Assembly: GCA_030427245.1 (NCBI GenBank)
Contig: JAUHXA010000007.1
Location: 1 to 64,000, forward strand
DNA from: Bacteroidia bacterium
GTDB taxonomy: Bacteria > Bacteroidota > Bacteroidia > Chitinophagales > UBA2359
Direction: 5' to 3'
Length of the DNA stretch: 64,000 nt
Below, one piece after another: positions 1 to 64,000 of this stretch. The notes under the pieces were generated by a model. The model did no database searches, was not told where the DNA came from, and was given only the letters and a program-made list of their open reading frames with translations. How positions within the stretch are numbered: the stretch's first letter is position 1; every line of letters begins with the position of its first letter. The position numbers and the translations under genes were made by a program.

Positions 1-92
1 ATATGACAATTACTTCCGATGACTTAATCGCCAATAAATACATTTTGCTACAAAAAGGCAAGAAAAGCTATGGCTTGGCGGTGGTGAGCTAA
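1..92 (+). CDS. C-terminal end of a gene entering from the left, function unknown
   Basis: An open frame without stops runs from the window edge to a TAA at 90-92. It ends in the residues YILLQKGKKSYGLAVVS, which read like a genuine protein terminus rather than noise. Only about 28 residues are visible and I do not recognise the family. The next gene starts at 463 on the same strand, so this frame would end its own transcription unit. Confidence 0.4.
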   Translation, partial: MTITSDDLIANKYILLQKGKKSYGLAVVS

Positions 93-390
93 TCTCTTGC
101 ATTGTTCAGTATTTTAGCTTATATTAGTGCTTGAACGGAAACCCTTAACTAACTGAATTTCAAAACATAACTAAATACTTAAATAAACGAACTTTTTAAG
201 GCAATTTTTGTATTTCCATAGCAAACTGACTATCATTTATTAGGAATTTATTGAACTTATATCAGTTCTTTGATTTTCAAAAAAGTTCAAATGTTTTTTC
301 AACTACAATACATTGATTATAAACCCTCTGTGAGTTTCCGTTCAGGCACTATATTAGAAGATACGTTTTCTTGCAACTACTTTTCAAGCT

Positions 391-426
391 CCTTGCATGT
401 TGAACAAATTTATTCAACATGCAAGG
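391..426. promoter_or_regulatory. Perfect 14-bp inverted repeat in the leader of the deiminase-like gene
   Basis: The arm CCTTGCATGTTGAA (391-404) is repeated exactly in inverse at 413-426, around an 8-base AT-rich loop. It ends 36 bases before the ATG at 463. No T-run follows, so it is not a typical terminator. It could be an operator for a dimeric regulator or an mRNA hairpin. The rest of the gap 93-462 is AT-rich and I see no gene in it. Confidence 0.55.
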
Positions 427-462
427 TACTTCATTTTCCATACCTATTTAAAAAGTAGTCTG

Positions 463-1776
463 ATGAAAAAAATCTTAACAATCGCTATTCTATTGGGAGC
501 CTCCTTTCTATTTAGTTTCCAAAACATTGTTGCGCAAGTTCCTGTAAACCCCCAACCGATTCCCGATTCTGCACCACAACAAGCACTCGTTGTTTATGCA
601 AGTGGGCAAATTGGAGAATTAGACAGAATTGCAGAAATCTACAACAAAACACGTCACTGCAATATTCCTTTGATTATCATTACTACCAAAGGACAATCTA
701 CTAAAGCCCCCATTCCCAATTTGCAGAAAAAACCCAATGTCAAGGTCATCGTGGTGAACAATTCTGATGCTTACGGCGGAGGTTTTGCAAGAGACAATTT
801 ACCTATTGTAGTTCAAACTGCCAATGGCTGCAAATATCTATGGGGCAATCCTTCTTTCGGCAAAGAAATGTTGGAGGAACTTAAAAAAGCCAAAGACCAA
901 ACAGGAAAACCCGTTTTGGATGGCACGAAAGTGGTGCAAACGCCTTTTCAATTTGATGGAGGAGACATGACCATTGGAGAAATTGAAGGGAAGAAATATC
1001 TTTTTGTCACCGAAAATTTCTGTCAACGCAATACGCCAAAAGGACAAAAACCAGATTTTGCAGCCTTGTCCAAAAAATTGAAGGATTATCTGGGCGTACA
1101 TGAAGTGGTAAAACTGCAAACCCCTCCTTCAATGGGAAGTCATGATAGTCATAGCGACTTTTTTGTAAGACCTTTACCACCTTGTGGCGAAAACAAAGGA
1201 AAATTGGTGGTTTCTTCATCAGATACCAAAACTTCAAAAGAAGACAAAGCCGCATTGGATAAGAACGTGAGCGACTTACAGAAAAGAGTTGGAGCAGGGA
1301 ATGTTGTCACCATTCCTGTGGGGGAAGGAAATCCAAAATACTCTTATGCCAATGCAGTTGTTGTTCGCACCCCCAGATGCTGTTTGATACTTGTACCGCA
1401 GTTTTTTGGAGGTGGACAAGCAGAAAGCGTGAAAGCTGCAAATGACTATTTGAAGGACAATAAACTCAATCCCAACGCTGCTCCTTCAACACTTTTAGAC
1501 CAAATCAATGCGCTGATTCTCAAAAACGATTCTGAGCCTGACTTCGACCCACGAATTGTTTATGATTTGTATGCTTTGAAGCAATACCAACTCGCTATGG
1601 AAAAATGCTGTCAAGTGATTCCCATATCTTCTTATGATACATTTCGTTCAGGTGGCGCAACACATTGTAGAGTGGGCAACTTGTTCATCGGGCCATGTGT
1701 CAAACCAAATGCAAACAACAATAACAACAACAATGAACACCCTAAAAGGAGAAGTCGAGGAAGAGGAAGGCATTAA
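463..1776 (+). CDS. Secreted peptidylarginine/agmatine deiminase-like protein (guanidino-modifying enzyme superfamily)
   Basis: The product has 437 residues. The start at 463 was chosen because it opens a clean Sec signal peptide (MKKILTIAILLGASFLFSF, ending ...IVAQ near residue 25); longer in-frame starts lack this. Motifs of the guanidino-modifying fold appear in the expected order: ARDN at 109-112, FDGGD at 164-168, HSD at 230-232, and a C-terminal GGATHC with the probable nucleophile Cys402. These match the Asp/His/Cys catalytic set of agmatine and peptidylarginine deiminases. Export argues for protein-arginine or extracellular guanidine substrates rather than cytoplasmic agmatine, but that is inference. 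The tail is odd: a run of seven Asn near 418-424 followed by an Arg/Gly-rich end. No downstream partner gene is evident, and a 14-bp inverted repeat lies in the leader. Confidence 0.75.
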   Translation: MKKILTIAILLGASFLFSFQNIVAQVPVNPQPIPDSAPQQALVVYASGQIGELDRIAEIYNKTRHCNIPLIIITTKGQSTKAPIPNLQKKPNVKVIVVNNSDAYGGGFARDNLPIVVQTANGCKYLWGNPSFGKEMLEELKKAKDQTGKPVLDGTKVVQTPFQFDGGDMTIGEIEGKKYLFVTENFCQRNTPKGQKPDFAALSKKLKDYLGVHEVVKLQTPPSMGSHDSHSDFFVRPLPPCGENKGKLVVSSSDTKTSKEDKAALDKNVSDLQKRVGAGNVVTIPVGEGNPKYSYANAVVVRTPRCCLILVPQFFGGGQAESVKAANDYLKDNKLNPNAAPSTLLDQINALILKNDSEPDFDPRIVYDLYALKQYQLAMEKCCQVIPISSYDTFRSGGATHCRVGNLFIGPCVKPNANNNNNNNEHPKRRSRGRGRH

Positions 1777-1993
1777 TCACTAATGGAAAAGGCACTGCCT
1801 AATAGAAAACCCAACTTTATTTCATGTTGATTTTTTTGTTGTAACAAAAAACTGCTTGCATCTACAATACTTGCATTTACCTTCAATCAGGGACAAAGCA
1901 CTTTCACCCCTTCCCGACTTCAATACAAACCTATACCTATCCCGTTCATCACATTTCTTTTGAAGGGTGATTATCTTGCTTTACTTTTGGAGC

Positions 1994-2830
1994 ATGATGA
2001 CAAAAACAAACAAAAAAATGGTACGGGGTATTCAAGTGATTGGAGTTGTGTCTGTATTGATTCCGATAGTGATAACCGCCTTTGAATTGATTACGACCAA
2101 CAAAGAATCCGTTGTATTTTTAGAGAACTTCCATCCGACACTCAGCCTAATCATTCTTTTTTATTATGGATTGCTGATTGTTTTGGGCATATCTTGGCTC
2201 GTGAAACAGCTTATCAACCAAATCAAATTCCTCCTCCAATTGAAGAGCGAAAAAACCAGTGCAGAATTGCTTCACCTAAAAAGTCAGGTCAATCCGCACT
2301 TCTTCTTCAATATGCTGAACAACCTCTACGGTCTGGTCGGAAAAGACGACAAAAAGGCGCAAGATTTGATTCTCAAACTTTCGGATTTGATGCGTTACAG
2401 CATTTACGAAGGACAAAAAGATTTTGTGCCGATTTCGGAAGAGGTCGAATACCTCAAAAACTACATCGAACTGAACAAGATGCGCTATCACAAAAAGATA
2501 GACATACGGTTTGACGCTCAAATTGAAGGAGAATACAAAGTAAGACCTTTGCTTTTCATCCTACTTTTGGAAAATGCGTTCAAACATGGGGTCGAAAAAT
2601 TGAGGGACAATGCCTATGTTCACATCAATATTATTGCACACGAGGAACAAGTACAGTTTTCAGTAGAAAACAATTTTGATTCTTCCGAAAAAGAGAATCA
2701 AGAAGGAAAAGGCATTGGATTGAAGAACCTCAAACGAAGACTGCAATTGGCATATCCCAATGAACATGATTTGTCTTTTTTCGCAACAGGAAACGTATAT
2801 AAAGCTCAACTAAAATTGGTCCATTTATGA
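1994..2830 (+). CDS. Sensor histidine kinase, LytS/YehU type
   Basis: The protein has 278 residues from the ATG at 1994; a GTG at 1967 is a weaker alternative. Two transmembrane helices fill about residues 12-32 and 50-72 with almost no sensory loop. The histidine-kinase core follows: the phospho-acceptor box VNPHFFFN with His102, the N box LLENAFKHG, and the G box GKGIGLKNLKRRL. This is the His_kinase/HATPase_c layout that partners LytTR regulators. The stop codon overlaps the start of the next gene by four bases (ATGA), so the pair is translationally coupled. The lack of a large extracellular domain suggests a membrane or intramembrane stimulus, which is inference. Confidence 0.9.
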   Translation: MMTKTNKKMVRGIQVIGVVSVLIPIVITAFELITTNKESVVFLENFHPTLSLIILFYYGLLIVLGISWLVKQLINQIKFLLQLKSEKTSAELLHLKSQVNPHFFFNMLNNLYGLVGKDDKKAQDLILKLSDLMRYSIYEGQKDFVPISEEVEYLKNYIELNKMRYHKKIDIRFDAQIEGEYKVRPLLFILLLENAFKHGVEKLRDNAYVHINIIAHEEQVQFSVENNFDSSEKENQEGKGIGLKNLKRRLQLAYPNEHDLSFFATGNVYKAQLKLVHL

Positions 2831-3525
2831 TTCGATACTTGATTGTTGATGACGAATACATCGCACACCAAATCATTGAAGGTTACTGCAAACTCTTGCC
2901 CAATATGGTATTGAAGAAAAACTGTTATGATGCACTCGAAGCCTTTGAATACTTGAACGAAAAACCAATTGACCTCATTTTTCTCGACCTCAATATGCCC
3001 AAGTTGAAGGGTTTTGACTTCTTGAAAACCCTCAATTCTCCGCCCAAAGTAATTGTGACGACTGCCTACAAAGAATATGCTCTCGAAGGATATGAGTTGA
3101 ACATTGAAGATTACCTACTCAAACCTTTTGGCTTCGACCGATTTTTGAAAGCCATCAACAAAGCCTTTGGTTCTTCACAACTCCCACAATCTTTTTCAAG
3201 TCAACATACACCTCCACAAAGACGCATTTTTCTGCGAAGTAACAAAAAGTACATACAGGTAGAAGTCGATGAAATTCAGTACTTAGAGGCTTCTGGGAAT
3301 TATACCAAAGTGGTAAACACAAAGGAAACGATTGTCGTTCGAGAGAAAATTTCGGATGTGTTGGCACTCTTACCCAAACAAGGTTTTTTGCAAGTGCACA
3401 AATCCTTTGCGGTTGCTATTTCGCATATCAAAAATATTGAAGGAAACAGGATTGCTATTGGGCAGGATTTTATTCCGATAGGGAAGATGTATAAAGGTGG
3501 GGTTAATCAGCTTTTGAAGTCGTAG
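2827..3525 (+). CDS. LytTR-family response regulator
   Basis: The protein has 232 residues. An N-terminal receiver domain (about 1-120) has the acidic pair DDE near residue 8, the phospho-acceptor Asp in LIFLDLNMP and the conserved Lys in LLKPFGF. A C-terminal LytTR DNA-binding domain spans about 135-232 (IFLRSNKKYIQVEVDEIQYLEASGNY is its first part in abbreviated description: strand, then the YLEA turn). It is coupled to the kinase upstream by a 4-base overlap, so this is the cognate pair. LytTR proteins usually bind short direct repeats; I could not assign a target in this window. The neighbouring secreted deiminase-like gene is a possible but unproven target. Confidence 0.9.
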   Translation: MIRYLIVDDEYIAHQIIEGYCKLLPNMVLKKNCYDALEAFEYLNEKPIDLIFLDLNMPKLKGFDFLKTLNSPPKVIVTTAYKEYALEGYELNIEDYLLKPFGFDRFLKAINKAFGSSQLPQSFSSQHTPPQRRIFLRSNKKYIQVEVDEIQYLEASGNYTKVVNTKETIVVREKISDVLALLPKQGFLQVHKSFAVAISHIKNIEGNRIAIGQDFIPIGKMYKGGVNQLLKS

Positions 3526-3658
3526 ATTTACCTTCAATTAAATTTGAATTCTGGTCTATCTTAAATTCTTTTCCTTAGGAAAAAACCAATTACCGTAAGT
3601 ACAAATACGAGCCAATTCAAAATTAATTCTCTCCAAACATAACTCAGGTCTTTTACCT

Positions 3659-3696
3659 GTTCTTTTGCCTTGACGCAAAAGAACCAAAAAGTCAAG
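3659..3696. repeat. Intergenic hairpin repeat, probably dispersed in the genome
   Basis: GTTCTTTTGC (3659-3668) and GCAAAAGAAC (3675-3684) form a perfect 10-bp hairpin with loop CTTGAC, and that loop is itself repeated in inverse as GTCAAG at 3691-3696. The mutually exclusive pairings look deliberate. Short intergenic sequences of this flavour recur in Bacteroidota genomes, but I see only one copy here. The rest of the gap 3526-3897 shows no gene. Confidence 0.5.
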
Positions 3697-3897
3697 CCTG
3701 AATTTCTTGCTTAACGCTCCAAAAGCACGAAAATCCTAAACAAAATAAACTCGCTACGCTCAAACAGAATTTTGTTCTTAACGGATTTTAGCACTTTTTC
3801 CACTACAAGAAATAAGGGCGTTTAATATGCCTCAAATGTAGTATTTTCACTAACTCTTACCAAAAAAAATATTGTATTTTGGCAATCAATTAGAGGT

Positions 3898-6210
3898 TTA
3901 TCTAACCAAACTCATCCTCACCACCACCGACTTTGAAGCAGGCGTTTCGCTGTATTTTTCCTTCAAATTCACCGGTACCAACACATTCGCTTCTGGAAAA
4001 TAAGTCGCCACACATTGACGAGGAATATCGTATTCCACAATCATAAAGGTCTCTGCAATGCGTTCTTCACCATCATAAAAGCTGTGCAAATTCACAAAAT
4101 CGCCCTGCTTCAATCCCGCAGCCTTCAAATCCTCTCCATTCACCATCACCACACGCCGACCGTTGGAAATCCCCCTATATCTGTCGTCCAAGCCATAAAT
4201 CGTGGTGTTGAATTGGTCGTGACTTCGAACCGTAGCCATCAAGTATTCCCCTTCCTTCGATTCGTGTTTGGGAAGTACATTGACCGTAAATTTCGCTTTA
4301 CCGACATCCGTGTTGAACTTACCATCCCTCGCTGCATTTGGCAAATAGAAGCCACCATCTCGTCGCACTCGCTCATTGTAGTTGTCAAAACCTTTAATCG
4401 TTTTTTCAACGGCATCTCGAATCAAATCGTAATTCTCCATCATGCCTTGCCAATCCGCCTTGCCTACTTTCTCCTTCAATGTTGCCATTGCCAAACGGCA
4501 CACAATTGCAGGTTCGCTGATTAGATGCTCGGAAGCAGGAAGTAGATTTCCTTGTGAGCGTTGGACAACACCCATTGAGTTTTCGGTGCTGACAAACTGC
4601 TTGCCGCTTTTCTGTACATCCTCCTCCGTTCTACCCAAACAAGGGAGAATCAAGGCGTTTTTGCCGTGAATCAAATGACTTCGATTCGGTTTGGTCGAAA
4701 CGTGAACGGTCAATCTGCAATTCTGCAAACCCTTGAAATTGAGTTCCGTATCAGGTGTTGCAGTCGCAAAATTGCCACCCATTCCGAAAAACACCATTCC
4801 TTCTTTTTCCGCCATTGCCTTTACCGCATTGACCGTATTGAAGCCCTCTTCTTGAGGTGGGTCAAAGTCAAACACCTCCCTCAATTTTTCACCCAATTCA
4901 GGACGCAATTTTTCCCAAACGCCCATTGTACGGTCGCCCTGCACATTGCTGTGTCCACGCACAGGACAAGTTCCGCCTCCTTCTATGCCTATACTTCCTT
5001 TGACGAGCAAAAGATTGACCCATTCGGTGATGTTTTCAAAGCCATTTTTATGTTGTGTCAAACCCATTGCCCAACAGACGATAATGCGCTCGGATTTGTG
5101 TATCATTTCTGCAGCTTCTTGGATTTCGCTCAGCGGAATACCACATTGTTTCGACAAATCTTTGAGTTTGTAATTGTCCAAATCATTTACAAAAGCTTCG
5201 TAGCCTGTCGTATGTCGATTGATGAAAGTATGATTGAACACCTTCCCTGGAGCTTGACGCTCTTTTTCGGCAAGAATCTTCAATATGGCTTTGGTCAAAG
5301 CGACATCTTCGTTGATTTTGACCTGCAAAAAAAGATTGGAAAGCGGAACGCCACCATTGAAGTAATCGGCTACCTTTTGTGGGTCTTTGAATTTTATCAA
5401 GCCCGTTTCCTTCAATGGGTTGATGCCAATGATTTTCGCTCCTTTTTTCTTGGCTTTTCGGAGGGCAGACATCATGCGGGGGTGATTCGTGCCAGGATTT
5501 TGTCCTGCAATGATGATGAGGTCGGTTTTGTAAAAATCTTCTAATTTGACTGAGCCTTTGCCGATTCCCAAAGTTTCGGAAAGCGCAAAACCACTCGATT
5601 CGTGGCACATATTGGAGCAGTCAGGTAGATTGTTTGTGCCAAATTGACGAGCAAACAATTGATACAAAAAGGCGGCTTCGTTGCTCGTTCGACCAGAGGT
5701 ATAAAAAATAGCATCGTCTGGACTCTCCAAATCGTTCAATTCTGCTGCAATAAACTGAAAGGCTTCTTCCCACGAAATGGGTTGGTAATGGGTTTCTCCT
5801 TCCTTCAATATCATCGGATGCGTGATGCGTCCTTGTTTGCCGAGCCAATATTCGGAGTAGGTTTTGAGTTCTTCCACGCTGTATTTTTGGAAAAATTCGG
5901 GTGTAGCTCGTGCCTTTGTCGCTTCTTCTGCCACTGCTTTTGCACCATTTTCACAGTATTCACCCAAGCTCGAACGATGGTCATCGGGGTCTGGCCACGC
6001 ACAACCAGGACAGTCAAAGCCTTCCATTTGATTGACACTGAACAAAGTCTTCACGGTCGTGCTGACATCCATTTCTTCAAAGCTTCGCTTGAGGGTCGTC
6101 AATATGGCAGGAATCCCCGCAGCGATTTCTTTTGTTTTACCTACTTTAATTTGTTCCTTTTTGGTAGAAGGTTGTGTTTCTATTTTTGAAGTGTTTTTAT
6201 TGGAGTCCAT
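3898..6210 (-). CDS. FdhF/YdeP-family molybdopterin oxidoreductase
   Basis: The protein has 770 residues, the usual length for this family of formate-dehydrogenase-like enzymes. The N-terminal part has a FDCPGCAWPDP segment with Cys67, Cys70 and Cys86, a reduced Cys set compared with the four-Cys iron-sulphur site of true formate dehydrogenases. The MCHES segment places Cys202-His203 where E. coli FdhF has selenocysteine-His, so Cys202 is the likely molybdenum ligand. Molybdopterin-binding and C-terminal dinucleotide-binding domains follow. Substrate is unknown for most members; E. coli YdeP is linked to acid resistance. A -7 promoter box (6261-6268) lies about 50 bases upstream. No dedicated electron-transfer partner is adjacent. 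Confidence 0.88.
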   Translation of the reverse strand: MDSNKNTSKIETQPSTKKEQIKVGKTKEIAAGIPAILTTLKRSFEEMDVSTTVKTLFSVNQMEGFDCPGCAWPDPDDHRSSLGEYCENGAKAVAEEATKARATPEFFQKYSVEELKTYSEYWLGKQGRITHPMILKEGETHYQPISWEEAFQFIAAELNDLESPDDAIFYTSGRTSNEAAFLYQLFARQFGTNNLPDCSNMCHESSGFALSETLGIGKGSVKLEDFYKTDLIIIAGQNPGTNHPRMMSALRKAKKKGAKIIGINPLKETGLIKFKDPQKVADYFNGGVPLSNLFLQVKINEDVALTKAILKILAEKERQAPGKVFNHTFINRHTTGYEAFVNDLDNYKLKDLSKQCGIPLSEIQEAAEMIHKSERIIVCWAMGLTQHKNGFENITEWVNLLLVKGSIGIEGGGTCPVRGHSNVQGDRTMGVWEKLRPELGEKLREVFDFDPPQEEGFNTVNAVKAMAEKEGMVFFGMGGNFATATPDTELNFKGLQNCRLTVHVSTKPNRSHLIHGKNALILPCLGRTEEDVQKSGKQFVSTENSMGVVQRSQGNLLPASEHLISEPAIVCRLAMATLKEKVGKADWQGMMENYDLIRDAVEKTIKGFDNYNERVRRDGGFYLPNAARDGKFNTDVGKAKFTVNVLPKHESKEGEYLMATVRSHDQFNTTIYGLDDRYRGISNGRRVVMVNGEDLKAAGLKQGDFVNLHSFYDGEERIAETFMIVEYDIPRQCVATYFPEANVLVPVNLKEKYSETPASKSVVVRMSLVR

Positions 6211-6260
6211 AGAGGAAGTTTATTGTCGAGGTTTGATGGTTGCTTATTGCAGTAAGTCAA

Positions 6261-6268
6261 CAAAGATA
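6261..6268 (-). promoter_or_regulatory. Bacteroidota -7 box for the molybdopterin oxidoreductase gene
   Basis: The minus strand reads TATCTTTG, a perfect TAnnTTTG, ending 51 bases before the start codon at 6210. I could not assign a convincing -33 TTTG. Confidence 0.5.
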
Positions 6269-6455
6269 AGGAATTGGAGGTTTAGGGAAAGAGATAATAT
6301 TTTTGAGTGAAAAAAACTAAAAATAATCGCAATTCAAGGAATTATTTTAGCAATTTGAATGTTCTTATATTGTGACATGAATGAAGGTAGATTCTACTTC
6401 AATCGCACACTAACTATCTCAAAAAAAATGTTTTAACTATCAACAAAACACATCT

Positions 6456-7841
6456 ATGAGTAATACTACAACCACAGAAACTTGGCGTGAACGGATGCGT
6501 CGATTGGGAAGAGAATACACTGAATTGGAAGACATGGTTCGGACGGGTTTTCTTCAACTGACCAACGATGATTTGGAGAAATTCAAGGAGGCGCAAAAAG
6601 AATTGAGAGGTCTTCGTTCGAAAGTGGGCAAAATAGACAGTGAGATTGGCAAGCTAAAAGATGTAGAAACAATTATCAAGCACATTCGCAAACTCCGAAT
6701 CGAAAGAGTGCGTGCTGAAAGAGTCGAACGTCGCAAGCAAAAGGCGATAGAACTCGAAGAAAAGCGACAGAAGGAAATAGAACGCAAGCAAAAAACACCA
6801 ACCTATCTCGGCGACAAGGTTTCCAAAGGACTGAAATATGAAGGCGGAAACGAGCAAACATTGACCGAGCTGCAATTGCCGATTATCCGAAATGCTGAAG
6901 ACATCGCCAATGCCATGCAATTGTCGATGGGCAAAGTTTCGTGGTTGAGTTATCACCGAGTCACCGCCAAAACCGACCATTATCACCGCTTTCAAATCCC
7001 CAAACGAAAAGGCGGCTTCCGAAGCATCGCCTCTCCAAAACCTACCCTCCGAACTGCTCAATCTTGGATTCTCGAAAACATCCTCTCCAAAATCACCGTC
7101 CACGAAAATGCGATGGCTTTCCGCAAAAATCGCTCGATTACCAACAATGCCGAACCGCATCAAGGCAAAGGAGTTGTGATAAAAATGGACTTAAAAGACT
7201 TTTTTCCTTCCATACAGTTTCGCCGCATCAAAGGTTTGTTCCAAAGTTTTGGCTACAATGAAGGTGTGTCGACCATTTTTGGATTGATTTGTACGGATGC
7301 TTTTCGTGTAAATGCCAAATTGGATGGACAGGATTTTTATGTGGCATTGGGTGAACGCTATTTGCCGCAAGGTGCTTGTACTTCACCTGCCTTGACCAAT
7401 ATTATCTGCCGAAAACTCGATAGCAGAATGACCGGTCTTGCCAAAAAATACGACTACACTTATACCCGCTATGCTGATGACATGATTTTTTCTCATGCCG
7501 ATAAAAATAACAAAGCAGTTGCGTGGATTTTGAAGTGTACACAAGAGATTATTGAAGGAGAGGGATTTTTGATTCATCCCGACAAAACGGCTGTCATGCG
7601 TTCGCATCGTCGACAGGCTGTGACAGGAATTGTGGTAAACGAAACCATGAATGTTTCCCGTCGTGATTTACGCAACTTTCGTAGCTTTTTGCACCATTAT
7701 GAAAATGAAGGAGCAGAAATTATGAGCGAACGAATCGGCAAAGATGCCACACAATATGCCAAAGGGTATTGGGCTTTTGTGAATATGGTGAATCAGGAGA
7801 AAGCGGGGAAAATATTGGAGAAACATGGATGGCTGAAGTAG
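6456..7841 (+). CDS. Retron-type reverse transcriptase with N-terminal coiled-coil extension
   Basis: The protein has 461 residues. About 20-115 is highly charged helix/coiled coil, absent from the smallest retron RTs. The RT core begins near 175 (FQIPKRKGGFRSI), with catalytic Asp245 in MDLKDFFPS, LPQGACTSP at 303-311 and YADD at 339-342. Two signatures specific to retron RTs are present: NAxxH (NAEPH, 231-235) and VTG (389-391). Retron RTs normally copy a short RNA encoded next to them into msDNA and act in phage defence. The 245-base space upstream shows no hairpin pair I would call msr/msd, so the template is unknown. The gene is monocistronic with its own terminator. A broken second copy of its 3' end lies at 9321-9521. 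Confidence 0.9.
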   Translation: MSNTTTTETWRERMRRLGREYTELEDMVRTGFLQLTNDDLEKFKEAQKELRGLRSKVGKIDSEIGKLKDVETIIKHIRKLRIERVRAERVERRKQKAIELEEKRQKEIERKQKTPTYLGDKVSKGLKYEGGNEQTLTELQLPIIRNAEDIANAMQLSMGKVSWLSYHRVTAKTDHYHRFQIPKRKGGFRSIASPKPTLRTAQSWILENILSKITVHENAMAFRKNRSITNNAEPHQGKGVVIKMDLKDFFPSIQFRRIKGLFQSFGYNEGVSTIFGLICTDAFRVNAKLDGQDFYVALGERYLPQGACTSPALTNIICRKLDSRMTGLAKKYDYTYTRYADDMIFSHADKNNKAVAWILKCTQEIIEGEGFLIHPDKTAVMRSHRRQAVTGIVVNETMNVSRRDLRNFRSFLHHYENEGAEIMSERIGKDATQYAKGYWAFVNMVNQEKAGKILEKHGWLK

Positions 7842-7889
7842 GCTAAATATCCGTTGTAGGATTCTGAATATCAAATAATTGGAATAAAA

Positions 7890-7929
7890 AATCGGTTAAC
7901 CATAAATTTACGGTTAGCCGATTTTTTTT
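7890..7929. terminator. Bidirectional intrinsic terminator between the RT and DUF3095 genes
   Basis: AATCGGTTAACC (7890-7901) pairs with GGTTAGCCGATT (7912-7923), with one G-U pair. A T-run follows on the plus strand, and an A-run before the stem supplies one on the minus strand, so it can serve both convergent genes. Confidence 0.8.
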
Positions 7930-8021
7930 GAATAGAAAGACGCCAAATTTTCGTTTTAAAGAATTGAAGGCTGCAAAAGAAATCACTTATTTTTCCTCAA
8001 AAATTTAAGGTATATTGTCAA

Positions 8022-9176
8022 CTATTTACGCTTCTCTTTAAACATCTTCGCAGCAGTTGTATAACCTCCCTCGGTGCCATCTACGAAGTGAATATGTTTT
8101 GTTTTTCGATCTTCCACATAGCAGGACATGATGGAAGAGTGGGTAGTGTGAATGCCGTAGATGATTTTATTTTGGGCTTCCAATTCATCCAAAAAAACGA
8201 CCAAGTCATCAATTTCTTTTTGTGTACCAGAGATAACACTATTTAGTGTACCATCAATCATTAGCGAATAAGATAACTCACTAATCTTTTGCAAATAAGC
8301 TTTCCCTTCCTCAAAAAAGGCAAAGTAATATTTGCCAAATATGGTCAATAGCCAGTTTTTTATCAAAAAAGCAAAAGAGTATTTGCCGAGGCGGGCATCT
8401 AATTCCTTTTTAATTTTTTTGAGGGTCAGATTAAGTTTCAGCTTTACAGTTGAAATAGGCTGCCGTTCTTCATAGGTGCCAAAAATGTGATTGATTTTTG
8501 ATATAACTTCCTGATAAACCTTTCCTTGAAGTGTATCTACAGGACAATCTACCAACAAACAAACAATTTTTTCTTCTGCAAAAGGAGGTTCAACTTCCTC
8601 CCAACGACATTCCATTCCTTCCAAATTGACTGCAATGGCTTGTTCAGCATCTTGTGTCTCCTCTACAAAAAGGAATTTAATTCTACTTTCTGCATATTTT
8701 AATCCTGTTCCCAGCGCGATAGGAACAGTAAGGTGCGTACTCATACAAAACTTAGCGATTTGGATGGTGCGATTCTGCTTATACACCTCTTTGACAGGAA
8801 AAGAGCCTACCTTCAAATTCAGCTGCATATTTTTTTTGACATGATGGCGGTAATTCTCCAATACATTCAATATTTCATTCAACGCAAAATCGGGTAGGAG
8901 AAAAGTAGCCCCGTCTCCGCCAAAAAAATAAGGGATTTTCAACCCTTGATTCATGCTTTTTAGCTTGTTCAACACTGCAATAATTCCACCTGTTGCAGTC
9001 AGATTCACTTCATGATGAAAGCCATTTTTTACTGCCTGTGTAGATTTTTCAACGTCCAAAACTACTACATGCCAGTTCTCTGGAACTTTTTTAAACAGAT
9101 ATTCCTCTCCTAATAATTCTACTAATGGGATTGTGTGTTTGGTAAGGTTTTTATAAAAAAGGTGGTTGTTTTTCAT
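8022..9176 (-). CDS. DUF3095 protein, class III nucleotidyl cyclase-like
   Basis: The protein has 384 residues. The N-terminal half matches DUF3095: WHVVVLDVEKST (Asp41) and YFFGGDGA (Asp88) correspond to the two metal-binding strands of class III adenylyl/guanylyl cyclases. The rest is mixed alpha/beta with a C-terminal segment near 340-375. I recognise the family, but its product is not established, and some members may not be catalytic. No cyclic-nucleotide effector is adjacent; the Crp-type regulator at 24.7 kb is too distant to link. It sits between an intact RT gene and an RT remnant, so it may belong to the same acquired segment; that is inference. Confidence 0.75.
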   Translation of the reverse strand: MKNNHLFYKNLTKHTIPLVELLGEEYLFKKVPENWHVVVLDVEKSTQAVKNGFHHEVNLTATGGIIAVLNKLKSMNQGLKIPYFFGGDGATFLLPDFALNEILNVLENYRHHVKKNMQLNLKVGSFPVKEVYKQNRTIQIAKFCMSTHLTVPIALGTGLKYAESRIKFLFVEETQDAEQAIAVNLEGMECRWEEVEPPFAEEKIVCLLVDCPVDTLQGKVYQEVISKINHIFGTYEERQPISTVKLKLNLTLKKIKKELDARLGKYSFAFLIKNWLLTIFGKYYFAFFEEGKAYLQKISELSYSLMIDGTLNSVISGTQKEIDDLVVFLDELEAQNKIIYGIHTTHSSIMSCYVEDRKTKHIHFVDGTEGGYTTAAKMFKEKRK

Positions 9177-9320
9177 GCTTACATTTTTGTTGTTAGCGGG
9201 GAAGAAAAAGCCTTGCCCATTATTATGAGTCTATTTTCAAAACGTAGCCCTTAGATAGATGTTCATAGTTTACAAATGTTTATCTTTTGTTCAGAGTTGA
9301 TTAATTTAACTTCTCTTTAG

Positions 9321-9521
9321 CCTTTTTATCTTGCAGTACTGTGGACAGGAAAGGCAGAGGCAATGAGTGAACAAATCAGTAAGAGTGTCACACAATATAG
9401 TAAAGGTTTATGGTTTTTTTTGTCGCTTTGGAAATCAGGAGAAGGAAAGAAAGAAATTGGAGAATCAAAAGAGGGAAATAACCGCTACGCAAGCTTTTTT
9501 ATAAAGTTTCGTTTTTTATGA
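9321..9521 (+). pseudogene. Decayed copy of the 3' end of the reverse transcriptase gene
   Basis: Codons from 9348 read GKAEAMSEQISKSVTQYSKG, against EGAEIMSERIGKDATQYAKG at residues 418-437 of the RT. After a run of eight T the match continues in a shifted frame: NQEK...KLEN against NQEKAGKILEK. Nucleotide identity is obvious over about 110 bases (for example CACACAATAT and AATCAGGAGAA in both). This is a frameshifted fragment with no start, not a working gene. The rest of the gap 9177-9835 shows no credible gene. Confidence 0.8.
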
Positions 9522-9796
9522 AAAAAATATCATTTTGTTTTTTCTTGGCATCATCTTTGACATTAGAGGTAATGTATTTAGATAGATTGTGAAAATATAA
9601 GCGTCATTTCCCATAAAAACTTTGTGCCAAATAGAAAGAGCAATTTCCCCGTAAGCTCTTTGAGCCATGAAAAAAACAGTCATAATTTGATAGCACCTTT
9701 TTGCCGTCAAAAAATGCAACAAAACTATCTATCAGAACTGAAATTGTGAAATTTATAAGCCATGAAAAACAGGTAATGTTAAGAAGAGAAATCGCC

Positions 9797-9837
9797 AAAA
9801 AAGACCATTTTCTGCTATCAGAAATATGGTCTTTTTT
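9797..9837. terminator. Strong intrinsic terminator at the end of the secreted-protein gene
   Basis: AAAAAAGACCAT (9797-9808) and ATGGTCTTTTTT (9826-9837) form the base, and TTTCTG/CAGAAA extends the stem to a 4-base loop. It overlaps the stop codon of the minus-strand gene. A/T runs on both sides make it usable in either direction. Confidence 0.8.
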
Positions 9838-11017
9838 ATTTAGCGGGTTTCAATTCCAAATACTCCACTTTTTCGTCCACTACCTCATAGGTTTCATAAC
9901 CTTCTCCAACTCCTTCTCTACCCGTTTCATAGATACTTGCTATTTTTCGCAAACGCTTGGGAAAAACATCTTCGTCTCCTTCCACAAAGGCAAAATTATT
10001 GTAAATCGGCAATTCACTTGGGTAGGGGCTGGGTGATTCATACCAATAACTGTTTTCTGTATCTTGGTAAAGTTCTTTAATGCCCGATGGGGTGATTTGC
10101 CAAACGTAAAAATTAATTTCGTTGCCTCGAGTCACACCATCACAATATCCCCCATAAGTACGTCCGACCAACACAAATTCGTTTGGAGCAAGAGCTTCTT
10201 CGAAGGTAAAATAAAAATACCCATCACCAGGCTTGTCCCATGCACAAGGTTCTTCAGCAGTGGCAGATTTAGCAAAATGCACATAGCCAGGGAGTTTTTG
10301 CCATCTTTTTCCGTCCGAAGCATAGGTCGTGAGATAGTAAACCCAATCATCAAAGTCAATCTGAACGACGGCTTCTTTAGTCGCATCTCCAAATAAATTT
10401 TTGTATTGAATATCTATGTGAATCGCTTCTCGGCTTAATTCACTGGCAGAAGTCATCACATCATCGCCATAATAGAGGTTTTCCCAATCCAAAAAATTGA
10501 GGTGTTCAAACAGAAAAAATTGCAGCTCCACATTGGAGTCGAAGGACAACAATTGACTTTTCAAATCTTCAGGACTGTATTGGATTTTGCTGCGACGCTG
10601 CAATGAAAAAGGATAAGATTCTGAACCGTTTTCAAAATTTTCTCCCACTTTGATTCGATTTCGCCAAGTTCCTACCAAACGACTATTGCCCACATATCGC
10701 CCTGTGAAAATTCCCGACTGTTTCCAATCTTCAAATACAAAGCCCGCCTCACCTGATATATCTTCACTCACAGATTCCAACAACTCAAAGCTGCCATCTT
10801 TTCGTACATTTCCTTGAAGGCCAATAATTTTCTTGTATTTATCGTAATAATAATTGCCAAAAATTTCCTCTCCATCTCTTTCCAAAATCATGGTAATAGG
10901 AATGTCCTTGTTCATTACTCCTTCAAAAACCCATACGGAAGGATTGAGATTGGATTGGGCATGTAAGCCTAAGGAATAGGCAAAAAATAAACCAGTAAGT
11001 AATAGATTCTTTTTCAT
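9836..11017 (-). CDS. Secreted protein of unknown function
   Basis: The protein has 393 residues. A Sec signal peptide (MKKNLLLTGLFFAYSLGLHA) is cleaved before QSNLNPS. The mature N-terminal part (about 25-130) is rich in beta-strand pattern with repeated Gly turns (IFGNYYYDKYKKIIGLQGNV, IFTGRYVGNSRLVGTWRN), like small extracellular beta-barrel or beta-sandwich domains. The C-terminal part is acidic and aromatic. I do not recognise a named family. There is no lipobox and no T9SS sorting domain, so the product probably ends in the periplasm. It stands alone, with its own terminator and a divergent DUF1800 gene upstream. Confidence 0.75.
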   Translation of the reverse strand: MKKNLLLTGLFFAYSLGLHAQSNLNPSVWVFEGVMNKDIPITMILERDGEEIFGNYYYDKYKKIIGLQGNVRKDGSFELLESVSEDISGEAGFVFEDWKQSGIFTGRYVGNSRLVGTWRNRIKVGENFENGSESYPFSLQRRSKIQYSPEDLKSQLLSFDSNVELQFFLFEHLNFLDWENLYYGDDVMTSASELSREAIHIDIQYKNLFGDATKEAVVQIDFDDWVYYLTTYASDGKRWQKLPGYVHFAKSATAEEPCAWDKPGDGYFYFTFEEALAPNEFVLVGRTYGGYCDGVTRGNEINFYVWQITPSGIKELYQDTENSYWYESPSPYPSELPIYNNFAFVEGDEDVFPKRLRKIASIYETGREGVGEGYETYEVVDEKVEYLELKPAK

Positions 11018-11245
11018 GGTGTTGGGTTTGAAGTGTAGTAAAAACCAAAGAAATTATTGAAAAATATAGTTTCATAGGGAATAAAATACACTCTCAGCTT
11101 GTCTAAAAAAAACAATCACAACGTAATCATATATAATAACTCTACAAAACTTAGAAAGTTTTTTTGTTTTTTGACTATTGAAGGTAGAAAAAGTTACCTG
11201 AATTCCCTTAAATTGAATTTTACCATTTCCAAAACACATTTTAGC

Positions 11246-12970
11246 ATGGACAGACGAAGTTTACTCCAAAAACCTTTTACTACAATAAAAGGTGGTTCAA
11301 TGCCCAAAGAAACGGTCGTAAGTGAAGAAGAAAAGGAAATAGAAAACAAGCACTTCAATACCCAAATACCCAATACTGCTCGTTCAATGGCAGGACTCGA
11401 AGCCTACACAGGAGCTTTTGGGGAAGAACAAGCAGGGCATTTGCTCCGAAGGTGTATTTTTGGAACGAGTCGAACAGAGGTTAAAGAAGCCGTAGAAAGA
11501 GGTTTGCAAAAAACAATGGAGCTGTTATTTGCCGAACAAGCCAAACCTGCGCCTCCCATCAATTCTCAATTTGCGAATGACCCAGATGTGGCTATTGGCG
11601 AGAGCTGGGTAACAGCCCCTAATTCTGTGGGAGTAAATGGCTATCGTCGTACTGCTTTGCAGAGGTGGTGGATGGGCTTGATACTGAATCAAGGTGTCAG
11701 CTTGCGTGAAAAAATGATTTTATTTTGGCACAATCACTTTGCAGTTGAAGCCACAGTAGTAGGGGATGCAAAATCAGGTTATTACTATCTGGATTTATTG
11801 CGAACCCATGCTCTTGGAAACTTCAAAACTCTTGCAGAAGAAATCACTGTCAGCCCTGCAATGTTGCGTTATCTCAATGGCAATCAAAATGTCAAAAATG
11901 CTCCGAATGAAAATTATGCACGAGAATTGTTAGAACTCTTTACCATTGGCAAAGGGCCCTTGGTCGGAGATGGAGACTATACTTATTATACGGAGGAGGA
12001 TGTAGTAGCCGCAGCAAAAGTATTGACAGGCTGGCGAGATAGACTCAATACGGATTCAGGTATTCCAAACTCCTATTTCACCTTGAATCGGCACACACTG
12101 GACCACAAACAGTTTTCTCATCGTTTTGACAATCAGATTATTGAAGAGAATGGAGCAGATGAATACAAGGATTTGATCAACATGATTTTTAGCAAACGAC
12201 AAGTGGCACGCTACATCAGCGAAAAACTCTACCGTTGGTTTGTGTATTATGTGATTGACGAAACGGCCTATGCGAATGTTATCGAACCTATGGCAGATAT
12301 ATTGATAGCAAATGAGTTTGAAGTAGCTCCTGCATTGGAAACACTCTTAAAGAGTGAGCATTTTTTTGACAGCATCAATTATGGTGTCATGATTAAGAAT
12401 CCATTGGATTTTTTGGGTGGTGTGGTGAAAAATTTTAACGTCGTTTTCCCTGCATTGGAAGGAGATGCACTGATTACCAACTACAAATTTTGGGCAATAC
12501 TAGTCGGAGGGGCCGAACAACTGCAAATGACACTATTGAATCCGCCGAGTGTCGCAGGTTGGATTGCGTATTATCAAACCCCTCAATACTATCAATCATG
12601 GATTACGTCTGTTACTCTACCTCAAAGAATTGCGTTTGCCCAAAGAATGTTTCAAACAGGATATGTAAGAGACGGATTTAGGCTAATTGTCAAAATTTTA
12701 GCATTTGTGAGCCAAATAGAATTGGCCGATGACCCTAATGAATTGATCAAGGAACTCGCTCAAGTGCTGTTTCCCAAAGCACTGGCCGATGAACAATATG
12801 ATTATTTAAAAGAGGTATTGATTCCCGGACTTCCAGATTATGAGTGGACGATTGAGTACAATGAATATTTGGGGAGTCCTGACAATGAAGCGTTGGCAAC
12901 AGGAGTATATAACAAACTCCGCAACCTGTTAGAAACGATGATATCATTGGCTGAGTATCAGCTATCTTGA
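11246..12970 (+). CDS. DUF1800 domain protein
   Basis: The protein has 574 residues from the ATG at 11246; longer frames need a TTG start and give an implausible N-terminus. The DUF1800 core is clear: HLLRRCIFGTSRTEVKEAVE near 65-85, LREKMILFWHNHF near 155, ENYARELLELFTIG near 225 and VLTGW near 257. The N-terminus lacks a standard signal peptide. The family's biochemical role is unknown. It is followed after 121 bases by a DUF1501 gene on the same strand. This DUF1800-DUF1501 pair recurs in Bacteroidota and Planctomycetota, so the two products probably act together, perhaps at the cell surface. Confidence 0.88.
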   Translation: MDRRSLLQKPFTTIKGGSMPKETVVSEEEKEIENKHFNTQIPNTARSMAGLEAYTGAFGEEQAGHLLRRCIFGTSRTEVKEAVERGLQKTMELLFAEQAKPAPPINSQFANDPDVAIGESWVTAPNSVGVNGYRRTALQRWWMGLILNQGVSLREKMILFWHNHFAVEATVVGDAKSGYYYLDLLRTHALGNFKTLAEEITVSPAMLRYLNGNQNVKNAPNENYARELLELFTIGKGPLVGDGDYTYYTEEDVVAAAKVLTGWRDRLNTDSGIPNSYFTLNRHTLDHKQFSHRFDNQIIEENGADEYKDLINMIFSKRQVARYISEKLYRWFVYYVIDETAYANVIEPMADILIANEFEVAPALETLLKSEHFFDSINYGVMIKNPLDFLGGVVKNFNVVFPALEGDALITNYKFWAILVGGAEQLQMTLLNPPSVAGWIAYYQTPQYYQSWITSVTLPQRIAFAQRMFQTGYVRDGFRLIVKILAFVSQIELADDPNELIKELAQVLFPKALADEQYDYLKEVLIPGLPDYEWTIEYNEYLGSPDNEALATGVYNKLRNLLETMISLAEYQLS

Positions 12971-13091
12971 TAGATGTGGGAAGAGGGATGTCAGAAGTGA
13001 GAAAATGGAATATTTGTTCTGTTTTTCCTATCAATCATGCCTCTCTGTTCTCGCTTCTCTCATCCAAAATTTAATTATCCAATATCATATC

Positions 13092-14672
13092 ATGAAACGA
13101 AGACAATTTCTTAAAAATACCCTAGCAACAGCCATTGCTACTCCCTTATTCCTCAACGGTCAAGCAGTCAGCGCTTTGACAAGCCCTATTTTGGATGCTG
13201 CTTTGAAAAAAGTGGACAACGACAAAATTCTAATTCTCATACAGTTGAATGGCGGCAATGATGGATTAAACATGGTCATTCCTCTGGATCAATACTCCAA
13301 TTTGATGGCAGCTCGTGGCGAGATTGCTCTGCCCGAAAACGAAGTCCACAAATTGACCGACGAAACGGGTTTGCATCCGATTATGGAAGGTTTTCATCAA
13401 CTCTATGACGAAGAAAAACTGGCAGTCGTGCAAAGCGTAGGATATCCAAATCCCAATTTTTCGCATTTTCGAGCTACCGATATTTGGACATCGGGTTCGA
13501 GCGCAGACCAATTCCTCGCAACAGGTTGGTTGGGAAGGTATTTTGACCTAAACCATTCCGAATACCCTAATAATTATCCCAACGAAACCACGCCTGATCC
13601 TTTGGCAATAAGCATTGGCTCGATTGTATCCAATACCTGTCAAGGACCTGTTGCTAATTTTAGTATGGCTATCAACAATTTGGAAGAATTTACTCAATTG
13701 TTGACCGAAGGAACGGGTGCAACGCCTGACACCCCTTATGGTCATGAATTGGATTTCCTTCGATTGACCATGCTTCAAACCAATCAATACCTCGATACGA
13801 TTCAAGCGGCTGCCGAAAATGGTACGAATCTTTCAGAGTTGTATCAAGACATCAACCGTTTGGCGCTGCAATTAAAAATCGTAGCACAGCTGATTTCGGG
13901 TGGTTTGCAGACCAAAGTGTATGTGGTCAATTTGGGTGGTTTTGATACACATGCTTCGCAGGTAGAAGAGGGGGCAACTTCGATTGGTGTTCATGCCGAT
14001 TTGTTGTGGTTATTGTCTGATGCAGTTGCCGCTTTCCAAGACGATTTGAGTTTGATGGGATTGGAGGATAGAGTGGTAGGTATGACTTTTTCAGAGTTTG
14101 GTCGTCGTATTCAATCCAATGGTAGTTTTGGCACTGACCACGGGGCTGCTGCTCCAATGATGGTATTTGGAACGCAGGTCAATTCGCAGATTTTTGGAGA
14201 CAATCCCGAAATTCCCGACCAAGTTGATGTAAAAGACAGCGTGCCAATGCAGTTTGATTTCCGTTCGGTGTATGGTTCTATTTTGTTGGATTGGTTTGAA
14301 ATCACCGAAGAAGATGTGAAGAACATCTTAATTGAAGATTTTCAATACATTCCGATTCTCAAATCAGTGGCTACCAATATTGATGACCCCGATTTTGTCA
14401 ATGGAATTTCTACCCTTCAATTGCACAACAACTACCCAAATCCTTTCACCTCCAATACCACCATTTCTTTCAGCACTGCAAAGGCTGGAATGGTGAGTCT
14501 TACGCTCTTCAATGCGATGGGGCAAAAGGTGAAAGTGATTGCCAATGAGTTTTTTGCAGCAGGAGACCATGAGGTTTCTTTGTCTTCAAGGGGTTTGCAT
14601 CACGGAACTTATTATTGCAGATTACAAAGAAATGGGGAGCAGAAAGTGAAGATGATTTATTGTGTGAAGTAG
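13092..14672 (+). CDS. DUF1501 domain protein with Tat-like signal and T9SS sorting domain
   Basis: The protein has 526 residues from the ATG at 13092, chosen because it begins MKRRQFLKNTLATAIATPLF, a twin-arginine-like signal. The middle is DUF1501, a sulfatase/alkaline-phosphatase-like fold: LIQLNGGNDGLNMVIP near 48-63, FDTHASQ near 285, and TFSEFGRRIQSNGSFGTDHG near 335-355 with its metal-type His. The last 80 residues form a T9SS type A sorting domain (NNYPNPFTSNTTISF onward), so the product should cross the outer membrane. Its partner DUF1800 gene lies directly upstream. The substrate is unknown. Confidence 0.9.
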   Translation: MKRRQFLKNTLATAIATPLFLNGQAVSALTSPILDAALKKVDNDKILILIQLNGGNDGLNMVIPLDQYSNLMAARGEIALPENEVHKLTDETGLHPIMEGFHQLYDEEKLAVVQSVGYPNPNFSHFRATDIWTSGSSADQFLATGWLGRYFDLNHSEYPNNYPNETTPDPLAISIGSIVSNTCQGPVANFSMAINNLEEFTQLLTEGTGATPDTPYGHELDFLRLTMLQTNQYLDTIQAAAENGTNLSELYQDINRLALQLKIVAQLISGGLQTKVYVVNLGGFDTHASQVEEGATSIGVHADLLWLLSDAVAAFQDDLSLMGLEDRVVGMTFSEFGRRIQSNGSFGTDHGAAAPMMVFGTQVNSQIFGDNPEIPDQVDVKDSVPMQFDFRSVYGSILLDWFEITEEDVKNILIEDFQYIPILKSVATNIDDPDFVNGISTLQLHNNYPNPFTSNTTISFSTAKAGMVSLTLFNAMGQKVKVIANEFFAAGDHEVSLSSRGLHHGTYYCRLQRNGEQKVKMIYCVK

Positions 14673-14844
14673 AATCGTTTTGGTTTTCTTGGGCTCACAT
14701 TCGGATGCAACTAAAAACCCTGTTCCGATTCTTCAAGTAATTACCTGCTCCTTAACCTCCTCAAAAGAAGTATCATTTTGGGGAGTCATTGAAGAGTAGG
14801 TAATTAAAGCAACAAATTAATAAAGGAAATAATTTTGACATAGT

Positions 14845-15420
14845 TTAATTGATGTTGGTTGAGTTTTTTTGCTCCCATTCTTCACGCAGTATTCCCATCC
14901 CAATAGAATCATAATAGCAGCCATCTACTATTCTTGCTTTTCTAAATCGTGCTTCCTCCCTAAACCCTAATTTCTCTGCAAGCCTCATCATACCTTTATT
15001 CCCAGACCATGTTCTCAAATCGAGTCGAACGATTTCTTTACACTCTCGGAATAGGTAGGTTACCCATAAGTATAAGGCTTCATAGCCAAGGCCTTTACCC
15101 CAATGATGTTCATCATAGAGGGCAATACCGATGGACTTCCAGTTTGTTTCTTCACTTTGCCAATACCAACTTACAGTTCCAATCAACTCATCCGTATTTT
15201 TACTTGCTATGACTAATTGTTTTCTTGGAATTGGCCAATCGTTGTGGCTTATCTTTCTTTCGTATTCCTCCACTCTTCTTTGTGTTTCTTGTGCTGAGGG
15301 CTTTGAATAATAAGGAGCATCATAGTCCATCCATTTTCTTTTGCCCGTATTCCAAAACGCATATTCGTCTAAATCTTTTACCAACCAATCTCGAAGGATT
15401 ACTCTGGACTCCTGTTTCAT
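14845..15420 (-). CDS. GNAT family N-acetyltransferase (RimJ/RimL-like)
   Basis: The protein has 191 residues, typical for the family. The acetyl-CoA pyrophosphate loop appears as HHWGKGLGYEAL near residue 105, preceded by the IGIALYDE strand. The NKGMMRLAEKLGF segment near 143 is the C-terminal part of the GNAT fold. The N-terminal RVILRDW and the conserved GFREEARFRKARI ending resemble RimJ/RimL-type enzymes that acetylate protein N-termini or small amines. The actual acceptor is not evident. It is a single gene on its strand, 92 bases downstream of the methyltransferase gene and possibly cotranscribed with it. Confidence 0.88.
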   Translation of the reverse strand: MKQESRVILRDWLVKDLDEYAFWNTGKRKWMDYDAPYYSKPSAQETQRRVEEYERKISHNDWPIPRKQLVIASKNTDELIGTVSWYWQSEETNWKSIGIALYDEHHWGKGLGYEALYLWVTYLFRECKEIVRLDLRTWSGNKGMMRLAEKLGFREEARFRKARIVDGCYYDSIGMGILREEWEQKNSTNIN

Positions 15421-15511
15421 GGGTTATTTTTTAAGATTAAAAGGAAATTCTTAATTGGAGACACTTATAGCAGTTGAGCATACTAAACAATTAAAGTCGC
15501 TAAATTTTACC

Positions 15512-16147
15512 CTACTTTTTACACAATACATACGCTCGCTTACTCGGATATTCTTTGCCCTCATAAGGATAACGCACGAAAGCTTCTAAAATCTTCCAGC
15601 CACATTTTTTCGCCATTTCCAATACTTTGTCTATATCAAAAAAGTGAAAATTCACCTCTACCTTTTCCTCTAATAAGTCATCTACTGCCATGATCTGTTC
15701 TTCTGTGTGAAAACTGAATAAAAACTGTCCATCTTTCTGGGTAACTCGATGGATTTCCTTCAATGCTTGCGCCAATTCTCCATCATTAAAGTGAACAATG
15801 GCATAAAAAGCAGCGACAGCCGCAAAATATTCATCTTCAATTTCCAATTCCAACATATTGCCCACTTCAAAATCAATATTAGGGCATAAACTTAAGGCAG
15901 TTTTTACCATTTCAGGTGAAAGGTCAATACCTATAAGGTCTTTCGCTCCAAAGTTCTGCATATAATTGGTCGTATGTCCACAGCCACATCCCAAATCTGC
16001 AATTTTACCTTTATCACCATTTTCTGCTGCAAAACGACTCAATATTATCCGGTCAAGAGGTTTGTATGCCAATTCTCCAAAAAAGTGGTTGGCATATTTT
16101 GAGGCTACTTTGTTGTAGCAGTTGATGACGTTTTGTTTTTGATACAT
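15512..16147 (-). CDS. Class I SAM-dependent methyltransferase
   Basis: The protein has 211 residues from the ATG at 16147; a GTG 123 bases upstream would add an unlikely hydrophobic leader. Motif I is IADLGCGCGHTTNYM, with the acidic strand end LIGIDLSPEMV and motif IV-like FAAVAAFYAIVHF. This is the Methyltransf_11/25 layout used for many small molecules. The N-terminal VINCYNKVASKYANHFFGEL is typical of UbiE-like sequences, but nothing fixes the substrate. It lies upstream of the acetyltransferase gene on the same strand. Confidence 0.85.
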   Translation of the reverse strand: MYQKQNVINCYNKVASKYANHFFGELAYKPLDRIILSRFAAENGDKGKIADLGCGCGHTTNYMQNFGAKDLIGIDLSPEMVKTALSLCPNIDFEVGNMLELEIEDEYFAAVAAFYAIVHFNDGELAQALKEIHRVTQKDGQFLFSFHTEEQIMAVDDLLEEKVEVNFHFFDIDKVLEMAKKCGWKILEAFVRYPYEGKEYPSKRAYVLCKK

Positions 16148-16288
16148 AATTGGAGATATATTCTTTAAGGATGTTACCTTTTTGATTTTTGTGTATTCTA
16201 ATAGTGATAGCTGCTCACTTTTCTTGAGTAAGAAAAAATAAAATATTCGATTAGCCAACTCAAAAATCACAATAAATACTATTCAACT

Positions 16289-16456
16289 ATGGAAACATCT
16301 AAAAAATTGACTAGCAACGCACTCGAAATAATTAAAAATGTAGCCAAAGAATCTTCATTCAATATCTATTTAACTGTACAGCCGGGTGGCAGCTTACAGG
16401 ATTCTCTTTGGAGTTTGTATTTGGATAATCAACAAAAATACCAAGATAAGAACTGA
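16289..16456 (+). CDS. Small protein of 55 residues, frame continues past an in-frame TGA
   Basis: ATG at 16289 opens METSKKLTSNALEIIKN... and ends at TGA 16454-16456. Codon use looks coding. The same frame then runs on for 42 codons without a stop (FPPVTLKNMEMFKMIDYLKE...) to a TAA at 16583-16585, although that stretch overlaps the terminator of the opposite-strand gene. Either this is a true small gene, or an older gene of up to about 97 residues has been cut by a nonsense mutation. I do not recognise the family. Confidence 0.4.
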   Translation: METSKKLTSNALEIIKNVAKESSFNIYLTVQPGGSLQDSLWSLYLDNQQKYQDKN

Positions 16457-16538
16457 TTTCCGCCAGTCACTTTGAAAAACATGGAAATGTTCAAAATGAT
16501 TGATTACTTGAAAGAAACAAATCAATTGAGAAATGCAC

Positions 16539-16568
16539 AAAAAAAGCAGCAAGTGCCTTACTTGCTGC
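16539..16568 (-). terminator. Intrinsic terminator of the first DUF1573 gene
   Basis: On the minus strand GCAGCAAG and CTTGCTGC form an 8-bp stem with a 7-base loop, followed by seven T. It lies 37 bases past the stop at 16605. An almost identical stem follows the third DUF1573 gene at 17742-17778. Confidence 0.8.
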
Positions 16569-16604
16569 CTATTAAAGCATAAAAAGAATGTACGTTAAAA
16601 AATA

Positions 16605-17042
16605 TTACTGCTTACTCACAGCTCCTTCAATTTCTGCCTTGATGGTCAAAACAATAGGTTGAGAATCCAGATTCGTATCAATCGTAACTGTTTTGGTTTG
16701 CTGACCAACCTTACCTTTCGAGTTGAAGAATACTTCAATTTGTCCTTCACTACCTGGCAAAACAGGTTCTTTTGACCATTCGGGGACGGTACATCCACAT
16801 GAACCGTTCACGCTACTGATAATCAAAGGCTCTTCGCTTCTGTTTGTGAAAGTAAATAAGTGACTTACTTTTTCTCCTGCTTCAATGACACCAAAATCAT
16901 GACTTATTGCAGTAAAAAACATTGCAGATTTACTGGTTTTGTTTGAAGAATTGTCATTTCCTCCATTTGCGGTAGCTTTACTGTAAGGAGCAGACAAGAA
17001 TAAAATGGTGGCAATCAATGCCAATTTGATGAATGTTTTCAT
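16605..17042 (-). CDS. DUF1573 protein, copy 1
   Basis: The protein has 145 residues: a Sec signal peptide (MKTFIKLALIATILFLSAPY, cleaved after ...KATA) and one DUF1573 domain over about 40-140. The domain hallmarks are HDFGVIEAGEKVSHLFTFTN, GSCGCTVPEWSKEPVLPG and VTIDTN. DUF1573 is an Ig/ASPM-like beta sandwich common on Bacteroidota surfaces; its role is unknown. Unlike its two neighbours it lacks a lipobox Cys, so it is probably free in the periplasm. It has its own terminator and an operator-like palindrome at 17079-17094. The three tandem copies differ mainly in their N-terminal targeting region. Confidence 0.9.
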   Translation of the reverse strand: MKTFIKLALIATILFLSAPYSKATANGGNDNSSNKTSKSAMFFTAISHDFGVIEAGEKVSHLFTFTNRSEEPLIISSVNGSCGCTVPEWSKEPVLPGSEGQIEVFFNSKGKVGQQTKTVTIDTNLDSQPIVLTIKAEIEGAVSKQ

Positions 17043-17078
17043 GTTGAAAAATATTAAAGGTTAAAAATGATTATTTGA

Positions 17079-17094
17079 AACTAAATTTTTAGTT
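17079..17094. promoter_or_regulatory. Palindromic operator candidate upstream of DUF1573 copy 1
   Basis: AACTAAATTTTTAGTT is a 16-bp palindrome centred on two AT bases, 37-52 bases before the start codon at 17042. The same palindrome stands before the other two DUF1573 genes. Confidence 0.6.
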
Positions 17095-17115
17095 CATCGA
17101 AATAAAAAAAATGCT

Positions 17116-17607
17116 TTAACTATTAGATGCATTATTGACATCAGCTTTGATGGTCAATCGAATAGGGTTAGGTTCTGTGTTAGCATTGATGGTAACAGTT
17201 TTGGTCTGTTTTCCAGCTTTGCCTTTGGAATTAAATTCTATTGTGATTTGGCTTTCGACTCCAGGGGCAATAGGCTCTTTGGGCCATTCCTTTGAGGTAC
17301 ACCCGCACGAGCTTTTCACATCGTTTATAATCAGCGGTTCCTCGCCCGTATTGATAAAGGTGAAAACGTGTAAAACTTTGTCCCCTTCTTCAATCGCTCC
17401 AAAGTCGTGAGTCATAGAAGCGAAAGTCATGGTTGTTTTCGGGATTTGTGCCTCTTCTCTTTTTGAGTCCTCATTCACATTGACAACGGTTTGTCCTACC
17501 GTTTCCTGTAGAGAGGTACTTTGATTTTCATTGGCAGAGGATTGGCTGCAAGCCGTAAAGATGAATACTGTTGCAGCGATAATGAGTAATTCGAAAAATG
17601 GTTTCAT
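17116..17607 (-). CDS. DUF1573 lipoprotein, copy 2
   Basis: The protein has 163 residues. The N-terminus MKPFFELLIIAATVFIFTAC is a lipoprotein signal with the lipidated Cys at 20, followed by a Ser/Asn/Gln-rich linker to about residue 55. One DUF1573 domain follows (HDFGAIEEGDKVLHVFTF, SSCGCTSKEWPKEPIAPG, VTINANT). The domain is very close to copy 3, which argues for recent tandem duplication. Two identical operator palindromes lie upstream at 17645-17662 and 17715-17732. No terminator separates it from copy 1, so readthrough into that gene is possible. Confidence 0.9.
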   Translation of the reverse strand: MKPFFELLIIAATVFIFTACSQSSANENQSTSLQETVGQTVVNVNEDSKREEAQIPKTTMTFASMTHDFGAIEEGDKVLHVFTFINTGEEPLIINDVKSSCGCTSKEWPKEPIAPGVESQITIEFNSKGKAGKQTKTVTINANTEPNPIRLTIKADVNNASNS

Positions 17608-17644
17608 TTGAACAATAATTGAAAGGGGTTAAAAAATATTTTAT

Positions 17645-17732
17645 GAACTAATTTTTTAGTTCATTTTGATAAAAAAATATAGATTGATTTTATCTATCTA
17701 AAAGAGTTTATTATGAACTAATTTTTTAGTTC
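17645..17732. promoter_or_regulatory. Double palindromic operator candidate upstream of DUF1573 copy 2
   Basis: GAACTAATTTTTTAGTTC occurs at 17645-17662 and again, identical, at 17715-17732, exactly 70 bases apart. The proximal site is 38 bases from the start codon at 17607, the same position as in copy 1. Seventy bases is close to seven helical turns, which would allow looping between bound dimers. Confidence 0.6.
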
Positions 17733-17741
17733 ACAATTGTT

Positions 17742-17778
17742 TTAAAAAAACAGCAAGCGAACACTTGCTGCTTTTTTT
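17742..17778 (-). terminator. Intrinsic terminator of the third DUF1573 gene
   Basis: On the minus strand GCAGCAAG/CTTGCTG forms a stem with a 6-base loop, followed by seven T. It sits 15-50 bases past the stop at 17793. A-runs on the other side could also serve the plus strand. Confidence 0.8.
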
Positions 17779-17792
17779 AAAACAAAAATTGA

Positions 17793-18308
17793 TTATTTAC
17801 CTTCTTCCGCACCTTCTACTTTTGCTACATCAGCTTTGATGGTCAAACGAGTAGGGTTAGGATCTGTGTTAGCGTTGATAGTAACCGTTTTGGTTTGTTT
17901 ACCCGCTTTACCTTTAGAGTTGAATTCCACTTTGATGCTGCTTTCGCCACCTGGAGGAATTGGCTCTTTTGGCCATTCAGGAACTGTACATCCACAAGAA
18001 CCTTTTGCACTATTGATAATCAAAGGCTCGTCACCGTTGTTGGTAAAAGTAAATACGTGAGATACTTTGTCACCTTCTTGGATGTTACCAAAATCGTGCG
18101 TCATGTCACTAAAAGACATGGTTGTTTTAGGGATGTTAGGATCCACAGCGTTAGCATCAGCATCAGGAGTAGCTTTTACTTCAGTAGCTGGATTGTCTGT
18201 TGTAGGAGCAGTTGTAGAATCAGCTTTTTCAGCTTCAGCACCACCACATGCTACTAAGAAACCAACAGTTAATAACATAACGAAAAACTTAGCGAAAATG
18301 CTTTTCAT
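17793..18308 (-). CDS. DUF1573 lipoprotein, copy 3
   Basis: The protein has 171 residues from the ATG at 18308; an upstream start would add 33 residues ahead of an obvious lipoprotein signal (MKSIFAKFFVMLLTVGFLVAC, Cys21). A Thr/Ala/Asp-rich linker to about residue 65 is followed by one DUF1573 domain (HDFGNIQEGDKVSHVFTF, GSCGCTVPEWPKEPIPPG, VTINANT). It probably founds the cluster: it has the best promoter of the three, a perfect TAACTTTG -7 box at 18387-18394, with the operator palindrome over the -33 region. Confidence 0.92.
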   Translation of the reverse strand: MKSIFAKFFVMLLTVGFLVACGGAEAEKADSTTAPTTDNPATEVKATPDADANAVDPNIPKTTMSFSDMTHDFGNIQEGDKVSHVFTFTNNGDEPLIINSAKGSCGCTVPEWPKEPIPPGGESSIKVEFNSKGKAGKQTKTVTINANTDPNPTRLTIKADVAKVEGAEEGK

Positions 18309-18386
18309 CGGTTTATAAATTTTAAAATGATAAAAAATGAATTTTTCAGTTTGTGTAATGATAAGGTCTTTGCCTTCCTTACTCTG

Positions 18387-18431
18387 CAAAGTTAGTGCAT
18401 TTCTCAATCATTACCAACTAAATTTTTAGTT
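18387..18431 (-). promoter_or_regulatory. Promoter and overlapping operator of DUF1573 copy 3
   Basis: On the minus strand the -7 box TAACTTTG covers 18394-18387. The palindrome AACTAAATTTTTAGTT at 18416-18431 ends 21 bases upstream, where the -33 element should be. A protein bound there would compete with or recruit the sigma factor. Confidence 0.6.
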
Positions 18432-18556
18432 TGTTTGAATTTTTTCAATAAAAAAACAAACAAATTGTTGTGAATAAGTGTATTGTGATGCAAAAAAAAT
18501 GCTCCAAACAATTTGATGTAAACAAATTCTTTGGTACTAATCCACGTATCACGTAC

Positions 18557-19561
18557 TTAAAGTGTCGCCATTTTTACAGCCAAATCTGCCAATCGGTTGG
18601 CATAGCCAGCTTCGTTGTCGTACCATCCAATGATTTTTACCAAGTCACCAATTACAATGGTCATAGGGGCATCGTAGATACAAGAATGGGGATTTCCTAC
18701 AATATCGCTTGAAACCAAGTATCCATCTGAATATTCCAAATAGCCCTTCAATTCACCATTTGCTGCTTTTTCGAATGCTGCATTGATTTCTTCAACACTC
18801 GCACTTTTCTCCAATACGCAAGTCATATCAGTCAATGAACCTGTAATAACAGGAACACGAGCAGCCATACCTGTCAATTTACCATCTACGGCAGGATAGA
18901 CTTTAGCTACGGCACTTGCAGCACCAGTAGAAGTAGGAACGATGTTTACGGCTGCAGCTCTTGCACGACGCAAATCGCTGTGAGGAGCATCTTGGATATT
19001 TTGGTCACCTGTATAAGCGTGAACAGTCGTGAAAGCACCTCTCACGATTCCAAAGTTTTCGTCCAATACTTTCACCATTTGAGACAAACAGTTGGTTGTA
19101 CAAGAGGCATTAGAAACGATTGTATCTTCTGCGGTCAATTCTTCTTCATTGATACCCAATACAATAGTTTTAACACCACCTTTACCAGGAGCAGAAATTA
19201 ATACTTTTTGGGCACCCGCCTCAATGTGTTTCGCAGCATCTTCTTTTTTGCGGAAAAAGCCTGTACATTCCAATACAATGTCAACTCCGAGTTCGTCCCA
19301 AGGAAGATTTGAAGGATTGCGATCTGCATACGCCTTCATGCGGTTGCCATCTATGGTGATGCTCTCGTCATCAGAAGTAACTGTACCACCAAATTTGCCG
19401 TGAGCTGTATCGTATTTGAACAAATGTGCTAAAGTAGCATTGTCTGTCAAGTCATTAATAGCCACGACTTCTACATTCGCATCTGCTTTTTGTAGCAATG
19501 CTCTAAGGGTCAATCGTCCAATTCGACCAAAACCGTTGATTGCAATTTTACAAGTTGCCAT
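18557..19561 (-). CDS. gap: Glyceraldehyde-3-phosphate dehydrogenase, type I
   Basis: The protein has 334 residues. It converts glyceraldehyde 3-phosphate to 1,3-bisphosphoglycerate in glycolysis and gluconeogenesis, in the cytoplasm. The NAD-binding start INGFGRIGR (8-16), the nucleophile Cys154 in SNASCTTNCL, and the C-terminal WYDNEAGYANR are all intact. The residues after strand two (AINDLTD) fit NAD rather than NADP preference. It is monocistronic, with a -7 box at 19607-19614. No other glycolytic gene is adjacent. Confidence 0.97.
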   Translation of the reverse strand: MATCKIAINGFGRIGRLTLRALLQKADANVEVVAINDLTDNATLAHLFKYDTAHGKFGGTVTSDDESITIDGNRMKAYADRNPSNLPWDELGVDIVLECTGFFRKKEDAAKHIEAGAQKVLISAPGKGGVKTIVLGINEEELTAEDTIVSNASCTTNCLSQMVKVLDENFGIVRGAFTTVHAYTGDQNIQDAPHSDLRRARAAAVNIVPTSTGAASAVAKVYPAVDGKLTGMAARVPVITGSLTDMTCVLEKSASVEEINAAFEKAANGELKGYLEYSDGYLVSSDIVGNPHSCIYDAPMTIVIGDLVKIIGWYDNEAGYANRLADLAVKMATL

Positions 19562-19606
19562 AGTCTTGAGATTCTATATTTATATTAGAAATAAAAATTA
19601 AGGTTG

Positions 19607-19614
19607 CAAAATTA
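19607..19614 (-). promoter_or_regulatory. -7 box of the gap gene
   Basis: The minus strand reads TAATTTTG, a perfect TAnnTTTG, 46 bases before the start codon. Several TTG triplets upstream could be the -33 element. Confidence 0.55.
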
Positions 19615-19724
19615 GCTATGTGAACCCTCAATAACAAGTAAAAACAAAAGTTTAATGATTAATTAACTCCAATGGGCTTCAAAAGAACTTTTTTTTAAGA
19701 AAAAATATTTTTTTGAGAAAATGA

Positions 19725-19754
19725 TTTGGAAATTTGAAAATAGCTGTATATTTG
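19725..19754 (+). promoter_or_regulatory. Promoter of the tRNA-Glu gene
   Basis: TTTG at 19725-19728 and TATATTTG at 19747-19754 are separated by 18 bases, close to the Bacteroidota -33/-7 consensus. The tRNA starts 40 bases downstream. The same TATATTTG box heads each of the four small-RNA units at 41.8-45.2 kb. Confidence 0.7.
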
Positions 19755-19793
19755 CCCCGCCTTAGTTAATAAGGCTTCTCTTTTGAGAAGAGT

Positions 19794-19868
19794 GGCCCGT
19801 TCGTCTAGGGGTTAGGACGCCAGATTTTCATTCTGGTAACACGGGTTCGATTCCCGTACGGGCTACCA
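19794..19868 (+). tRNA. tRNA-Glu (anticodon TTC)
   Basis: 75 bases with encoded CCA. The acceptor stem is GGCCCGT against ACGGGCT (G1-U72, usual for this tRNA in the phylum). The anticodon stem CCAGA/TCTGG holds the loop TTTTCAT with anticodon TTC. The T arm ACGGG-TTCGATT-CCCGT is standard. It has its own promoter upstream and terminator downstream. No other tRNA is nearby. Confidence 0.95.
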
Positions 19869-19880
19869 AAACTAATCAAC

Positions 19881-19914
19881 AAAACCCTGTAGGTCATAGA
19901 CTTGCAGGGTTTTT
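19881..19914 (+). terminator. Terminator of tRNA-Glu
   Basis: AAAACCCTG (19881-19889) pairs with CAGGGTTTT (19905-19913), followed by GTTTTTT. It begins 12 bases past the CCA end. Confidence 0.75.
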
Positions 19915-19964
19915 GTTTTTTAATGGCGAACGGAACACATAGCGAATCGTATTATTTTGAAGGA

Positions 19965-20819
19965 ATGAAAAAATCAATACAAACAAATCGAGGAGATTTC
20001 AATATTCGGATATACGGAAACGAAGGCAACTTTCCTTTGGTATTGCTCCACGGTTGGCCTCAAACAAGTTATTGCTGGCATCATTTGGCAGTTTACCTAA
20101 AAGTTGATTTTTACATCATTGCCCCCGATTTGAGAGGAATGGGGGATAGTAATCGGTCGCTAGACTTAAAGTTGTACGAAAAAGACGAAATGGCAAAAGA
20201 TATATTTGCCATAGTTGATGAATTGGGAGTTGAAAAATTTTATTTGGCAGGGCACGATTGGGGAGGAGCGATTGTTCAAGAGATGGCATTTATGTATCCC
20301 AATCGCATCTCAAAACTGATTGTACTCAATATGATCATCATCAACAATGCAATCGGTCAAGCGAAAGCATCCAAAATATTGGTCAAGGACTTATTCCGTT
20401 CCTCTTGGTATCAGTTTTTTATGAGTATCAAAGAGTTCCCAGAAGCATTGCTAAAAGGGAAAGAGGAGGTTTGGGTGCGTTTTTTCAGCAGAGGAATCAG
20501 CAATCCTATTCCAGAAGATGCCGTTGAAGAATACATACGCTGCTACAAAATTCCCCATAGCATCACCACGGCTGCTAATATTTATCGCACTATTCCCAAC
20601 GACCGAGCAAGGTGGAAAAAATATGAAACGCTAAGAGTCGAAATTCCCACCAATATTATTCATGGAATACTGGATCCTGTTATTATCAAAGAATACCTCA
20701 TCGGAATAGAAGAATCGTATGCAGATGTAAAGGTAACTCCTCTAAAAGGTGGACATTTTATTGTGGATGAACAGCCGAAGGAAGTTGCTAAAGCGATGAG
20801 GAGATTTTTGATTGAATAA
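19965..20819 (+). CDS. Alpha/beta hydrolase, epoxide-hydrolase-like
   Basis: The protein has 284 residues from the ATG at 19965. An in-frame ATG at 19923 and a TTG inside the tRNA terminator are less likely starts. The fold markers are LLHGWPQTSYCWHHL (oxyanion HGWP), DLRGMGDS, and GHDWGG, in which Asp replaces the usual Ser nucleophile as in epoxide hydrolases and haloalkane dehalogenases. The acid and His appear late (HGILDPV, GGHFIVDEQP). The substrate is unknown. It is followed 26 bases later by the kelch gene, possibly in one transcript. Confidence 0.85.
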   Translation: MKKSIQTNRGDFNIRIYGNEGNFPLVLLHGWPQTSYCWHHLAVYLKVDFYIIAPDLRGMGDSNRSLDLKLYEKDEMAKDIFAIVDELGVEKFYLAGHDWGGAIVQEMAFMYPNRISKLIVLNMIIINNAIGQAKASKILVKDLFRSSWYQFFMSIKEFPEALLKGKEEVWVRFFSRGISNPIPEDAVEEYIRCYKIPHSITTAANIYRTIPNDRARWKKYETLRVEIPTNIIHGILDPVIIKEYLIGIEESYADVKVTPLKGGHFIVDEQPKEVAKAMRRFLIE

Positions 20820-20845
20820 AGCAATAGTTAACAAAACCAGAAACA

Positions 20846-22168
20846 ATGAAACTTTTTTATCTCTTTCTATCCTTATTGTTTCTCCTTCAATCTTTCCTCG
20901 TTCAGGCCCAAACTTGGACTTCGGAACTCCTTACACCAATGCCCGAAAAAGTCAGCAACAATTCGGTCGCTGCTGCAACGGTCAATGGAGTGCCGTATGT
21001 CTATTCCTTTGGAGGCATTGACGACACCAAAATATATTCGGGCATTCACCTCAAAGGTTTTCGCTACAATGCCTTGACCAATAGCTGGAGTGAAACGCCT
21101 CCTTTGCCCGATGACACCAATCAAGGTGGCAAAATTGCAGCAGGAGCAAGTACAGTCAAAAACAAAATTTACATCATTGGAGGCTACCACGTTTTTGCGA
21201 ATGGCAGTGAGCGTTCTTCAGAAAAAGTACACATCTACGAACCCGAAAGCAATACTTTCTTAGCGGATGGTGCGCCGATTCCAAGAGCGATTGACGACCA
21301 TGTTCAGGCGGTTTGGCGAGACAGTTTGATATTTGTGGTGACGGGTTGGAGCAATACTACGAACTATCCCGATGTGCAAATTTACAACCCTGCTTTGGAT
21401 GAATGGACTTTGGGAACTTTCACACCCAACAATACGGAATACAAGGTTTTTGGAGCTTCGGGAACGATTGTAGGTGATACGCTTTATTATACAGGTGGCG
21501 CACGATTTGGAGCAAATTTTCCGCTGACCAATTTCTTGAGAAAAGGCTATATCAATCCCGATGACCCGACTGACATTACTTGGTCAAATGAGTCACAGGA
21601 TTTGTCGAAAGGTTATCGAATGGCTTCTATCACCTACAATGACAAGGCTTTGTGGCTGGGCGGTTCTGTCGTTTCCTACAACTACAATGGCATCGCCTAC
21701 AATGGAAGTGGTGGTGTCTCACCTCTTGGTCGAATCGTAACTTATGACCCTTCGGATGGTCAATTGTCCGAAAACCCCAATGCCATTTTACCTATTATGG
21801 ATTTGCGAGGCATCGCCCATATTGCGCCCAACCAATTTATTATTGCAGGGGGAATGGTCAAAAATCAAGCAGTAACGAATCAAACTTTGTTGGTTACCGA
21901 TGTTGATTTTACAAGTATTGAAGGCTTTTCTTCGTCTCTTTCCTTCAATATTTTTCCCAATCCTACCAGCGACTTTTTCGATATTGAAGGTTTGGAAACG
22001 GGAGTTTTTTCTGTTGAAATTTTTGATTTGAAGGGTACAAAGGTGTTGTCGAAGCAGCTTGTAAAAGGGGAGAGGATTGCAGTGGAGGATTTGCAAAATG
22101 GGGTTTATTGGGTGAGGGTTGAAGGAGAGGGAAAAGTTGGGTTTGAGAGAATTGTGGTGGTTAGGTAA
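20846..22168 (+). CDS. Secreted kelch-repeat protein with T9SS sorting domain
   Basis: The protein has 440 residues. The signal peptide MKLFYLFLSLLFLLQSFLVQ ends near AQ22. Kelch motifs (paired Gly with distal Trp or Tyr) recur from about 45 to 345: YSFGGIDD, KIYIIGGYHVF, TLYYTGGARFG, ALWLGGSVV, FIIAGGMV; six or so blades would make one propeller. The C-terminal 80 residues (FNIFPNPTSDFFDIEG onward) are a T9SS type A sorting domain. It is probably an outer-surface or released binding protein, perhaps for glycan or protein ligands; the ligand is not evident. Confidence 0.85.
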   Translation: MKLFYLFLSLLFLLQSFLVQAQTWTSELLTPMPEKVSNNSVAAATVNGVPYVYSFGGIDDTKIYSGIHLKGFRYNALTNSWSETPPLPDDTNQGGKIAAGASTVKNKIYIIGGYHVFANGSERSSEKVHIYEPESNTFLADGAPIPRAIDDHVQAVWRDSLIFVVTGWSNTTNYPDVQIYNPALDEWTLGTFTPNNTEYKVFGASGTIVGDTLYYTGGARFGANFPLTNFLRKGYINPDDPTDITWSNESQDLSKGYRMASITYNDKALWLGGSVVSYNYNGIAYNGSGGVSPLGRIVTYDPSDGQLSENPNAILPIMDLRGIAHIAPNQFIIAGGMVKNQAVTNQTLLVTDVDFTSIEGFSSSLSFNIFPNPTSDFFDIEGLETGVFSVEIFDLKGTKVLSKQLVKGERIAVEDLQNGVYWVRVEGEGKVGFERIVVVR

Positions 22169-22603
22169 AACTTCTTAAAAAAATAGTCCGGTCAAATGTG
22201 ATGGAATTTCGATTTATAATTCGGGGTTTTCAAAAACATTTGGCTATTAATGAAATTGGTGATTTTAACCCATAAGATTCTTACAGAATGACATAAAAGA
22301 GCCTGTTATATTGGAAATATCCTGTGGTTAACATACAGAAAGGTGATTTTTACTCAAATGTTTAAGGGCATTCAAAATCCCAAAAAAACACGAACTATTT
22401 TTTGGAAACCAATGAGCTTTGAACAGGCTATCCAATGAATATCAAAATATTATTCACCCTTCTAAAATTTCTTCCTCAATATCTCGTTGACAAACCTATA
22501 TCACCAATTGTCATTTTCCCGAAAAATTCCCAAACCAAAAAACCACTATATTTGTACTGGTTTTCTAAGATTTTAAAATTCATTCTTCACAAATGTTATT
22601 ATA
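22169..22603. other. Gene-free gap with -7 box for dsbD
   Basis: I see no credible gene in these 435 bases. TATATTTG at 22547-22554, 50 bases before the dsbD start, is a likely -7 box. AGCCTGT (22300-22306) and ACAGGCT (22423-22429) are a weak distant inverted pair. The AT-rich text around them might be a worn-out mobile element, but I cannot support that. Confidence 0.4.
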
Positions 22604-24514
22604 ATGAAAAAACTGTTTTTACTACTTTTTGCAGTACTGACCTTCAATGGTCTATCTGCTCAGATTTTAGACCCCGTATCGTGGTCTTTTGACAAAGTAC
22701 AATTGGACAATGGTGAGTACCAATTGAACTTCACTGCCCAAATGGAAGAAGGGTGGGTGATTTATTCGCAATTCATTGAAGAAGGTGGTCCTGTACCGAC
22801 CTCTTTTCAGTTTAATTCGATGGATGGAATTGAACTCATAGACCAACAACCACGAGAAATTGGCGATTACAAAAAAGAAGGTTTTGACCCGTTTTTTGAA
22901 ATGGACTTGGTGAAATACGGCAAAGAGGTCGTATTTCAGCAAATCGTTCGATTGGAGTCTGAGACTACGCCAATAGTTGGTTCTTTGCGGTTTATGACCT
23001 GCAATGACGAATCTTGTTTGCCTCCCAAAGAGGTAGATTTTGCCTTCAATGCTGCTCCGAGTACAGGTGGGACTTCAAAGGGAAGTACACCGTGGGGCAT
23101 TTTTATTGCAGGGTTTTTGGGTGGTTTGTTGGCATTGTTGACTCCTTGTGTATTCCCGATGATTCCATTGACGGTGAGTTTTTTCACCAAACAAAGCAAG
23201 ACCCGTGCAAAGGGAATTGCGAATGCCTTGATTTATGCCTTGTCCATCATTGTGATTTATGTCGGATTGGGATTTTTGGTGACGATTTTGTTTGGTCCTG
23301 CCATTCTACACAGTCTCTCGACTAATCCGTGGGTGAATCTGGGTTTCTTTGTGGTATTCATCCTGTTTGCCTTTTCTTTCTTTGGTTTTTACGAATTGCG
23401 TTTGCCGAACTGGTTGATTAATCAGTCCGACCAAGCGAGCGACAAAGGCGGTTTGTTGGGCATCTTTTTCATGGCGTTTACCCTTTCTTTGGTGTCTTTT
23501 TCTTGTACGGGACCGATTATCGGAACATTGCTCGTTGAAGCTGCGATTGGCGGAAGTGTCATTGGTCCTGTATTGGGTATGGCGGGTTTTGCGGTGGCAT
23601 TGGCTTTGCCTTTTGCAGTATTTGCCGCTTTCCCTGGATGGCTCAACTCTTTGCCTCGTTCGGGTGGATGGTTGAATACGGTGAAAGTTTTGCTGGGTTT
23701 CTTGGAAGTTGGATTGGCATTCAAATTTTTGTCGAATGCAGATTTGGTTCAACAGTGGGGACTTTTGAAGCGAGAAACTTTTTTGGCGATATGGTTCATA
23801 ACCGCCGCATTGATGGGTATTTACTTGCTCGGCAAAATCAAATTTCCACACGATAGCCCACTCAAAAAACTATCCTATTCGAGAATCGGAACAGCAGTTG
23901 CTTGTTTTGCATTTGCGGCTTATTTAGTGCCAGGAATGTTTTGTCAGCCTTTGAATTTGGTAAGTGGATTTCCGCCTCCAATTACTTACAGCTATCAGTG
24001 TGGCAATCAAGGAAGTCACTGTCCGCATGGTTTGGCGTGTGAGCACAGCTATGAGGAGGCTTTGGAGATTGCCAAACGAGAAAAGAAACCTTTGTTGTTG
24101 GACTTTACGGGCTGGGCTTGTGCCAATTGTAGAAAAATGGAGGAAACGGTTTGGAATCAAGCAGGCATTATCGAAAAACTGCGAGATGATTATGTGATTG
24201 CTTCGCTGTATGTCGATGAAAATTTGCCATTGCCTTATTCTGATCATTTTGAATATGAGGATAGCAAGGGAAATATTGTAAAAGTCGATGAAGTTGGGCA
24301 GAAATGGCAGCACTTTGAAGAAAGCTGCTTCAATAGAAATACACAGCCTTATTATGTTTTAATGGATACGGATGAGCAGTTGTTGAAGGCTGAGGGTAGA
24401 GGATTTACTTCAAAGGAAGATTTTCAAGCGTTTTTGGAATCGGGTTTGGAGAATTTTGAGAATGGGGTGATTGAAGGTGAAATGAACTGCAGAGAGAAGG
24501 TGGGGATGAAGTAA
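22604..24514 (+). CDS. dsbD: Thiol:disulfide interchange protein DsbD
   Basis: The protein has 636 residues and moves reducing power from cytoplasmic thioredoxin across the inner membrane to periplasmic proteins. Signal peptide to about residue 19; an N-terminal DsbD-alpha-like domain with Cys133 and Cys138 (MTCNDESC); about eight transmembrane helices from 165 to 450, with the channel cysteines Cys182 (TPCVFPM) and Cys301 (SCTGP); and a C-terminal thioredoxin-like domain with Cys506-Cys509 (CANC). The order alpha-beta-gamma is complete. A Cys-rich loop at 466-479 is an addition I cannot explain. It stands alone with a TATATTTG box upstream. Targets could include cytochrome c maturation factors. 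Confidence 0.93.
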   Translation: MKKLFLLLFAVLTFNGLSAQILDPVSWSFDKVQLDNGEYQLNFTAQMEEGWVIYSQFIEEGGPVPTSFQFNSMDGIELIDQQPREIGDYKKEGFDPFFEMDLVKYGKEVVFQQIVRLESETTPIVGSLRFMTCNDESCLPPKEVDFAFNAAPSTGGTSKGSTPWGIFIAGFLGGLLALLTPCVFPMIPLTVSFFTKQSKTRAKGIANALIYALSIIVIYVGLGFLVTILFGPAILHSLSTNPWVNLGFFVVFILFAFSFFGFYELRLPNWLINQSDQASDKGGLLGIFFMAFTLSLVSFSCTGPIIGTLLVEAAIGGSVIGPVLGMAGFAVALALPFAVFAAFPGWLNSLPRSGGWLNTVKVLLGFLEVGLAFKFLSNADLVQQWGLLKRETFLAIWFITAALMGIYLLGKIKFPHDSPLKKLSYSRIGTAVACFAFAAYLVPGMFCQPLNLVSGFPPPITYSYQCGNQGSHCPHGLACEHSYEEALEIAKREKKPLLLDFTGWACANCRKMEETVWNQAGIIEKLRDDYVIASLYVDENLPLPYSDHFEYEDSKGNIVKVDEVGQKWQHFEESCFNRNTQPYYVLMDTDEQLLKAEGRGFTSKEDFQAFLESGLENFENGVIEGEMNCREKVGMK

Positions 24515-24690
24515 GGAAATTAAAATTATACAGCACAAATCATACCTCAAAATCTTATTAGGAAGGTAGGGTAAGGGCATTAGGCAAATTCAAATTAAAA
24601 ACTCAAATACAAATTCAAACAATACTTTGTAAGCGAGCAAAGTAAATTGCAGAAATGCCTAATTTAATATTTTAGTTTGCATTATTGAGT

Positions 24691-25371
24691 TTAGTGCCAA
24701 ACAACAATATGCTTTTTCTCTACCTTCAATAAGCCTTCTTTTTTGAGTCGTTTCAATACATTGCGAGAGGTTTGAATAGATGTGCCGACAATTGCGGCAA
24801 TTTCGGAAGAAGAAAAACGAGGAATTCTACTGCTTTTGTCGTTCATTTGTTCACCTTTTTGTTGGGAAATGGATTGAAGCCATTGAAGGATTCGTTTATA
24901 GGCATCATCTCCTTTGATTTGGGAGTTTACCAACTGCTCTGCTTGCTTCAATCTTTGAGCATACAGTTCCATTAGCTGCAATTGTACCAACCAATTGTCT
25001 TTTATCAGTTCTTGCATGGCTTCAATGGGAATTTGACAAATCACCGCATCCTCCAATGCCTGTGCGTATTCACCCATATTGAAGGGAGTGACCAAAGATA
25101 ATTCTCCGAATAAGTCGCCTGCCCAAGCTATATTTTGAATAAACTCTCTACCATCCTCCGAACGCTTGCTTACCTTGACTCTTCCTGATTTCACCAAGTA
25201 AATCTTGTTGCCATTTTTGTAGGGATGATAGATGTATTCACCTTTGCGAAAAAGCTTGGGTTTGAGCGCTTTTTGTTGTTGGTCAAAAGGTAAAAATCGC
25301 AACAATCGCTCAAAGGTGATGCCTGTGATTCCGAGTGTATGATTGCGTCTATGAATTGATTGGGGGTTCAT
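24691..25371 (-). CDS. Crp/Fnr-family transcription regulator
   Basis: The protein has 226 residues from the ATG at 25371; starts at 25425 or 25431 would add about 20 residues. The N-terminal cyclic-nucleotide-binding barrel shows GEYIYHPYKNGNKIYLVKSG and GDLFGELSLV. The C-terminal winged helix has FSSSEIAAIVGTSIQTSRNVLKRLKKEGLL. The FGELS stretch resembles the phosphate-binding cassette of cAMP-type members, but the Arg that grips the phosphate is missing (LVTPFNM follows). There is no Fnr-type N-terminal Cys cluster. The ligand may therefore be something else. It is transcribed away from the helical paralogue gene. Confidence 0.88.
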   Translation of the reverse strand: MNPQSIHRRNHTLGITGITFERLLRFLPFDQQQKALKPKLFRKGEYIYHPYKNGNKIYLVKSGRVKVSKRSEDGREFIQNIAWAGDLFGELSLVTPFNMGEYAQALEDAVICQIPIEAMQELIKDNWLVQLQLMELYAQRLKQAEQLVNSQIKGDDAYKRILQWLQSISQQKGEQMNDKSSRIPRFSSSEIAAIVGTSIQTSRNVLKRLKKEGLLKVEKKHIVVWH

Positions 25372-25612
25372 ATTTTTGAAATTGTGAAATAAGTAAAATA
25401 TCTGTCTATTGAAATCCTGAAGCATAATCATGTCAGACTACTCATAGAGCACTGACGAAAGATATTGCTTATTTCGGACCGTTTGAAGAGTTTTTAATTG
25501 GAGCTATGATTCTATCAAAGCAAAAAAAATACTACTATTGAGTTTTACAGCACATTATGAAAAATCAGTTATTTTGAAATTGTGCTTTCACTACTAATAA
25601 TTATGCCTTATT

Positions 25613-27109
25613 ATGAGTGTTTCACAAAACCTTTTTGACCTAATTAAATCCTTGACCCCGCCTGAAAAACGCTACTTCAAGGTCTATGCCCAACGTCATG
25701 TGAAAGGCGAGGAAAACAACTACGTTCTGCTCTTTAATGCAATTGACAAACAAGATGTCTATGACGAAGCCAAACTTTTAAGAAAATTCAAAAAGAATAC
25801 TTTTTCCAAACATTTTTCTTCTGAAAAAAACTACCTCTATAAGCTGATTTTGAAGTCAATGAATGCTTATGACTTGGACAAATCCATTGAAGCAAAAATT
25901 CGAGAATTGATTGGTTTTGCTTCTTTTTTTCGCAAGAAACGGCTGTATCAGCAAGCTTTAAAGCAGTTGGATAAAGCTAAAAAAATGGCCATCAAATACG
26001 AGCGTTATTTTCAGTGGATTAATATTCTACATATCGAAACTACGGTTATAAATTATGCCCATGAATTGCAGAATCAAAAAAGATTGAAATCCAATCAAGC
26101 CGAGATGCATACTGCTTTTGAAAAAGCACGACTGTACAACGAATACAAACATTTGTTTGACGAAGTTTTTTGGCAAAACAACAAAGGCTTGTATGCCACG
26201 AATAATGAACAAACTGCTTATTATGAGCAAGTTCTTCAAAATCCTCTTCTCCGAAGCCGCTGCCCTCTCACCGATTTTAGGACTCAAAAGCTTTATTATC
26301 AAATTTTGCAAATCTGTTATGTGCAAACACATCAAACCCTCCTTAGCTATGAGTGCGCCCAAAAAATTGTGGAACTATATGAGTCACAATCTCATTTCAT
26401 GAAAAACGAGATGGACAACTACATTTCTATGCTCGGCAATGCGATTGTCAGTTGTTATTTGTTGGAAGACATGGAGGGTTTGCACCAAATCATCCAAAAA
26501 CTTCGAGCAGTTCCAACCCAAACTTTTAATCAAGAGGTAAAGGTTTTTGAAACTTCCTACAATGCAGAAATCGTTTATTATCAACGCCTAAATGACTATG
26601 ATAAGATTGGCGAGTTATTGGTAGTCATTGAACAAAAACTTAATAACTATCAAAACCGCATCAAACAACCTTCACTTTTGGTTTGGTATTACAATCTTGC
26701 AGGATTGTACTATACACTTAATCAATTTGATTCGGCATTGAAGTGGATAAACCGCTTTTTTGATTTGCATGAAGAAGGCGTAAGAGAAGACATTTTCAAC
26801 AAGGCTATTTTCCTGAATCTTATTTTGCATTGGAAGCTGGAAAATCACCGACTGCTCGAATCCCTCCTTCGCTCGGCTTCTTACTATATTCGCCAAAAAG
26901 ACCACACTTATTCTTTTGAAAAAGAAGTCTTGGCTGGCTTCAAAAAACTACTGAACCTTCCCCTTGAAGCAAAAAAAGAACGAGAGGATTTGTTTCAATC
27001 ACTCTACGACAACTTGCTAGCAATCAAAGACGAGGTAGAAAAACGTTTTTTGAAAAGCATGGTTATTCTTCAATGGTTGGAAGGACAGCTTATTCAGGGG
27101 CGCACTTGA
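25613..27109 (+). CDS. Large all-helical protein, paralogue of the gene at 38204
   Basis: The protein has 498 residues with no signal peptide. It starts LFDLIKSLTPPEKRYFKVYA and continues with regular amphipathic helices, with TPR-like pairs from about 110 to 420 (for example LYQQALKQLDKAKKMA and FDSALKWINRFFDLH). The gene at 38204-39709 encodes a clear paralogue of the same length; shared blocks are LIKSL, EKR-FFK-Y, NNYV-LF-AID, LILKSMN and E--IREL-G. The family is not one I can name. A scaffold or signalling role is plausible for a TPR-like cytoplasmic protein, but this is inference. Confidence 0.75.
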   Translation: MSVSQNLFDLIKSLTPPEKRYFKVYAQRHVKGEENNYVLLFNAIDKQDVYDEAKLLRKFKKNTFSKHFSSEKNYLYKLILKSMNAYDLDKSIEAKIRELIGFASFFRKKRLYQQALKQLDKAKKMAIKYERYFQWINILHIETTVINYAHELQNQKRLKSNQAEMHTAFEKARLYNEYKHLFDEVFWQNNKGLYATNNEQTAYYEQVLQNPLLRSRCPLTDFRTQKLYYQILQICYVQTHQTLLSYECAQKIVELYESQSHFMKNEMDNYISMLGNAIVSCYLLEDMEGLHQIIQKLRAVPTQTFNQEVKVFETSYNAEIVYYQRLNDYDKIGELLVVIEQKLNNYQNRIKQPSLLVWYYNLAGLYYTLNQFDSALKWINRFFDLHEEGVREDIFNKAIFLNLILHWKLENHRLLESLLRSASYYIRQKDHTYSFEKEVLAGFKKLLNLPLEAKKEREDLFQSLYDNLLAIKDEVEKRFLKSMVILQWLEGQLIQGRT

Positions 27110-27166
27110 GTACAATTGTTCTAAAATTGATGTTGTTGTCCGTGCGCATAAATAAAATGGAATCAT

Positions 27167-29155
27167 CTATTTCGTCAGCATCATCTGCTTGGTATCCAAT
27201 ACTTTTCCGTCCAAAATCAGGCTGTAAAAATAAGCTCCTGCCGACAGTTGACTGGCTTCAATTCGGGTTTGTCCCTGTCCTCGTCCTTCAATTCTGTGGC
27301 TGTACAGCAGTTGACCATTGACAGTCGTGATTTGAAGGGTTGCATTTTTCACCGATTCAGGGATAAAGTACTCAATTGAAGTATTTTGGTGAAAAGGATT
27401 GGGTTGATTTTGAAGTAACTGAGCATCACTCAACTGAATTGCATCTATTTGTTTTGCAGTCGAATGAGAACGTTCTTCGTTGTTGTTATCAGCCAATCGT
27501 TGTACCAATTCCTCCAATTGATTCAAACGATTTTCCAAATTTTCATTTTGGGTTTGTAAAGCCTCCAACTGTTTGTTTTGGTCTTCAATAATGACTTGTT
27601 GCTCCTTGACCGAGTTAATCGTCACATACCAAAGTGCATTCGGGTCAAAACTGAGGTAATCCGTTGATTTCTGATTTGTAGTATCTACATACTCCATATT
27701 ATTGACCATATACGGAGCAATGCGCTTCATGTCTTGTGCAATGATTCCTACAAACTCATCGTCCATGTCAATTCCTGCTTCGCCATTGTAACGAAAAGTC
27801 ACAGGATTGATTTGCTTCAATACCTTCAATCCGTCCGTAAACGGCTTCACATCTTTCTTCAATCGTTTGTCAGAAGCTACAGTCCAACTTCCTCCTCCTG
27901 GTTTCCCAGCACTTCCGTTGACATGCAGTTTGTAGTCAGGCTCACTTGTCCCAATTCCTACATTTCCAAAGTACTCGATGTGAAAAGTGCCGTTCTCCAA
28001 ATAATTTCGACCAATGAAAAAGTCACTTTCATTAGCATTTACTTCATTTTGAACCCCAGCCAACCACCAATCACTCTGACCGTAAATCTGTATAAATTCA
28101 GCGTGTGCATCATAGTCCTCCTCTCCTCCTCCAATCTCAATATCACTCCTCACCTCCAGTTTATTACTCAACTCTGGTACATTCCCAATTCCTACGTTAC
28201 CAACAGCATCCATAAAAAACATATTCTGATTGTCCTCTTGAGTACTAATATAAAAGCGAGGGTGTACAAAATTGTCTTCTGGGTCAGGGTCAAAGTTTTG
28301 CGCTCCAACAAACCAATCTTGCACCTTGCTTTTGATTTGTAAAAACTCTGTACCCTCATCGCCCGCTTCAAGTCCTTTCCCGATGACCATGTTTCCAAAA
28401 GCGTGTAGGCGTTCAGTTGGTGTCGAAACTCCAAAACCTGAATTGCCGTTTTTGAGGACGGTAAAGGCATTTGAACGATTCTCTTCAGTGTAGCCATTCC
28501 CAACTACAAAAGCGCGGTCTGTACCAATAAAATAGTATGTAGAATCACCCGGTTCGTATTCTTCACAGTAAGCCCCCACTACTACTTCATGTATAGAGCG
28601 GGCTATGTTTCCCCTACCCAATGTGACACTGTAATTACCCCGAGAACGATTCTGGGTTCCTATGGCAGTAGAGCCAGAACCACTGGCTTTTGCACCCCAT
28701 CCCATCGCAATGGCAGAAAAGCTACTTGCATTCGATTGGTATCCCGTTGCCAAAGAATAAAAACCTTCCGCTTTTGAATTGTAGCCCAATGCCACACTAC
28801 CTATTTGGGATGCAAGATTGTTATAGCCCAGTGCAGTCGAATAACGACCAATATTGGCATAGTCCCAATACTGAGTCTCACCATTGCCTTGTTCATCAAG
28901 TTCACCTGCCCTCAAAGCAGACTTTGTGCTAACCCAACGCATTTTGCTGCCTCCGCCAAGTGTATCTGCTCCAAACAAAACCTCTTTTCCTTCTCCAACA
29001 TGCAATGCAGCGGGGCTGTGAATCGTATTATCCACATCAATTTTTAGGACTCCGCTTACGTCCATGTTTTGTGCAAAAGAAGTTGGATGGAAAGCGAAGA
29101 AACAGAGAAAGAGGAGTAGGGAAATTTGTAAGAAATTGCAGCTATGAAGTTTCAT
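27167..29155 (-). CDS. Surface adhesin: YadA-like head repeats, S74 chaperone domain, T9SS sorting domain
   Basis: The protein has 662 residues. A signal peptide ends near AFHPTSFAQ. About 100-215 holds head repeats of roughly 14 residues (ALGYNNLASQIGSVALGYN, LATGYQSNASS, AIGTQNRSRGNY), as in the YadA left-handed roll. Phage-tail-like segments follow to 430. Next is a peptidase S74 intramolecular chaperone domain (SDKRLKKDVKPF near 435; VGIIAQDMKRIAPYM), which in phage tailspikes trimerises the fibre and cleaves itself off. A coiled coil (about 530-570) and a T9SS sorting domain (NQPNPFHQNTSIEY) end the protein. If S74 cleaves, the sorting domain is lost, so order of events matters. Confidence 0.85.
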   Translation of the reverse strand: MKLHSCNFLQISLLLFLCFFAFHPTSFAQNMDVSGVLKIDVDNTIHSPAALHVGEGKEVLFGADTLGGGSKMRWVSTKSALRAGELDEQGNGETQYWDYANIGRYSTALGYNNLASQIGSVALGYNSKAEGFYSLATGYQSNASSFSAIAMGWGAKASGSGSTAIGTQNRSRGNYSVTLGRGNIARSIHEVVVGAYCEEYEPGDSTYYFIGTDRAFVVGNGYTEENRSNAFTVLKNGNSGFGVSTPTERLHAFGNMVIGKGLEAGDEGTEFLQIKSKVQDWFVGAQNFDPDPEDNFVHPRFYISTQEDNQNMFFMDAVGNVGIGNVPELSNKLEVRSDIEIGGGEEDYDAHAEFIQIYGQSDWWLAGVQNEVNANESDFFIGRNYLENGTFHIEYFGNVGIGTSEPDYKLHVNGSAGKPGGGSWTVASDKRLKKDVKPFTDGLKVLKQINPVTFRYNGEAGIDMDDEFVGIIAQDMKRIAPYMVNNMEYVDTTNQKSTDYLSFDPNALWYVTINSVKEQQVIIEDQNKQLEALQTQNENLENRLNQLEELVQRLADNNNEERSHSTAKQIDAIQLSDAQLLQNQPNPFHQNTSIEYFIPESVKNATLQITTVNGQLLYSHRIEGRGQGQTRIEASQLSAGAYFYSLILDGKVLDTKQMMLTK

Positions 29156-29316
29156 TTGTAAAAGTTTTTAATTCAGGTGAAATAACTATTTACTGCAATT
29201 TAAGTGAAGAACAGATTTTGGGCAAACAAGAAAAAGTGGATTTTGGGGTTTCTGAAAAGGGTTTGAAGGGAGCTATAAAAATCTATTTCATTAGTAATCA
29301 GCTTCTTATTGATAAC

Positions 29317-29355
29317 ATAATAGCCTCTCAAAATGGATTTCTGAGAGGCTATTAT
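29317..29355. repeat. 14-bp hairpin upstream of the S74 adhesin gene
   Basis: ATAATAGCCTCTCA (29317-29330) and TGAGAGGCTATTAT (29342-29355) pair perfectly over an 11-base loop. There is no T-run on either side, so it may be a regulatory hairpin or a weak terminator. Apart from this and the rplT terminator, the gap 29156-29512 holds nothing I can call. Confidence 0.6.
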
Positions 29356-29420
29356 CTTGTCTAATTATCTTTTGGGTTGGGAGTTGGCAATGAGTCTTAT
29401 AAGTTTTACAAACCTAAAAA

Positions 29421-29445
29421 AGCCAGTATTTAAAAAATACTGGCT
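29421..29445 (-). terminator. Terminator of the rpmI-rplT operon
   Basis: AGCCAGTATTT and AAATACTGGCT form an 11-bp stem with a 3-base loop. On the minus strand it runs into six T. It lies 68 bases past the rplT stop. Confidence 0.85.
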
Positions 29446-29512
29446 AAAATCTTTGATTATTGTAAAAACCTATAAATGATTACATTGAAAGGCAGTAGAA
29501 AAGGAGCAGTCT

Positions 29513-29857
29513 TTATTTGACGGCATCTACAATTGCCTTGAAAGCAGCAGGATGGTTCATTGCTAAATCAGCAAGGACTTTTCTGTTGAGGTCAATTCCT
29601 TTTTCATTAACAGCGTGCATGAAAGTAGAATAGCTCATTCCTTGTTGACGAGCACCCGCATTAATACGTGCAATCCAAAGTCTGCGGAAAGTGCGTTTTT
29701 TGGCTCTCCTATCTCTATAAGCGTAGCTTAAGCCTTTTTCAACGGCATTTTTGGCAACGGTAAATACGTTTTTTCTTCTACCAAAATAGCCCTTCGCCAT
29801 TTTGAGTATCTTCTTCCTTCTTGCTTTTGAAGCAACCGAGTTCACTGACCGTGGCAT
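29513..29857 (-). CDS. rplT: 50S ribosomal protein L20
   Basis: The protein has 114 residues, full length. It binds 23S rRNA early in large-subunit assembly. The start [21 protein letters not shown] and the basic long helix ([41 protein letters not shown] in outline) are typical, and the C-terminal domain is complete ([17 protein letters not shown]). It follows rpmI after 72 bases in one operon with a shared promoter and terminator. In many bacteria L20 represses its own operon through the leader RNA. I do not see an obvious pseudoknot here. Confidence 0.97.
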
Positions 29858-29929
29858 AATTCGATACTATTTAAAATTGAAATAAAAATTAAAATACAAA
29901 ATCAATAGTTGGTGCCTGAATTTCTATTC

Positions 29930-30124
29930 TTAGATATTCAACAACAACTTGATGCGAGGGGTGTCACTATCGTGAACCAAAGCAGATTTACCAAGATGTT
30001 TTTTGCGTTTAGCAGTTTTCTTGGTCAAAATGTGAGCTTTGTAAGCCTTAGCCCTCTTAATTTTACCCGATCCAGTGACTTTGAATGTTTTCTTAGCCCT
30101 GGAATGTGTTTTCATTTTTGGCAT
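29930..30124 (-). CDS. rpmI: 50S ribosomal protein L35
   Basis: The protein has 64 residues, starting [20 protein letters not shown] at 30124 (an upstream in-frame start adds a non-conserved leader). It is a small basic protein of the large subunit. The usual infC gene is not upstream: a cold-shock gene with its own terminator stands there instead. The operon therefore starts at rpmI, with a promoter at 30151-30182. Confidence 0.96.
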
Positions 30125-30150
30125 AATATATCCTTTTTTTAAAAGTTCGG

Positions 30151-30182
30151 CAAAGGTATGGATTTGTTGAACGTTATCCAAA
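30151..30182 (-). promoter_or_regulatory. Promoter of rpmI-rplT
   Basis: On the minus strand TTTG (30182-30179) and TACCTTTG (30158-30151) are 20 bases apart, an excellent match to the Bacteroidota -33/-7 consensus. The leader to the rpmI start is only about 25 bases. Confidence 0.75.
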
Positions 30183-30208
30183 GATTTCTTAAATTCTATC
30201 TAATAAAA

Positions 30209-30245
30209 AAGGTGTCAAATACCTAAGTGTGGTACTTGACACCTT
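30209..30245 (-). terminator. Terminator of the cold-shock gene
   Basis: A 15-bp stem (AAGGTGTCAAATACC against GGTACTTGACACCTT, one G-T mismatch) with a 7-base loop, followed by six T on the minus strand. It leaves a 3' UTR of about 110 bases after the stop at 30359. Confidence 0.85.
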
Positions 30246-30358
30246 CAATGGAAACTTACAATAGTTTGATAATCGTTTTTTGTTTTGACTTAGTTGATTG
30301 ATTATAATGGGCTAATGACTCATTTTTTCTACTATTGTTGTTTCAGATGTTCTAAATC

Positions 30359-30577
30359 TTATACGTATTCATAAACGGTTAAGTTAGTAGCTCTTTCTCC
30401 TTTGCTTCCATCTTCTAGTTCAAATTCCACAAAATCGCCTTTTTCTACTGTATCATAACCTGAATTCTGAATATCTCTGATGTGAAGAAAAACATCTTTG
30501 TGGTTAGGGATACTTGTTAGTTTAATAAATCCATATCCTCGGTCCTCATCGAACCATTTTACTGTTCCTTCTTGCAT
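30359..30577 (-). CDS. Cold-shock domain protein
   Basis: The protein has 72 residues from the ATG at 30577; the longer frame upstream is non-coding in character. Single-stranded nucleic-acid binding OB fold with RNP1 RGYGFIK (13-19) and RNP2 DVFLHI. The acidic C-terminal half (EFELEDGSKGERATNLTVYEYV) departs from classic CspA, so RNA affinity may differ. The long AT-rich leader (30578-30832) could be thermosensing as in other csp genes, but I see only the A/T-rich text, not a clear structure. Confidence 0.9.
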   Translation of the reverse strand: MQEGTVKWFDEDRGYGFIKLTSIPNHKDVFLHIRDIQNSGYDTVEKGDFVEFELEDGSKGERATNLTVYEYV

Positions 30578-30832
30578 AAAAATAAAATGTTTAAATAATA
30601 AAGTTAAAAAAATAAATAGGTAAGCATACGTGGGCAGGATAAAAAAATGATATACGCGGTAATTAGGAAAGAATCTCACAAAATTTGTCCTCGTGTGATC
30701 GAGGTAACCTAAAAGAAATAAAGCGTGGGATAAACTTGTTACTTGGTATTCTACGTGCCTTATCAATTACTTACACAACTACAACGCCTAAAACTCTAAA
30801 AATGTTTTGTATTGGTTCATTTTTTTTCAATC

Positions 30833-32215
30833 TCAATAAGTAATGATTTGTTCACCAATGTTTTTAGTGAGGTATTTTTGTATAATTTTATCAATGTAGG
30901 GATTCGGAGGAAAATACTGCAATCCATCCTTTACGACCTCCAATGTCGGTTCAACCTCTGGCTCGAAATACCCAAATCCGATGAATTGATTGTCTTCAAT
31001 ACAGACAATTGATTTTTCTTGAATAGTACGTCCTTCTCCAATTATCATAAAATTAGCGTGTTTGTATTCAAATAAAGACAAAGCTCTGTGAACCCTGTAA
31101 TTATAGCTTTTGGGTTCTTCTTTTCCCATACATGCGCCTTTACAGAGTCTTTGTTTGGCATAAGAACAGGGCAAATCTTTTTTTAATTTACTTGTTTCCA
31201 AGCCACACAATCTTGCACACAATCTAAATTGTTTTGCCGCTTTTTCTAAAGCACTTTGTGCATGAATCTGCTTGCCAAAAGCAATGGTTGTTTTTTCTCC
31301 TTTCTTAATCTTTCTAATACTAAGATTCAAGTAGCCCTCCTTATCATAGGCTTTAAAAACTCCATATTGATAGACCGAAACTCGTCTATTTCGATTGAAT
31401 TTGGGCTTTAGACGAACAACCTCATAGGATTCCAATATTTGTCCAATCAATTCACTCCCTGTGACTTCGCAACTTACGTTCCTCGTATTTTGTATCATTG
31501 ACCACAGTTTGCTATTGGGTGTTTTGTTTACAAAATGCTGAATCACTCTTCTACGAATATCATTTGTTCTTCCAATATAAATGATATTTCCCTTATTGTT
31601 GTGGAAATAATAAACACCTGTTTCTTCGGGCAAATCCTCCAAGAAATCTAAGGTCATACCATTGGGTAGAAGGTCTTCAATGGCTTTTCTGCTTAGAGAA
31701 TGTTCGATGTGTTCTTCCGAATCGTTTTGACGTAGGAGGCTGAAAAGTTTCACAGTAGCAAAGGCATCTCCTGAGGCTCGGTGACGGTTGGATAAGGGGA
31801 TTTCAAGTTGAGCACACAGTTTTCCCAAACTGTAAGAGGGCAAGTCGGGAAAAATTTTTCGACTTAGCTTTACCGTACAGAGTTTTTGCCTTCGGAATTC
31901 ATAGCCCAGTCGCTTGAATTCTGCTCTGATATAGGCATAATCAAACTGAACATTGTGGGCTACAAAAACCGCATCTTCTGTAATGGATTGTATACGGGCA
32001 GCTACATCCTCAAAGGTAGGTGCCGTAGAAACCATATCGTTGGATATTCCCGTAAGCTTACGGATAAATGGAGGAATTTCTGTTTCGGGATTAATTAGAG
32101 AGGTAAAAGAATCAATAACTTGGTTTCCATCGTATAAATAAATCGCTATTTCTGTGATTTTATCTCTTTTGGGGCTTCCTCCCGTTGCTTCAATGTCTAT
32201 AATCGCATACTTCAT
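30833..32215 (-). CDS. DnaQ-like 3'-5' exonuclease fused to a GIY-YIG nuclease domain
   Basis: The protein has 460 residues. The N-terminal DEDDh exonuclease (1-165) shows IIDIEATGG (Asp7, Glu9), HNVQFDYAYI and HRASGDA. The GIY-YIG domain, at about 203-290, shows GVYYFHNNKGNIIYIG and Arg-rich NDIRRRVIQHF, as in UvrC and Cho. The C-terminal part (about 300-460) contains CARLCGLE...CSYAKQRLCKGAC, a Cys-rich motif seen in such fusions. The fusion is known in Bacteroidota and Actinobacteria and is thought to serve DNA repair, incising near damage and trimming 3' ends. It is a single gene. Confidence 0.9.
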   Translation of the reverse strand: MKYAIIDIEATGGSPKRDKITEIAIYLYDGNQVIDSFTSLINPETEIPPFIRKLTGISNDMVSTAPTFEDVAARIQSITEDAVFVAHNVQFDYAYIRAEFKRLGYEFRRQKLCTVKLSRKIFPDLPSYSLGKLCAQLEIPLSNRHRASGDAFATVKLFSLLRQNDSEEHIEHSLSRKAIEDLLPNGMTLDFLEDLPEETGVYYFHNNKGNIIYIGRTNDIRRRVIQHFVNKTPNSKLWSMIQNTRNVSCEVTGSELIGQILESYEVVRLKPKFNRNRRVSVYQYGVFKAYDKEGYLNLSIRKIKKGEKTTIAFGKQIHAQSALEKAAKQFRLCARLCGLETSKLKKDLPCSYAKQRLCKGACMGKEEPKSYNYRVHRALSLFEYKHANFMIIGEGRTIQEKSIVCIEDNQFIGFGYFEPEVEPTLEVVKDGLQYFPPNPYIDKIIQKYLTKNIGEQIITY

Positions 32216-32370
32216 CTAAATGCTACTTATCTTTTTTGTAGGGTTTAGGAATTAGGGGTCGTGAGTCAAGTGCGAGGTGTTGGAATTTAGAGATCATTGT
32301 TAAGATTTCAAAGTGATTTTTTCAAAAAAAAATCTACTATTACCTAATTCCTTGTCTCTAACACCTCAAT

Positions 32371-32694
32371 TTAAGCTTGTGATGGCGGTCCTCCAAAATT
32401 AATAGGGGGCAAATCGTTGTTGGTTTTGGGTTCAACGATACCTCCATGTGTTGCTTCGTACTTCAAAATATTGTCGTTCAAAGCACGCAGCAATTTTTTG
32501 GCATGTTGAGGAGTCAATAAAACCCTTGCTTTTACCTTTGCTTTTGGAACACCTGGCATTACTTTTACAAAATCAATCACAAACTCAGAATTGGAATGGG
32601 TGATGATGGCAAGATTGGAATACAAGCCATCAGCTATTTCTTCTGAAAGTTCTATGTTGATTTGATTTTTTTTATTTTTTGGAGGAGGGTTCAT
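32371..32694 (-). CDS. DUF3467 protein
   Basis: The protein has 107 residues. The DUF3467 core is NQINIELSEEIADGLYSNLA, SEFVIDFVKVMPGVPKAKV and ARVLLTPQHAKKLLRALNDN. The fold is small and cytoplasmic; the function is unknown. The C-terminus is Pro/Asn-rich. It is 155 bases upstream of the exonuclease gene on the same strand, and a promoter-like TATCTTG lies before it. Confidence 0.88.
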   Translation of the reverse strand: MNPPPKNKKNQINIELSEEIADGLYSNLAIITHSNSEFVIDFVKVMPGVPKAKVKARVLLTPQHAKKLLRALNDNILKYEATHGGIVEPKTNNDLPPINFGGPPSQA

Positions 32695-32841
32695 TAAAAT
32701 ATATTATTTAATAACTGAATAATTTGCAAGATACGATTTTATTTCCTTTCACTTTAATGTCAAAAACAAATTGATTTGTTGTTCTGTTTAAGAACAGACT
32801 TTTTATTTACCAATTACAAATAGTATAAACCAACTTGCTCA

Positions 32842-33951
32842 ATGAAAGGAGCTTTAAGAATAGGCAGATTATCAGGCATTGGTGTCTATATACATTGGAC
32901 ATTTACTTTTATCATGCTCTACATTGCCTATCAGGTAATGTCGGAAGGAGGAGATACATGGGCTATTGTCAGGGGAGAAATTTTTATGTTGCTGTTGTTC
33001 TTATGTGTGGTTTTACACGAGATGGGGCATGCCCTTGCAGCTCGAAAATATGGGGTGAATACCTTGCACATCGTACTTTACCCTATTGGAGGGGTAGCTT
33101 CTTTGGAGCGAATTCCCGAAAAACCTTTTGAAGAGTTTGTAGTAGCCATTGCAGGGCCGATGGTGAATGTGGGAATTGCATTGGGGTTGGGCATGTATAT
33201 TTATTTATTTGGAAGTTTTTCAGCTATATCAGAAGACGCAACTACGATTGTCACTATGTTGGATACTTTTGACAAGTTTATTTTGTCATTGATGGTTACC
33301 AATGTTTTTTTAGTAATTTTCAATGCCATTCCTGCTTTTCCGATGGATGGAGGACGGGTATTGCGTGCTTTATTGGCGATGAAAATTGGTAGAGTCAAAG
33401 CCACCAAAATTGCAAGTATTATTGGACAAGTTTTTGCCATTTTGTTTGTTGCCTATGGTTTTCTATCCACTCCTTTTCAACCTTTCATTATTGTGATTGG
33501 TCTGTTTGTATATATTGCTGCAATGGGCGAAAATAGAATGGTTTATAACGAATCTACCCTCTCGGGCTTCAAAGTACAAGATGCTATGCGAACTCAGTTT
33601 GCAACGGTCAAAGGGGACAGTACTTTGAGCGAGGCAGTGAAAATGTTGTTGGCAAGTGCGGAAGATGATTTTGTCGTTGTGGAAGAGAACAAACCTATAG
33701 GGGTTTTATTCCGTAAAAACCTAATGGAGGCTATCAAAGCAGAAAATGCAACTATCGTTTCGGAAATTGCTGTGCGTCAAATCCCTCTTCTACGTCCTCA
33801 GCAAGATATTCAAACTGTTTTTCAATTGATGCAACAAAAACGACTTTATATGTTACCTGTTGTGGATGAAAGCGAGCAATTAATAGGTGTTTTGGATCGT
33901 CGCAATCTAAGCGATTTTATTGCAGTACAAGATGTGACAAAAAACCGTTAA
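32842..33951 (+). CDS. Site-2 protease (M50) with CBS domain pair
   Basis: The protein has 369 residues. About five or six membrane helices lie in the first 225 residues. The zinc site is HEMGH (59-63), with the second motif FNAIPAFPMDGGRVL near 160-174. Two CBS domains fill about 245-365. This matches SpoIVFB-like intramembrane metalloproteases whose CBS pair senses nucleotides. Targets are commonly anti-sigma factors or signal-peptide remnants, but none is encoded beside it. The HtrA protease gene follows after 119 bases, so envelope protein quality control is a reasonable theme. Confidence 0.92.
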   Translation: MKGALRIGRLSGIGVYIHWTFTFIMLYIAYQVMSEGGDTWAIVRGEIFMLLLFLCVVLHEMGHALAARKYGVNTLHIVLYPIGGVASLERIPEKPFEEFVVAIAGPMVNVGIALGLGMYIYLFGSFSAISEDATTIVTMLDTFDKFILSLMVTNVFLVIFNAIPAFPMDGGRVLRALLAMKIGRVKATKIASIIGQVFAILFVAYGFLSTPFQPFIIVIGLFVYIAAMGENRMVYNESTLSGFKVQDAMRTQFATVKGDSTLSEAVKMLLASAEDDFVVVEENKPIGVLFRKNLMEAIKAENATIVSEIAVRQIPLLRPQQDIQTVFQLMQQKRLYMLPVVDESEQLIGVLDRRNLSDFIAVQDVTKNR

Positions 33952-34070
33952 CGTTTGTTAATATCCTATTTATGTGCCATTTTTGATGTATTATTGAAAG
34001 TAATTTTACCGTTATAAGCCTAATTGTTGAGAAATATATTGAAGTAAAATAGTTTCAAAATTTTCATACT

Positions 34071-35261
34071 ATGCGTAATACAATCCTATCTTTTTTGATG
34101 CTGACCATGATTTTGGTATCAAGTATCATTTACCTTAAATTGAAGCCAACAGAAACGCTTCCTGCTATGGATTCCCAAGTTGCGAAAACCAAGTGGACTC
34201 CTGCCGAAAGCAGTATGCCGCTTCCGCAACCGCTAATGATGGCATCTGTAACCGAAAGCACTTCAAGCCCAAACAAGGTTGAAGCCAGTCCCGCACTTAT
34301 TACAGTGCCAATGATAGATTTTACTTCGGTAGCAGAACAAACGACCCCTTGTGTGGTACACATCAAAACTACTTCCAGAAACAGCAACAATTCTATCAGC
34401 GATATGTGGAATGGGGGAGGGAGCAATGGCGGAGCATCTTCTGGTTCGGGAGTCATCATTTCCCAAGATGGGTACATTGTCACCAATTATCATGTTATTG
34501 AAGGGGCAAATGAGATTGAGGTGATTCTCAACAATCGAAGAAACTATACGGCTCGTGTGATAGGAACAGACCCTTCTACTGATTTAGCAGTCATTAGAAT
34601 AAATAAGACGGGTTTGAAGCATATCTCTTTTGGCAATTCGGACCAACTTCGAGTAGGAGAGTGGGTCATTGCCGTTGGAAATCCCTTCAATTTGGCTTCA
34701 ACAGTTACGACAGGTATCGTCAGCGCAAAAGCTAGGAATATCAATATTTTAGACGATAATTTGGCGATTGAATCTTTTGTCCAGACAGATGCGGTAGTGA
34801 ATCCTGGCAACAGTGGAGGGGCATTGGTTAATTTGAATGGGCAGTTGATTGGTGTAAATACGGCAATCGCTACGCCGACAGGTTACTATGCAGGATATGC
34901 TTTTGCAGTACCTGTCAATATTGTTCAAAAAGTAGTGGCGGATATTTTGGAGTTTGGCGAGGTAAAGCGTGGATTTTTAGGCGTTTCTATTCGAGGTATT
35001 GACGGCAAGTTGGCAACAAAATACGATTTGGACGATGTAGAAGGAGTATTGGTGGCAGATGTCAATATCAACAGTGCAGCTGCTGTCGCAGGCATTGAGC
35101 AGGGGGATATTATTTTGGAGGTAGAAGGGGTGAAAGTAAACAGCGCTCCCGAACTGCAAGAACGCATCAGCCTTCACCGCCCCGGTGCTAAGGTTTCCCT
35201 TCTTATCAAACGTGATAGTAAGAATATGAACAAGGAAGTGATGTTGAAGGGAAGTTACTAA
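34071..35261 (+). CDS. HtrA/DegP-type serine protease with one PDZ domain
   Basis: The protein has 396 residues. An N-terminal membrane anchor or signal occupies 5-22, then a low-complexity linker runs to about 80. The trypsin-like domain has His141 (TNYHVIEG), Asp171 (STDLAVI) and Ser248 (NPGNSGGAL). One PDZ domain follows at about 290-390 (GFLGVSIRG, GDIILEVEGVKV). This is the DegS-like single-PDZ plan, so the protein may be a regulatory or quality-control protease in the periplasm. It lies downstream of the site-2 protease gene, the same two activities that act in sequence in sigma-E-type signalling; no sigma/anti-sigma pair is seen here. Confidence 0.93.
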   Translation: MRNTILSFLMLTMILVSSIIYLKLKPTETLPAMDSQVAKTKWTPAESSMPLPQPLMMASVTESTSSPNKVEASPALITVPMIDFTSVAEQTTPCVVHIKTTSRNSNNSISDMWNGGGSNGGASSGSGVIISQDGYIVTNYHVIEGANEIEVILNNRRNYTARVIGTDPSTDLAVIRINKTGLKHISFGNSDQLRVGEWVIAVGNPFNLASTVTTGIVSAKARNINILDDNLAIESFVQTDAVVNPGNSGGALVNLNGQLIGVNTAIATPTGYYAGYAFAVPVNIVQKVVADILEFGEVKRGFLGVSIRGIDGKLATKYDLDDVEGVLVADVNINSAAAVAGIEQGDIILEVEGVKVNSAPELQERISLHRPGAKVSLLIKRDSKNMNKEVMLKGSY

Positions 35262-35336
35262 GAACTCCAATTTTAACTTAACTTGCCATAATGAGAAATG
35301 TTAGTTCGCTCGCTAAAAAAGAATTTTCATTTATAG

Positions 35337-35825
35337 TTATTCTATATTATTATTTGTAGACTTACATCTTTCATAAGAGTAAAGACTACTACTGTTGCCG
35401 TTATCGAACCAGGAGGAAACATTAGTACTAAACAAAGCACTTACTCAGTTATTGAAGGTGGAGGACTCCCAAAACCTGTTACCCAGAATATACCTGCTAC
35501 TGACGTTTCACTTGATCAAGCAAGTAAGGAATTCCAAGGCATAGTAAATGAAATTGCGGATTATAAAAAAGCCAATAGTGGTCAAAGTCCTATACAGCAA
35601 ATTGCAAAGGATAATGAAAAAAAGAGCAATATAGCAGGATATACAGCGACCATTGGTGGAGTAGCTGGTTTTGGTTTAGCTCTTGCTGCGCTTGTCGCAC
35701 CAGAAGTATCTACAAAACCCTTAGCGTACACCTCAGCCGTTACTTCAGGAGCATCTGTATCAGCAGACTTTTACAGTCGCTCTTTAGGGACTGATCCTAC
35801 TAAAATAACATTAAAAATAAAATAA
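35337..35825 (+). pseudogene. Start-less coding-like frame, possibly a toxin C-terminus
   Basis: The frame is open for about 160 codons and ends at TAA 35823-35825, but has no usable start. It reads TTTVAVIEPGGNISTKQSTY early, with a hydrophobic Gly/Ala-rich segment (GYTATIGGVAGFGLALAALV) near the end. A short frame from ATG 35291 (MRNVSSLAKKEFSFIVI) would join it after a single base change in frame, so a frameshift is likely. I do not recognise it. Position before two small paralogous membrane proteins resembles a polymorphic-toxin tip followed by immunity genes; that is inference. Confidence 0.5.
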
Positions 35826-35836
35826 ATATTATTTGC

Positions 35837-36001
35837 ATGAAGAAAAAATATATTATAACAATAATATTAATCCTTTTAGGATTTACAATCTATTTTGATT
35901 TTCTATCAGAAAATAAGCCTGAATATTGGACTTTATTTCGTTCATTATCTGCTCTTGTAATATCATTTATTGTTTTGTTTTACGTATCAAATAAAAAATA
36001 A
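35837..36001 (+). CDS. Small two-helix membrane protein, copy A
   Basis: The protein has 54 residues: helix 1 at about 5-22, a conserved loop FDFLSENKPEYWTLFRS, then helix 2 at 37-51. It starts at ATG 35837, 11 bases after the stop of the start-less frame. The gene at 36284-36454 encodes a close paralogue. Members could be immunity proteins for the upstream frame. No known family is evident. Confidence 0.6.
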   Translation: MKKKYIITIILILLGFTIYFDFLSENKPEYWTLFRSLSALVISFIVLFYVSNKK

Positions 36002-36027
36002 TATATTTTAAATCAATAAACAAAGGG

Positions 36028-36166
36028 TTGCTGCGAGGGAATCAGCCAACTGTTCAAGGCGATGTTCAGCAACATTTCCATCAATGCAATCCAATTAAAA
36101 ACTTTCATGTTGTCATTGGCGATCAAGAGCGTTCCAAAAATATAGGTGCTTGCTATTGACAAAAGT
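36028..36166 (-). pseudogene. Fragment of the flippase gene
   Basis: These 139 bases match 36822-36962 inside the intact flippase gene at roughly 85 per cent by eye, in the same orientation and without start or stop. The encoded stretch IASTYIFGTLL.AN..MKVFNWIAL..MLLNIALNSWLIP is shared apart from a few residues. It lies between the two copies of the small membrane protein, so one duplication probably carried both. Confidence 0.8.
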
Positions 36167-36283
36167 TGGAGGATAATTTTTTTATGAAAAAAATATTTCA
36201 ATATTCTTGGAGACTATTCTTTATATTTTATCCAGCTATGTACTGGCAGGTTAACTTTGACAATAAAAGTAAAAGAGATGCTT

Positions 36284-36454
36284 ATGGAAAATATAAAAAA
36301 AATCACACTATTAAGCCTATTCATGCTTTTAGGAGGTATTATTTATTTTGATTTTCTATCAGAAAATAAGCTTGAATATTGGACTTTATTTCGTTCATCC
36401 GTTGCCTTACTATTGTTAATTATTTTATCAATAACCATCCGTTATAAAAAATAA
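36284..36454 (+). CDS. Small two-helix membrane protein, copy B
   Basis: The protein has 56 residues from the ATG at 36284; an ATG at 36278 is an alternative. It shares IYFDFLSENK-EYWTLFRS with copy A, with divergent second helices. The nucleotide match is strongest over that block. It stands 74 bases from the convergent flippase gene. Confidence 0.6.
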   Translation: MENIKKITLLSLFMLLGGIIYFDFLSENKLEYWTLFRSSVALLLLIILSITIRYKK

Positions 36455-36527
36455 ATATTTTAAAGTGAATAATGCTTGATGAAAACATATACCTTTTATT
36501 AAGCATTATTCATTTATATATAAAATA

Positions 36528-37982
36528 TTAATTGTTTCTTCTCAATACATTCCCCTTAATCTCCCTCCAATCCAACAAATCAAGCACCAAAGCCAACACC
36601 AAACCAACCAACATTCCCACCACCATACGCAAACGCCAATCCAAGTGTAAATTGATGCTAAAAGCGATGTGAGCAATCAGCCCACAAGCTGCAAAGTAAA
36701 ACACCAACTTCAAAGCCGTCAACCAATTAATCTTCAATTTCACAATTCGCACGGCAAAAACAAAATACAGTGTTCCCACAAAAATTTGAGTTGCCAAAGT
36801 CGCAATCGTCGCCCCAAAAGCTTGCTGCAAAGGAATCAACCAACTGTTCAAGGCGATGTTCAGCAACATGCCCGTCAGTGCAATCCAATTAAAAACCTTC
36901 ATGCTGCCATTAGCGGTCAAGAGCGTACCGAAAATATAGGTACTTGCTATCGGCAGAAAAGTCAGTATCAAATAGGCGAAAATCTCGCCATAATAAGGCG
37001 TGTATTCCACATACAACCACTGCATAATCAACTGACTGAACACAAAACAATGCAGAACACCCGCCCCTCCAAAAACATACAAAGTTTTGCCCCCTAATCC
37101 CACCAAATCACTTACATCTTCCTTTTTCGCCAACATTCGGGCGAACATTGGCAGCAAGATATTCGCAAACATCAAAGCAAATATATTCACCACATCCAAC
37201 AGTCGAAAAGCCGCTGCATAAATACCCGTTTCTTTTGCCCCTTCTTCTTCCAACAAATATTCCAACATGACTCCGTCTATGCGATAGTAAATGCTCATCA
37301 ACAGAATGGCAAGTGCATAAGGATAACTTTCTCTAAAAATACTGCGAATCAGAGTGGTATCTAAGTGAAATTGAAGGCGAGAAGTAGACTGAAAGACCAT
37401 CCAAAAACTTCCCAAAGCCGCTAAGAAATAGGCAAATGTTTGGGCATAGACGAACCATTCTATCCGAAAAGGGGTAGGGGAGAAGCTCGCCCAAAGCAAA
37501 ATTCCACAAATAACTATCATCAAACCCTTGTCCATAACCGACACTACACTGTCTTTCTTAAACAAGTGAAGCCCCGATAGATTAGAGCGAAAATAGGCCA
37601 CAAAAGAAGCCAATATTTGATTGAAGCAGAGCCAAAACAGCAGATGGATTTGAAAGGAATTGTATTGTAGCCAATAAGCACCCGATACACAAAGCACCAA
37701 GTAAACAACCGATAAAGCCATTTTTATCAGCAAAATATTGGGTAGAAAAACATTGAGCTTGTCGTGGTTTTGAGCGATTGCCCGATTGTTGAATTGATTG
37801 ATACCAAAATCGAGCAAAATTTGGAAAAGAAGGGTAAAATTGAAAAGAGCAAAGTACATTCCGTATTCTTCTGCCCCCACCGTATTTTGTACTGTTCGGT
37901 CAATTCCAAACACCCAAAAGGGCTTGACAACGACATTCAGAAAAAGCAGAAATGCTAAATTGCTTATGAAATTTTTGTGCAA
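36528..37982 (-). CDS. Polysaccharide flippase (Wzx-like, MATE/MOP superfamily)
   Basis: The protein has 484 residues with about 12-14 membrane helices. The N-terminal FGIDRTVQNTVGAEEYGMYF and LLDFGINQFNNRAIAQ are typical of O-antigen/teichoic-acid flippases that move lipid-linked sugars across the inner membrane. The start is a TTG at 37982: no earlier ATG exists in frame and a start at the first internal ATG would cut the first helix. No glycosyltransferase cluster is nearby, so it is an isolated flippase. An incomplete copy of its middle lies at 36028-36166. Confidence 0.88.
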   Translation of the reverse strand: MHKNFISNLAFLLFLNVVVKPFWVFGIDRTVQNTVGAEEYGMYFALFNFTLLFQILLDFGINQFNNRAIAQNHDKLNVFLPNILLIKMALSVVYLVLCVSGAYWLQYNSFQIHLLFWLCFNQILASFVAYFRSNLSGLHLFKKDSVVSVMDKGLMIVICGILLWASFSPTPFRIEWFVYAQTFAYFLAALGSFWMVFQSTSRLQFHLDTTLIRSIFRESYPYALAILLMSIYYRIDGVMLEYLLEEEGAKETGIYAAAFRLLDVVNIFALMFANILLPMFARMLAKKEDVSDLVGLGGKTLYVFGGAGVLHCFVFSQLIMQWLYVEYTPYYGEIFAYLILTFLPIASTYIFGTLLTANGSMKVFNWIALTGMLLNIALNSWLIPLQQAFGATIATLATQIFVGTLYFVFAVRIVKLKINWLTALKLVFYFAACGLIAHIAFSINLHLDWRLRMVVGMLVGLVLALVLDLLDWREIKGNVLRRNN

Positions 37983-38000
37983 AATTGGAGGTTGAGTTAA

Positions 38001-38094
38001 GGCTTTGAGGTGACATCTTGGAGTGAAACGAAAAGGTGTAATCTCAAAGCCGATAGCAAGATGTCACCCTCTCATGCTTCGAGGATTACACCTT
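38001..38094. repeat. Three interleaved inverted repeats (A-B-C-A'-B'-C')
   Basis: A is GGCTTTGAG (38001-38009) with A' at 38043-38051. B is GGTGACATCTTG (38009-38020) with B' at 38057-38068. C is AAGGTGTAATC (38033-38043) with C' at 38084-38094. All three pairs are perfect. Because they interleave, only one can form at a time unless a pseudoknot is made. It sits between the divergent flippase and helical-paralogue genes. Confidence 0.7.
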
Positions 38095-38203
38095 ACTATC
38101 TATTTTTTTTCGTTATATAGTATTGAATAAATATTTGCAAAAGTAGCAAATATTTATTGTCCTTCTTCATCCATCTTTCGTCTTTTGTCCATATCTTAAC
38201 CAC

Positions 38204-39709
38204 ATGAAGCGAAAAGACAGCTTGTTTCGATTGATAAAAAGCCTTAGCAAGTCGGAGAAAAGATTTTTCAAAATCTATTCTTCCAGGCATGTTATTGGCA
38301 ATCAAAACAACTATGTCCAGCTATTCGATGCCATTGATAGGCAGCGAAGTTACCAAGAAGAAGTCATCCTGAAGAAGTTTGAAGGAGAAAAATTTGTGAA
38401 GCGTTTGGCAGTCGCCAAGACCTATCTCTACGACCTCATTCTCAAAAGCATGAATGTCTATCACGCCCAAAATTCCATCGAAGCCCAACTTCGGGAGCTT
38501 TTGGGAAACATTGCTTTTTTGCACGACAAACGCCTCCTCAATCAAGCCCAAAATCAAGTATTGAAGGCTCAAAAATTAGCACTGGATTACGAAAAACGAG
38601 CTTTGTTGCCAGAAATCATACGTTGGCAGAAAAAGATTGCCGAAGCCCAACTGTTTGAGGAAATAAGCATTGAAGATATTCACCAACTCTTTGAAAACGA
38701 AAAGAACATACTCCAAGAACTTCAAAGTATCAACGACTATTGGCTGCTACAAGCTCGCCTGTATTTTCACCAAAACCGCAAAGGAGCAATTACCAATCCC
38801 GATGATTTAGCCAAAATTTCGGAGGTACTGCAATCGCCATTAATGCAGGGTGAAAAAGACGATATGCCCCTCGAATCCAAACTCTTGCGCTACAAAACTT
38901 ATTCGACCTACTATTTCATGATTCGAGATTTTGCGAACTGCTACGATTACAGCAAAAAACTGATTGAACTCTTAGAATCTCGCCCCGAACTCCTACAATT
39001 GGACTCCATGCAATATGTGACTTCTATCAACAACCTACTGAATATGAGCAGTATGTTGGGCAAAGAAGCCGAGCGCAGCAGCTACCTCTTGAAGCTCGAA
39101 GAAATGATTCAGCACAAAAAATGGAAAAAGCCCGAAAGCCTGCAAATCAAGCTATTTGAAGCCTACTACTACCAAAGCATCCTGCATTGCATTTCGGAAG
39201 AAACCTATCAAGAGGGTTTGCCTTTGCTGCAAAAGGTCGAAGAAGGCTTGCGAAAATTCAAGGGGAAGGTGAATAAAATTGGGGAAGAAATGTTGTGTTT
39301 TTACAGTTTTCACATTGCCTTTGGCGCAAAAGCCTATTCAAATGCCCGAAAATGGCTCGAGAAAAGTACGCAAAATCCCGCCGAAAATCTGCGAGAGGAC
39401 ATCTATACCTTCTCCAAAATCCTAACACTTTTGGTGGCGTATGAACTGCGAAAACAAGATGCTGTTTATCTGCGAAAAACGATTCGTTCTGTGTATGCTT
39501 TTTTGTACCGAAAAGAGCGCATGTATCAGTTTGAAACCCGTGTCCTTCAATTTTTGCGTGGATTGACGGCTATTCAGACCAACGAAGAGTTGAAGGGGCA
39601 TTTTCAAGCACTTAGACTTCAATTGGATGAATTGGCGGAAGATAATTTTGAGCGAAAAGCGTTTGGGTATTTTGACTTTAGGGCTTGGTTGAAGGGGATT
39701 GAAAGTTGA
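38204..39709 (+). CDS. Large all-helical protein, paralogue of the gene at 25613
   Basis: The protein has 501 residues with no signal peptide, opening MKRKDSLFRLIKSLSKSEKR. It aligns with the 25613 product along its whole length, best in the first 130 residues (SEKRFFKIY, NNYVQLFDAIDRQ, LILKSMN, IEAQLRELLG) and in the TPR-like middle. Both are cytoplasmic helical-repeat proteins of unknown role, probably members of a lineage-specific family. It starts 110 bases from the interleaved-repeat block, which may hold its promoter. Confidence 0.75.
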   Translation: MKRKDSLFRLIKSLSKSEKRFFKIYSSRHVIGNQNNYVQLFDAIDRQRSYQEEVILKKFEGEKFVKRLAVAKTYLYDLILKSMNVYHAQNSIEAQLRELLGNIAFLHDKRLLNQAQNQVLKAQKLALDYEKRALLPEIIRWQKKIAEAQLFEEISIEDIHQLFENEKNILQELQSINDYWLLQARLYFHQNRKGAITNPDDLAKISEVLQSPLMQGEKDDMPLESKLLRYKTYSTYYFMIRDFANCYDYSKKLIELLESRPELLQLDSMQYVTSINNLLNMSSMLGKEAERSSYLLKLEEMIQHKKWKKPESLQIKLFEAYYYQSILHCISEETYQEGLPLLQKVEEGLRKFKGKVNKIGEEMLCFYSFHIAFGAKAYSNARKWLEKSTQNPAENLREDIYTFSKILTLLVAYELRKQDAVYLRKTIRSVYAFLYRKERMYQFETRVLQFLRGLTAIQTNEELKGHFQALRLQLDELAEDNFERKAFGYFDFRAWLKGIES

Positions 39710-39904
39710 GGGCTTACTGCTGGAATGAGGCATTTATCCAAACAATTCCTCGACATCCAATACAAAACTTGTTACTGCCTTGGATTCAAAACTACCCGTT
39801 TCTTCCAAATTTCGCAGTTCTAAACATAAAATTTTGGTATTCCAATTATCCAACTGATTGTTTATCTGCGACATCTGCAAAATCTGTGTTTAACTTTTGT
39901 ATTT

Positions 39905-40372
39905 CTAATACCGTTCACTCATCGTTCTTGCCAAGTCTCGTTTAGCATCTTTCTCGCGAATTGTATTTTTCTTATCGTAAGATTTTTTACCCTTTGATAA
40001 AGCTACCTCGACCTTCACCAGTTGACGGTCATTGAAGAAAATCATCGTAGGAATCACCGTCAGCCCTTTTTCTTTCAATTTTGCCTCCAACTTCTTCAAT
40101 TCCCGTTTTTTAAGCAGCAACTTTCGGTCACGTTTCGGAAAATGATTGAAGTTACCCGCATTTGAGTATTCTGCAATGTGGACATTTTTGAGCCAAAGTT
40201 CACCGTCTTTGAAGTAGCAATAAGCATCACTCATGCTTATCTTTCCCAATCGGATGGATTTCACTTCTGTTCCAGTCAACATTACACCAGCTTTGTATTT
40301 ATTGAGGAAAAAATACTCATAACTTGCCTTTTTGTTATTGGCCACTATTTTTATTTCGCCTTCTTTCAGCAT
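39905..40372 (-). CDS. smpB: SsrA-binding protein SmpB
   Basis: The protein has 155 residues from the ATG at 40372; the longer frame adds a non-conserved leader. SmpB binds tmRNA and brings it to stalled ribosomes. Conserved blocks are NKKASYEYFFLNKYKAGVML, GTEVKSIRLGK, ELWLKNVHIAEYS and the basic tail KGKKSYDKKNTIREKDAKRD. The tail is complete and can mimic the missing mRNA. The ssrA gene is not in the window. Confidence 0.96.
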   Translation of the reverse strand: MLKEGEIKIVANNKKASYEYFFLNKYKAGVMLTGTEVKSIRLGKISMSDAYCYFKDGELWLKNVHIAEYSNAGNFNHFPKRDRKLLLKKRELKKLEAKLKEKGLTVIPTMIFFNDRQLVKVEVALSKGKKSYDKKNTIREKDAKRDLARTMSERY

Positions 40373-40806
40373 GATTCTTTTTTTATATAAGTTTGTAGAA
40401 AGAAAAAATAAACTAAAAAACCTTCCCTTTTGTAAAGGGGTGGAGTAGGTTTGCAGATAATGCACTAACTTATTTTTTCACCATTACTCAAAAACATTTT
40501 GAGTAGAATTTCAGACAACATACAAATTCTATCAACATTAAGTTCACCAAATGGCTTTTAAATTCAACCCAATACAGTCCTTCTATGTTTTGTATCTTCT
40601 TACACTTCAATGATATTTTTCACAACTTTCATATCAGAGCGTTTGAATTATTGTAGCTTTGACATTTTAAGTAGTAAATTGAATTTTCAATTTTTATTGA
40701 AAATTCTGAAAATACAAGAACTTTAATTACTCCGAAAAGGTTTAAACTTATATCAAACCAAAACTCGGATAGCATGCTACTGAAAACCAATTTAAAAAAA
40801 GCAACT
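40373..40806. other. Gene-free gap between smpB and the polyprenyl synthase gene
   Basis: There is no credible gene. TACTCAAAA/TTTTGAGTA at 40485-40505 makes a 9-bp hairpin with a 3-base loop but no T-run. The rest is AT-rich leader sequence for the divergent genes. Confidence 0.4.
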
Positions 40807-41784
40807 ATGTCCCTCACCATTAAGGATATACGACAACCCATTGCAGCAGAATTGGATGTTTTTGAAAAAAAATTCAGAGCATCTATGCAAACCAAAGTGG
40901 CTCTCTTGGACAAGATTATGTATTACATCGTCCAACGTAAAGGTAAACAAATGCGCCCTATGTTTGTGTTTTTTGCGGCAAAATTGATGGGAGGGATTAC
41001 CGAAGCAACGCATCGAGGAGCGGCATTGGTCGAACTCTTGCATACAGCAACCTTGATTCACGATGATGTGGTAGATGATGCCTACGAAAGACGTGGTTTT
41101 TTTTCGGTCAATGCGCTTTGGAAGAATAAAATAGCCGTTTTGGTGGGAGATTATTTGTTTTCGAGAGGAATGTTATTGTCTGTAGAAAATGGTGATTTTG
41201 AATTGTTGAGGATTGTGTCGAGAGCCGTCAAAGAAATGAGTGAAGGCGAACTCCTTCAAATAGAACGCAGTCGCCGCTTGAACTTAGATGAAGAAGTGTA
41301 TTATGAAATCATTCGCCAAAAAACGGCCTCTTTGATTGCTTCTTCCTGTTCGATAGGCTGTGCATCGGTGACAGACGACAAAGAGACACAAAAACTGGTG
41401 TGGGATATTGGTGAAAAAATCGGCATTGCTTTTCAGATTCGAGACGATCTTTTTGATTTTGGCGCAGATACTAAAATAGGAAAACCTACGGGCATTGACA
41501 TCAAAGAAAAGAAATTGACCTTACCTCTGATATATGCGATTCACCATGCTTCCAAAAAAGACAGGAAATATCTCATCAATACCATTAAAAAGCATCACAA
41601 CAACAAAAAGAAGGTCAAAGAAGTCATTGACTATGTTTGGGAAAGTGGTGGAATAGAGTATGCAACAGAAGCCATGCAGAAATACAGAGCCGAAGCAATG
41701 GAATTACTCAAAAAATTTCCTGAGAATGAAGGGCGTAAAGGTTTGGAAGAGTTACTGTGGTTTACGACTGAACGTAAAAAGTAA
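40807..41784 (+). CDS. Polyprenyl diphosphate synthase (long-chain, trans)
   Basis: The protein has 325 residues from the ATG at 40807. It condenses isopentenyl diphosphate units onto an allylic primer, probably to make the side chain of menaquinone. The first Asp-rich motif is LIHDDVVDDAYERRG (Asp86, 87, 90), and the second is FQIRDDLFDF. The FRASMQTKVALLDKIM start and GKQMRPMFVFFAAK fit octaprenyl/heptaprenyl synthases. The small-RNA units begin 46 bases past its stop. Confidence 0.92.
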   Translation: MSLTIKDIRQPIAAELDVFEKKFRASMQTKVALLDKIMYYIVQRKGKQMRPMFVFFAAKLMGGITEATHRGAALVELLHTATLIHDDVVDDAYERRGFFSVNALWKNKIAVLVGDYLFSRGMLLSVENGDFELLRIVSRAVKEMSEGELLQIERSRRLNLDEEVYYEIIRQKTASLIASSCSIGCASVTDDKETQKLVWDIGEKIGIAFQIRDDLFDFGADTKIGKPTGIDIKEKKLTLPLIYAIHHASKKDRKYLINTIKKHHNNKKKVKEVIDYVWESGGIEYATEAMQKYRAEAMELLKKFPENEGRKGLEELLWFTTERKK

Positions 41785-41887
41785 TTGAAGTTTTCGTTCA
41801 TTCCTAATATTTCCCCTTCATTCCTTCAAAATTCCCTTTCACTCCCTTTTAGTTTTTTGAGAATGAATTTCATCTTATATTTGTAGC

Positions 41888-42051
41888 ATAATGAAAACCT
41901 AATATAACCCCTATAAACTACTAATTCTTGAAAAGAAAGATTTCGCCAAAACCCTTGTTTTTATCCTAAAACTAAATAATACCCTAACCCCTAATGACAG
42001 TTTCAGTTCAGTTTAATATAAAATGCCTCACAGTTTTGTGAGGCATTTTTT
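41888..42051 (+). ncRNA. Small RNA candidate, copy 1
   Basis: The repeat unit starts at 41831 (ATTCCCTTTCACTCC). TATATTTG at 41876-41883 is a perfect -7 box, so transcription should begin near 41888. The interior has CGCCAAAACCCTTG, TTATCCTAAAAC and CAGTTTCAGTTCAGTTTAAT. The end is a perfect 11-bp terminator stem (AATGCCTCACA against TGTGAGGCATT, loop GTTT) and a T-run. No reading frame of length is shared between the copies. The expected transcript is about 164 bases. Confidence 0.75.
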
Positions 42052-42157
42052 ATTTGTGGAAATCACTCATTCCTTTATCTAACCTATTCATACCTTTATA
42101 ATTCCCTTTCATTCCTTTTTAGTTTTTTTATATTTTGTTCTACATTATATTTGCAGC

Positions 42158-42307
42158 ATATTAAAACACCTAATAACCCTAAAAAACAGCTAATTTTTGA
42201 AAAGAGAGATTCCGCCAAAACCCTTGTTTTTATCCTAAAACTAAATAATACCCTAACCCTGTATTATTACCCTAAAAAAATGCCTCACAAATTTGTGGGG
42301 CTTTTTT
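42158..42307 (+). ncRNA. Small RNA candidate, copy 2
   Basis: The unit starts at 42101 with the same C-rich box. -7 box at 42146-42153. The interior CGCCAAAACCCTTG and ATCCTAAAACTAAATAATACCC match copy 1 almost base for base, but the CAGTTTCAGTTCAG block is missing. The terminator is GCCTCACA-AATT-TGTGGGGC followed by six T; one U-G pair holds only in plus-strand RNA. The expected transcript is about 150 bases. Confidence 0.75.
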
Positions 42308-42397
42308 ATTTTCCCCCCAACGGTATATTCTTACCTCACATTCAAATTAGAGAATGTAACCTCCTCCTCACAATAGGCACGTAATAAAACTAACTGG

Positions 42398-42437
42398 AAA
42401 AAGAAGGTTATCCGTTGTTTTTGCATGGCTTCTTTTT
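42398..42437 (+). terminator. Hairpin with T-run in the leader of the GH3 gene
   Basis: AAAAAGAAG (42398-42406) pairs with CTTCTTTTT (42429-42437) followed by TTC. It sits about 95 bases before the GH3 start. It may end a transcript from upstream or act as an attenuator; the 22-base loop makes it weaker than the small-RNA terminators. The rest of the gap 42308-42533 shows nothing else. Confidence 0.45.
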
Positions 42438-42533
42438 TTCAAAAGGCATGAATACTGTTTTTTTGTGAAATTCGATTAATTTTAGGCTACTTAACAGAAA
42501 TTTTTATATTCAAGCCTAACTTAATCTGATACA

Positions 42534-44729
42534 ATGAAACTAAAATCTATATTTTTTTGGATAACTTTCTTAATGGTTCATACATTCCTATTATCTAGTT
42601 GCCAAACAGCAGAAAAGAATGATACAAAGGAAGAAAGCATGAAAAAACTCAGTTTGGACGAAAAAGTGGAGGCATTACTTTCGCAGATGACCTTAGAAGA
42701 AAAGGTGAATATGATTCATGCAAGTTCTTCTTTTACAAGTGGCGGTGTGGAAAGACTGGGAATTCCAGAACTTACTATGTCAGATGGGCCACATGGAGTT
42801 CGACATGAACATGGCAGAGATTGGGAGAAAGATAGCAATGTGGCAGATAGCAGCACTTATTTGCCCGTAGGAACAGCATTGGCAGCTACTTGGAATCCAG
42901 ATTTGGGTTACAAGTTTGGAACTGTTTTGGGGAGTGAAGCCAAATTTAGAGGCAAGGATGTGATTTTAGGGCCGGGCTTGAACATCATTCGTGACCCCCT
43001 CAATGGCAGAAATTTTGAGTATTTGACCGAAGACCCTTACCTCAATAGTAGAATGGTAGTGGGATATATCAAGGGCATTCAAGAGCAGGGCGTTGCCGCT
43101 TGTGCCAAACATTATATTGCCAATAGTTTGGAATATGAGCGCCAAAAAGTGAATGTTTTGATGAGCGATAGGGCTTTTCGAGAAATTTACCTTCCCGGCT
43201 TCAAAGCGGCTGTACAAGAAGGGAAAGTACTAACAATTATGTCTGCTTACAACAAATTTAGAGGAGTCTATTGTTCTCACAGTGGCTATTTGTTAGACGA
43301 TGTTTTGAAAGGCGAATTGGGTTTTGATGGCGTGGTCATTAGCGATTGGAATGCCGTCAAAAATACGATGGAAGCAGTAACTGTTGGATTGGATATTGAG
43401 ATGGGAACAGATTTGACTATGTTTGAGACAGGATTTGATTATGGGAAATTTCACATGGGAGATACGGTTGTCACGCTCGTAAAAAACAAGGTAATTGATG
43501 AATCATTGGTTGACCAAAAAGTACGCCGAATATTGAGTGTCATGCACCGTATTGACAAATTTGATGAAACTAAAAAGCAAGGTGCTTACAATACCAAAGA
43601 ACATCAACAAATAGCAAGAGAGATTGCAGATGAGGCGATTGTCTTATTGAAAAATGAAGGTGTGCTTCCATTGAAGAAAGAAAACATAAAAAAAATATCC
43701 ATTGTTGGAGCAAATGCCACACACAAGCACGCTGGAGCAGGAGGAAGTTCACAGGTAAAAGCATTCTACGAAATTACTCCATTGGCAGGACTTCAAAACT
43801 TGCTCGGCGATGATGTAACAATTGAACATTCTCAAGGCTACGAAATAGGGAAGGAGTCTAAGGCAAATCAAAAACTTATCAATGAAGCAGTTAAAAGTGT
43901 AAAAGGGGCAGATGCAGCCATTTACATTGGCGGTGGGTTTCATGGTTTTTCGGATGATTGGAACGACAATTCCTACGATGCCGAAGATCACGATAAAGTC
44001 AATATGATGATGCCTTTTGACCAGGATGAACTTCTAAAGGCGGTTCTAAACGCCAACCCCAATACGATTGTGGTATTGATGGGAGGCGGTCCAGTAGATA
44101 TGCGAGCCTGGTCAAAAGACGCAAAAGCAATTGTTCAAGCATGGTATGCGGGTATGGAGGGTGGCAATGCTTTGGCAAGTGTCCTTTTTGGAGAAACAAA
44201 TCCTTCGGGTAAACTGCCCATGACCTTCCCCGCAAAATTGGAGGACAGTCCTGCACATGCTTTGGCGAAATATCCAGACGAAAGCTTGGTCATTGACCAT
44301 AAGGAAGATATTTTTGTAGGATACCGATATTTTGATACCTATAAGGTTGAACCTGCTTTTGCCTTTGGACATGGGTTGTCATACACTACTTTCGAATACA
44401 AAGACTTGAAGGTGGATAAAAAGGACAATGTAGTTACCTTAAGTTTGGAGGTGATAAATACAGGACAAAGGAAGGGCGCTGAGGTCGTTCAGGTCTATGT
44501 AAAGGATGAAGAATCGAGTTTGAAGCGACCCGAAAAGGAACTAAAAGCTTTCAAGAAAGTATTTCTCGAAGCAGGTGACTCTACTACTATAAAAATAGAA
44601 TTGAAGGAAGATGCATTTAGTTATTACGATGATACACAGAAGAAATGGGTGTTGGAGTCGGGTAAATATACCATTGAAGTTGGGAGTTCTTCGAGGGATA
44701 TTCGCTTGATTGGAGAAGTTGAGTTTTAG
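42534..44729 (+). CDS. Glycoside hydrolase family 3 beta-glucosidase-like lipoprotein
   Basis: The protein has 731 residues. The lipoprotein signal ends at Cys23 (FLLSSC), so it is probably anchored to a membrane facing the periplasm or surface. The GH3 barrel shows LTMSDGPHGVR, GPGLNIIRDPLNGRNFEYLTEDP, AKHYIANSLEYER, and the nucleophile Asp271 in VVISDW. The C-terminal alpha/beta sandwich (to about 600) and a fibronectin III-like domain (to 731) follow. It removes terminal beta-linked sugars from oligosaccharides. It has no polysaccharide-utilisation neighbours. Two small-RNA units flank it on each side. Confidence 0.93.
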   Translation: MKLKSIFFWITFLMVHTFLLSSCQTAEKNDTKEESMKKLSLDEKVEALLSQMTLEEKVNMIHASSSFTSGGVERLGIPELTMSDGPHGVRHEHGRDWEKDSNVADSSTYLPVGTALAATWNPDLGYKFGTVLGSEAKFRGKDVILGPGLNIIRDPLNGRNFEYLTEDPYLNSRMVVGYIKGIQEQGVAACAKHYIANSLEYERQKVNVLMSDRAFREIYLPGFKAAVQEGKVLTIMSAYNKFRGVYCSHSGYLLDDVLKGELGFDGVVISDWNAVKNTMEAVTVGLDIEMGTDLTMFETGFDYGKFHMGDTVVTLVKNKVIDESLVDQKVRRILSVMHRIDKFDETKKQGAYNTKEHQQIAREIADEAIVLLKNEGVLPLKKENIKKISIVGANATHKHAGAGGSSQVKAFYEITPLAGLQNLLGDDVTIEHSQGYEIGKESKANQKLINEAVKSVKGADAAIYIGGGFHGFSDDWNDNSYDAEDHDKVNMMMPFDQDELLKAVLNANPNTIVVLMGGGPVDMRAWSKDAKAIVQAWYAGMEGGNALASVLFGETNPSGKLPMTFPAKLEDSPAHALAKYPDESLVIDHKEDIFVGYRYFDTYKVEPAFAFGHGLSYTTFEYKDLKVDKKDNVVTLSLEVINTGQRKGAEVVQVYVKDEESSLKRPEKELKAFKKVFLEAGDSTTIKIELKEDAFSYYDDTQKKWVLESGKYTIEVGSSSRDIRLIGEVEF

Positions 44730-44811
44730 AGATTTTCCTATTCACTCCCCCAAAATTCCCTTTCACTCCTTTTTGATTTTCAGAACGTAGTTTTCGTTCT
44801 ATATTTGCAGC

Positions 44812-44945
44812 ATACCTAATAACCCTATTAAGAATTAATTATTGAAGAAGGAAAATACGCCAAAACCCTTTTTATACCCTTATCCTAATAGCAGTTTCAG
44901 TTCAGTTTAATAAAAATGCCTCGCAAATTTTGTGGGGCTTTTTTT
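44812..44945 (+). ncRNA. Small RNA candidate, copy 3
   Basis: The unit runs from 44739 (TATTCACTCCCCC) with -7 box at 44800-44807. The interior has ACCTAATAACCCTATTAAG (a possible short hairpin presenting ACCC in its loop), CGCCAAAACCC, and CAGTTTCAGTTCAGTTTAAT. The terminator GCCTCGCAAA/TTTGTGGGGC contains two G-U pairs that work only in plus-strand RNA, then seven T. It starts 10 bases past the GH3 stop. The expected transcript is about 134 bases. Confidence 0.75.
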
Positions 44946-45043
44946 ATGTTGATGCCCTTCAACCTATTTCTATTCACTCCCCCAAAATTCCCTTTCACTC
45001 CTTTTTGATTTTTAGTCGGTAGTTTTCGTCTTATATTTGCAGC

Positions 45044-45178
45044 ATACCTAATAACCCTATTAAGAGTTAATTATTGAAGAAGGAAAATACGCCAAAACCC
45101 TTTTTTTATACCCTTATCCTAATAGCAGTTTCAGTTCAGTTTAATAAAAATGCCTCGCAAATTTTGTGGGGCTTTTTT
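45044..45178 (+). ncRNA. Small RNA candidate, copy 4
   Basis: The unit runs from 44971; -7 box at 45032-45039. It differs from copy 3 at only a handful of bases, mostly between the C-rich box and the -7 box, while the transcribed part and terminator are nearly identical. The expected transcript is about 135 bases. The next gene starts 93 bases later. Confidence 0.75.
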
Positions 45179-45270
45179 AGTTAACTCATCCTTTATTCTT
45201 AACATCCCTTACCTTTATAGATACAACTTTGCAACAGCAAAAAAATATCACCATCCTGTAAACTTTTGAT

Positions 45271-45837
45271 ATGGACAATGCCAAAAACCAATTACATGAA
45301 TTTGTAAAAGAACTTGGATATTTTGAAAACTGCATAACTTTTGATAGTACCTGCCTTTCTTTAGAAGAAGGTTTTTATTCGAGAGTAACGTTTTTGGTCA
45401 AAGACGGTCGAGAAATCGTTTCGGAAGGAAAAGGGCAGAAAAAAACGGCTTCTCAGATTGACGCTTCTGCCAATCTATTGACTCTCATCTATGAAGACCA
45501 TTCCGATTTAATCATTGATTGGGAACAGGTCAGGATTGAAGCGCAGGCAGGTGATGGACTCATCAAACTATCTGCTTACTTGAATGATGCACATCCTACG
45601 GCAGCACAAAAATCTTTTTGGCTGCAAGAAATGGAAACAGATAAACACATGGTCGAAATCTTTGACCGACTGCAATCCCAAAACGATGATTCAGTAGCTC
45701 TTTTTGGCAACAATCTCGGTGCCAAAAGAAAGGCGACTTGGATTGAAGCTCTTATCGCCCGAAAATTCAGTCATGCTATTATTTCTCCTTCGGCTCAAAA
45801 GGCTTTTGGAGAGTTGATTTTGTTTTTGGAGCAGTGA
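45271..45837 (+). CDS. dsRNA-binding domain protein with a possible RNase III-like C-terminal domain
   Basis: The protein has 188 residues, cytoplasmic. Residues 1-75 fit the double-stranded RNA-binding fold: KNQLHEFVKELGYFE, a central sheet RVTFLVKDGREIVSEGKG, and the signature KGQKKTASQIDASANLL. Residues 90-188 look like an RNase III fold: GDGLIKLSAYL resembles the GDAVLEL signature and KATWIEALIARKF the DVFEALIG region. However, the first acidic residues are not aligned and the second Asp is Thr, so catalysis is doubtful. The domain order is the reverse of RNase III. Its closeness to the small-RNA units is suggestive only. Confidence 0.55.
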   Translation: MDNAKNQLHEFVKELGYFENCITFDSTCLSLEEGFYSRVTFLVKDGREIVSEGKGQKKTASQIDASANLLTLIYEDHSDLIIDWEQVRIEAQAGDGLIKLSAYLNDAHPTAAQKSFWLQEMETDKHMVEIFDRLQSQNDDSVALFGNNLGAKRKATWIEALIARKFSHAIISPSAQKAFGELILFLEQ

Positions 45838-45842
45838 TTTTT

Positions 45843-45895
45843 ATTATTTTGGTTCGGAATCTCCGCATATTTACCACATTCCGAACCAAAATAAT
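45843..45895. repeat. 18-bp hairpin element of the Arch_ATPase type
   Basis: ATTATTTTGGTTCGGAAT (45843-45860) pairs perfectly with 45878-45895. Internally it reads like the two hairpins before the intact ATPase gene (59398-59496): each has CGGAA at the left, TTTACC in the loop and TTCCG at the right. Relative to the adjoining coding remnant it has the same orientation as in the intact copy. Confidence 0.7.
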
Positions 45896-45898
45896 TCA

Positions 45899-46012
45899 AT
45901 ACCGCAAAAACAAGTACAATTGGTGCTTATTACTACTTTTGGATTGAAACACAATAAGCATAGTTTGGGCTTGGTGAATGTGGATTTGGGGATGGAGGTG
46001 TTTTTTGGTTGA
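45899..46012 (+). pseudogene. C-terminal remnant of an Arch_ATPase/DUF234 gene
   Basis: In frame to TGA 46010-46012 the codons read KQVQLVLITTFGLKHNKHSLGL, which matches KQIFLTLITTFGLVANQHSIGL at the very end of the ATPase at 57965-59389. The preceding about 1.3 kb of the gene is missing, and the hairpin element lies directly before it. It is a deletion derivative that keeps both ends. Confidence 0.75.
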
Positions 46013-46022
46013 GTGTCTGAAT

Positions 46023-46433
46023 TTATTTTGTACAAGCATTTACCTCTAAATCATTCCCCCACTTTTCCCTAACTTCTTCAAAAACCTCTCTCAACTCCAC
46101 TGCAATTTCAGCAGGCGGATAACCTGACAAACCAAAAGCAATCATGCGTTCTGCCTCTCTGTAATCACTTGGTTTGGGCTTGGGAAGGTTCAACAACAAA
46201 CAAGCAGCACTGCGAAACAAGACTGAACGACTCGGCTCGGTTTCATAGCTGTTTATCAATAACATAGCTGCCGCTTTTTCATACTCAAAAGCTGCTTTGT
46301 ATTTCGTTTGAGCCGTTTCCAAATCTTCCTTTTTCTTGGCGTAAAAGGCTTCGTCTGCTAAATGCATCGCTTTGTTGTGAAGCTCGTCAATGGGGTTTAT
46401 AGTGCTTGTTTTTGGAGGTTCTGCTGCTATCAT
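46023..46433 (-). CDS. Small helical protein downstream of the NACHT gene
   Basis: The protein has 136 residues, all helical. The first helix pair (LHNKAMHLADEAFYAKKKED, QTKYKAAFEYEKAAAMLL) looks TPR-like, then SRSVLFRSAACLLLNL and YREAERMIAFGLSGYPPAEI. I have seen this pattern in small proteins of cyanobacteria and other groups, without a firm name. It follows the NACHT gene on the same strand after 66 bases, so a joint transcript is likely. An adaptor or inhibitor role in the defence locus is inference. Confidence 0.6.
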   Translation of the reverse strand: MIAAEPPKTSTINPIDELHNKAMHLADEAFYAKKKEDLETAQTKYKAAFEYEKAAAMLLINSYETEPSRSVLFRSAACLLLNLPKPKPSDYREAERMIAFGLSGYPPAEIAVELREVFEEVREKWGNDLEVNACTK

Positions 46434-46499
46434 CGTTTTTTAGAATGGGTAGAAAATGTTTACTATATTCGTATCTCACACACATTATTTTTGGAACTG

Positions 46500-49400
46500 T
46501 TATTCAAACCATTTTTCATTCTTTACAATTTCTCCAACAGCTTTCACGTTTTTATTCGCATGAATTCTGCATGTTCTTTCAGCCATTGATGCTATTATCT
46601 TAGGGTATTTTTTAGGCTCTTGCATGATTTTTTTTGCTATATTTATAGGTATTTTAACTGGTTGTAGACGATAAAGATAATGATTGTGATTATGAATCTT
46701 TATTCTTTTGTGTCTATAAAATTCTTCATTTGTGTTGAGGTAGCTATATAGCTTTTTTAACTCCCTTAATATGTTTTCGTTATTGGTATTTTTTAAATAT
46801 TTTTTTATCAAATGCTGAAAGCTTATCTCTGTTATATATACAGGATTATTACTTAAAACATTAGTATTCTTATATATTATAGAGTATCTCGAATCTTCAC
46901 TAAACCTATAACTAATACATAATAGTAATTTGTCAGAAAAGTTATTTAATTCAATTCCTTTCTCCATCTCTACCTGTTGTTTTTGCCTAAATTTTGAAAC
47001 TTTACATACTTTTTTTAAGCTTTCAATTAAATTCAAATATTCATCTTCTTCTAATTTATATACTATTTTATTTAAATCGTCAAATAAGGAAATTATTGTC
47101 CTAGGGGTAGCCCAAGCAAAAAATACTGATAGACAAAATTTAAGATTTTTTGCTTTTTTTATTATTCGTTTCCAATACTTAGTATTACCCGATTTCATTC
47201 TAGCACATCTAACTCGTTTGCATAAAGATATGGTTGAATCTTCTAAATTTTGAAAATCTTCATACTTTGCACTTCTCGCCTTTATTCCCGCTGCTATAAT
47301 CGAAACTAAAACAACACTCCAAGCATCTTTAAAATAGACTATAGAGTTTTCTACTAGAATATCCCATGGTTCTATACTATTTATCCAATTTGATAACTCA
47401 ATTTCAAGTCCATTTTTAATTGACTGATAAAAATTCCTTATGTTTTTATCTATTGAATCTTGTATAGGGAATTCCATAAATTTGTATGCATGGTTTTTTG
47501 CTCTATATAAGCTCCTATTGCCATCAATTACATCCAAGATGAATTCTTTCAGAGAAATGTTTGGCAATCCACTTTCAAAAATACGTGATAATAAAAAAGG
47601 ATTCCAAACAATGCTTAATAATTGTAGGCTACTACGATTTATTTCTTTTAAATTTATTACACTAAGCTTTCCCGATGTTACACCAATCAGTGCTTTTTGT
47701 TTAAGTTCAGAGTCTTTATTAATGACATCTATTTTATTACCATTAATTGCTACTTGAATCTTATTAATTACACTATTTAGATTTCCTTTTTTTATCAATC
47801 TTGTGAGTAATTTATTATCAGCTTTGTATATAACCTCTAGCCAGTAACCGTAAATAAACCATATAGTAAGTTTTTTTCCTTCAATCTGTTCAGCATATTT
47901 CTCCCAAGAAATAAGGTTATTGTATGGATTATTTTTAATAATACTAATCAATTCATGTGCATAGTCACTTAAAGGAAAGGTTTTTAATTGTTCAAAACAT
48001 TCAGACACTAATTCTTTTCTGCCACATTCATTTGGAAGTAATATAGGTTCATCGTTATAATATCTACCACTTTCTTGATTGAGAATACTTCCAATATTTA
48101 CACCATCAACAATAATTTTAACCACATTTTTGAGTAACTTAGGATATTGTGTAAAAACCCAGTCTGATAGTATTTGTGAAGTCAATAAACGAGGATAGTT
48201 TGTGTATTTTAAAAATTCATCTTCTTGTAGCTCTTCTAACTTATAAATTAGCATAGGTAACTCACCTCTATCGAAACACCCTGTAAAAAAACGAACTACA
48301 TTATTCCAATAAAAATTTTTTGCAATTGCTTCAAATCTTTCGGGCTTTGTTCCTTTCTTCTCATATCCCGAGGGAGAATATGGTGATGTATTATAAAGGT
48401 ATCTAGCGCAAAAATATTCACGTAATGGTTGAACTTCAAACTCAAATGTTCCTTGAACTCGTGAGACTAAGGCGCATACTCTTTCTTTCATAACATCAAA
48501 TAGTTTGTCTCCAATATCTGTTTTATGCCCTTCATATTCAAGATAGTCTTTCAACCTATTTTTCAAATCTTCTATTCTAATTCTACCACTATTTTTTAAT
48601 AGTTCTGCCTCGGAATGGAGAATCCATGCGAGGTATTGATGTATATCAATAATAAGTTCTCTATTCTCCCGAATTAAAATATTTTTTTCAGATTCTCTAT
48701 TGAAAAAAAGCTCAATATAACTGTCATATAGTGCTGTACGTTTGTTAGGTAAGGACTCTCCTCTTGTTCTAAGCAAACTTATAAATATTGCAAGTTGCAT
48801 TGGACTTTTAGTTAAATCTTTTAGGTGTGGCATTTCCAATTTTTCGTTGACGAGTTTTTTTATATTTACAGCTTCTCTGCTATCTAATCTGCTTGCTTTT
48901 ATCCACTTATCAACATACTCTCTTATTATAGAGGGCGTAATTTCTCCCAACTCAAAATGTGGATACAAGTCATCTGAAAAACCTACAGAGTCTGAAAATA
49001 CGGCTGGTCTACTAGTTACTAAAACTTGAATGGATTTAGTGTATTCGGATATTCTATTAATACCTTTGTTAATAAATTCAATTACCTCTCCTCTCACTTT
49101 CAAATTTGCAATTTCATCAAAACCATCAAAAACTAGTAAAACTGAACTAACTCTTAGTATAGCTGCAAAATCATTAGAGCTAAATTTATCCATCTTAGAA
49201 TGATAAATAATATGCGCTACAAGAAAAGATTCTAATGAATTTTTCCAAATAGTTTTAAAAAATTTATCATTAAATTCAATTTGATAAGGATTCTTTTTTT
49301 CGACCCAAGAAGCTATGTCTCTTAAATCAATTTTTAATGGCAATCTTATTGAAGATTTTTTCAGATGTTCTGGCAATAATTTTAAATCACTTACTCTATT

Positions 49401-50291
49401 CAATAATTTAGCTCTATGTACTTGGCATACATACTGTGAAATTGTAGATTTCCCCTGCCCTGGTCCAGCTTCCAACAAAACTCTTTCAATATTATTTTGT
49501 ATTCTTGAATCCAATAAAAAAGCAGCTGCCCCTAAATGATTATTGTCTTCAAACAAGTGTCTTTCATATGGATTTAACTCCATATATTTTTTTATCAGAA
49601 AAGTATGTTTTTTATAGTACTTATTTCTTTCGTTAATTTTCTTAATTCTGATTGGTACATCAGTAAACAAATCAAACAATTTATTTTGTAATTCAATTTG
49701 TTTAAATTTTACCTCACTATCAATATCGTATTGGTCTGCCAAATATGCTTTTATTGTATCTTCTCTACGCTCTCTATTTTCATTTAAGTTCTGAAAAAGG
49801 GCTGAATTTAATATATCTTGTCCATTTAGTACTTCTGGAAAAGACCATTTGAAAAGCGGATTACTTTCTAGTTTTCTTGATAAATCATCTCGCCACCAAC
49901 ATAAAGAGGGAATACTCATTTCTTTTTCAAGTATACTATTAACCTTATTAATAGACCCTGAATCTAAATAAGCAGTCCCAGCTACATTGGTCAACAAATA
50001 AAATTTTTTTGCTCCATTAGGAATAAGCCTATTCATTTTAGGAGCTTCCGCTTGTATAATGCCAGTTAACCATTGGTGTACATCTTGTATTTTTTTTGGA
50101 TTACGAACAAATTTTACCTGAAATACAATAAATTCTTTTTTAGTTGTCTGCATAAAATAACCTATCGAATCTCTACCTCCATCTCTCTGTCCTACTGGAA
50201 AAGACTGGAAATCAGGAAATTCATTTGCAATTAAAGAACTACAAAACTCTTGAAATCTCTCAGGACCTAAATTTTCGTAGAGATAATCCAT
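46500..50291 (-). CDS. Defence STAND protein: Mrr-like nuclease domain plus NACHT NTPase
   Basis: The protein has 1263 residues. The N-terminal 1-170 fits a PD-(D/E)XK/Mrr-type endonuclease (FQEFCSSLIANEF, RDGGRDS with Asp, IVFQVKF with the Q-x-K pair). The NACHT domain (about 265-500) has Walker A GPGQGKST, Walker B LLVFDGFDEI and LVTSRP. The long C-terminal half is helical, without obvious LRR or TPR repeats, and probably senses the trigger. This is the plan of antiphage bNACHT/Avs proteins, which cut DNA when a phage product is sensed. Codon third positions are visibly more AT-rich than in gltB, suggesting acquisition from elsewhere. Confidence 0.85.
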   Translation of the reverse strand: MDYLYENLGPERFQEFCSSLIANEFPDFQSFPVGQRDGGRDSIGYFMQTTKKEFIVFQVKFVRNPKKIQDVHQWLTGIIQAEAPKMNRLIPNGAKKFYLLTNVAGTAYLDSGSINKVNSILEKEMSIPSLCWWRDDLSRKLESNPLFKWSFPEVLNGQDILNSALFQNLNENRERREDTIKAYLADQYDIDSEVKFKQIELQNKLFDLFTDVPIRIKKINERNKYYKKHTFLIKKYMELNPYERHLFEDNNHLGAAAFLLDSRIQNNIERVLLEAGPGQGKSTISQYVCQVHRAKLLNRVSDLKLLPEHLKKSSIRLPLKIDLRDIASWVEKKNPYQIEFNDKFFKTIWKNSLESFLVAHIIYHSKMDKFSSNDFAAILRVSSVLLVFDGFDEIANLKVRGEVIEFINKGINRISEYTKSIQVLVTSRPAVFSDSVGFSDDLYPHFELGEITPSIIREYVDKWIKASRLDSREAVNIKKLVNEKLEMPHLKDLTKSPMQLAIFISLLRTRGESLPNKRTALYDSYIELFFNRESEKNILIRENRELIIDIHQYLAWILHSEAELLKNSGRIRIEDLKNRLKDYLEYEGHKTDIGDKLFDVMKERVCALVSRVQGTFEFEVQPLREYFCARYLYNTSPYSPSGYEKKGTKPERFEAIAKNFYWNNVVRFFTGCFDRGELPMLIYKLEELQEDEFLKYTNYPRLLTSQILSDWVFTQYPKLLKNVVKIIVDGVNIGSILNQESGRYYNDEPILLPNECGRKELVSECFEQLKTFPLSDYAHELISIIKNNPYNNLISWEKYAEQIEGKKLTIWFIYGYWLEVIYKADNKLLTRLIKKGNLNSVINKIQVAINGNKIDVINKDSELKQKALIGVTSGKLSVINLKEINRSSLQLLSIVWNPFLLSRIFESGLPNISLKEFILDVIDGNRSLYRAKNHAYKFMEFPIQDSIDKNIRNFYQSIKNGLEIELSNWINSIEPWDILVENSIVYFKDAWSVVLVSIIAAGIKARSAKYEDFQNLEDSTISLCKRVRCARMKSGNTKYWKRIIKKAKNLKFCLSVFFAWATPRTIISLFDDLNKIVYKLEEDEYLNLIESLKKVCKVSKFRQKQQVEMEKGIELNNFSDKLLLCISYRFSEDSRYSIIYKNTNVLSNNPVYITEISFQHLIKKYLKNTNNENILRELKKLYSYLNTNEEFYRHKRIKIHNHNHYLYRLQPVKIPINIAKKIMQEPKKYPKIIASMAERTCRIHANKNVKAVGEIVKNEKWFE

Positions 50292-50433
50292 ATTTACTTT
50301 TTATATGATTTTATGAATAGGTGTTTGTTATGAATCCTATGATAAATAAGTCATAAAACAAAAATACAGCAAAATGTATGAGAATTTAATAAAAACAAAT
50401 ATTATGTTACGATAAATGAGAAATTAGTTTAAC

Positions 50434-50471
50434 AAAAAAGCCCCACAACCCAAAAAAGGTCACAGAGCTTT
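50434..50471 (-). terminator. Terminator of gltB
   Basis: On minus-strand RNA a 14-bp stem (AAAGCUCUGUGACC with GGUUGUGGGGCUUU) forms using several G-U pairs, followed by UUUUUUG. The G-U pairs make it specific for the minus strand. It lies 34 bases past the stop. Confidence 0.75.
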
Positions 50472-50504
50472 CTATTATACTAAGTGCGATTGTTATTTCT
50501 ATCA

Positions 50505-53500
50505 CTAATGAGAATGAACAAAAACCTTTTTCACTCCCTCCTTACGATTTACAGAAAAAGAATTTTCCTCTGTCTCCACTCCAGTCTCCACATTCCCTTC
50601 TTCCTTCTGCTTTTCCAAAGCCTCCCTATACTCCCTCGGCATCACCTTCACAAAATGCGTAGAAGCCACATCCCAATCCTCCAAAATCCCTTTCGCCACC
50701 TCACTACCCGTAAAGTTCGAGTGATTAGAAATCATGGTCTTTAAAAATTGAAGGTCATCTTCATTCATTTCATCAAAATCAGCATCCCCATTGCAGTTCG
50801 CCTCAAACGTACCATTTGGATTGTAAACATAAGCAATACCGCCACTCATACCCGCTGCAAAATTGCGTCCCGTTTCGCCCAAAATCACCACTCTGCCTCC
50901 AGTCATGTACTCACAACCGTGGTCTCCAATGCCCTCTACCACAGTCGTCACACCCGAATTTCGGACACAAAAACGCTCGCCAGCCTTGCCGCTGATATAC
51001 GCCTCACCACCAGTCGCCCCATAAAAAGCCACATTGCCGATAATCATATTTTCCGAAGCCTTCAAAACCGCCTTTTTGTCTGGGTAAATCCTCAATTTCG
51101 CACCCGATAAGCCCTTACCAAAATAATCATTGGCTTCTCCCTCCAATTCAAAAGTAATTCCCTTCGCACTAAAGGCTGCAAAACTTTGACCAGCAGAGCC
51201 CTTGAACTTTAAGTGAATCGTGTCGTCAGGTAGATATTCGCCGCCGTATCTCTTAGCGATTTCATTGGAGAGCATCGTCCCAACCGTTCTATCGGTGTTC
51301 ACCAATTCAAATTCCCCCTTCACCTTTTCGCCCCTTTCCAAAGCAGGTTGGGCGAGTTGCATCAATTTCCAATCTATCACCTCTTCGATTCCATGCTCTT
51401 GCTCGATTTGCTTATACAAGCCCGCTTCTGCGCCCTCTTTTTGGTGGTGCAAAATCGGAGAAAGGTCGAGATATTCAGATTTCCAATTCGGCAGGTTTTC
51501 ACGCACCTTCAATACATCAACTTGACCCACCATTTCATTGATGGTTCTAAAACCCAATTCTGCCATGATTTCACGGAGGTCTTGCGCCAAGAAAGTGAAG
51601 AAGTTAATCAGGTATTCAACTTTGCCATTGAAGCGAGCCCGCAAAGTTTCGTCTTGCGTCGCCACGCCCACAGGGCAAGTATTCAAGTGACATTTTCGCA
51701 TCATGATACAGCCTTCGACCACCAAAGCAGCCGTTGCCACACCCCATTCTTCTGCGCCCAAAAGCGTAGCGACTGCCAAATCTCGACCTGTGCGAATTTG
51801 ACCATCCGTTTGCAGCGTCACCCGACTCCGCAGCTTGTTTTTCACCAAAGTTTGGTGTGCTTCCGACAAACCCAGTTCCCACGGCAAACCCGCATGACGA
51901 ATCGAACTCAAAGGCGAAGCACCCGTTCCGCCATCGTGCCCTGCAATCAAAATCACATCCGCATGAGCCTTTGCCACTCCTGCCGCCACGACTCCAACGC
52001 CCGCTTCCGACACCAATTTGACATTGATTCTTGCCGCACGATTTGCATTTTTCAAGTCAAAAATCAACTGCGCCAAGTCCTCAATCGAGTAGATATCGTG
52101 ATGTGGCGGCGGAGAAATCAAGCCTACGCCCGGCGTAGAATGTCGCACCCGACCAATCCAATCATTGACCTTGTGACCTGGCAATTGTCCACCTTCGCCC
52201 GGTTTTGCGCCCTGCGCCATTTTGATTTGCAGTTCGTCCGCATTGGTCAAATATTCGGTCGTCACTCCAAAACGCCCCGATGCCACTTGTTTGATGGCAG
52301 AACGCATCGAGTCGCCATTTTCCAAGGGCGTATAGCGCCTTGAATCCTCTCCACCTTCACCGCTGTTGCTTTTGCCGCCAATGCGATTCATAGCGATTGC
52401 CAAAGTTGTATGTGCTTCGTAAGAAATGGATCCAAAAGACATTGCACCTGTTGCGAAGCGTTTGAAGATGTTTTCGATGGGTTCGACTTCTTCAATCGGA
52501 ATGGATTTTCGTCCGTCCAAATTGAAGTCCATCAAGCCCCGAAGCGTACAGGCTTTCTTCAATTGGTCATTGATGATTTTGGCGTATTTTTTATAGGCAG
52601 TATAGTTGTTGAGTCGAGTCGAATATTGCAGTAAATGAATGGATTGTGGATTGAAAAGGTGAAATTCGCCCCGCCTTTTCCACTGATACAAACCACCGAC
52701 TTCCAATCTTGGAGAAGGAATTGGTATTTCAGGAAAAGCCAATTGATGACGAATCAAGATTTCTTTGGCTATGCCATCAAAATCCAATCCTCCAATGCGT
52801 GAAATTGTTCCTTTGAAACACTTTTCTATCACTTTGGTAGAAAGCCCCAAAACTTCAAAAATTTGTGCGCCACAATAGGAGTGTAAAGTAGAAATGCCGA
52901 TTTTGGAGAAAATCTTTAAGAGTTCTTTGCCAACCGCTTTGGTATAATTTTCGACCATTTTGGACTCTTCAAAATCTTCTGCCACGAATTTGTATTGCTT
53001 CAAAGTCGGCAATGTCTCCAAGGTCAAATAAGGATTTACCGCACTTGCTCCAAAAGCTATCAAGGTCGCAAAGTGATGGGTTTCACGTACATCGCCAGCT
53101 TCCACTACGATTGAAGCTTTGGAGCGTAGTCCTTTTTTGATGAGGTGATGATGAATCGCACCCGTAGCCAAGAGCGAAGGAATGGGCGCATAGAGTTCGG
53201 TAACAACCCTATCGGAGAGAATCAAAATATTTGCCCCCAATTTAATGGCTTCTTCTGCTTCAATACAAATTCGGTCTATGGCATCCTCCAATCTATCCTT
53301 GCGCTCATCGGCTCGAAAAAAGATGTTGATTTTTCGAGCTTTGAAGTAAGAATGATAGACATAAAGCAACTGCGCCAATTCTTCGTTGGTCAGCACAGGT
53401 TGTGGAATGTGGATTTGACGACAGTGTGCAGGTGTTTCTTCCAATACATTGAGTTGCCTGCCGACCTGTGTATAAAGCGACATCACCGAACGCTCTCTAA

Positions 53501-55166
53501 TTGAGTCTATTGGAGGATTGGTCACTTGCGCAAATAGCTGCTTGAAGTAGTGGCTAAGGTGTTGACTTTGGTCGGATAAAATAGCCAAAGGCGTATCCGA
53601 ACCCATCGAACCAATAGGGCCTTTTCCGTTCTTGACCATTGGTGCCAAAATGAACGTCAAGTCTTCTTTGGTATAACCAAACGCTTGCTGCAAAACGAAC
53701 AAGTCTTTTTGGGAATAGCGTTTGTAAAGCTTGTGAGTTGAATCAATTCGTGTCGGCAACTCTGCAATCGTATGCTTGTTTTCGTTTAACCATTGACGAT
53801 AAGGCTGTCGAGTACATATATCTCGCTTCAATTCTTCATCACTGATGATTCGCCCTTGTTCGAGGTCAGCTACGAGCATTTTACCGGGCTGCAAACGACC
53901 TTTGAACACAATATTTTCGGGTTCAATCGGTAAAACGCCCACCTCAGAAGCCAATATCAAATGGTTGTTTTTGGTGACACAATACCGAGAAGGACGCAAA
54001 CCATTTCGGTCGAGTGTCGCCCCTACAATGACTCCGTCTGTGAAACATATTGAAGCAGGACCATCCCATGGTTCCATCAGCGATTTGTGGTATTCATAGA
54101 ATGCACGCTTGTCATCGTCCATCGTTTTGTTTTCTTGCCACGCTTCGGGAATCATCATCATCATGACATGCGGTAGGGAACGTCCACAAAGTGTGAGCAA
54201 TTCCACCACATCGTCAAAAATGGCAGAATCGGATTGGGTTGGGTCACAAATCGGAAACAACATTCCAAATTCTTCTTTGGTAAAGAGCTTCGATTTGAGC
54301 ATGATTTCTTTGGTCTGCCACCAATTGTAATTTCCCTTGATGGTGTTGATTTCGCCATTGTGGGCGATGTATCGGAAGGGCTGTGCCAAACGCCACTTGG
54401 GGAAAGTGTTGGTCGAAAAACGGGAGTGAACCACTGCAATGGCTGAAACGACTCGCTCGTCTCTCAAATCTGCAAAATAAGGGCGCAGTTGGTAAGTGGT
54501 CAATTGTCCTTTGTAAACCATTGTTTTGTAGGACAAAGAAGGCAGATAAAAGTCCTCGGCTTCGATTAAGGTATTGCGGATTTCACGGGTGATAAAATTT
54601 CGGAAGATGAACAAACGACGCTCTAAATCCAGAAAAGTATATTTGTCGGAAGTGATAAAAATGTGTTCACTTTTGGGTTCAACCGCAAGAGAACCCTCTC
54701 CAATGCCTTCTCTTGAAGTAGTCAATTCTCGATAACCCAACACCTGCAAATGCAGCTTTGTGGCATATTCTTCAATCAGTTCTTTGCAGCGATTCCGCAA
54801 AAAAACTCCTTGTGGGAGAAATACCAATCCTGCTCCATAATGCCCAAATTCGGGCAATTCAAAACCCAACTCACTACATTCTTCCTTCAGAAAATCGTGC
54901 GGCATTTGAATCATGATTCCCGAACCATCCCCTGTATTGGGCTCACAGCCACAAGCTCCTCGATGCTCCATATTTTCGAGCATGGTGATGGCTTGTTGGA
55001 TAATCAGGTGGGATTTTTTGTTTTGGAGGTTGGCAATCATACCAATTCCACAAGCATCTTTTTCCATTTCTGGAATATACAAACCTTCTATTTCGTGGTT
55101 TCTATCATAGGCTTGCTGTTTGCAGTCTTGTTGATAGGGTTGGTCTTTAGTTACGGAATTGTTCAT
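50505..55166 (-). CDS. gltB: Glutamate synthase (GOGAT), large subunit
   Basis: The protein has 1553 residues. It makes two glutamates from glutamine and 2-oxoglutarate. A pro-segment precedes the catalytic Cys39 (KDACGIGMIA), the N-terminal nucleophile of the amidotransferase domain. The central and FMN-binding synthase domain follows (SGEGGEDSRRY, GAKPGEGGQLPGHKV), with the 3Fe-4S cysteines in MMRKCHLNTCPVGV. The C-terminal GXGXG beta-helix ends near 1500, then a Glu/Lys/Val tail of about 45 residues. The small subunit gltD is not next to it in the window, so it must be elsewhere or upstream-distant. It has its own terminator. Confidence 0.96.
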   Translation of the reverse strand: MNNSVTKDQPYQQDCKQQAYDRNHEIEGLYIPEMEKDACGIGMIANLQNKKSHLIIQQAITMLENMEHRGACGCEPNTGDGSGIMIQMPHDFLKEECSELGFELPEFGHYGAGLVFLPQGVFLRNRCKELIEEYATKLHLQVLGYRELTTSREGIGEGSLAVEPKSEHIFITSDKYTFLDLERRLFIFRNFITREIRNTLIEAEDFYLPSLSYKTMVYKGQLTTYQLRPYFADLRDERVVSAIAVVHSRFSTNTFPKWRLAQPFRYIAHNGEINTIKGNYNWWQTKEIMLKSKLFTKEEFGMLFPICDPTQSDSAIFDDVVELLTLCGRSLPHVMMMMIPEAWQENKTMDDDKRAFYEYHKSLMEPWDGPASICFTDGVIVGATLDRNGLRPSRYCVTKNNHLILASEVGVLPIEPENIVFKGRLQPGKMLVADLEQGRIISDEELKRDICTRQPYRQWLNENKHTIAELPTRIDSTHKLYKRYSQKDLFVLQQAFGYTKEDLTFILAPMVKNGKGPIGSMGSDTPLAILSDQSQHLSHYFKQLFAQVTNPPIDSIRERSVMSLYTQVGRQLNVLEETPAHCRQIHIPQPVLTNEELAQLLYVYHSYFKARKINIFFRADERKDRLEDAIDRICIEAEEAIKLGANILILSDRVVTELYAPIPSLLATGAIHHHLIKKGLRSKASIVVEAGDVRETHHFATLIAFGASAVNPYLTLETLPTLKQYKFVAEDFEESKMVENYTKAVGKELLKIFSKIGISTLHSYCGAQIFEVLGLSTKVIEKCFKGTISRIGGLDFDGIAKEILIRHQLAFPEIPIPSPRLEVGGLYQWKRRGEFHLFNPQSIHLLQYSTRLNNYTAYKKYAKIINDQLKKACTLRGLMDFNLDGRKSIPIEEVEPIENIFKRFATGAMSFGSISYEAHTTLAIAMNRIGGKSNSGEGGEDSRRYTPLENGDSMRSAIKQVASGRFGVTTEYLTNADELQIKMAQGAKPGEGGQLPGHKVNDWIGRVRHSTPGVGLISPPPHHDIYSIEDLAQLIFDLKNANRAARINVKLVSEAGVGVVAAGVAKAHADVILIAGHDGGTGASPLSSIRHAGLPWELGLSEAHQTLVKNKLRSRVTLQTDGQIRTGRDLAVATLLGAEEWGVATAALVVEGCIMMRKCHLNTCPVGVATQDETLRARFNGKVEYLINFFTFLAQDLREIMAELGFRTINEMVGQVDVLKVRENLPNWKSEYLDLSPILHHQKEGAEAGLYKQIEQEHGIEEVIDWKLMQLAQPALERGEKVKGEFELVNTDRTVGTMLSNEIAKRYGGEYLPDDTIHLKFKGSAGQSFAAFSAKGITFELEGEANDYFGKGLSGAKLRIYPDKKAVLKASENMIIGNVAFYGATGGEAYISGKAGERFCVRNSGVTTVVEGIGDHGCEYMTGGRVVILGETGRNFAAGMSGGIAYVYNPNGTFEANCNGDADFDEMNEDDLQFLKTMISNHSNFTGSEVAKGILEDWDVASTHFVKVMPREYREALEKQKEEGNVETGVETEENSFSVNRKEGVKKVFVHSH

Positions 55167-55385
55167 TGTCTAATTGATTTTGATAAAAAATTGCTTGATT
55201 CTTTTACCAAAGTAAACATATTTTTAAATAAAAAACAATGAAGTGATTATTTTTTTGCGAAAAATGTATTTTTATGATGATTTTGTTAGTTGAAAATGAA
55301 CAAAGAGGCGAAAAAAGCTAACGATTGTTAGTGTTAGAAATGCAATAAAAGAGTGAAGTGGTTGCTTTGGGAATGAAGTTTTCAG

Positions 55386-57221
55386 TTAGCGCATATTCCA
55401 AACTCTACTACTTGTTCTTTTGGTTGGAAGCTTACTTGAAGGTCGTTTGATTGGAGGCCTTGTAGTAGATGTTGGTTTCAATTGAACCGTTTTTGAAGTG
55501 CCGCCTGTTTGGAGGATGCCACTTTTGGCTTTGGAGAGGTTTCGAGAACGAAAAGCATAAGCTCCTCGTGTGTTCGTTGAAGTGATAAAAGACTGATTAC
55601 CTATTTTGAGTTGTACAGTTTTGTTTTTCAATACCTTACCGAACCTATCTATAGCTGTTCCCGCTAAGATAGGATTGGAGTTCAAGGAAACTTTTTTGGT
55701 AGCAAATGTCCCAAATACCTTATCAAAATAGACTTCAAGGGCATAGATTTCGTCAATTTCGGCATGTAGACTGAACCCAACAGAGGTTGTTTGGGAGGTA
55801 CTTGTCGAATTGCTGCTTGCCCAGACATTAGAAGTGGTTTTGGTTTGGTTTTGGGTGATGCCGACTCCAAAATGACTTGCCCAACCTTTGCTGAATTCTG
55901 TTACGGTTGTCGAAAATTTGCTTTCACTTTGTGTATCCGTTTGGGTGATGTTCTTGCTAAATGATTGGGTGTAATCCACGCCATTGACCTCCAATTCTCC
56001 CATTTTTGTGAATCGACTGCTGCTCAAAGAGGCATTGGATGAATTAGAAAAAGGATCCAACTTCAATAATTGTTGTACTGATTCTGCGCTGATTCCGTTG
56101 GGGTGATTATTCATATTTTGCTTCAAAAATTGGACAGAATTGACCACCGTTCTATCGTAGTTCAACAATGCCAAAGAAATATTTCCATTTTCAGACAACC
56201 ATGCCATTTCCACATCTTTGAGATAAACAATCAAGTCACCGACTCCTGGTCCGCCATCGTTTGTGCCTGTGGTAAAGCCGTTTTGAACGACTTCGGTAAT
56301 GGCTAATGAGCCTCCACTCGTGACGGTCGTTCCCTCTGTATGTTGTGACTGAACATTGCCCAACGCATTTTTCATCTTACCCAAAACTACACTCAATGCT
56401 TTGGTTTGAGGGTCTTTGCTTTTGCCGAGAATGGTAGAAAGTCCGCCCACAACTGTTCGGAAAGTTCCATAAGCCTTGAATTGCGGAAGAGTAACCGGTT
56501 TTTTGGTAGAATTGGTGTTGGCAAAAGACATCTGCATTTTTGTGCCAATGCTTCTTGTTACGGCATAAGTTGCTTTATTCTTGTTGTTTCTATCTGCTAC
56601 GGGTTCGTAAATCACCGCTACGGGCAAAACGGGAATCTTAAAAGCACCTCCGCCTACAATGGGTTTGCGCTTGATGTTCAATATATCGGTGTAACTTCTG
56701 CCATTGGCGGTTACCTTCCAAGTCACTTTTTTGTCTTTTCCTACATTGATACGAACTGTATTGGAGTTGGAAGTAATACCAGATAGCCCATTTGCGGTTA
56801 CTCTGAAAGAACCTGATCGATTGGTAACATTGAAAACCAACTCTACATTAATAGCATCTACACTCGTACTTGCTTCAATCCTAATGGGTTTGCGAGGTCC
56901 TCCACCTCCACCACCAATATTGATGGGTTTACCGCCCGGACCGTCAATTGTTCCTATACCTCCTGTCCCTCCATTAAATCCACCATTTTCAGGCACAATG
57001 ATTTCGGTTTTGAGCCCTGTGAATTTACCTGTTGCTGCATTGAAGGTGCCGACATTTACACTTTGAGTAGGGGTTGGTATCGGAAATTGGTTTTCGATTC
57101 CTTTGATGGCTTGATATGCGGGAGATTGAGCGATGGCAGAAGTATTGTTGATTGCAGTGAATGTAAAACATGTTACAATAAGGGCAATACATTGTCTGAT
57201 AAACATTTTTGTGATGTTCAT
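55386..57221 (-). CDS. Large secreted protein of unknown function
   Basis: The protein has 611 residues. A signal peptide ends near residue 32 (AIAQ). A Gly-rich segment (GGFNGGTGGIGTIDGPGGKP) spans about 83-110. The following 110-200 looks like a beta-sandwich (VELVFNVTNRSGSFRVTANG). The middle is Ser/Thr/Asn-rich. About 525-575 resembles a carboxypeptidase-regulatory-like domain (GTAIDRFGKVLKNKTVQL, NTRGAYAF). The tail is a basic Pro/Ser/Arg stretch. No family is certain. It may bind a polymer at the surface. No T9SS signal is seen. Confidence 0.7.
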   Translation of the reverse strand: MNITKMFIRQCIALIVTCFTFTAINNTSAIAQSPAYQAIKGIENQFPIPTPTQSVNVGTFNAATGKFTGLKTEIIVPENGGFNGGTGGIGTIDGPGGKPINIGGGGGGPRKPIRIEASTSVDAINVELVFNVTNRSGSFRVTANGLSGITSNSNTVRINVGKDKKVTWKVTANGRSYTDILNIKRKPIVGGGAFKIPVLPVAVIYEPVADRNNKNKATYAVTRSIGTKMQMSFANTNSTKKPVTLPQFKAYGTFRTVVGGLSTILGKSKDPQTKALSVVLGKMKNALGNVQSQHTEGTTVTSGGSLAITEVVQNGFTTGTNDGGPGVGDLIVYLKDVEMAWLSENGNISLALLNYDRTVVNSVQFLKQNMNNHPNGISAESVQQLLKLDPFSNSSNASLSSSRFTKMGELEVNGVDYTQSFSKNITQTDTQSESKFSTTVTEFSKGWASHFGVGITQNQTKTTSNVWASSNSTSTSQTTSVGFSLHAEIDEIYALEVYFDKVFGTFATKKVSLNSNPILAGTAIDRFGKVLKNKTVQLKIGNQSFITSTNTRGAYAFRSRNLSKAKSGILQTGGTSKTVQLKPTSTTRPPIKRPSSKLPTKRTSSRVWNMR

Positions 57222-57396
57222 GATTGAAATTTTTAAAGGTTTAAATGGAATTGTGTTTGTTACTATGCTTCCTAAGATGAAAAGAGAGGAAAGTTTTGGA
57301 AGATTTTTGTAAATTGCAGTGGAAAAACTTTAACTTTATTGCAGCAAAAACGCTCAAAAAACATTCACTATCAGGTATTGTTTTATTTTTATTCTT

Positions 57397-57410
57397 CCCG
57401 AGTAATCGGG
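57397..57410. repeat. Short hairpin in the leader of the dioxygenase gene
   Basis: CCCGA and TCGGG flank GTAA, 27 bases before the ATG at 57438. There is only one copy in the window. It could be a small RNA structure that shields or opens the start region. Confidence 0.4.
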
Positions 57411-57437
57411 ATAAACTATTTTAATTTTTATTCAAAC

Positions 57438-57968
57438 ATGGCTATTACAAGACCCTTCAACCTTCAAAAATGGATTGACGACAACCGTGATTTATTGAAG
57501 CCTCCTGTCGGCAATAAAAATTTGTATGTCGATTCTGGCGACTATATCGTGATGATTGTAGGCGGACCAAATGCCCGCAAAGATTTTCACTACAACGAAA
57601 CAGAGGAGTTGTTTTACCAATTGGAAGGAGATATTTTGGTAAAGGTGCAAGACAATGGAAAAGTCGTTGATGTGCCTATCAAAGAGGGAGAAATGTTTCT
57701 CTTGCCCGCAAAAATGCCGCACTCTCCAATTCGCAGCGCAGGTTCTATTGGTCTGGTCATCGAGCGCAAACGCAAGGACAAAGGATACGAAGATGGTTTG
57801 ATGTGGTTTTGTGAAAACTGCAATACCAAACTCCATGATACTTACTTTGTATTGGAGAATGTCGAAAAGGATTTTCAGCCTCGTTTCAAGGAGTTTTACA
57901 GCTCGGAGGACAAACGCACCTGTCCAAACTGTGGGCATGTGATGGAGGTGGACGAACGGTTTGTTTAG
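57438..57968 (+). CDS. nbaC: 3-Hydroxyanthranilate 3,4-dioxygenase
   Basis: The protein has 176 residues from the ATG at 57438 (the upstream in-frame extension is not conserved). It opens the ring of 3-hydroxyanthranilate to the precursor of quinolinate, in the kynurenine route to NAD. The cupin iron ligands are His51, Glu57 and His95; Arg47 and Arg99 are at the substrate positions. A rubredoxin-like second metal site has CENC (Cys125, Cys128) and CPNC near the C-terminus. All of these positions agree with the bacterial enzyme of known structure. The other kynurenine genes are not adjacent. Its stop overlaps the stop of the convergent ATPase gene by four bases. Confidence 0.95.
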   Translation: MAITRPFNLQKWIDDNRDLLKPPVGNKNLYVDSGDYIVMIVGGPNARKDFHYNETEELFYQLEGDILVKVQDNGKVVDVPIKEGEMFLLPAKMPHSPIRSAGSIGLVIERKRKDKGYEDGLMWFCENCNTKLHDTYFVLENVEKDFQPRFKEFYSSEDKRTCPNCGHVMEVDERFV

Positions 57969-59389
57969 AAAAGGTCGTTCATATCCAACACATTATCGAT
58001 TAGTCCAATACTATGCTGATTGGCAACCAACCCAAAAGTGGTAATCAAGGTGAGAAATATTTGTTTTTTGGTACTGGTTATGTTTCGAAATAGAGTTCGT
58101 TTTTTTCGAAGAATGTCGGCATGTACTTTTGTTAAAATCATTTTTTCGTTGTAAAACTTCACTTCACAGATCGAAATTACGCTATCCTGTCGGTCAATCA
58201 ACAAATCAATTTGTAGCCCTTCGTTGTGTTCGTCTGCCCTTGATAAAAAACTAAATTGTCGGGTGTGAATCCCAGCAATACCCAAAGCTGTTTTTATTTT
58301 ATCTACATGTTGCAAACAAATATTCTCAAAAGCATATCCGCTCCATGACTTCCAAGATTGTGTTTGGCTAAGTGTGAGCCAGCTTTCCGTCTGATTGGTG
58401 GCAATCGGCTTTATATATTTGAGATAAAATAAAGAATAGTTATCTGTCAAGCGATAAAGTGTGTCCTTTTTCTTTTTATTGAAGGGAACATAAGAAGTAA
58501 TAAAACCAGATTGTTCAAGTTCTCTGAGAATTGTTGTAATTCCCCCTCCGTCCTTCAATTTTGTTTTTTGCAAAATATCTATTCGGCTCAACCCTTTCCA
58601 AGTATTCGCCAATACTGCTACAATCTTTTCATATCGTTCAGGATGTGTGAAGAGAGAGCTGTACAAATTGTCAAACTCTGTACGAAGCAATCCTAGAGGG
58701 GCAAAGCAAATATTATCAATATTTTGGATAGCACTTTTCCCTCCTTCTACTTGATCTAAATAATGGGGAATTCCGCCCATTATCATATACAACTGCAATA
58801 GGTGATACCTTTCAAAATAAATATCTCTTGCTTGAAAATAGGCTTCTACTTCTGATAAGGAAAAGGGCTGAAGTAGTATTTTTCGGGTTACTCGATTGTG
58901 CAATCCTCCTCTATTGTTGATAATTTTCTTTATCATCCATGCAGTTGCAGAACCGCAAATAACTACTACAATAGAACTCTTTGAAGCATAACTATTCCAA
59001 AAATAACTAAATCCCGTCAAAAAATCGGATTTAGCAGTTGCCATCCAAGGTAATTCGTCTATAAAAACTACCTTTTTTCTATGAGGGTCACCTAAAGATT
59101 GTAGATATTCCTTCAAAAAATAAAAAGCTTCCAACCAATCAACAGGTATATCGCCTAAAGTAGGGGATTGCTTGGTTTCCTTCAAACTGTAAGCAAAATT
59201 TCGGAGTTGTTGGTCTTTTTTTCCATCCTTTAATCCTACTATTTCAAAATCTATCTTTCCTTCAAAAAATTTGCGAATAAGGTAAGTTTTGCCAACACGC
59301 CTTCTACCAATCACAGCCACCAATTCTGGTTTACTGGATTGATATGCCTTGTTGAGAATGTCTATTTCTTTGCTACGTCCAATCATCAT
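57965..59389 (-). CDS. Arch_ATPase/DUF234 protein
   Basis: The protein has 474 residues, cytoplasmic. The N-terminal STAND-type ATPase domain has Walker A GRRRVGKT (about 28-35) and Walker B VVFIDELPW near 105-113. The winged-helix region follows (SRIDILQKT, ITTILRELEQSGFI near 270-295). The C-terminal DUF234 domain has a PD-(D/E)XK-like core: QIDLLIDRQD and ICEVKF. The family is scattered and multi-copy in archaea and some bacteria; its role is unknown. Two tandem hairpins (59398-59496) lie 9-107 bases upstream of its start, and a deleted copy of the unit lies at 45843-46012. Confidence 0.85.
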   Translation of the reverse strand: MMIGRSKEIDILNKAYQSSKPELVAVIGRRRVGKTYLIRKFFEGKIDFEIVGLKDGKKDQQLRNFAYSLKETKQSPTLGDIPVDWLEAFYFLKEYLQSLGDPHRKKVVFIDELPWMATAKSDFLTGFSYFWNSYASKSSIVVVICGSATAWMIKKIINNRGGLHNRVTRKILLQPFSLSEVEAYFQARDIYFERYHLLQLYMIMGGIPHYLDQVEGGKSAIQNIDNICFAPLGLLRTEFDNLYSSLFTHPERYEKIVAVLANTWKGLSRIDILQKTKLKDGGGITTILRELEQSGFITSYVPFNKKKKDTLYRLTDNYSLFYLKYIKPIATNQTESWLTLSQTQSWKSWSGYAFENICLQHVDKIKTALGIAGIHTRQFSFLSRADEHNEGLQIDLLIDRQDSVISICEVKFYNEKMILTKVHADILRKKRTLFRNITSTKKQIFLTLITTFGLVANQHSIGLIDNVLDMNDLF

Positions 59390-59397
59390 TAACAGTA

Positions 59398-59496
59398 ATA
59401 AGTTGCGGAATGTAGGTAAAAATACACACTTTCCGCAACTTATGTGCCATATAAACTGCGGAATCTATGGTAAAAAAGGTAGATTCCGCAACTTAT
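59398..59496. repeat. Two tandem hairpins before the Arch_ATPase gene
   Basis: Hairpin 1: ATAAGTTGCGGAA (59398-59410) with TTCCGCAACTTAT (59431-59443). Hairpin 2: GCGGAATCTA (59458-59467) with TAGATTCCGC (59480-59489), then ACTTAT as in hairpin 1. Both have TACC-type bases in the loop on the minus strand. They begin nine bases before the start codon, so they can be operator or leader structure. The remaining gap to 59705 shows nothing. Confidence 0.75.
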
Positions 59497-59705
59497 CCGA
59501 TTTTTTTTGTCTTAAAATCTATCACAAACTCCTCACTTACCTTTTGATAACCAAACTTTTGGTTAAGTTTTAGAACAGGAAAATTCACCACTGAATTTGA
59601 CGTTTCCAGAGTCTCGAAATTTGAAAAGGAGAAGTGCTTTTGTCGGTTACTTCAATGGAGGGATACATGAACATTAGATTGGGATAATAGGTGGAAAAAT
59701 GGTGT

Positions 59706-60416
59706 TTATTTCTCTGAAAGGAAATCTTCAATAAGAGTTACTAATTTTTCGGGTTTAGTTCCAAAAATATCATGGTCATTATCTTCCAATATTTCAATCC
59801 TTAGCTCACTCTTCACCAATTTTTCGAGATATGGAATTGCTTCACTTGGAAAAAGACTGCCTTCTTTTCCGCCTTTCACCAACATAACAGGACAAGAAAT
59901 ATCTTCAAAATCCCCCGCAGCTTCTACATATTCTGTTTCACTTGCCAAACCATCTATGGCTATTTCTGAAATCGCTCTATCAGAATGTTGCCGCACCATT
60001 TCAGCCCAATTCTTGCCAAAAGGAGGGAAATAGGGTGGATAATCACCCATAATCAGCCCTTTCACTTTGTCTTTTGTAGTCGATGTCACACGTACCCCAA
60101 TAGAGCTACCAATAGAATATCCAAATAAATAACATTGGTTTATCTTCAATTCTGCAATGACTGCCAAAACATCTGAGACATGGTCATCAAATGTATAACC
60201 CGTTTTGGGTGAATCACTATTGCCTCGCCCCCTGAGACTTACAAGGATGTGGTAGCAGGTAAGCTTACCTTCTAAAGCTTCTTCAATTTGTTCGGCTGAA
60301 TTGGTCGCTCCAGGAATAATGATTAACGGAATGTTGTCTTTGTTTTGTAGAGAATTGACTTCAATGCAGTGGATTTTGAGGTCTCTGTTGGAGATAAAAT
60401 GTTCTTGTCGGTTCAT
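59706..60416 (-). CDS. Alpha/beta hydrolase
   Basis: The protein has 236 residues, short for the fold. The nucleophile elbow is GYSIGSS, with Ser about 104. The oxyanion region is PLIIIPGATN, the acid strand is VMLVKGGKEG, and the late His is in DNDHDIFGTKPE. RGRGNSD is the usual strand-4 turn. The cap domain is small. Possible roles include esterase or thioesterase. No related gene is adjacent; the TonB receptor gene lies downstream on the same strand. Confidence 0.85.
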   Translation of the reverse strand: MNRQEHFISNRDLKIHCIEVNSLQNKDNIPLIIIPGATNSAEQIEEALEGKLTCYHILVSLRGRGNSDSPKTGYTFDDHVSDVLAVIAELKINQCYLFGYSIGSSIGVRVTSTTKDKVKGLIMGDYPPYFPPFGKNWAEMVRQHSDRAISEIAIDGLASETEYVEAAGDFEDISCPVMLVKGGKEGSLFPSEAIPYLEKLVKSELRIEILEDNDHDIFGTKPEKLVTLIEDFLSEK

Positions 60417-60553
60417 GCGTAGTTGATTTTGTAAGTTATGCTAATACACTTTTTTGTATTTGCTTATATCAACTGGATTAACAGATAGAAAGTTCATTCT
60501 GAATAAATTCATTTTAATCTTACATCTCCATAAACTTTTCCATATTGTGTTCT

Positions 60554-63133
60554 CTAGAACTTCACCACCATCCTCAAATTCACTCGCCTTGCAGTCAATT
60601 GATTTGGAACACTGTAAATCACCTCACCCGAACCATTTGCAGCCAAAGCTTTGATGTAACTATAAGAAACCGTATTGTTTACGCCCAAGAGATTGAAGAT
60701 TTCGAGCGAAGCCCACACACTTTGAAAGCGTCGAAGCGGATGTTTTTCATACATCTGTCGGCGCATTTTGTCGAAGTCAAAGAGCATAGCTGAAAAACCG
60801 ATGTCAATACGACGGTAAGAAGGGATTTTGAAGAAACCACGCAGGCGAGGATTGCTATTTGGAGGGTTGGTTGACAAGCCCGAACCAAACAATAGTCGAA
60901 GGTGCATTTTTAGTTTTTCATTGCCAGGAATGTGGTCTTGAAAGAACATGCCGAAAGTCACTCGTTGGTCGGTTGGTCGGCGCACATAACCTACTTCAAC
61001 ATTCAAGGTATCTACAATTTCTCGGTCGTCACTCCTCAAAATATCTTCCCCCGCAGCGTTCAAGAATTGTAGGTAAAAATCGTCTTTCAAGTCCTCTTTT
61101 GTTTGCATCACCGAAAGGCTGATCCAAGAATCTGTACCCGGCACAAATTCCCCATTCAATCGAAAGTCTATCCCTCCAGCATAGCCCACTGCCTTGTTTT
61201 CTGCAAAATAGCGAATCAACAAATTGTCCAAATCATACGGCACCAAATCCCACATTTCTTTGTAGTAGAGTTCGGTAGTGAACTTGAAAGGCCGTTTCCA
61301 CATGTTGAATATATAATCACTTCCCAAGACGACATGCAGCGATTTTTGTGCCTTCAAATCACGGTTGATTTCCCCTTCAAAGTTTCGCAGTTCTCTGTAA
61401 AATGCAGGTTGTTGATACAAACCACCAGCCAATCGCAAATTCCAACGGTGCTCGACCAAGTGTTTTTCGGGATCAAATTTGAAGTTCTTTAATTCAGGAC
61501 TGTAACCAATTTGAATACGAGGACTCAATAGTAGTTCTTTGTTCAAGTCCCAATAGTTGAAGCGCACACCTGCCGATACTGCTAGTTCGTCATTTTCTCC
61601 TGTATAAAGTGAAAAATCATCTTGTATAAAGCCCATTAAACGATTGGAAGACAAACTAATGTCTGTTTTCAATACTTCGTTTAAGCGCACTTCTGTTCCA
61701 TGATAGGGAATATTGTATCGAGAGGAATCTGTGGTGAACCATTCGTTCAAGCGGTCTTCGATTTCTTCATGTTGAAAATCCAAACCCCATCTTAGAAAAT
61801 GCTCACCACTATTGATGTCTAAATATCCTCGATGTCCAACATTGGAGATATTGGACTTCAATTGGTTTCGTGCAAAATCGTGGTAAACGCCCACGCCCAA
61901 TACGGTATTGATTTCTCCCACATCTTCTTGACTAAAGTCTGTTTCGACTGAGCCAATCAGGTAAGCCCCTTCAATGTCAAAGGCTTCAATCTCGTTGATG
62001 TCGTAAAATGACCCCATGAACTTCAATTTCAAACGAGCATCATCAGAAGTATAATTGAGGCTCAAACCATTCATCCAGTTAGTATATCTGTCCCGTTCTT
62101 GTCCTTCAAAAAACACACGCAATTCCAGCGCATCGTTGAATGTACCAAAGCTCGTGCGAGAAGAATCGGGGGCCAATTCGTAGCGATTTCGGGCATAATT
62201 GGTAAGCCATTGCAGTTCCCAAGCTTCGTCAAATTTGTAGGTCACCAAAGCCTGAAAATCGGTAAAAGAAGGATTGTAAGCTCCTTGTACGGGTAGAGAG
62301 TTCAATAAATACTTGTTGGATTTGTGGCGAACCCCTGCTAAATAAGACAGGTTGCCGCCTGAGTTTGCGCCTTCTATATGCGCTCCAACGCCCAACAAAC
62401 TTGCATAAGCTGACCCACTTGAAGTGCCTGCTTTTGGATTTTTGTATCTCACATCCAATACCGAAGACAATTTGTCCCCGTATTTCGCTTCAAAACCGCC
62501 TGCCGAAAACTCTAATCCTTGCACCAAATCGGGATTGATAAAACTCAATCCTTCTTGCTGCCCTGCTCGCACCAAAAACGGACGATACACTTGAAAGTCA
62601 TTGACATACACTAAGTTTTCATCGTAATTTCCTCCACGAACCGAATACTGCGAACTCAATTCATTGTTAGAAACTGTTCCACCAAGCATAGGTAGAATAT
62701 CTTCAATGTTGCCACTGACGGTTGGAATGGATTCAAATTCGCGGGGATTCAGTTTGACTGCTGTTCTCGTAGGAGGACGATAAATCGTACTTCTTACCAC
62801 TACTTCATCCAAGACAATATCTAAGTCCCAAAAGGTGACATTAATTTCACGAACATCCCCTCTACGAAGGTAAAACTCCTCTATCTGTGTTTCTTTCCCT
62901 ATATAACTAAACTCGACTACATTCATCCTTCCAGGAGTCATATAGAGCGTAAAGTTGCCATTGAAGTCCGTAGTCGTACCTGCTCCTGTATAACGGTTTA
63001 CAATACTTACTCCATAAACAGGCTTGTCGTTTCTATCCGTCACCTTGCCATAGATATGCTCATCTTGTGCCGAAAGATTGAAGCTGACACATGCCAGGAA
63101 TAGGAAAATATATAATTGTAGGTATTTGTTCAT
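60554..63133 (-). CDS. TonB-dependent receptor with N-terminal carboxypeptidase-like domain
   Basis: The protein has 859 residues. A signal peptide ends near Gln23. The carboxypeptidase-regulatory-like domain covers about 25-115 (YGKVTDRNDKPVYGVSIVN, TTTDFNGNFTLY). A plug domain follows (VVVRSTIY, IPTVSGNIEDILPMLGG, GNYDENLVYVNDFQVYRPF), then a barrel to the C-terminal VNLRMVVKF, ending in the expected Phe. It imports a ligand across the outer membrane using the TonB complex. The ligand is unknown and no SusD-like partner follows. The gene at 63380 encodes a stand-alone relative of the N-terminal domain. Confidence 0.9.
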   Translation of the reverse strand: MNKYLQLYIFLFLACVSFNLSAQDEHIYGKVTDRNDKPVYGVSIVNRYTGAGTTTDFNGNFTLYMTPGRMNVVEFSYIGKETQIEEFYLRRGDVREINVTFWDLDIVLDEVVVRSTIYRPPTRTAVKLNPREFESIPTVSGNIEDILPMLGGTVSNNELSSQYSVRGGNYDENLVYVNDFQVYRPFLVRAGQQEGLSFINPDLVQGLEFSAGGFEAKYGDKLSSVLDVRYKNPKAGTSSGSAYASLLGVGAHIEGANSGGNLSYLAGVRHKSNKYLLNSLPVQGAYNPSFTDFQALVTYKFDEAWELQWLTNYARNRYELAPDSSRTSFGTFNDALELRVFFEGQERDRYTNWMNGLSLNYTSDDARLKLKFMGSFYDINEIEAFDIEGAYLIGSVETDFSQEDVGEINTVLGVGVYHDFARNQLKSNISNVGHRGYLDINSGEHFLRWGLDFQHEEIEDRLNEWFTTDSSRYNIPYHGTEVRLNEVLKTDISLSSNRLMGFIQDDFSLYTGENDELAVSAGVRFNYWDLNKELLLSPRIQIGYSPELKNFKFDPEKHLVEHRWNLRLAGGLYQQPAFYRELRNFEGEINRDLKAQKSLHVVLGSDYIFNMWKRPFKFTTELYYKEMWDLVPYDLDNLLIRYFAENKAVGYAGGIDFRLNGEFVPGTDSWISLSVMQTKEDLKDDFYLQFLNAAGEDILRSDDREIVDTLNVEVGYVRRPTDQRVTFGMFFQDHIPGNEKLKMHLRLLFGSGLSTNPPNSNPRLRGFFKIPSYRRIDIGFSAMLFDFDKMRRQMYEKHPLRRFQSVWASLEIFNLLGVNNTVSYSYIKALAANGSGEVIYSVPNQLTARRVNLRMVVKF

Positions 63134-63193
63134 TGCTGATTCTTTAGCAGAATTTTATTTTAATGTTGTTGAGCATTAACTTCTTAATTGGGA

Positions 63194-63359
63194 AAGTCCG
63201 TTGGGACTTAAATATCTGTAGAAAATGACGAGCATAATGACAGAACTCCATTAGGAGTTCAACCCATATATATAAGATTGGCAATGATATCCCACTCCTA
63301 ATGGAGTTTATATAATTACTCTTGTATGGTTTCTACAAATATTGTACTCCTCTGGAGTA
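63194..63359. repeat. Four short hairpins at about 50-base spacing
   Basis: AAGTCC-GTTG-GGACTT (63194-63209), GAACTCC-ATTA-GGAGTTC (63243-63260), ACTCC-TAAT-GGAGT (63294-63307) and TACTCC-TCT-GGAGTA (63345-63359). Starts are 49, 51 and 51 bases apart. Arms are related between neighbours and loops vary. The text between them is AT-rich. No gene is seen. Confidence 0.65.
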
Positions 63360-63379
63360 AACTCAACTAAAACAATTGC

Positions 63380-63814
63380 TTACTTTTGTTCTGGAAGCAG
63401 TTCAACTTGTTTAACTGGAATTTTTTGCATCATTAAGGGTCTACTCTTAGAATTTAGTTGGGGAATTTGTCCTCTTGGACATCCATAAATTTTGTTCCCA
63501 TGCGAATCCCAAAAAACAACATTTATTTCTCGCTTATTTCCTTCTCTTAAATAAAACTCTTCAATTTGGGTTTCCATCCCTTCAATGCTGAACTCGACAA
63601 TACTCATACGTTTTGCCTTCAAATAAAGCCTATAATTACCTTCAATATCTGTAAATGTAAAATTACCTTCGTATCGGTTTTCTACTTTCACATTTGCCAT
63701 TGGTTTCTCATTTTTGTCCATCACCTTTCCATAGATGTATTCATCTTGTGCGGAGACATTGAAGGTGATAAATGTCAAAAGTAGAAAAATGGGGAATTGA
63801 AGGTATCTTTTCAT
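63380..63814 (-). CDS. Stand-alone carboxypeptidase-like domain protein, relative of the receptor N-terminus
   Basis: The protein has 144 residues: a signal peptide (MKRYLQFPIFLLLTFITFNV, then SAQ) and one domain over about 24-105 that matches the start of the receptor at 60554 (YGKV-D-N-KP, VEFS-IG-ETQIEEFYLR-G--REINV-FWD). After this the sequence diverges to a Lys/Pro/Gln-rich end. It is either a receptor cut short by a mutation after duplication or a small secreted accessory protein. It is the first gene of what could be a two-gene transcript with the receptor. Confidence 0.7.
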   Translation of the reverse strand: MKRYLQFPIFLLLTFITFNVSAQDEYIYGKVMDKNEKPMANVKVENRYEGNFTFTDIEGNYRLYLKAKRMSIVEFSIEGMETQIEEFYLREGNKREINVVFWDSHGNKIYGCPRGQIPQLNSKSRPLMMQKIPVKQVELLPEQK

Positions 63815-63943
63815 GGGTGATTATCTTTGGTTTACAGCTTTGAATAGGAATCTTCTATAAAAGAATCTCGTGTAGCGTAAACATAACAAGTACATACATC
63901 CAGTGCGACAAATTCCTTTCAGTAGTAGATTCTTGTTCAAGGC

Positions 63944-64000
63944 TTACACCACCGAAACGGACACATCCACCGCCTTCAATTGCCGAACAGTCTCCATTGG
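63944..64000 (-). CDS. C-terminal end of a gene continuing beyond the window
   Basis: On the minus strand the frame reads METVRQLKAVDVSVSVV and stops at TAA (63944-63946). It has coding character, but there are only 18 residues. The function is unknown. The gap to the next start at 63814 is short, so it may be upstream of the domain protein in one transcript. Confidence 0.4.
   Translation of the reverse strand, partial: PMETVRQLKAVDVSVSVV

Follow-up and report, generated by a model that had tools for sequence, protein, structure and literature searches.

Repeated units and their promoters

The window (the whole stretch of 64,000 nucleotides that was analysed) is contained in a draft genome of 7.58 Mb in 187 contigs, and includes four related units, u1 to u4, all on the + strand. 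u1 and u2 are located 3′ of a prenyl-synthase-like gene (40774-41784), and u3 and u4 are located 3′ of a glycoside-hydrolase-like gene (42534-44729). Alignment of u1 to u4 showed in each a promoter, an intrinsic terminator and, between them, a G-poor interior of ~95-130 nt; exact copies of TATATTTG, CGCCAAAACCCTT and TATCCTAA are common to all four, as is a GC-rich hairpin with a T-run behind it. The promoter, shared interior and terminator, together with a C-rich box, had been reported at these positions in the initial annotation, and a terminator scan recovered the hairpin of all four units. The predicted sRNA starts were placed according to the -12 to -5 position of TAnnTTTG in Flavobacterium (PMC9723704). 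The features of the units are:

41817..41845 (+): u1 candidate regulator box, direct repeats TTCATTCC (41817-41824) and TTCACTCC (41838-41845)
41876..41883 (+): u1 -7 box TATATTTG, exactly 30 bp past the second repeat
41888..42052 (+): u1 predicted sRNA, ~165 nt; core CGCCAAAACCCTT at 41944-41956, terminator at 42020-42052
42087..42115 (+): u2 candidate regulator box, TTCATACC and TTCATTCC, 21 bp apart
42146..42153 (+): u2 -7 box TATATTTG
42158..42307 (+): u2 predicted sRNA, ~150 nt, 13 motif matches; terminator at 42277-42307
44741..44769 (+): u3 candidate regulator box, two copies of TTCACTCC, 21 bp apart
44800..44807 (+): u3 -7 box TATATTTG
44812..44946 (+): u3 predicted sRNA, ~135 nt; terminator at 44913-44946
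44973..45001 (+): u4 candidate regulator box, two copies of TTCACTCC, 21 bp apart
45032..45039 (+): u4 -7 box TATATTTG
45044..45179 (+): u4 predicted sRNA, ~136 nt, near-identical tandem copy of u3; terminator at 45147-45179

Over the shared stretches u3 and u4 are ~95% identical and the other units ~66-86% identical, levels that exclude chance resemblance and therefore indicate common descent of the units as paralogues. u3/u4 is a recent tandem pair and u1/u2 an older pair. Elsewhere in the window, positions 46500-50291 (-) encode a 1263-aa protein with a restriction-endonuclease-like N-terminus and a P-loop NTPase (GPGQGKST), which by eye resembles STAND/NACHT defence proteins.

The C-rich box of the initial annotation is present in all four units, but its description was incomplete, as the box is really a direct repeat, TTCAYnCC-N13-TTCAYnCC, with a 21-bp period and located exactly 30 bp upstream of TATATTTG. 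At up to one mismatch the box motif was seen 17 times in the window compared to 5.6 expected, and the four exact matches are those of u1 to u4. The sequence TTCCCTT starts exactly 44 bp before TATATTTG in all seven of the best copies, with no matches for a control pattern; the second repeat is degenerate in two copies found outside the window (C95 and C85b, below). In Flavobacterium, the -7 consensus of sigma-A is TAnnTTTG (PMC9723704). The stretch where a -33 element would sit is poorly conserved among the unit promoters, which would fit an activator-dependent promoter. A search for the promoter pattern across 84,980 species gave only two isolated matches, judged to be due to chance.

Further members and the RNA interiors

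A promoter model built from the seven copies was searched over the draft genome and found u1 to u4, C95, C85a and C85b, followed by a site at C142/C45 (one locus, since the ends of these two contigs overlap) and C65. A model of the RNA core found exactly five copies in the genome, u1 to u4 and C95, the latter being a fifth full member with promoter, interior and terminator in common with the window units. C85a, C85b and C142/C45 have the promoter of u1 to u4 and a terminator each, with different interiors, giving five full paralogues plus three promoter-sharing units, or about eight predicted sRNA genes altogether. A match on C28 was rejected as the overlapping end of C85, and those lower-scoring matches that were inspected resembled coding sequence. 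C65 was left out of the sRNA count, as its -7 box is degenerate and it drives an outer-membrane-type gene. This ninth copy of the box (L053 ~3569-3780, - strand; -7 sequence GAATATTG) is upstream of the gene for a 250-aa outer-membrane-type protein, and the long leader of that gene contains AACCCTAAC. A MITE-like inverted-repeat element of ~130 bp (AGTAAAAAAGAAAAAATAACTC...GAGTTATTTTTTTACCCTTACT) was also seen between the two units of C85 and flanking the C142/C45 unit on either side:

L009 3319-3450: inverted-repeat element, C85
L048 ~125-250: inverted-repeat element, C142
L049 ~240-365: inverted-repeat element, C45

When the whole window was compared with Rfam (4227 models) at the gathering threshold, only a tRNA passed. 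The Infernal search that the initial annotation had proposed gave no membership of a known family, and relaxing the threshold to permissive values brought up nothing relevant, the best match over the units being BTnc231 (RF04180), a weak sub-threshold match over u1 (24.6 bits compared to a gathering score of 80.4), with no match for u2 to u4. The search for further copies in related genomes, proposed at the same time, found none, as BLAST and a covariance model gave chance-level matches only for the RNA interior in 60 genomes of the order. The earlier proposal of a paralogous small-RNA family is well supported by the further members, the rigid promoter spacing and the lack of a matching Rfam family.

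The interiors have a G content of ~6-11% and contain no GGG, and six of the eight carry repeated ACCCU, CCCUA and CCUAA; the motif is absent from C85b and present once in C142/C45. In C85a it forms an array of a 32-nt repeat with ~5.6 copies. In a scan for pentamer clusters over 1.83 Mb of the genome (both strands, G content limited), the three densest were u2 (13), C85a (11) and u1 (9), and the next highest had 5. Because unrelated control pentamer sets also reached clusters of 6-10, several in simple tandem repeats, a large cluster is not by itself distinctive; what matters is that C85a, which was found by its promoter, ranks with u1 and u2. The predicted unpaired fraction of the motif sites is 0.75-0.89 in u1, u2, C95 and C85a, and about half in u3 and u4.

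The statement in the initial annotation that there is no shared reading frame needs correction, as a TTG-led frame of 9 codons, ending P-K-P, is common to five members, but the statement is right in that the frame is not kept beyond this point. The frames then diverge, with u3 and u4 differing by 2 nt where the frame breaks after PKP, and an 11-nt core, CGCCAAAACCC, is nearly invariant, third positions included; on both grounds the units are unlikely to be coding. The earlier argument that the terminator stems keep pairing by G-U changes is true but thin: two of the eight stem pairs vary, each at just one of its two bases and never with a compensatory change, and a shuffle control for stem covariation was without power.

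The repeat box and LytTR regulator operons

LytTR regulators bind paired repeats, direct or inverse, that measure 9-11 nt each and are separated by 11-13 nt; the sites have no shared consensus (PMC4847170). The TTCAYnCC repeats, with a 21-bp period and 30 bp from the -7 box, fit this geometry (PMC4847170). The window genome has 15 LytTR matches, one with internal stop codons, and 14 of the 15 are additional to C73. Within the family, the exact pattern TTCAYTCC-13-TTCAYTCC-30-NANNTTTG occurs only in u1, u3, u4 and C85a and at one place in the relative G012, where it heads an operon encoding a TonB-dependent-receptor-like protein, a 216-aa protein, a His_kinase protein and a LytTR regulator. In G009, a match with two mismatches precedes genes for a small secreted protein, a LytTR regulator and a His_kinase protein. 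The G012 and G009 regulators are 46-50% identical to C73, which is the clear best match for both in the window genome; the next LytTR protein of that genome, among those fetched, is 30-34% identical.

A further 20 loci of this regulator group were drawn from the family by protein similarity alone and searched with a box-plus-promoter score requiring at least 13 of 16 repeat positions and at least 5 of 6 positions of the -7 box. The score was reached twice in 317 kb (both strands, 20 loci), in G004 and G015, and both sites are in the non-coding stretch directly upstream of the regulator-bearing operon. The upstream non-coding sequence scanned came to ~9.4 kb in total, with G012, G009 and the loci of the window genome included; the score was reached three times in 237 kb of upstream non-coding sequence of the window genome, u4 being among these. 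The threshold had already been set when the scan was narrowed to non-coding sequence, but the analysis came after discovery of the G012 and G009 sites, which makes this a consistency test that is not fully independent. A de novo repeat search showed that G002 has a related repeat, CCGTTTCGCCC / CCGTTTCACCC, with the same spacing, and an operon scan gave a weaker site in G008. Most of the 20 loci had no clear box, several being cut by contig ends. Together, a box with the same spacing is found directly upstream of His_kinase-LytTR operons, with kinases of the LytS type, in G012, G009, G004, G015 and G002, and overall in five to six related genera. The same promoter design before a two-component operon in relatives points to an external signal that would switch on the RNA set as a whole. 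No recognisable box precedes the operon of C73 itself, so that the window genome does not show the autoregulation that the sites in relatives suggest.

The C73 locus (L202 5369-8462) has the candidate regulator behind an Amidase_3 (N-acetylmuramoyl-L-alanine amidase) gene and a gene for a receiver + His_kinase protein, a gene neighbourhood that hints at a cell-envelope signal. The window also encodes a LytTR response regulator (2827-3516, +) with a histidine-kinase ORF upstream (~1994), which is 24-26% identical to the box-linked group. The initial annotation had missed three things: the repeat structure of the promoter, further members whose interiors differ, and the connection with a two-component system.

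Proposed circuit, rival readings and known systems

From the LytTR-type geometry, the box upstream of the regulator operons of relatives and the presence of C73 as their orthologue, we infer a LytTR-switched sRNA family. Combined with the observed paralogy, rigid promoter spacing, extra members and motif clustering, the units are probably one regulon of non-coding small RNAs that is switched on by a LytTR two-component system and whose motifs act in trans. C73, the best candidate for the regulator, would be partnered with the LytS-type histidine kinase encoded just upstream, would bind the two TTCAYTCC repeats (the candidate site) and would recruit housekeeping RNA polymerase to the TATATTTG promoter, which lies 30 bp further downstream. 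The dose would be multiplied by transcription of several copies together, and each predicted RNA would stop at its own intrinsic terminator, exposing a G-poor stretch with ACCCU/CCUAA motifs. These motifs may then act in trans post-transcriptionally, and the likeliest mode would be short, redundant pairing with a limited number of mRNAs. Counting against this circuit are the missing box at the C73 operon, the 14 other LytTR matches in the genome, the many loci among the 20 that show no clear box, the motif being unpaired only about half the time in u3 and u4, its absence from C85b and single copy in C142/C45, and the failure to find RNA homologues in other genomes.

The suggestion in the initial annotation that the RNAs might bind G-rich sites was not borne out at start regions: in ungapped comparisons with 941 of these, covering about a quarter of the genome, the RNAs were no more complementary than reversed or reverse-complement controls, and TTAGGG occurred only five times in the 941 leaders. 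Broad anti-start-region activity is therefore not indicated, and a few specific targets would escape this test. Among possible modes of action, we place redundant short pairing with a limited set of targets ahead of protein titration. In the latter, the ACCCU/CCUAA repeats would act as a sponge, capturing an RNA-binding protein (e.g. an RRM-domain protein) and releasing the mRNAs that this protein targets whenever the two-component system is active. The many short motif copies in a mostly single-stranded, G-poor body, with C85a as a 32-nt array, the missing start-region pairing signal, and a genome in which four RRM_1 proteins were found and Hfq was not detected all favour the sponge, but in mRNA leaders the motif is about as frequent as composition predicts (CCCTAA 27 times compared to ~19 expected, with 12 of 60 anagrams equal or better). 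We know of no RRM protein shown to bind an ACCCU/CCUAA motif, which also counts against the sponge, and we consider it unlikely. That a Bacteroidota LytTR system works via a burst of repeat-bearing RNAs titrating an RNA-binding protein, a sponge-type circuit with a new protein-motif pair, is quite unlikely.

The RNAs could also be real and the box be read by a tandem-binding regulator of another class. The missing box at the C73 operon and the lack of a shared consensus among LytTR sites (PMC4847170) would allow for this, but in five to six related genera a box with this spacing precedes LytTR operons, which points back to LytTR and leaves a non-LytTR activator unlikely. It is very improbable that the units are inert or selfish, MITE-like duplicated intergenic DNA that happens to carry a promoter and terminator: some copies are at contig ends and the unrelated inverted-repeat element adjoins the C85 and C142/C45 units, but the units themselves showed no terminal inverted repeats, they retain promoter spacing, terminators and motifs while other sequence diverges, and C85a keeps the motif despite its different interior. 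Most improbable are leader peptide or attenuator cassettes, in which the TTG-led mini-ORF, with its frame to P-K-P in five members, and the terminator would control downstream genes; against these, u1-u2 and u3-u4 are arranged head-to-tail with a terminator each, the downstream genes differ (glycoside-hydrolase-like, 188-aa protein, protease-like), and the break after PKP and the core almost invariant at third positions argue against a conserved peptide.

To our knowledge, few activators of small RNAs have been identified in Bacteroidota. For the LytTR-switched family favoured here, sequence comparison names a specific candidate regulator, its likely binding site and its predicted RNA outputs, and provides a recognisable box for LytTR regulons in this bacterial group; the motif-array RNA would also be a useful case for Hfq-less sRNA action in Bacteroidota. 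Literature titles and abstracts gave no case of LytTR-controlled sRNAs in Bacteroidetes. The direct repeats of YpdB, GGCATTTCAT, resemble the window box in having two promoter-upstream repeats with LytTR-type spacing, and the TTCAY core resembles ATTTCAT; the YpdB site drives yhjX and not an sRNA family (PMC4847170), and the window box is a candidate site. The FopS sRNAs of Bacteroides thetaiotaomicron are likewise multicopy Bacteroidota sRNAs with a housekeeping sigma-type promoter in an RRM-bearing genome, and these paralogous sRNAs associate with the RRM protein RbpB, while their activator is described as unknown (PMC11697453). FopS RNAs are ~65-70 nt with a 5′ seed (PMC11697453), whereas the predicted window RNAs are ~135-165 nt, contain motif arrays and have a repeat box of their own upstream; compared with the FopS/GibS definition of ~65-70 nt and a 5′ R1 seed, the window RNAs differ in length, and no match was obtained with Rfam. 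By analogy, the predicted family may be closest in design to LhrC under LisRK in Listeria monocytogenes, where several sRNA copies are under one two-component system, and both have redundant C-rich (in LhrC, CU-rich) sites (PMC4132741). The phylum, regulator class and motif differ from those of LhrC; no sequence relation is expected, and the likeness is one of circuit logic.
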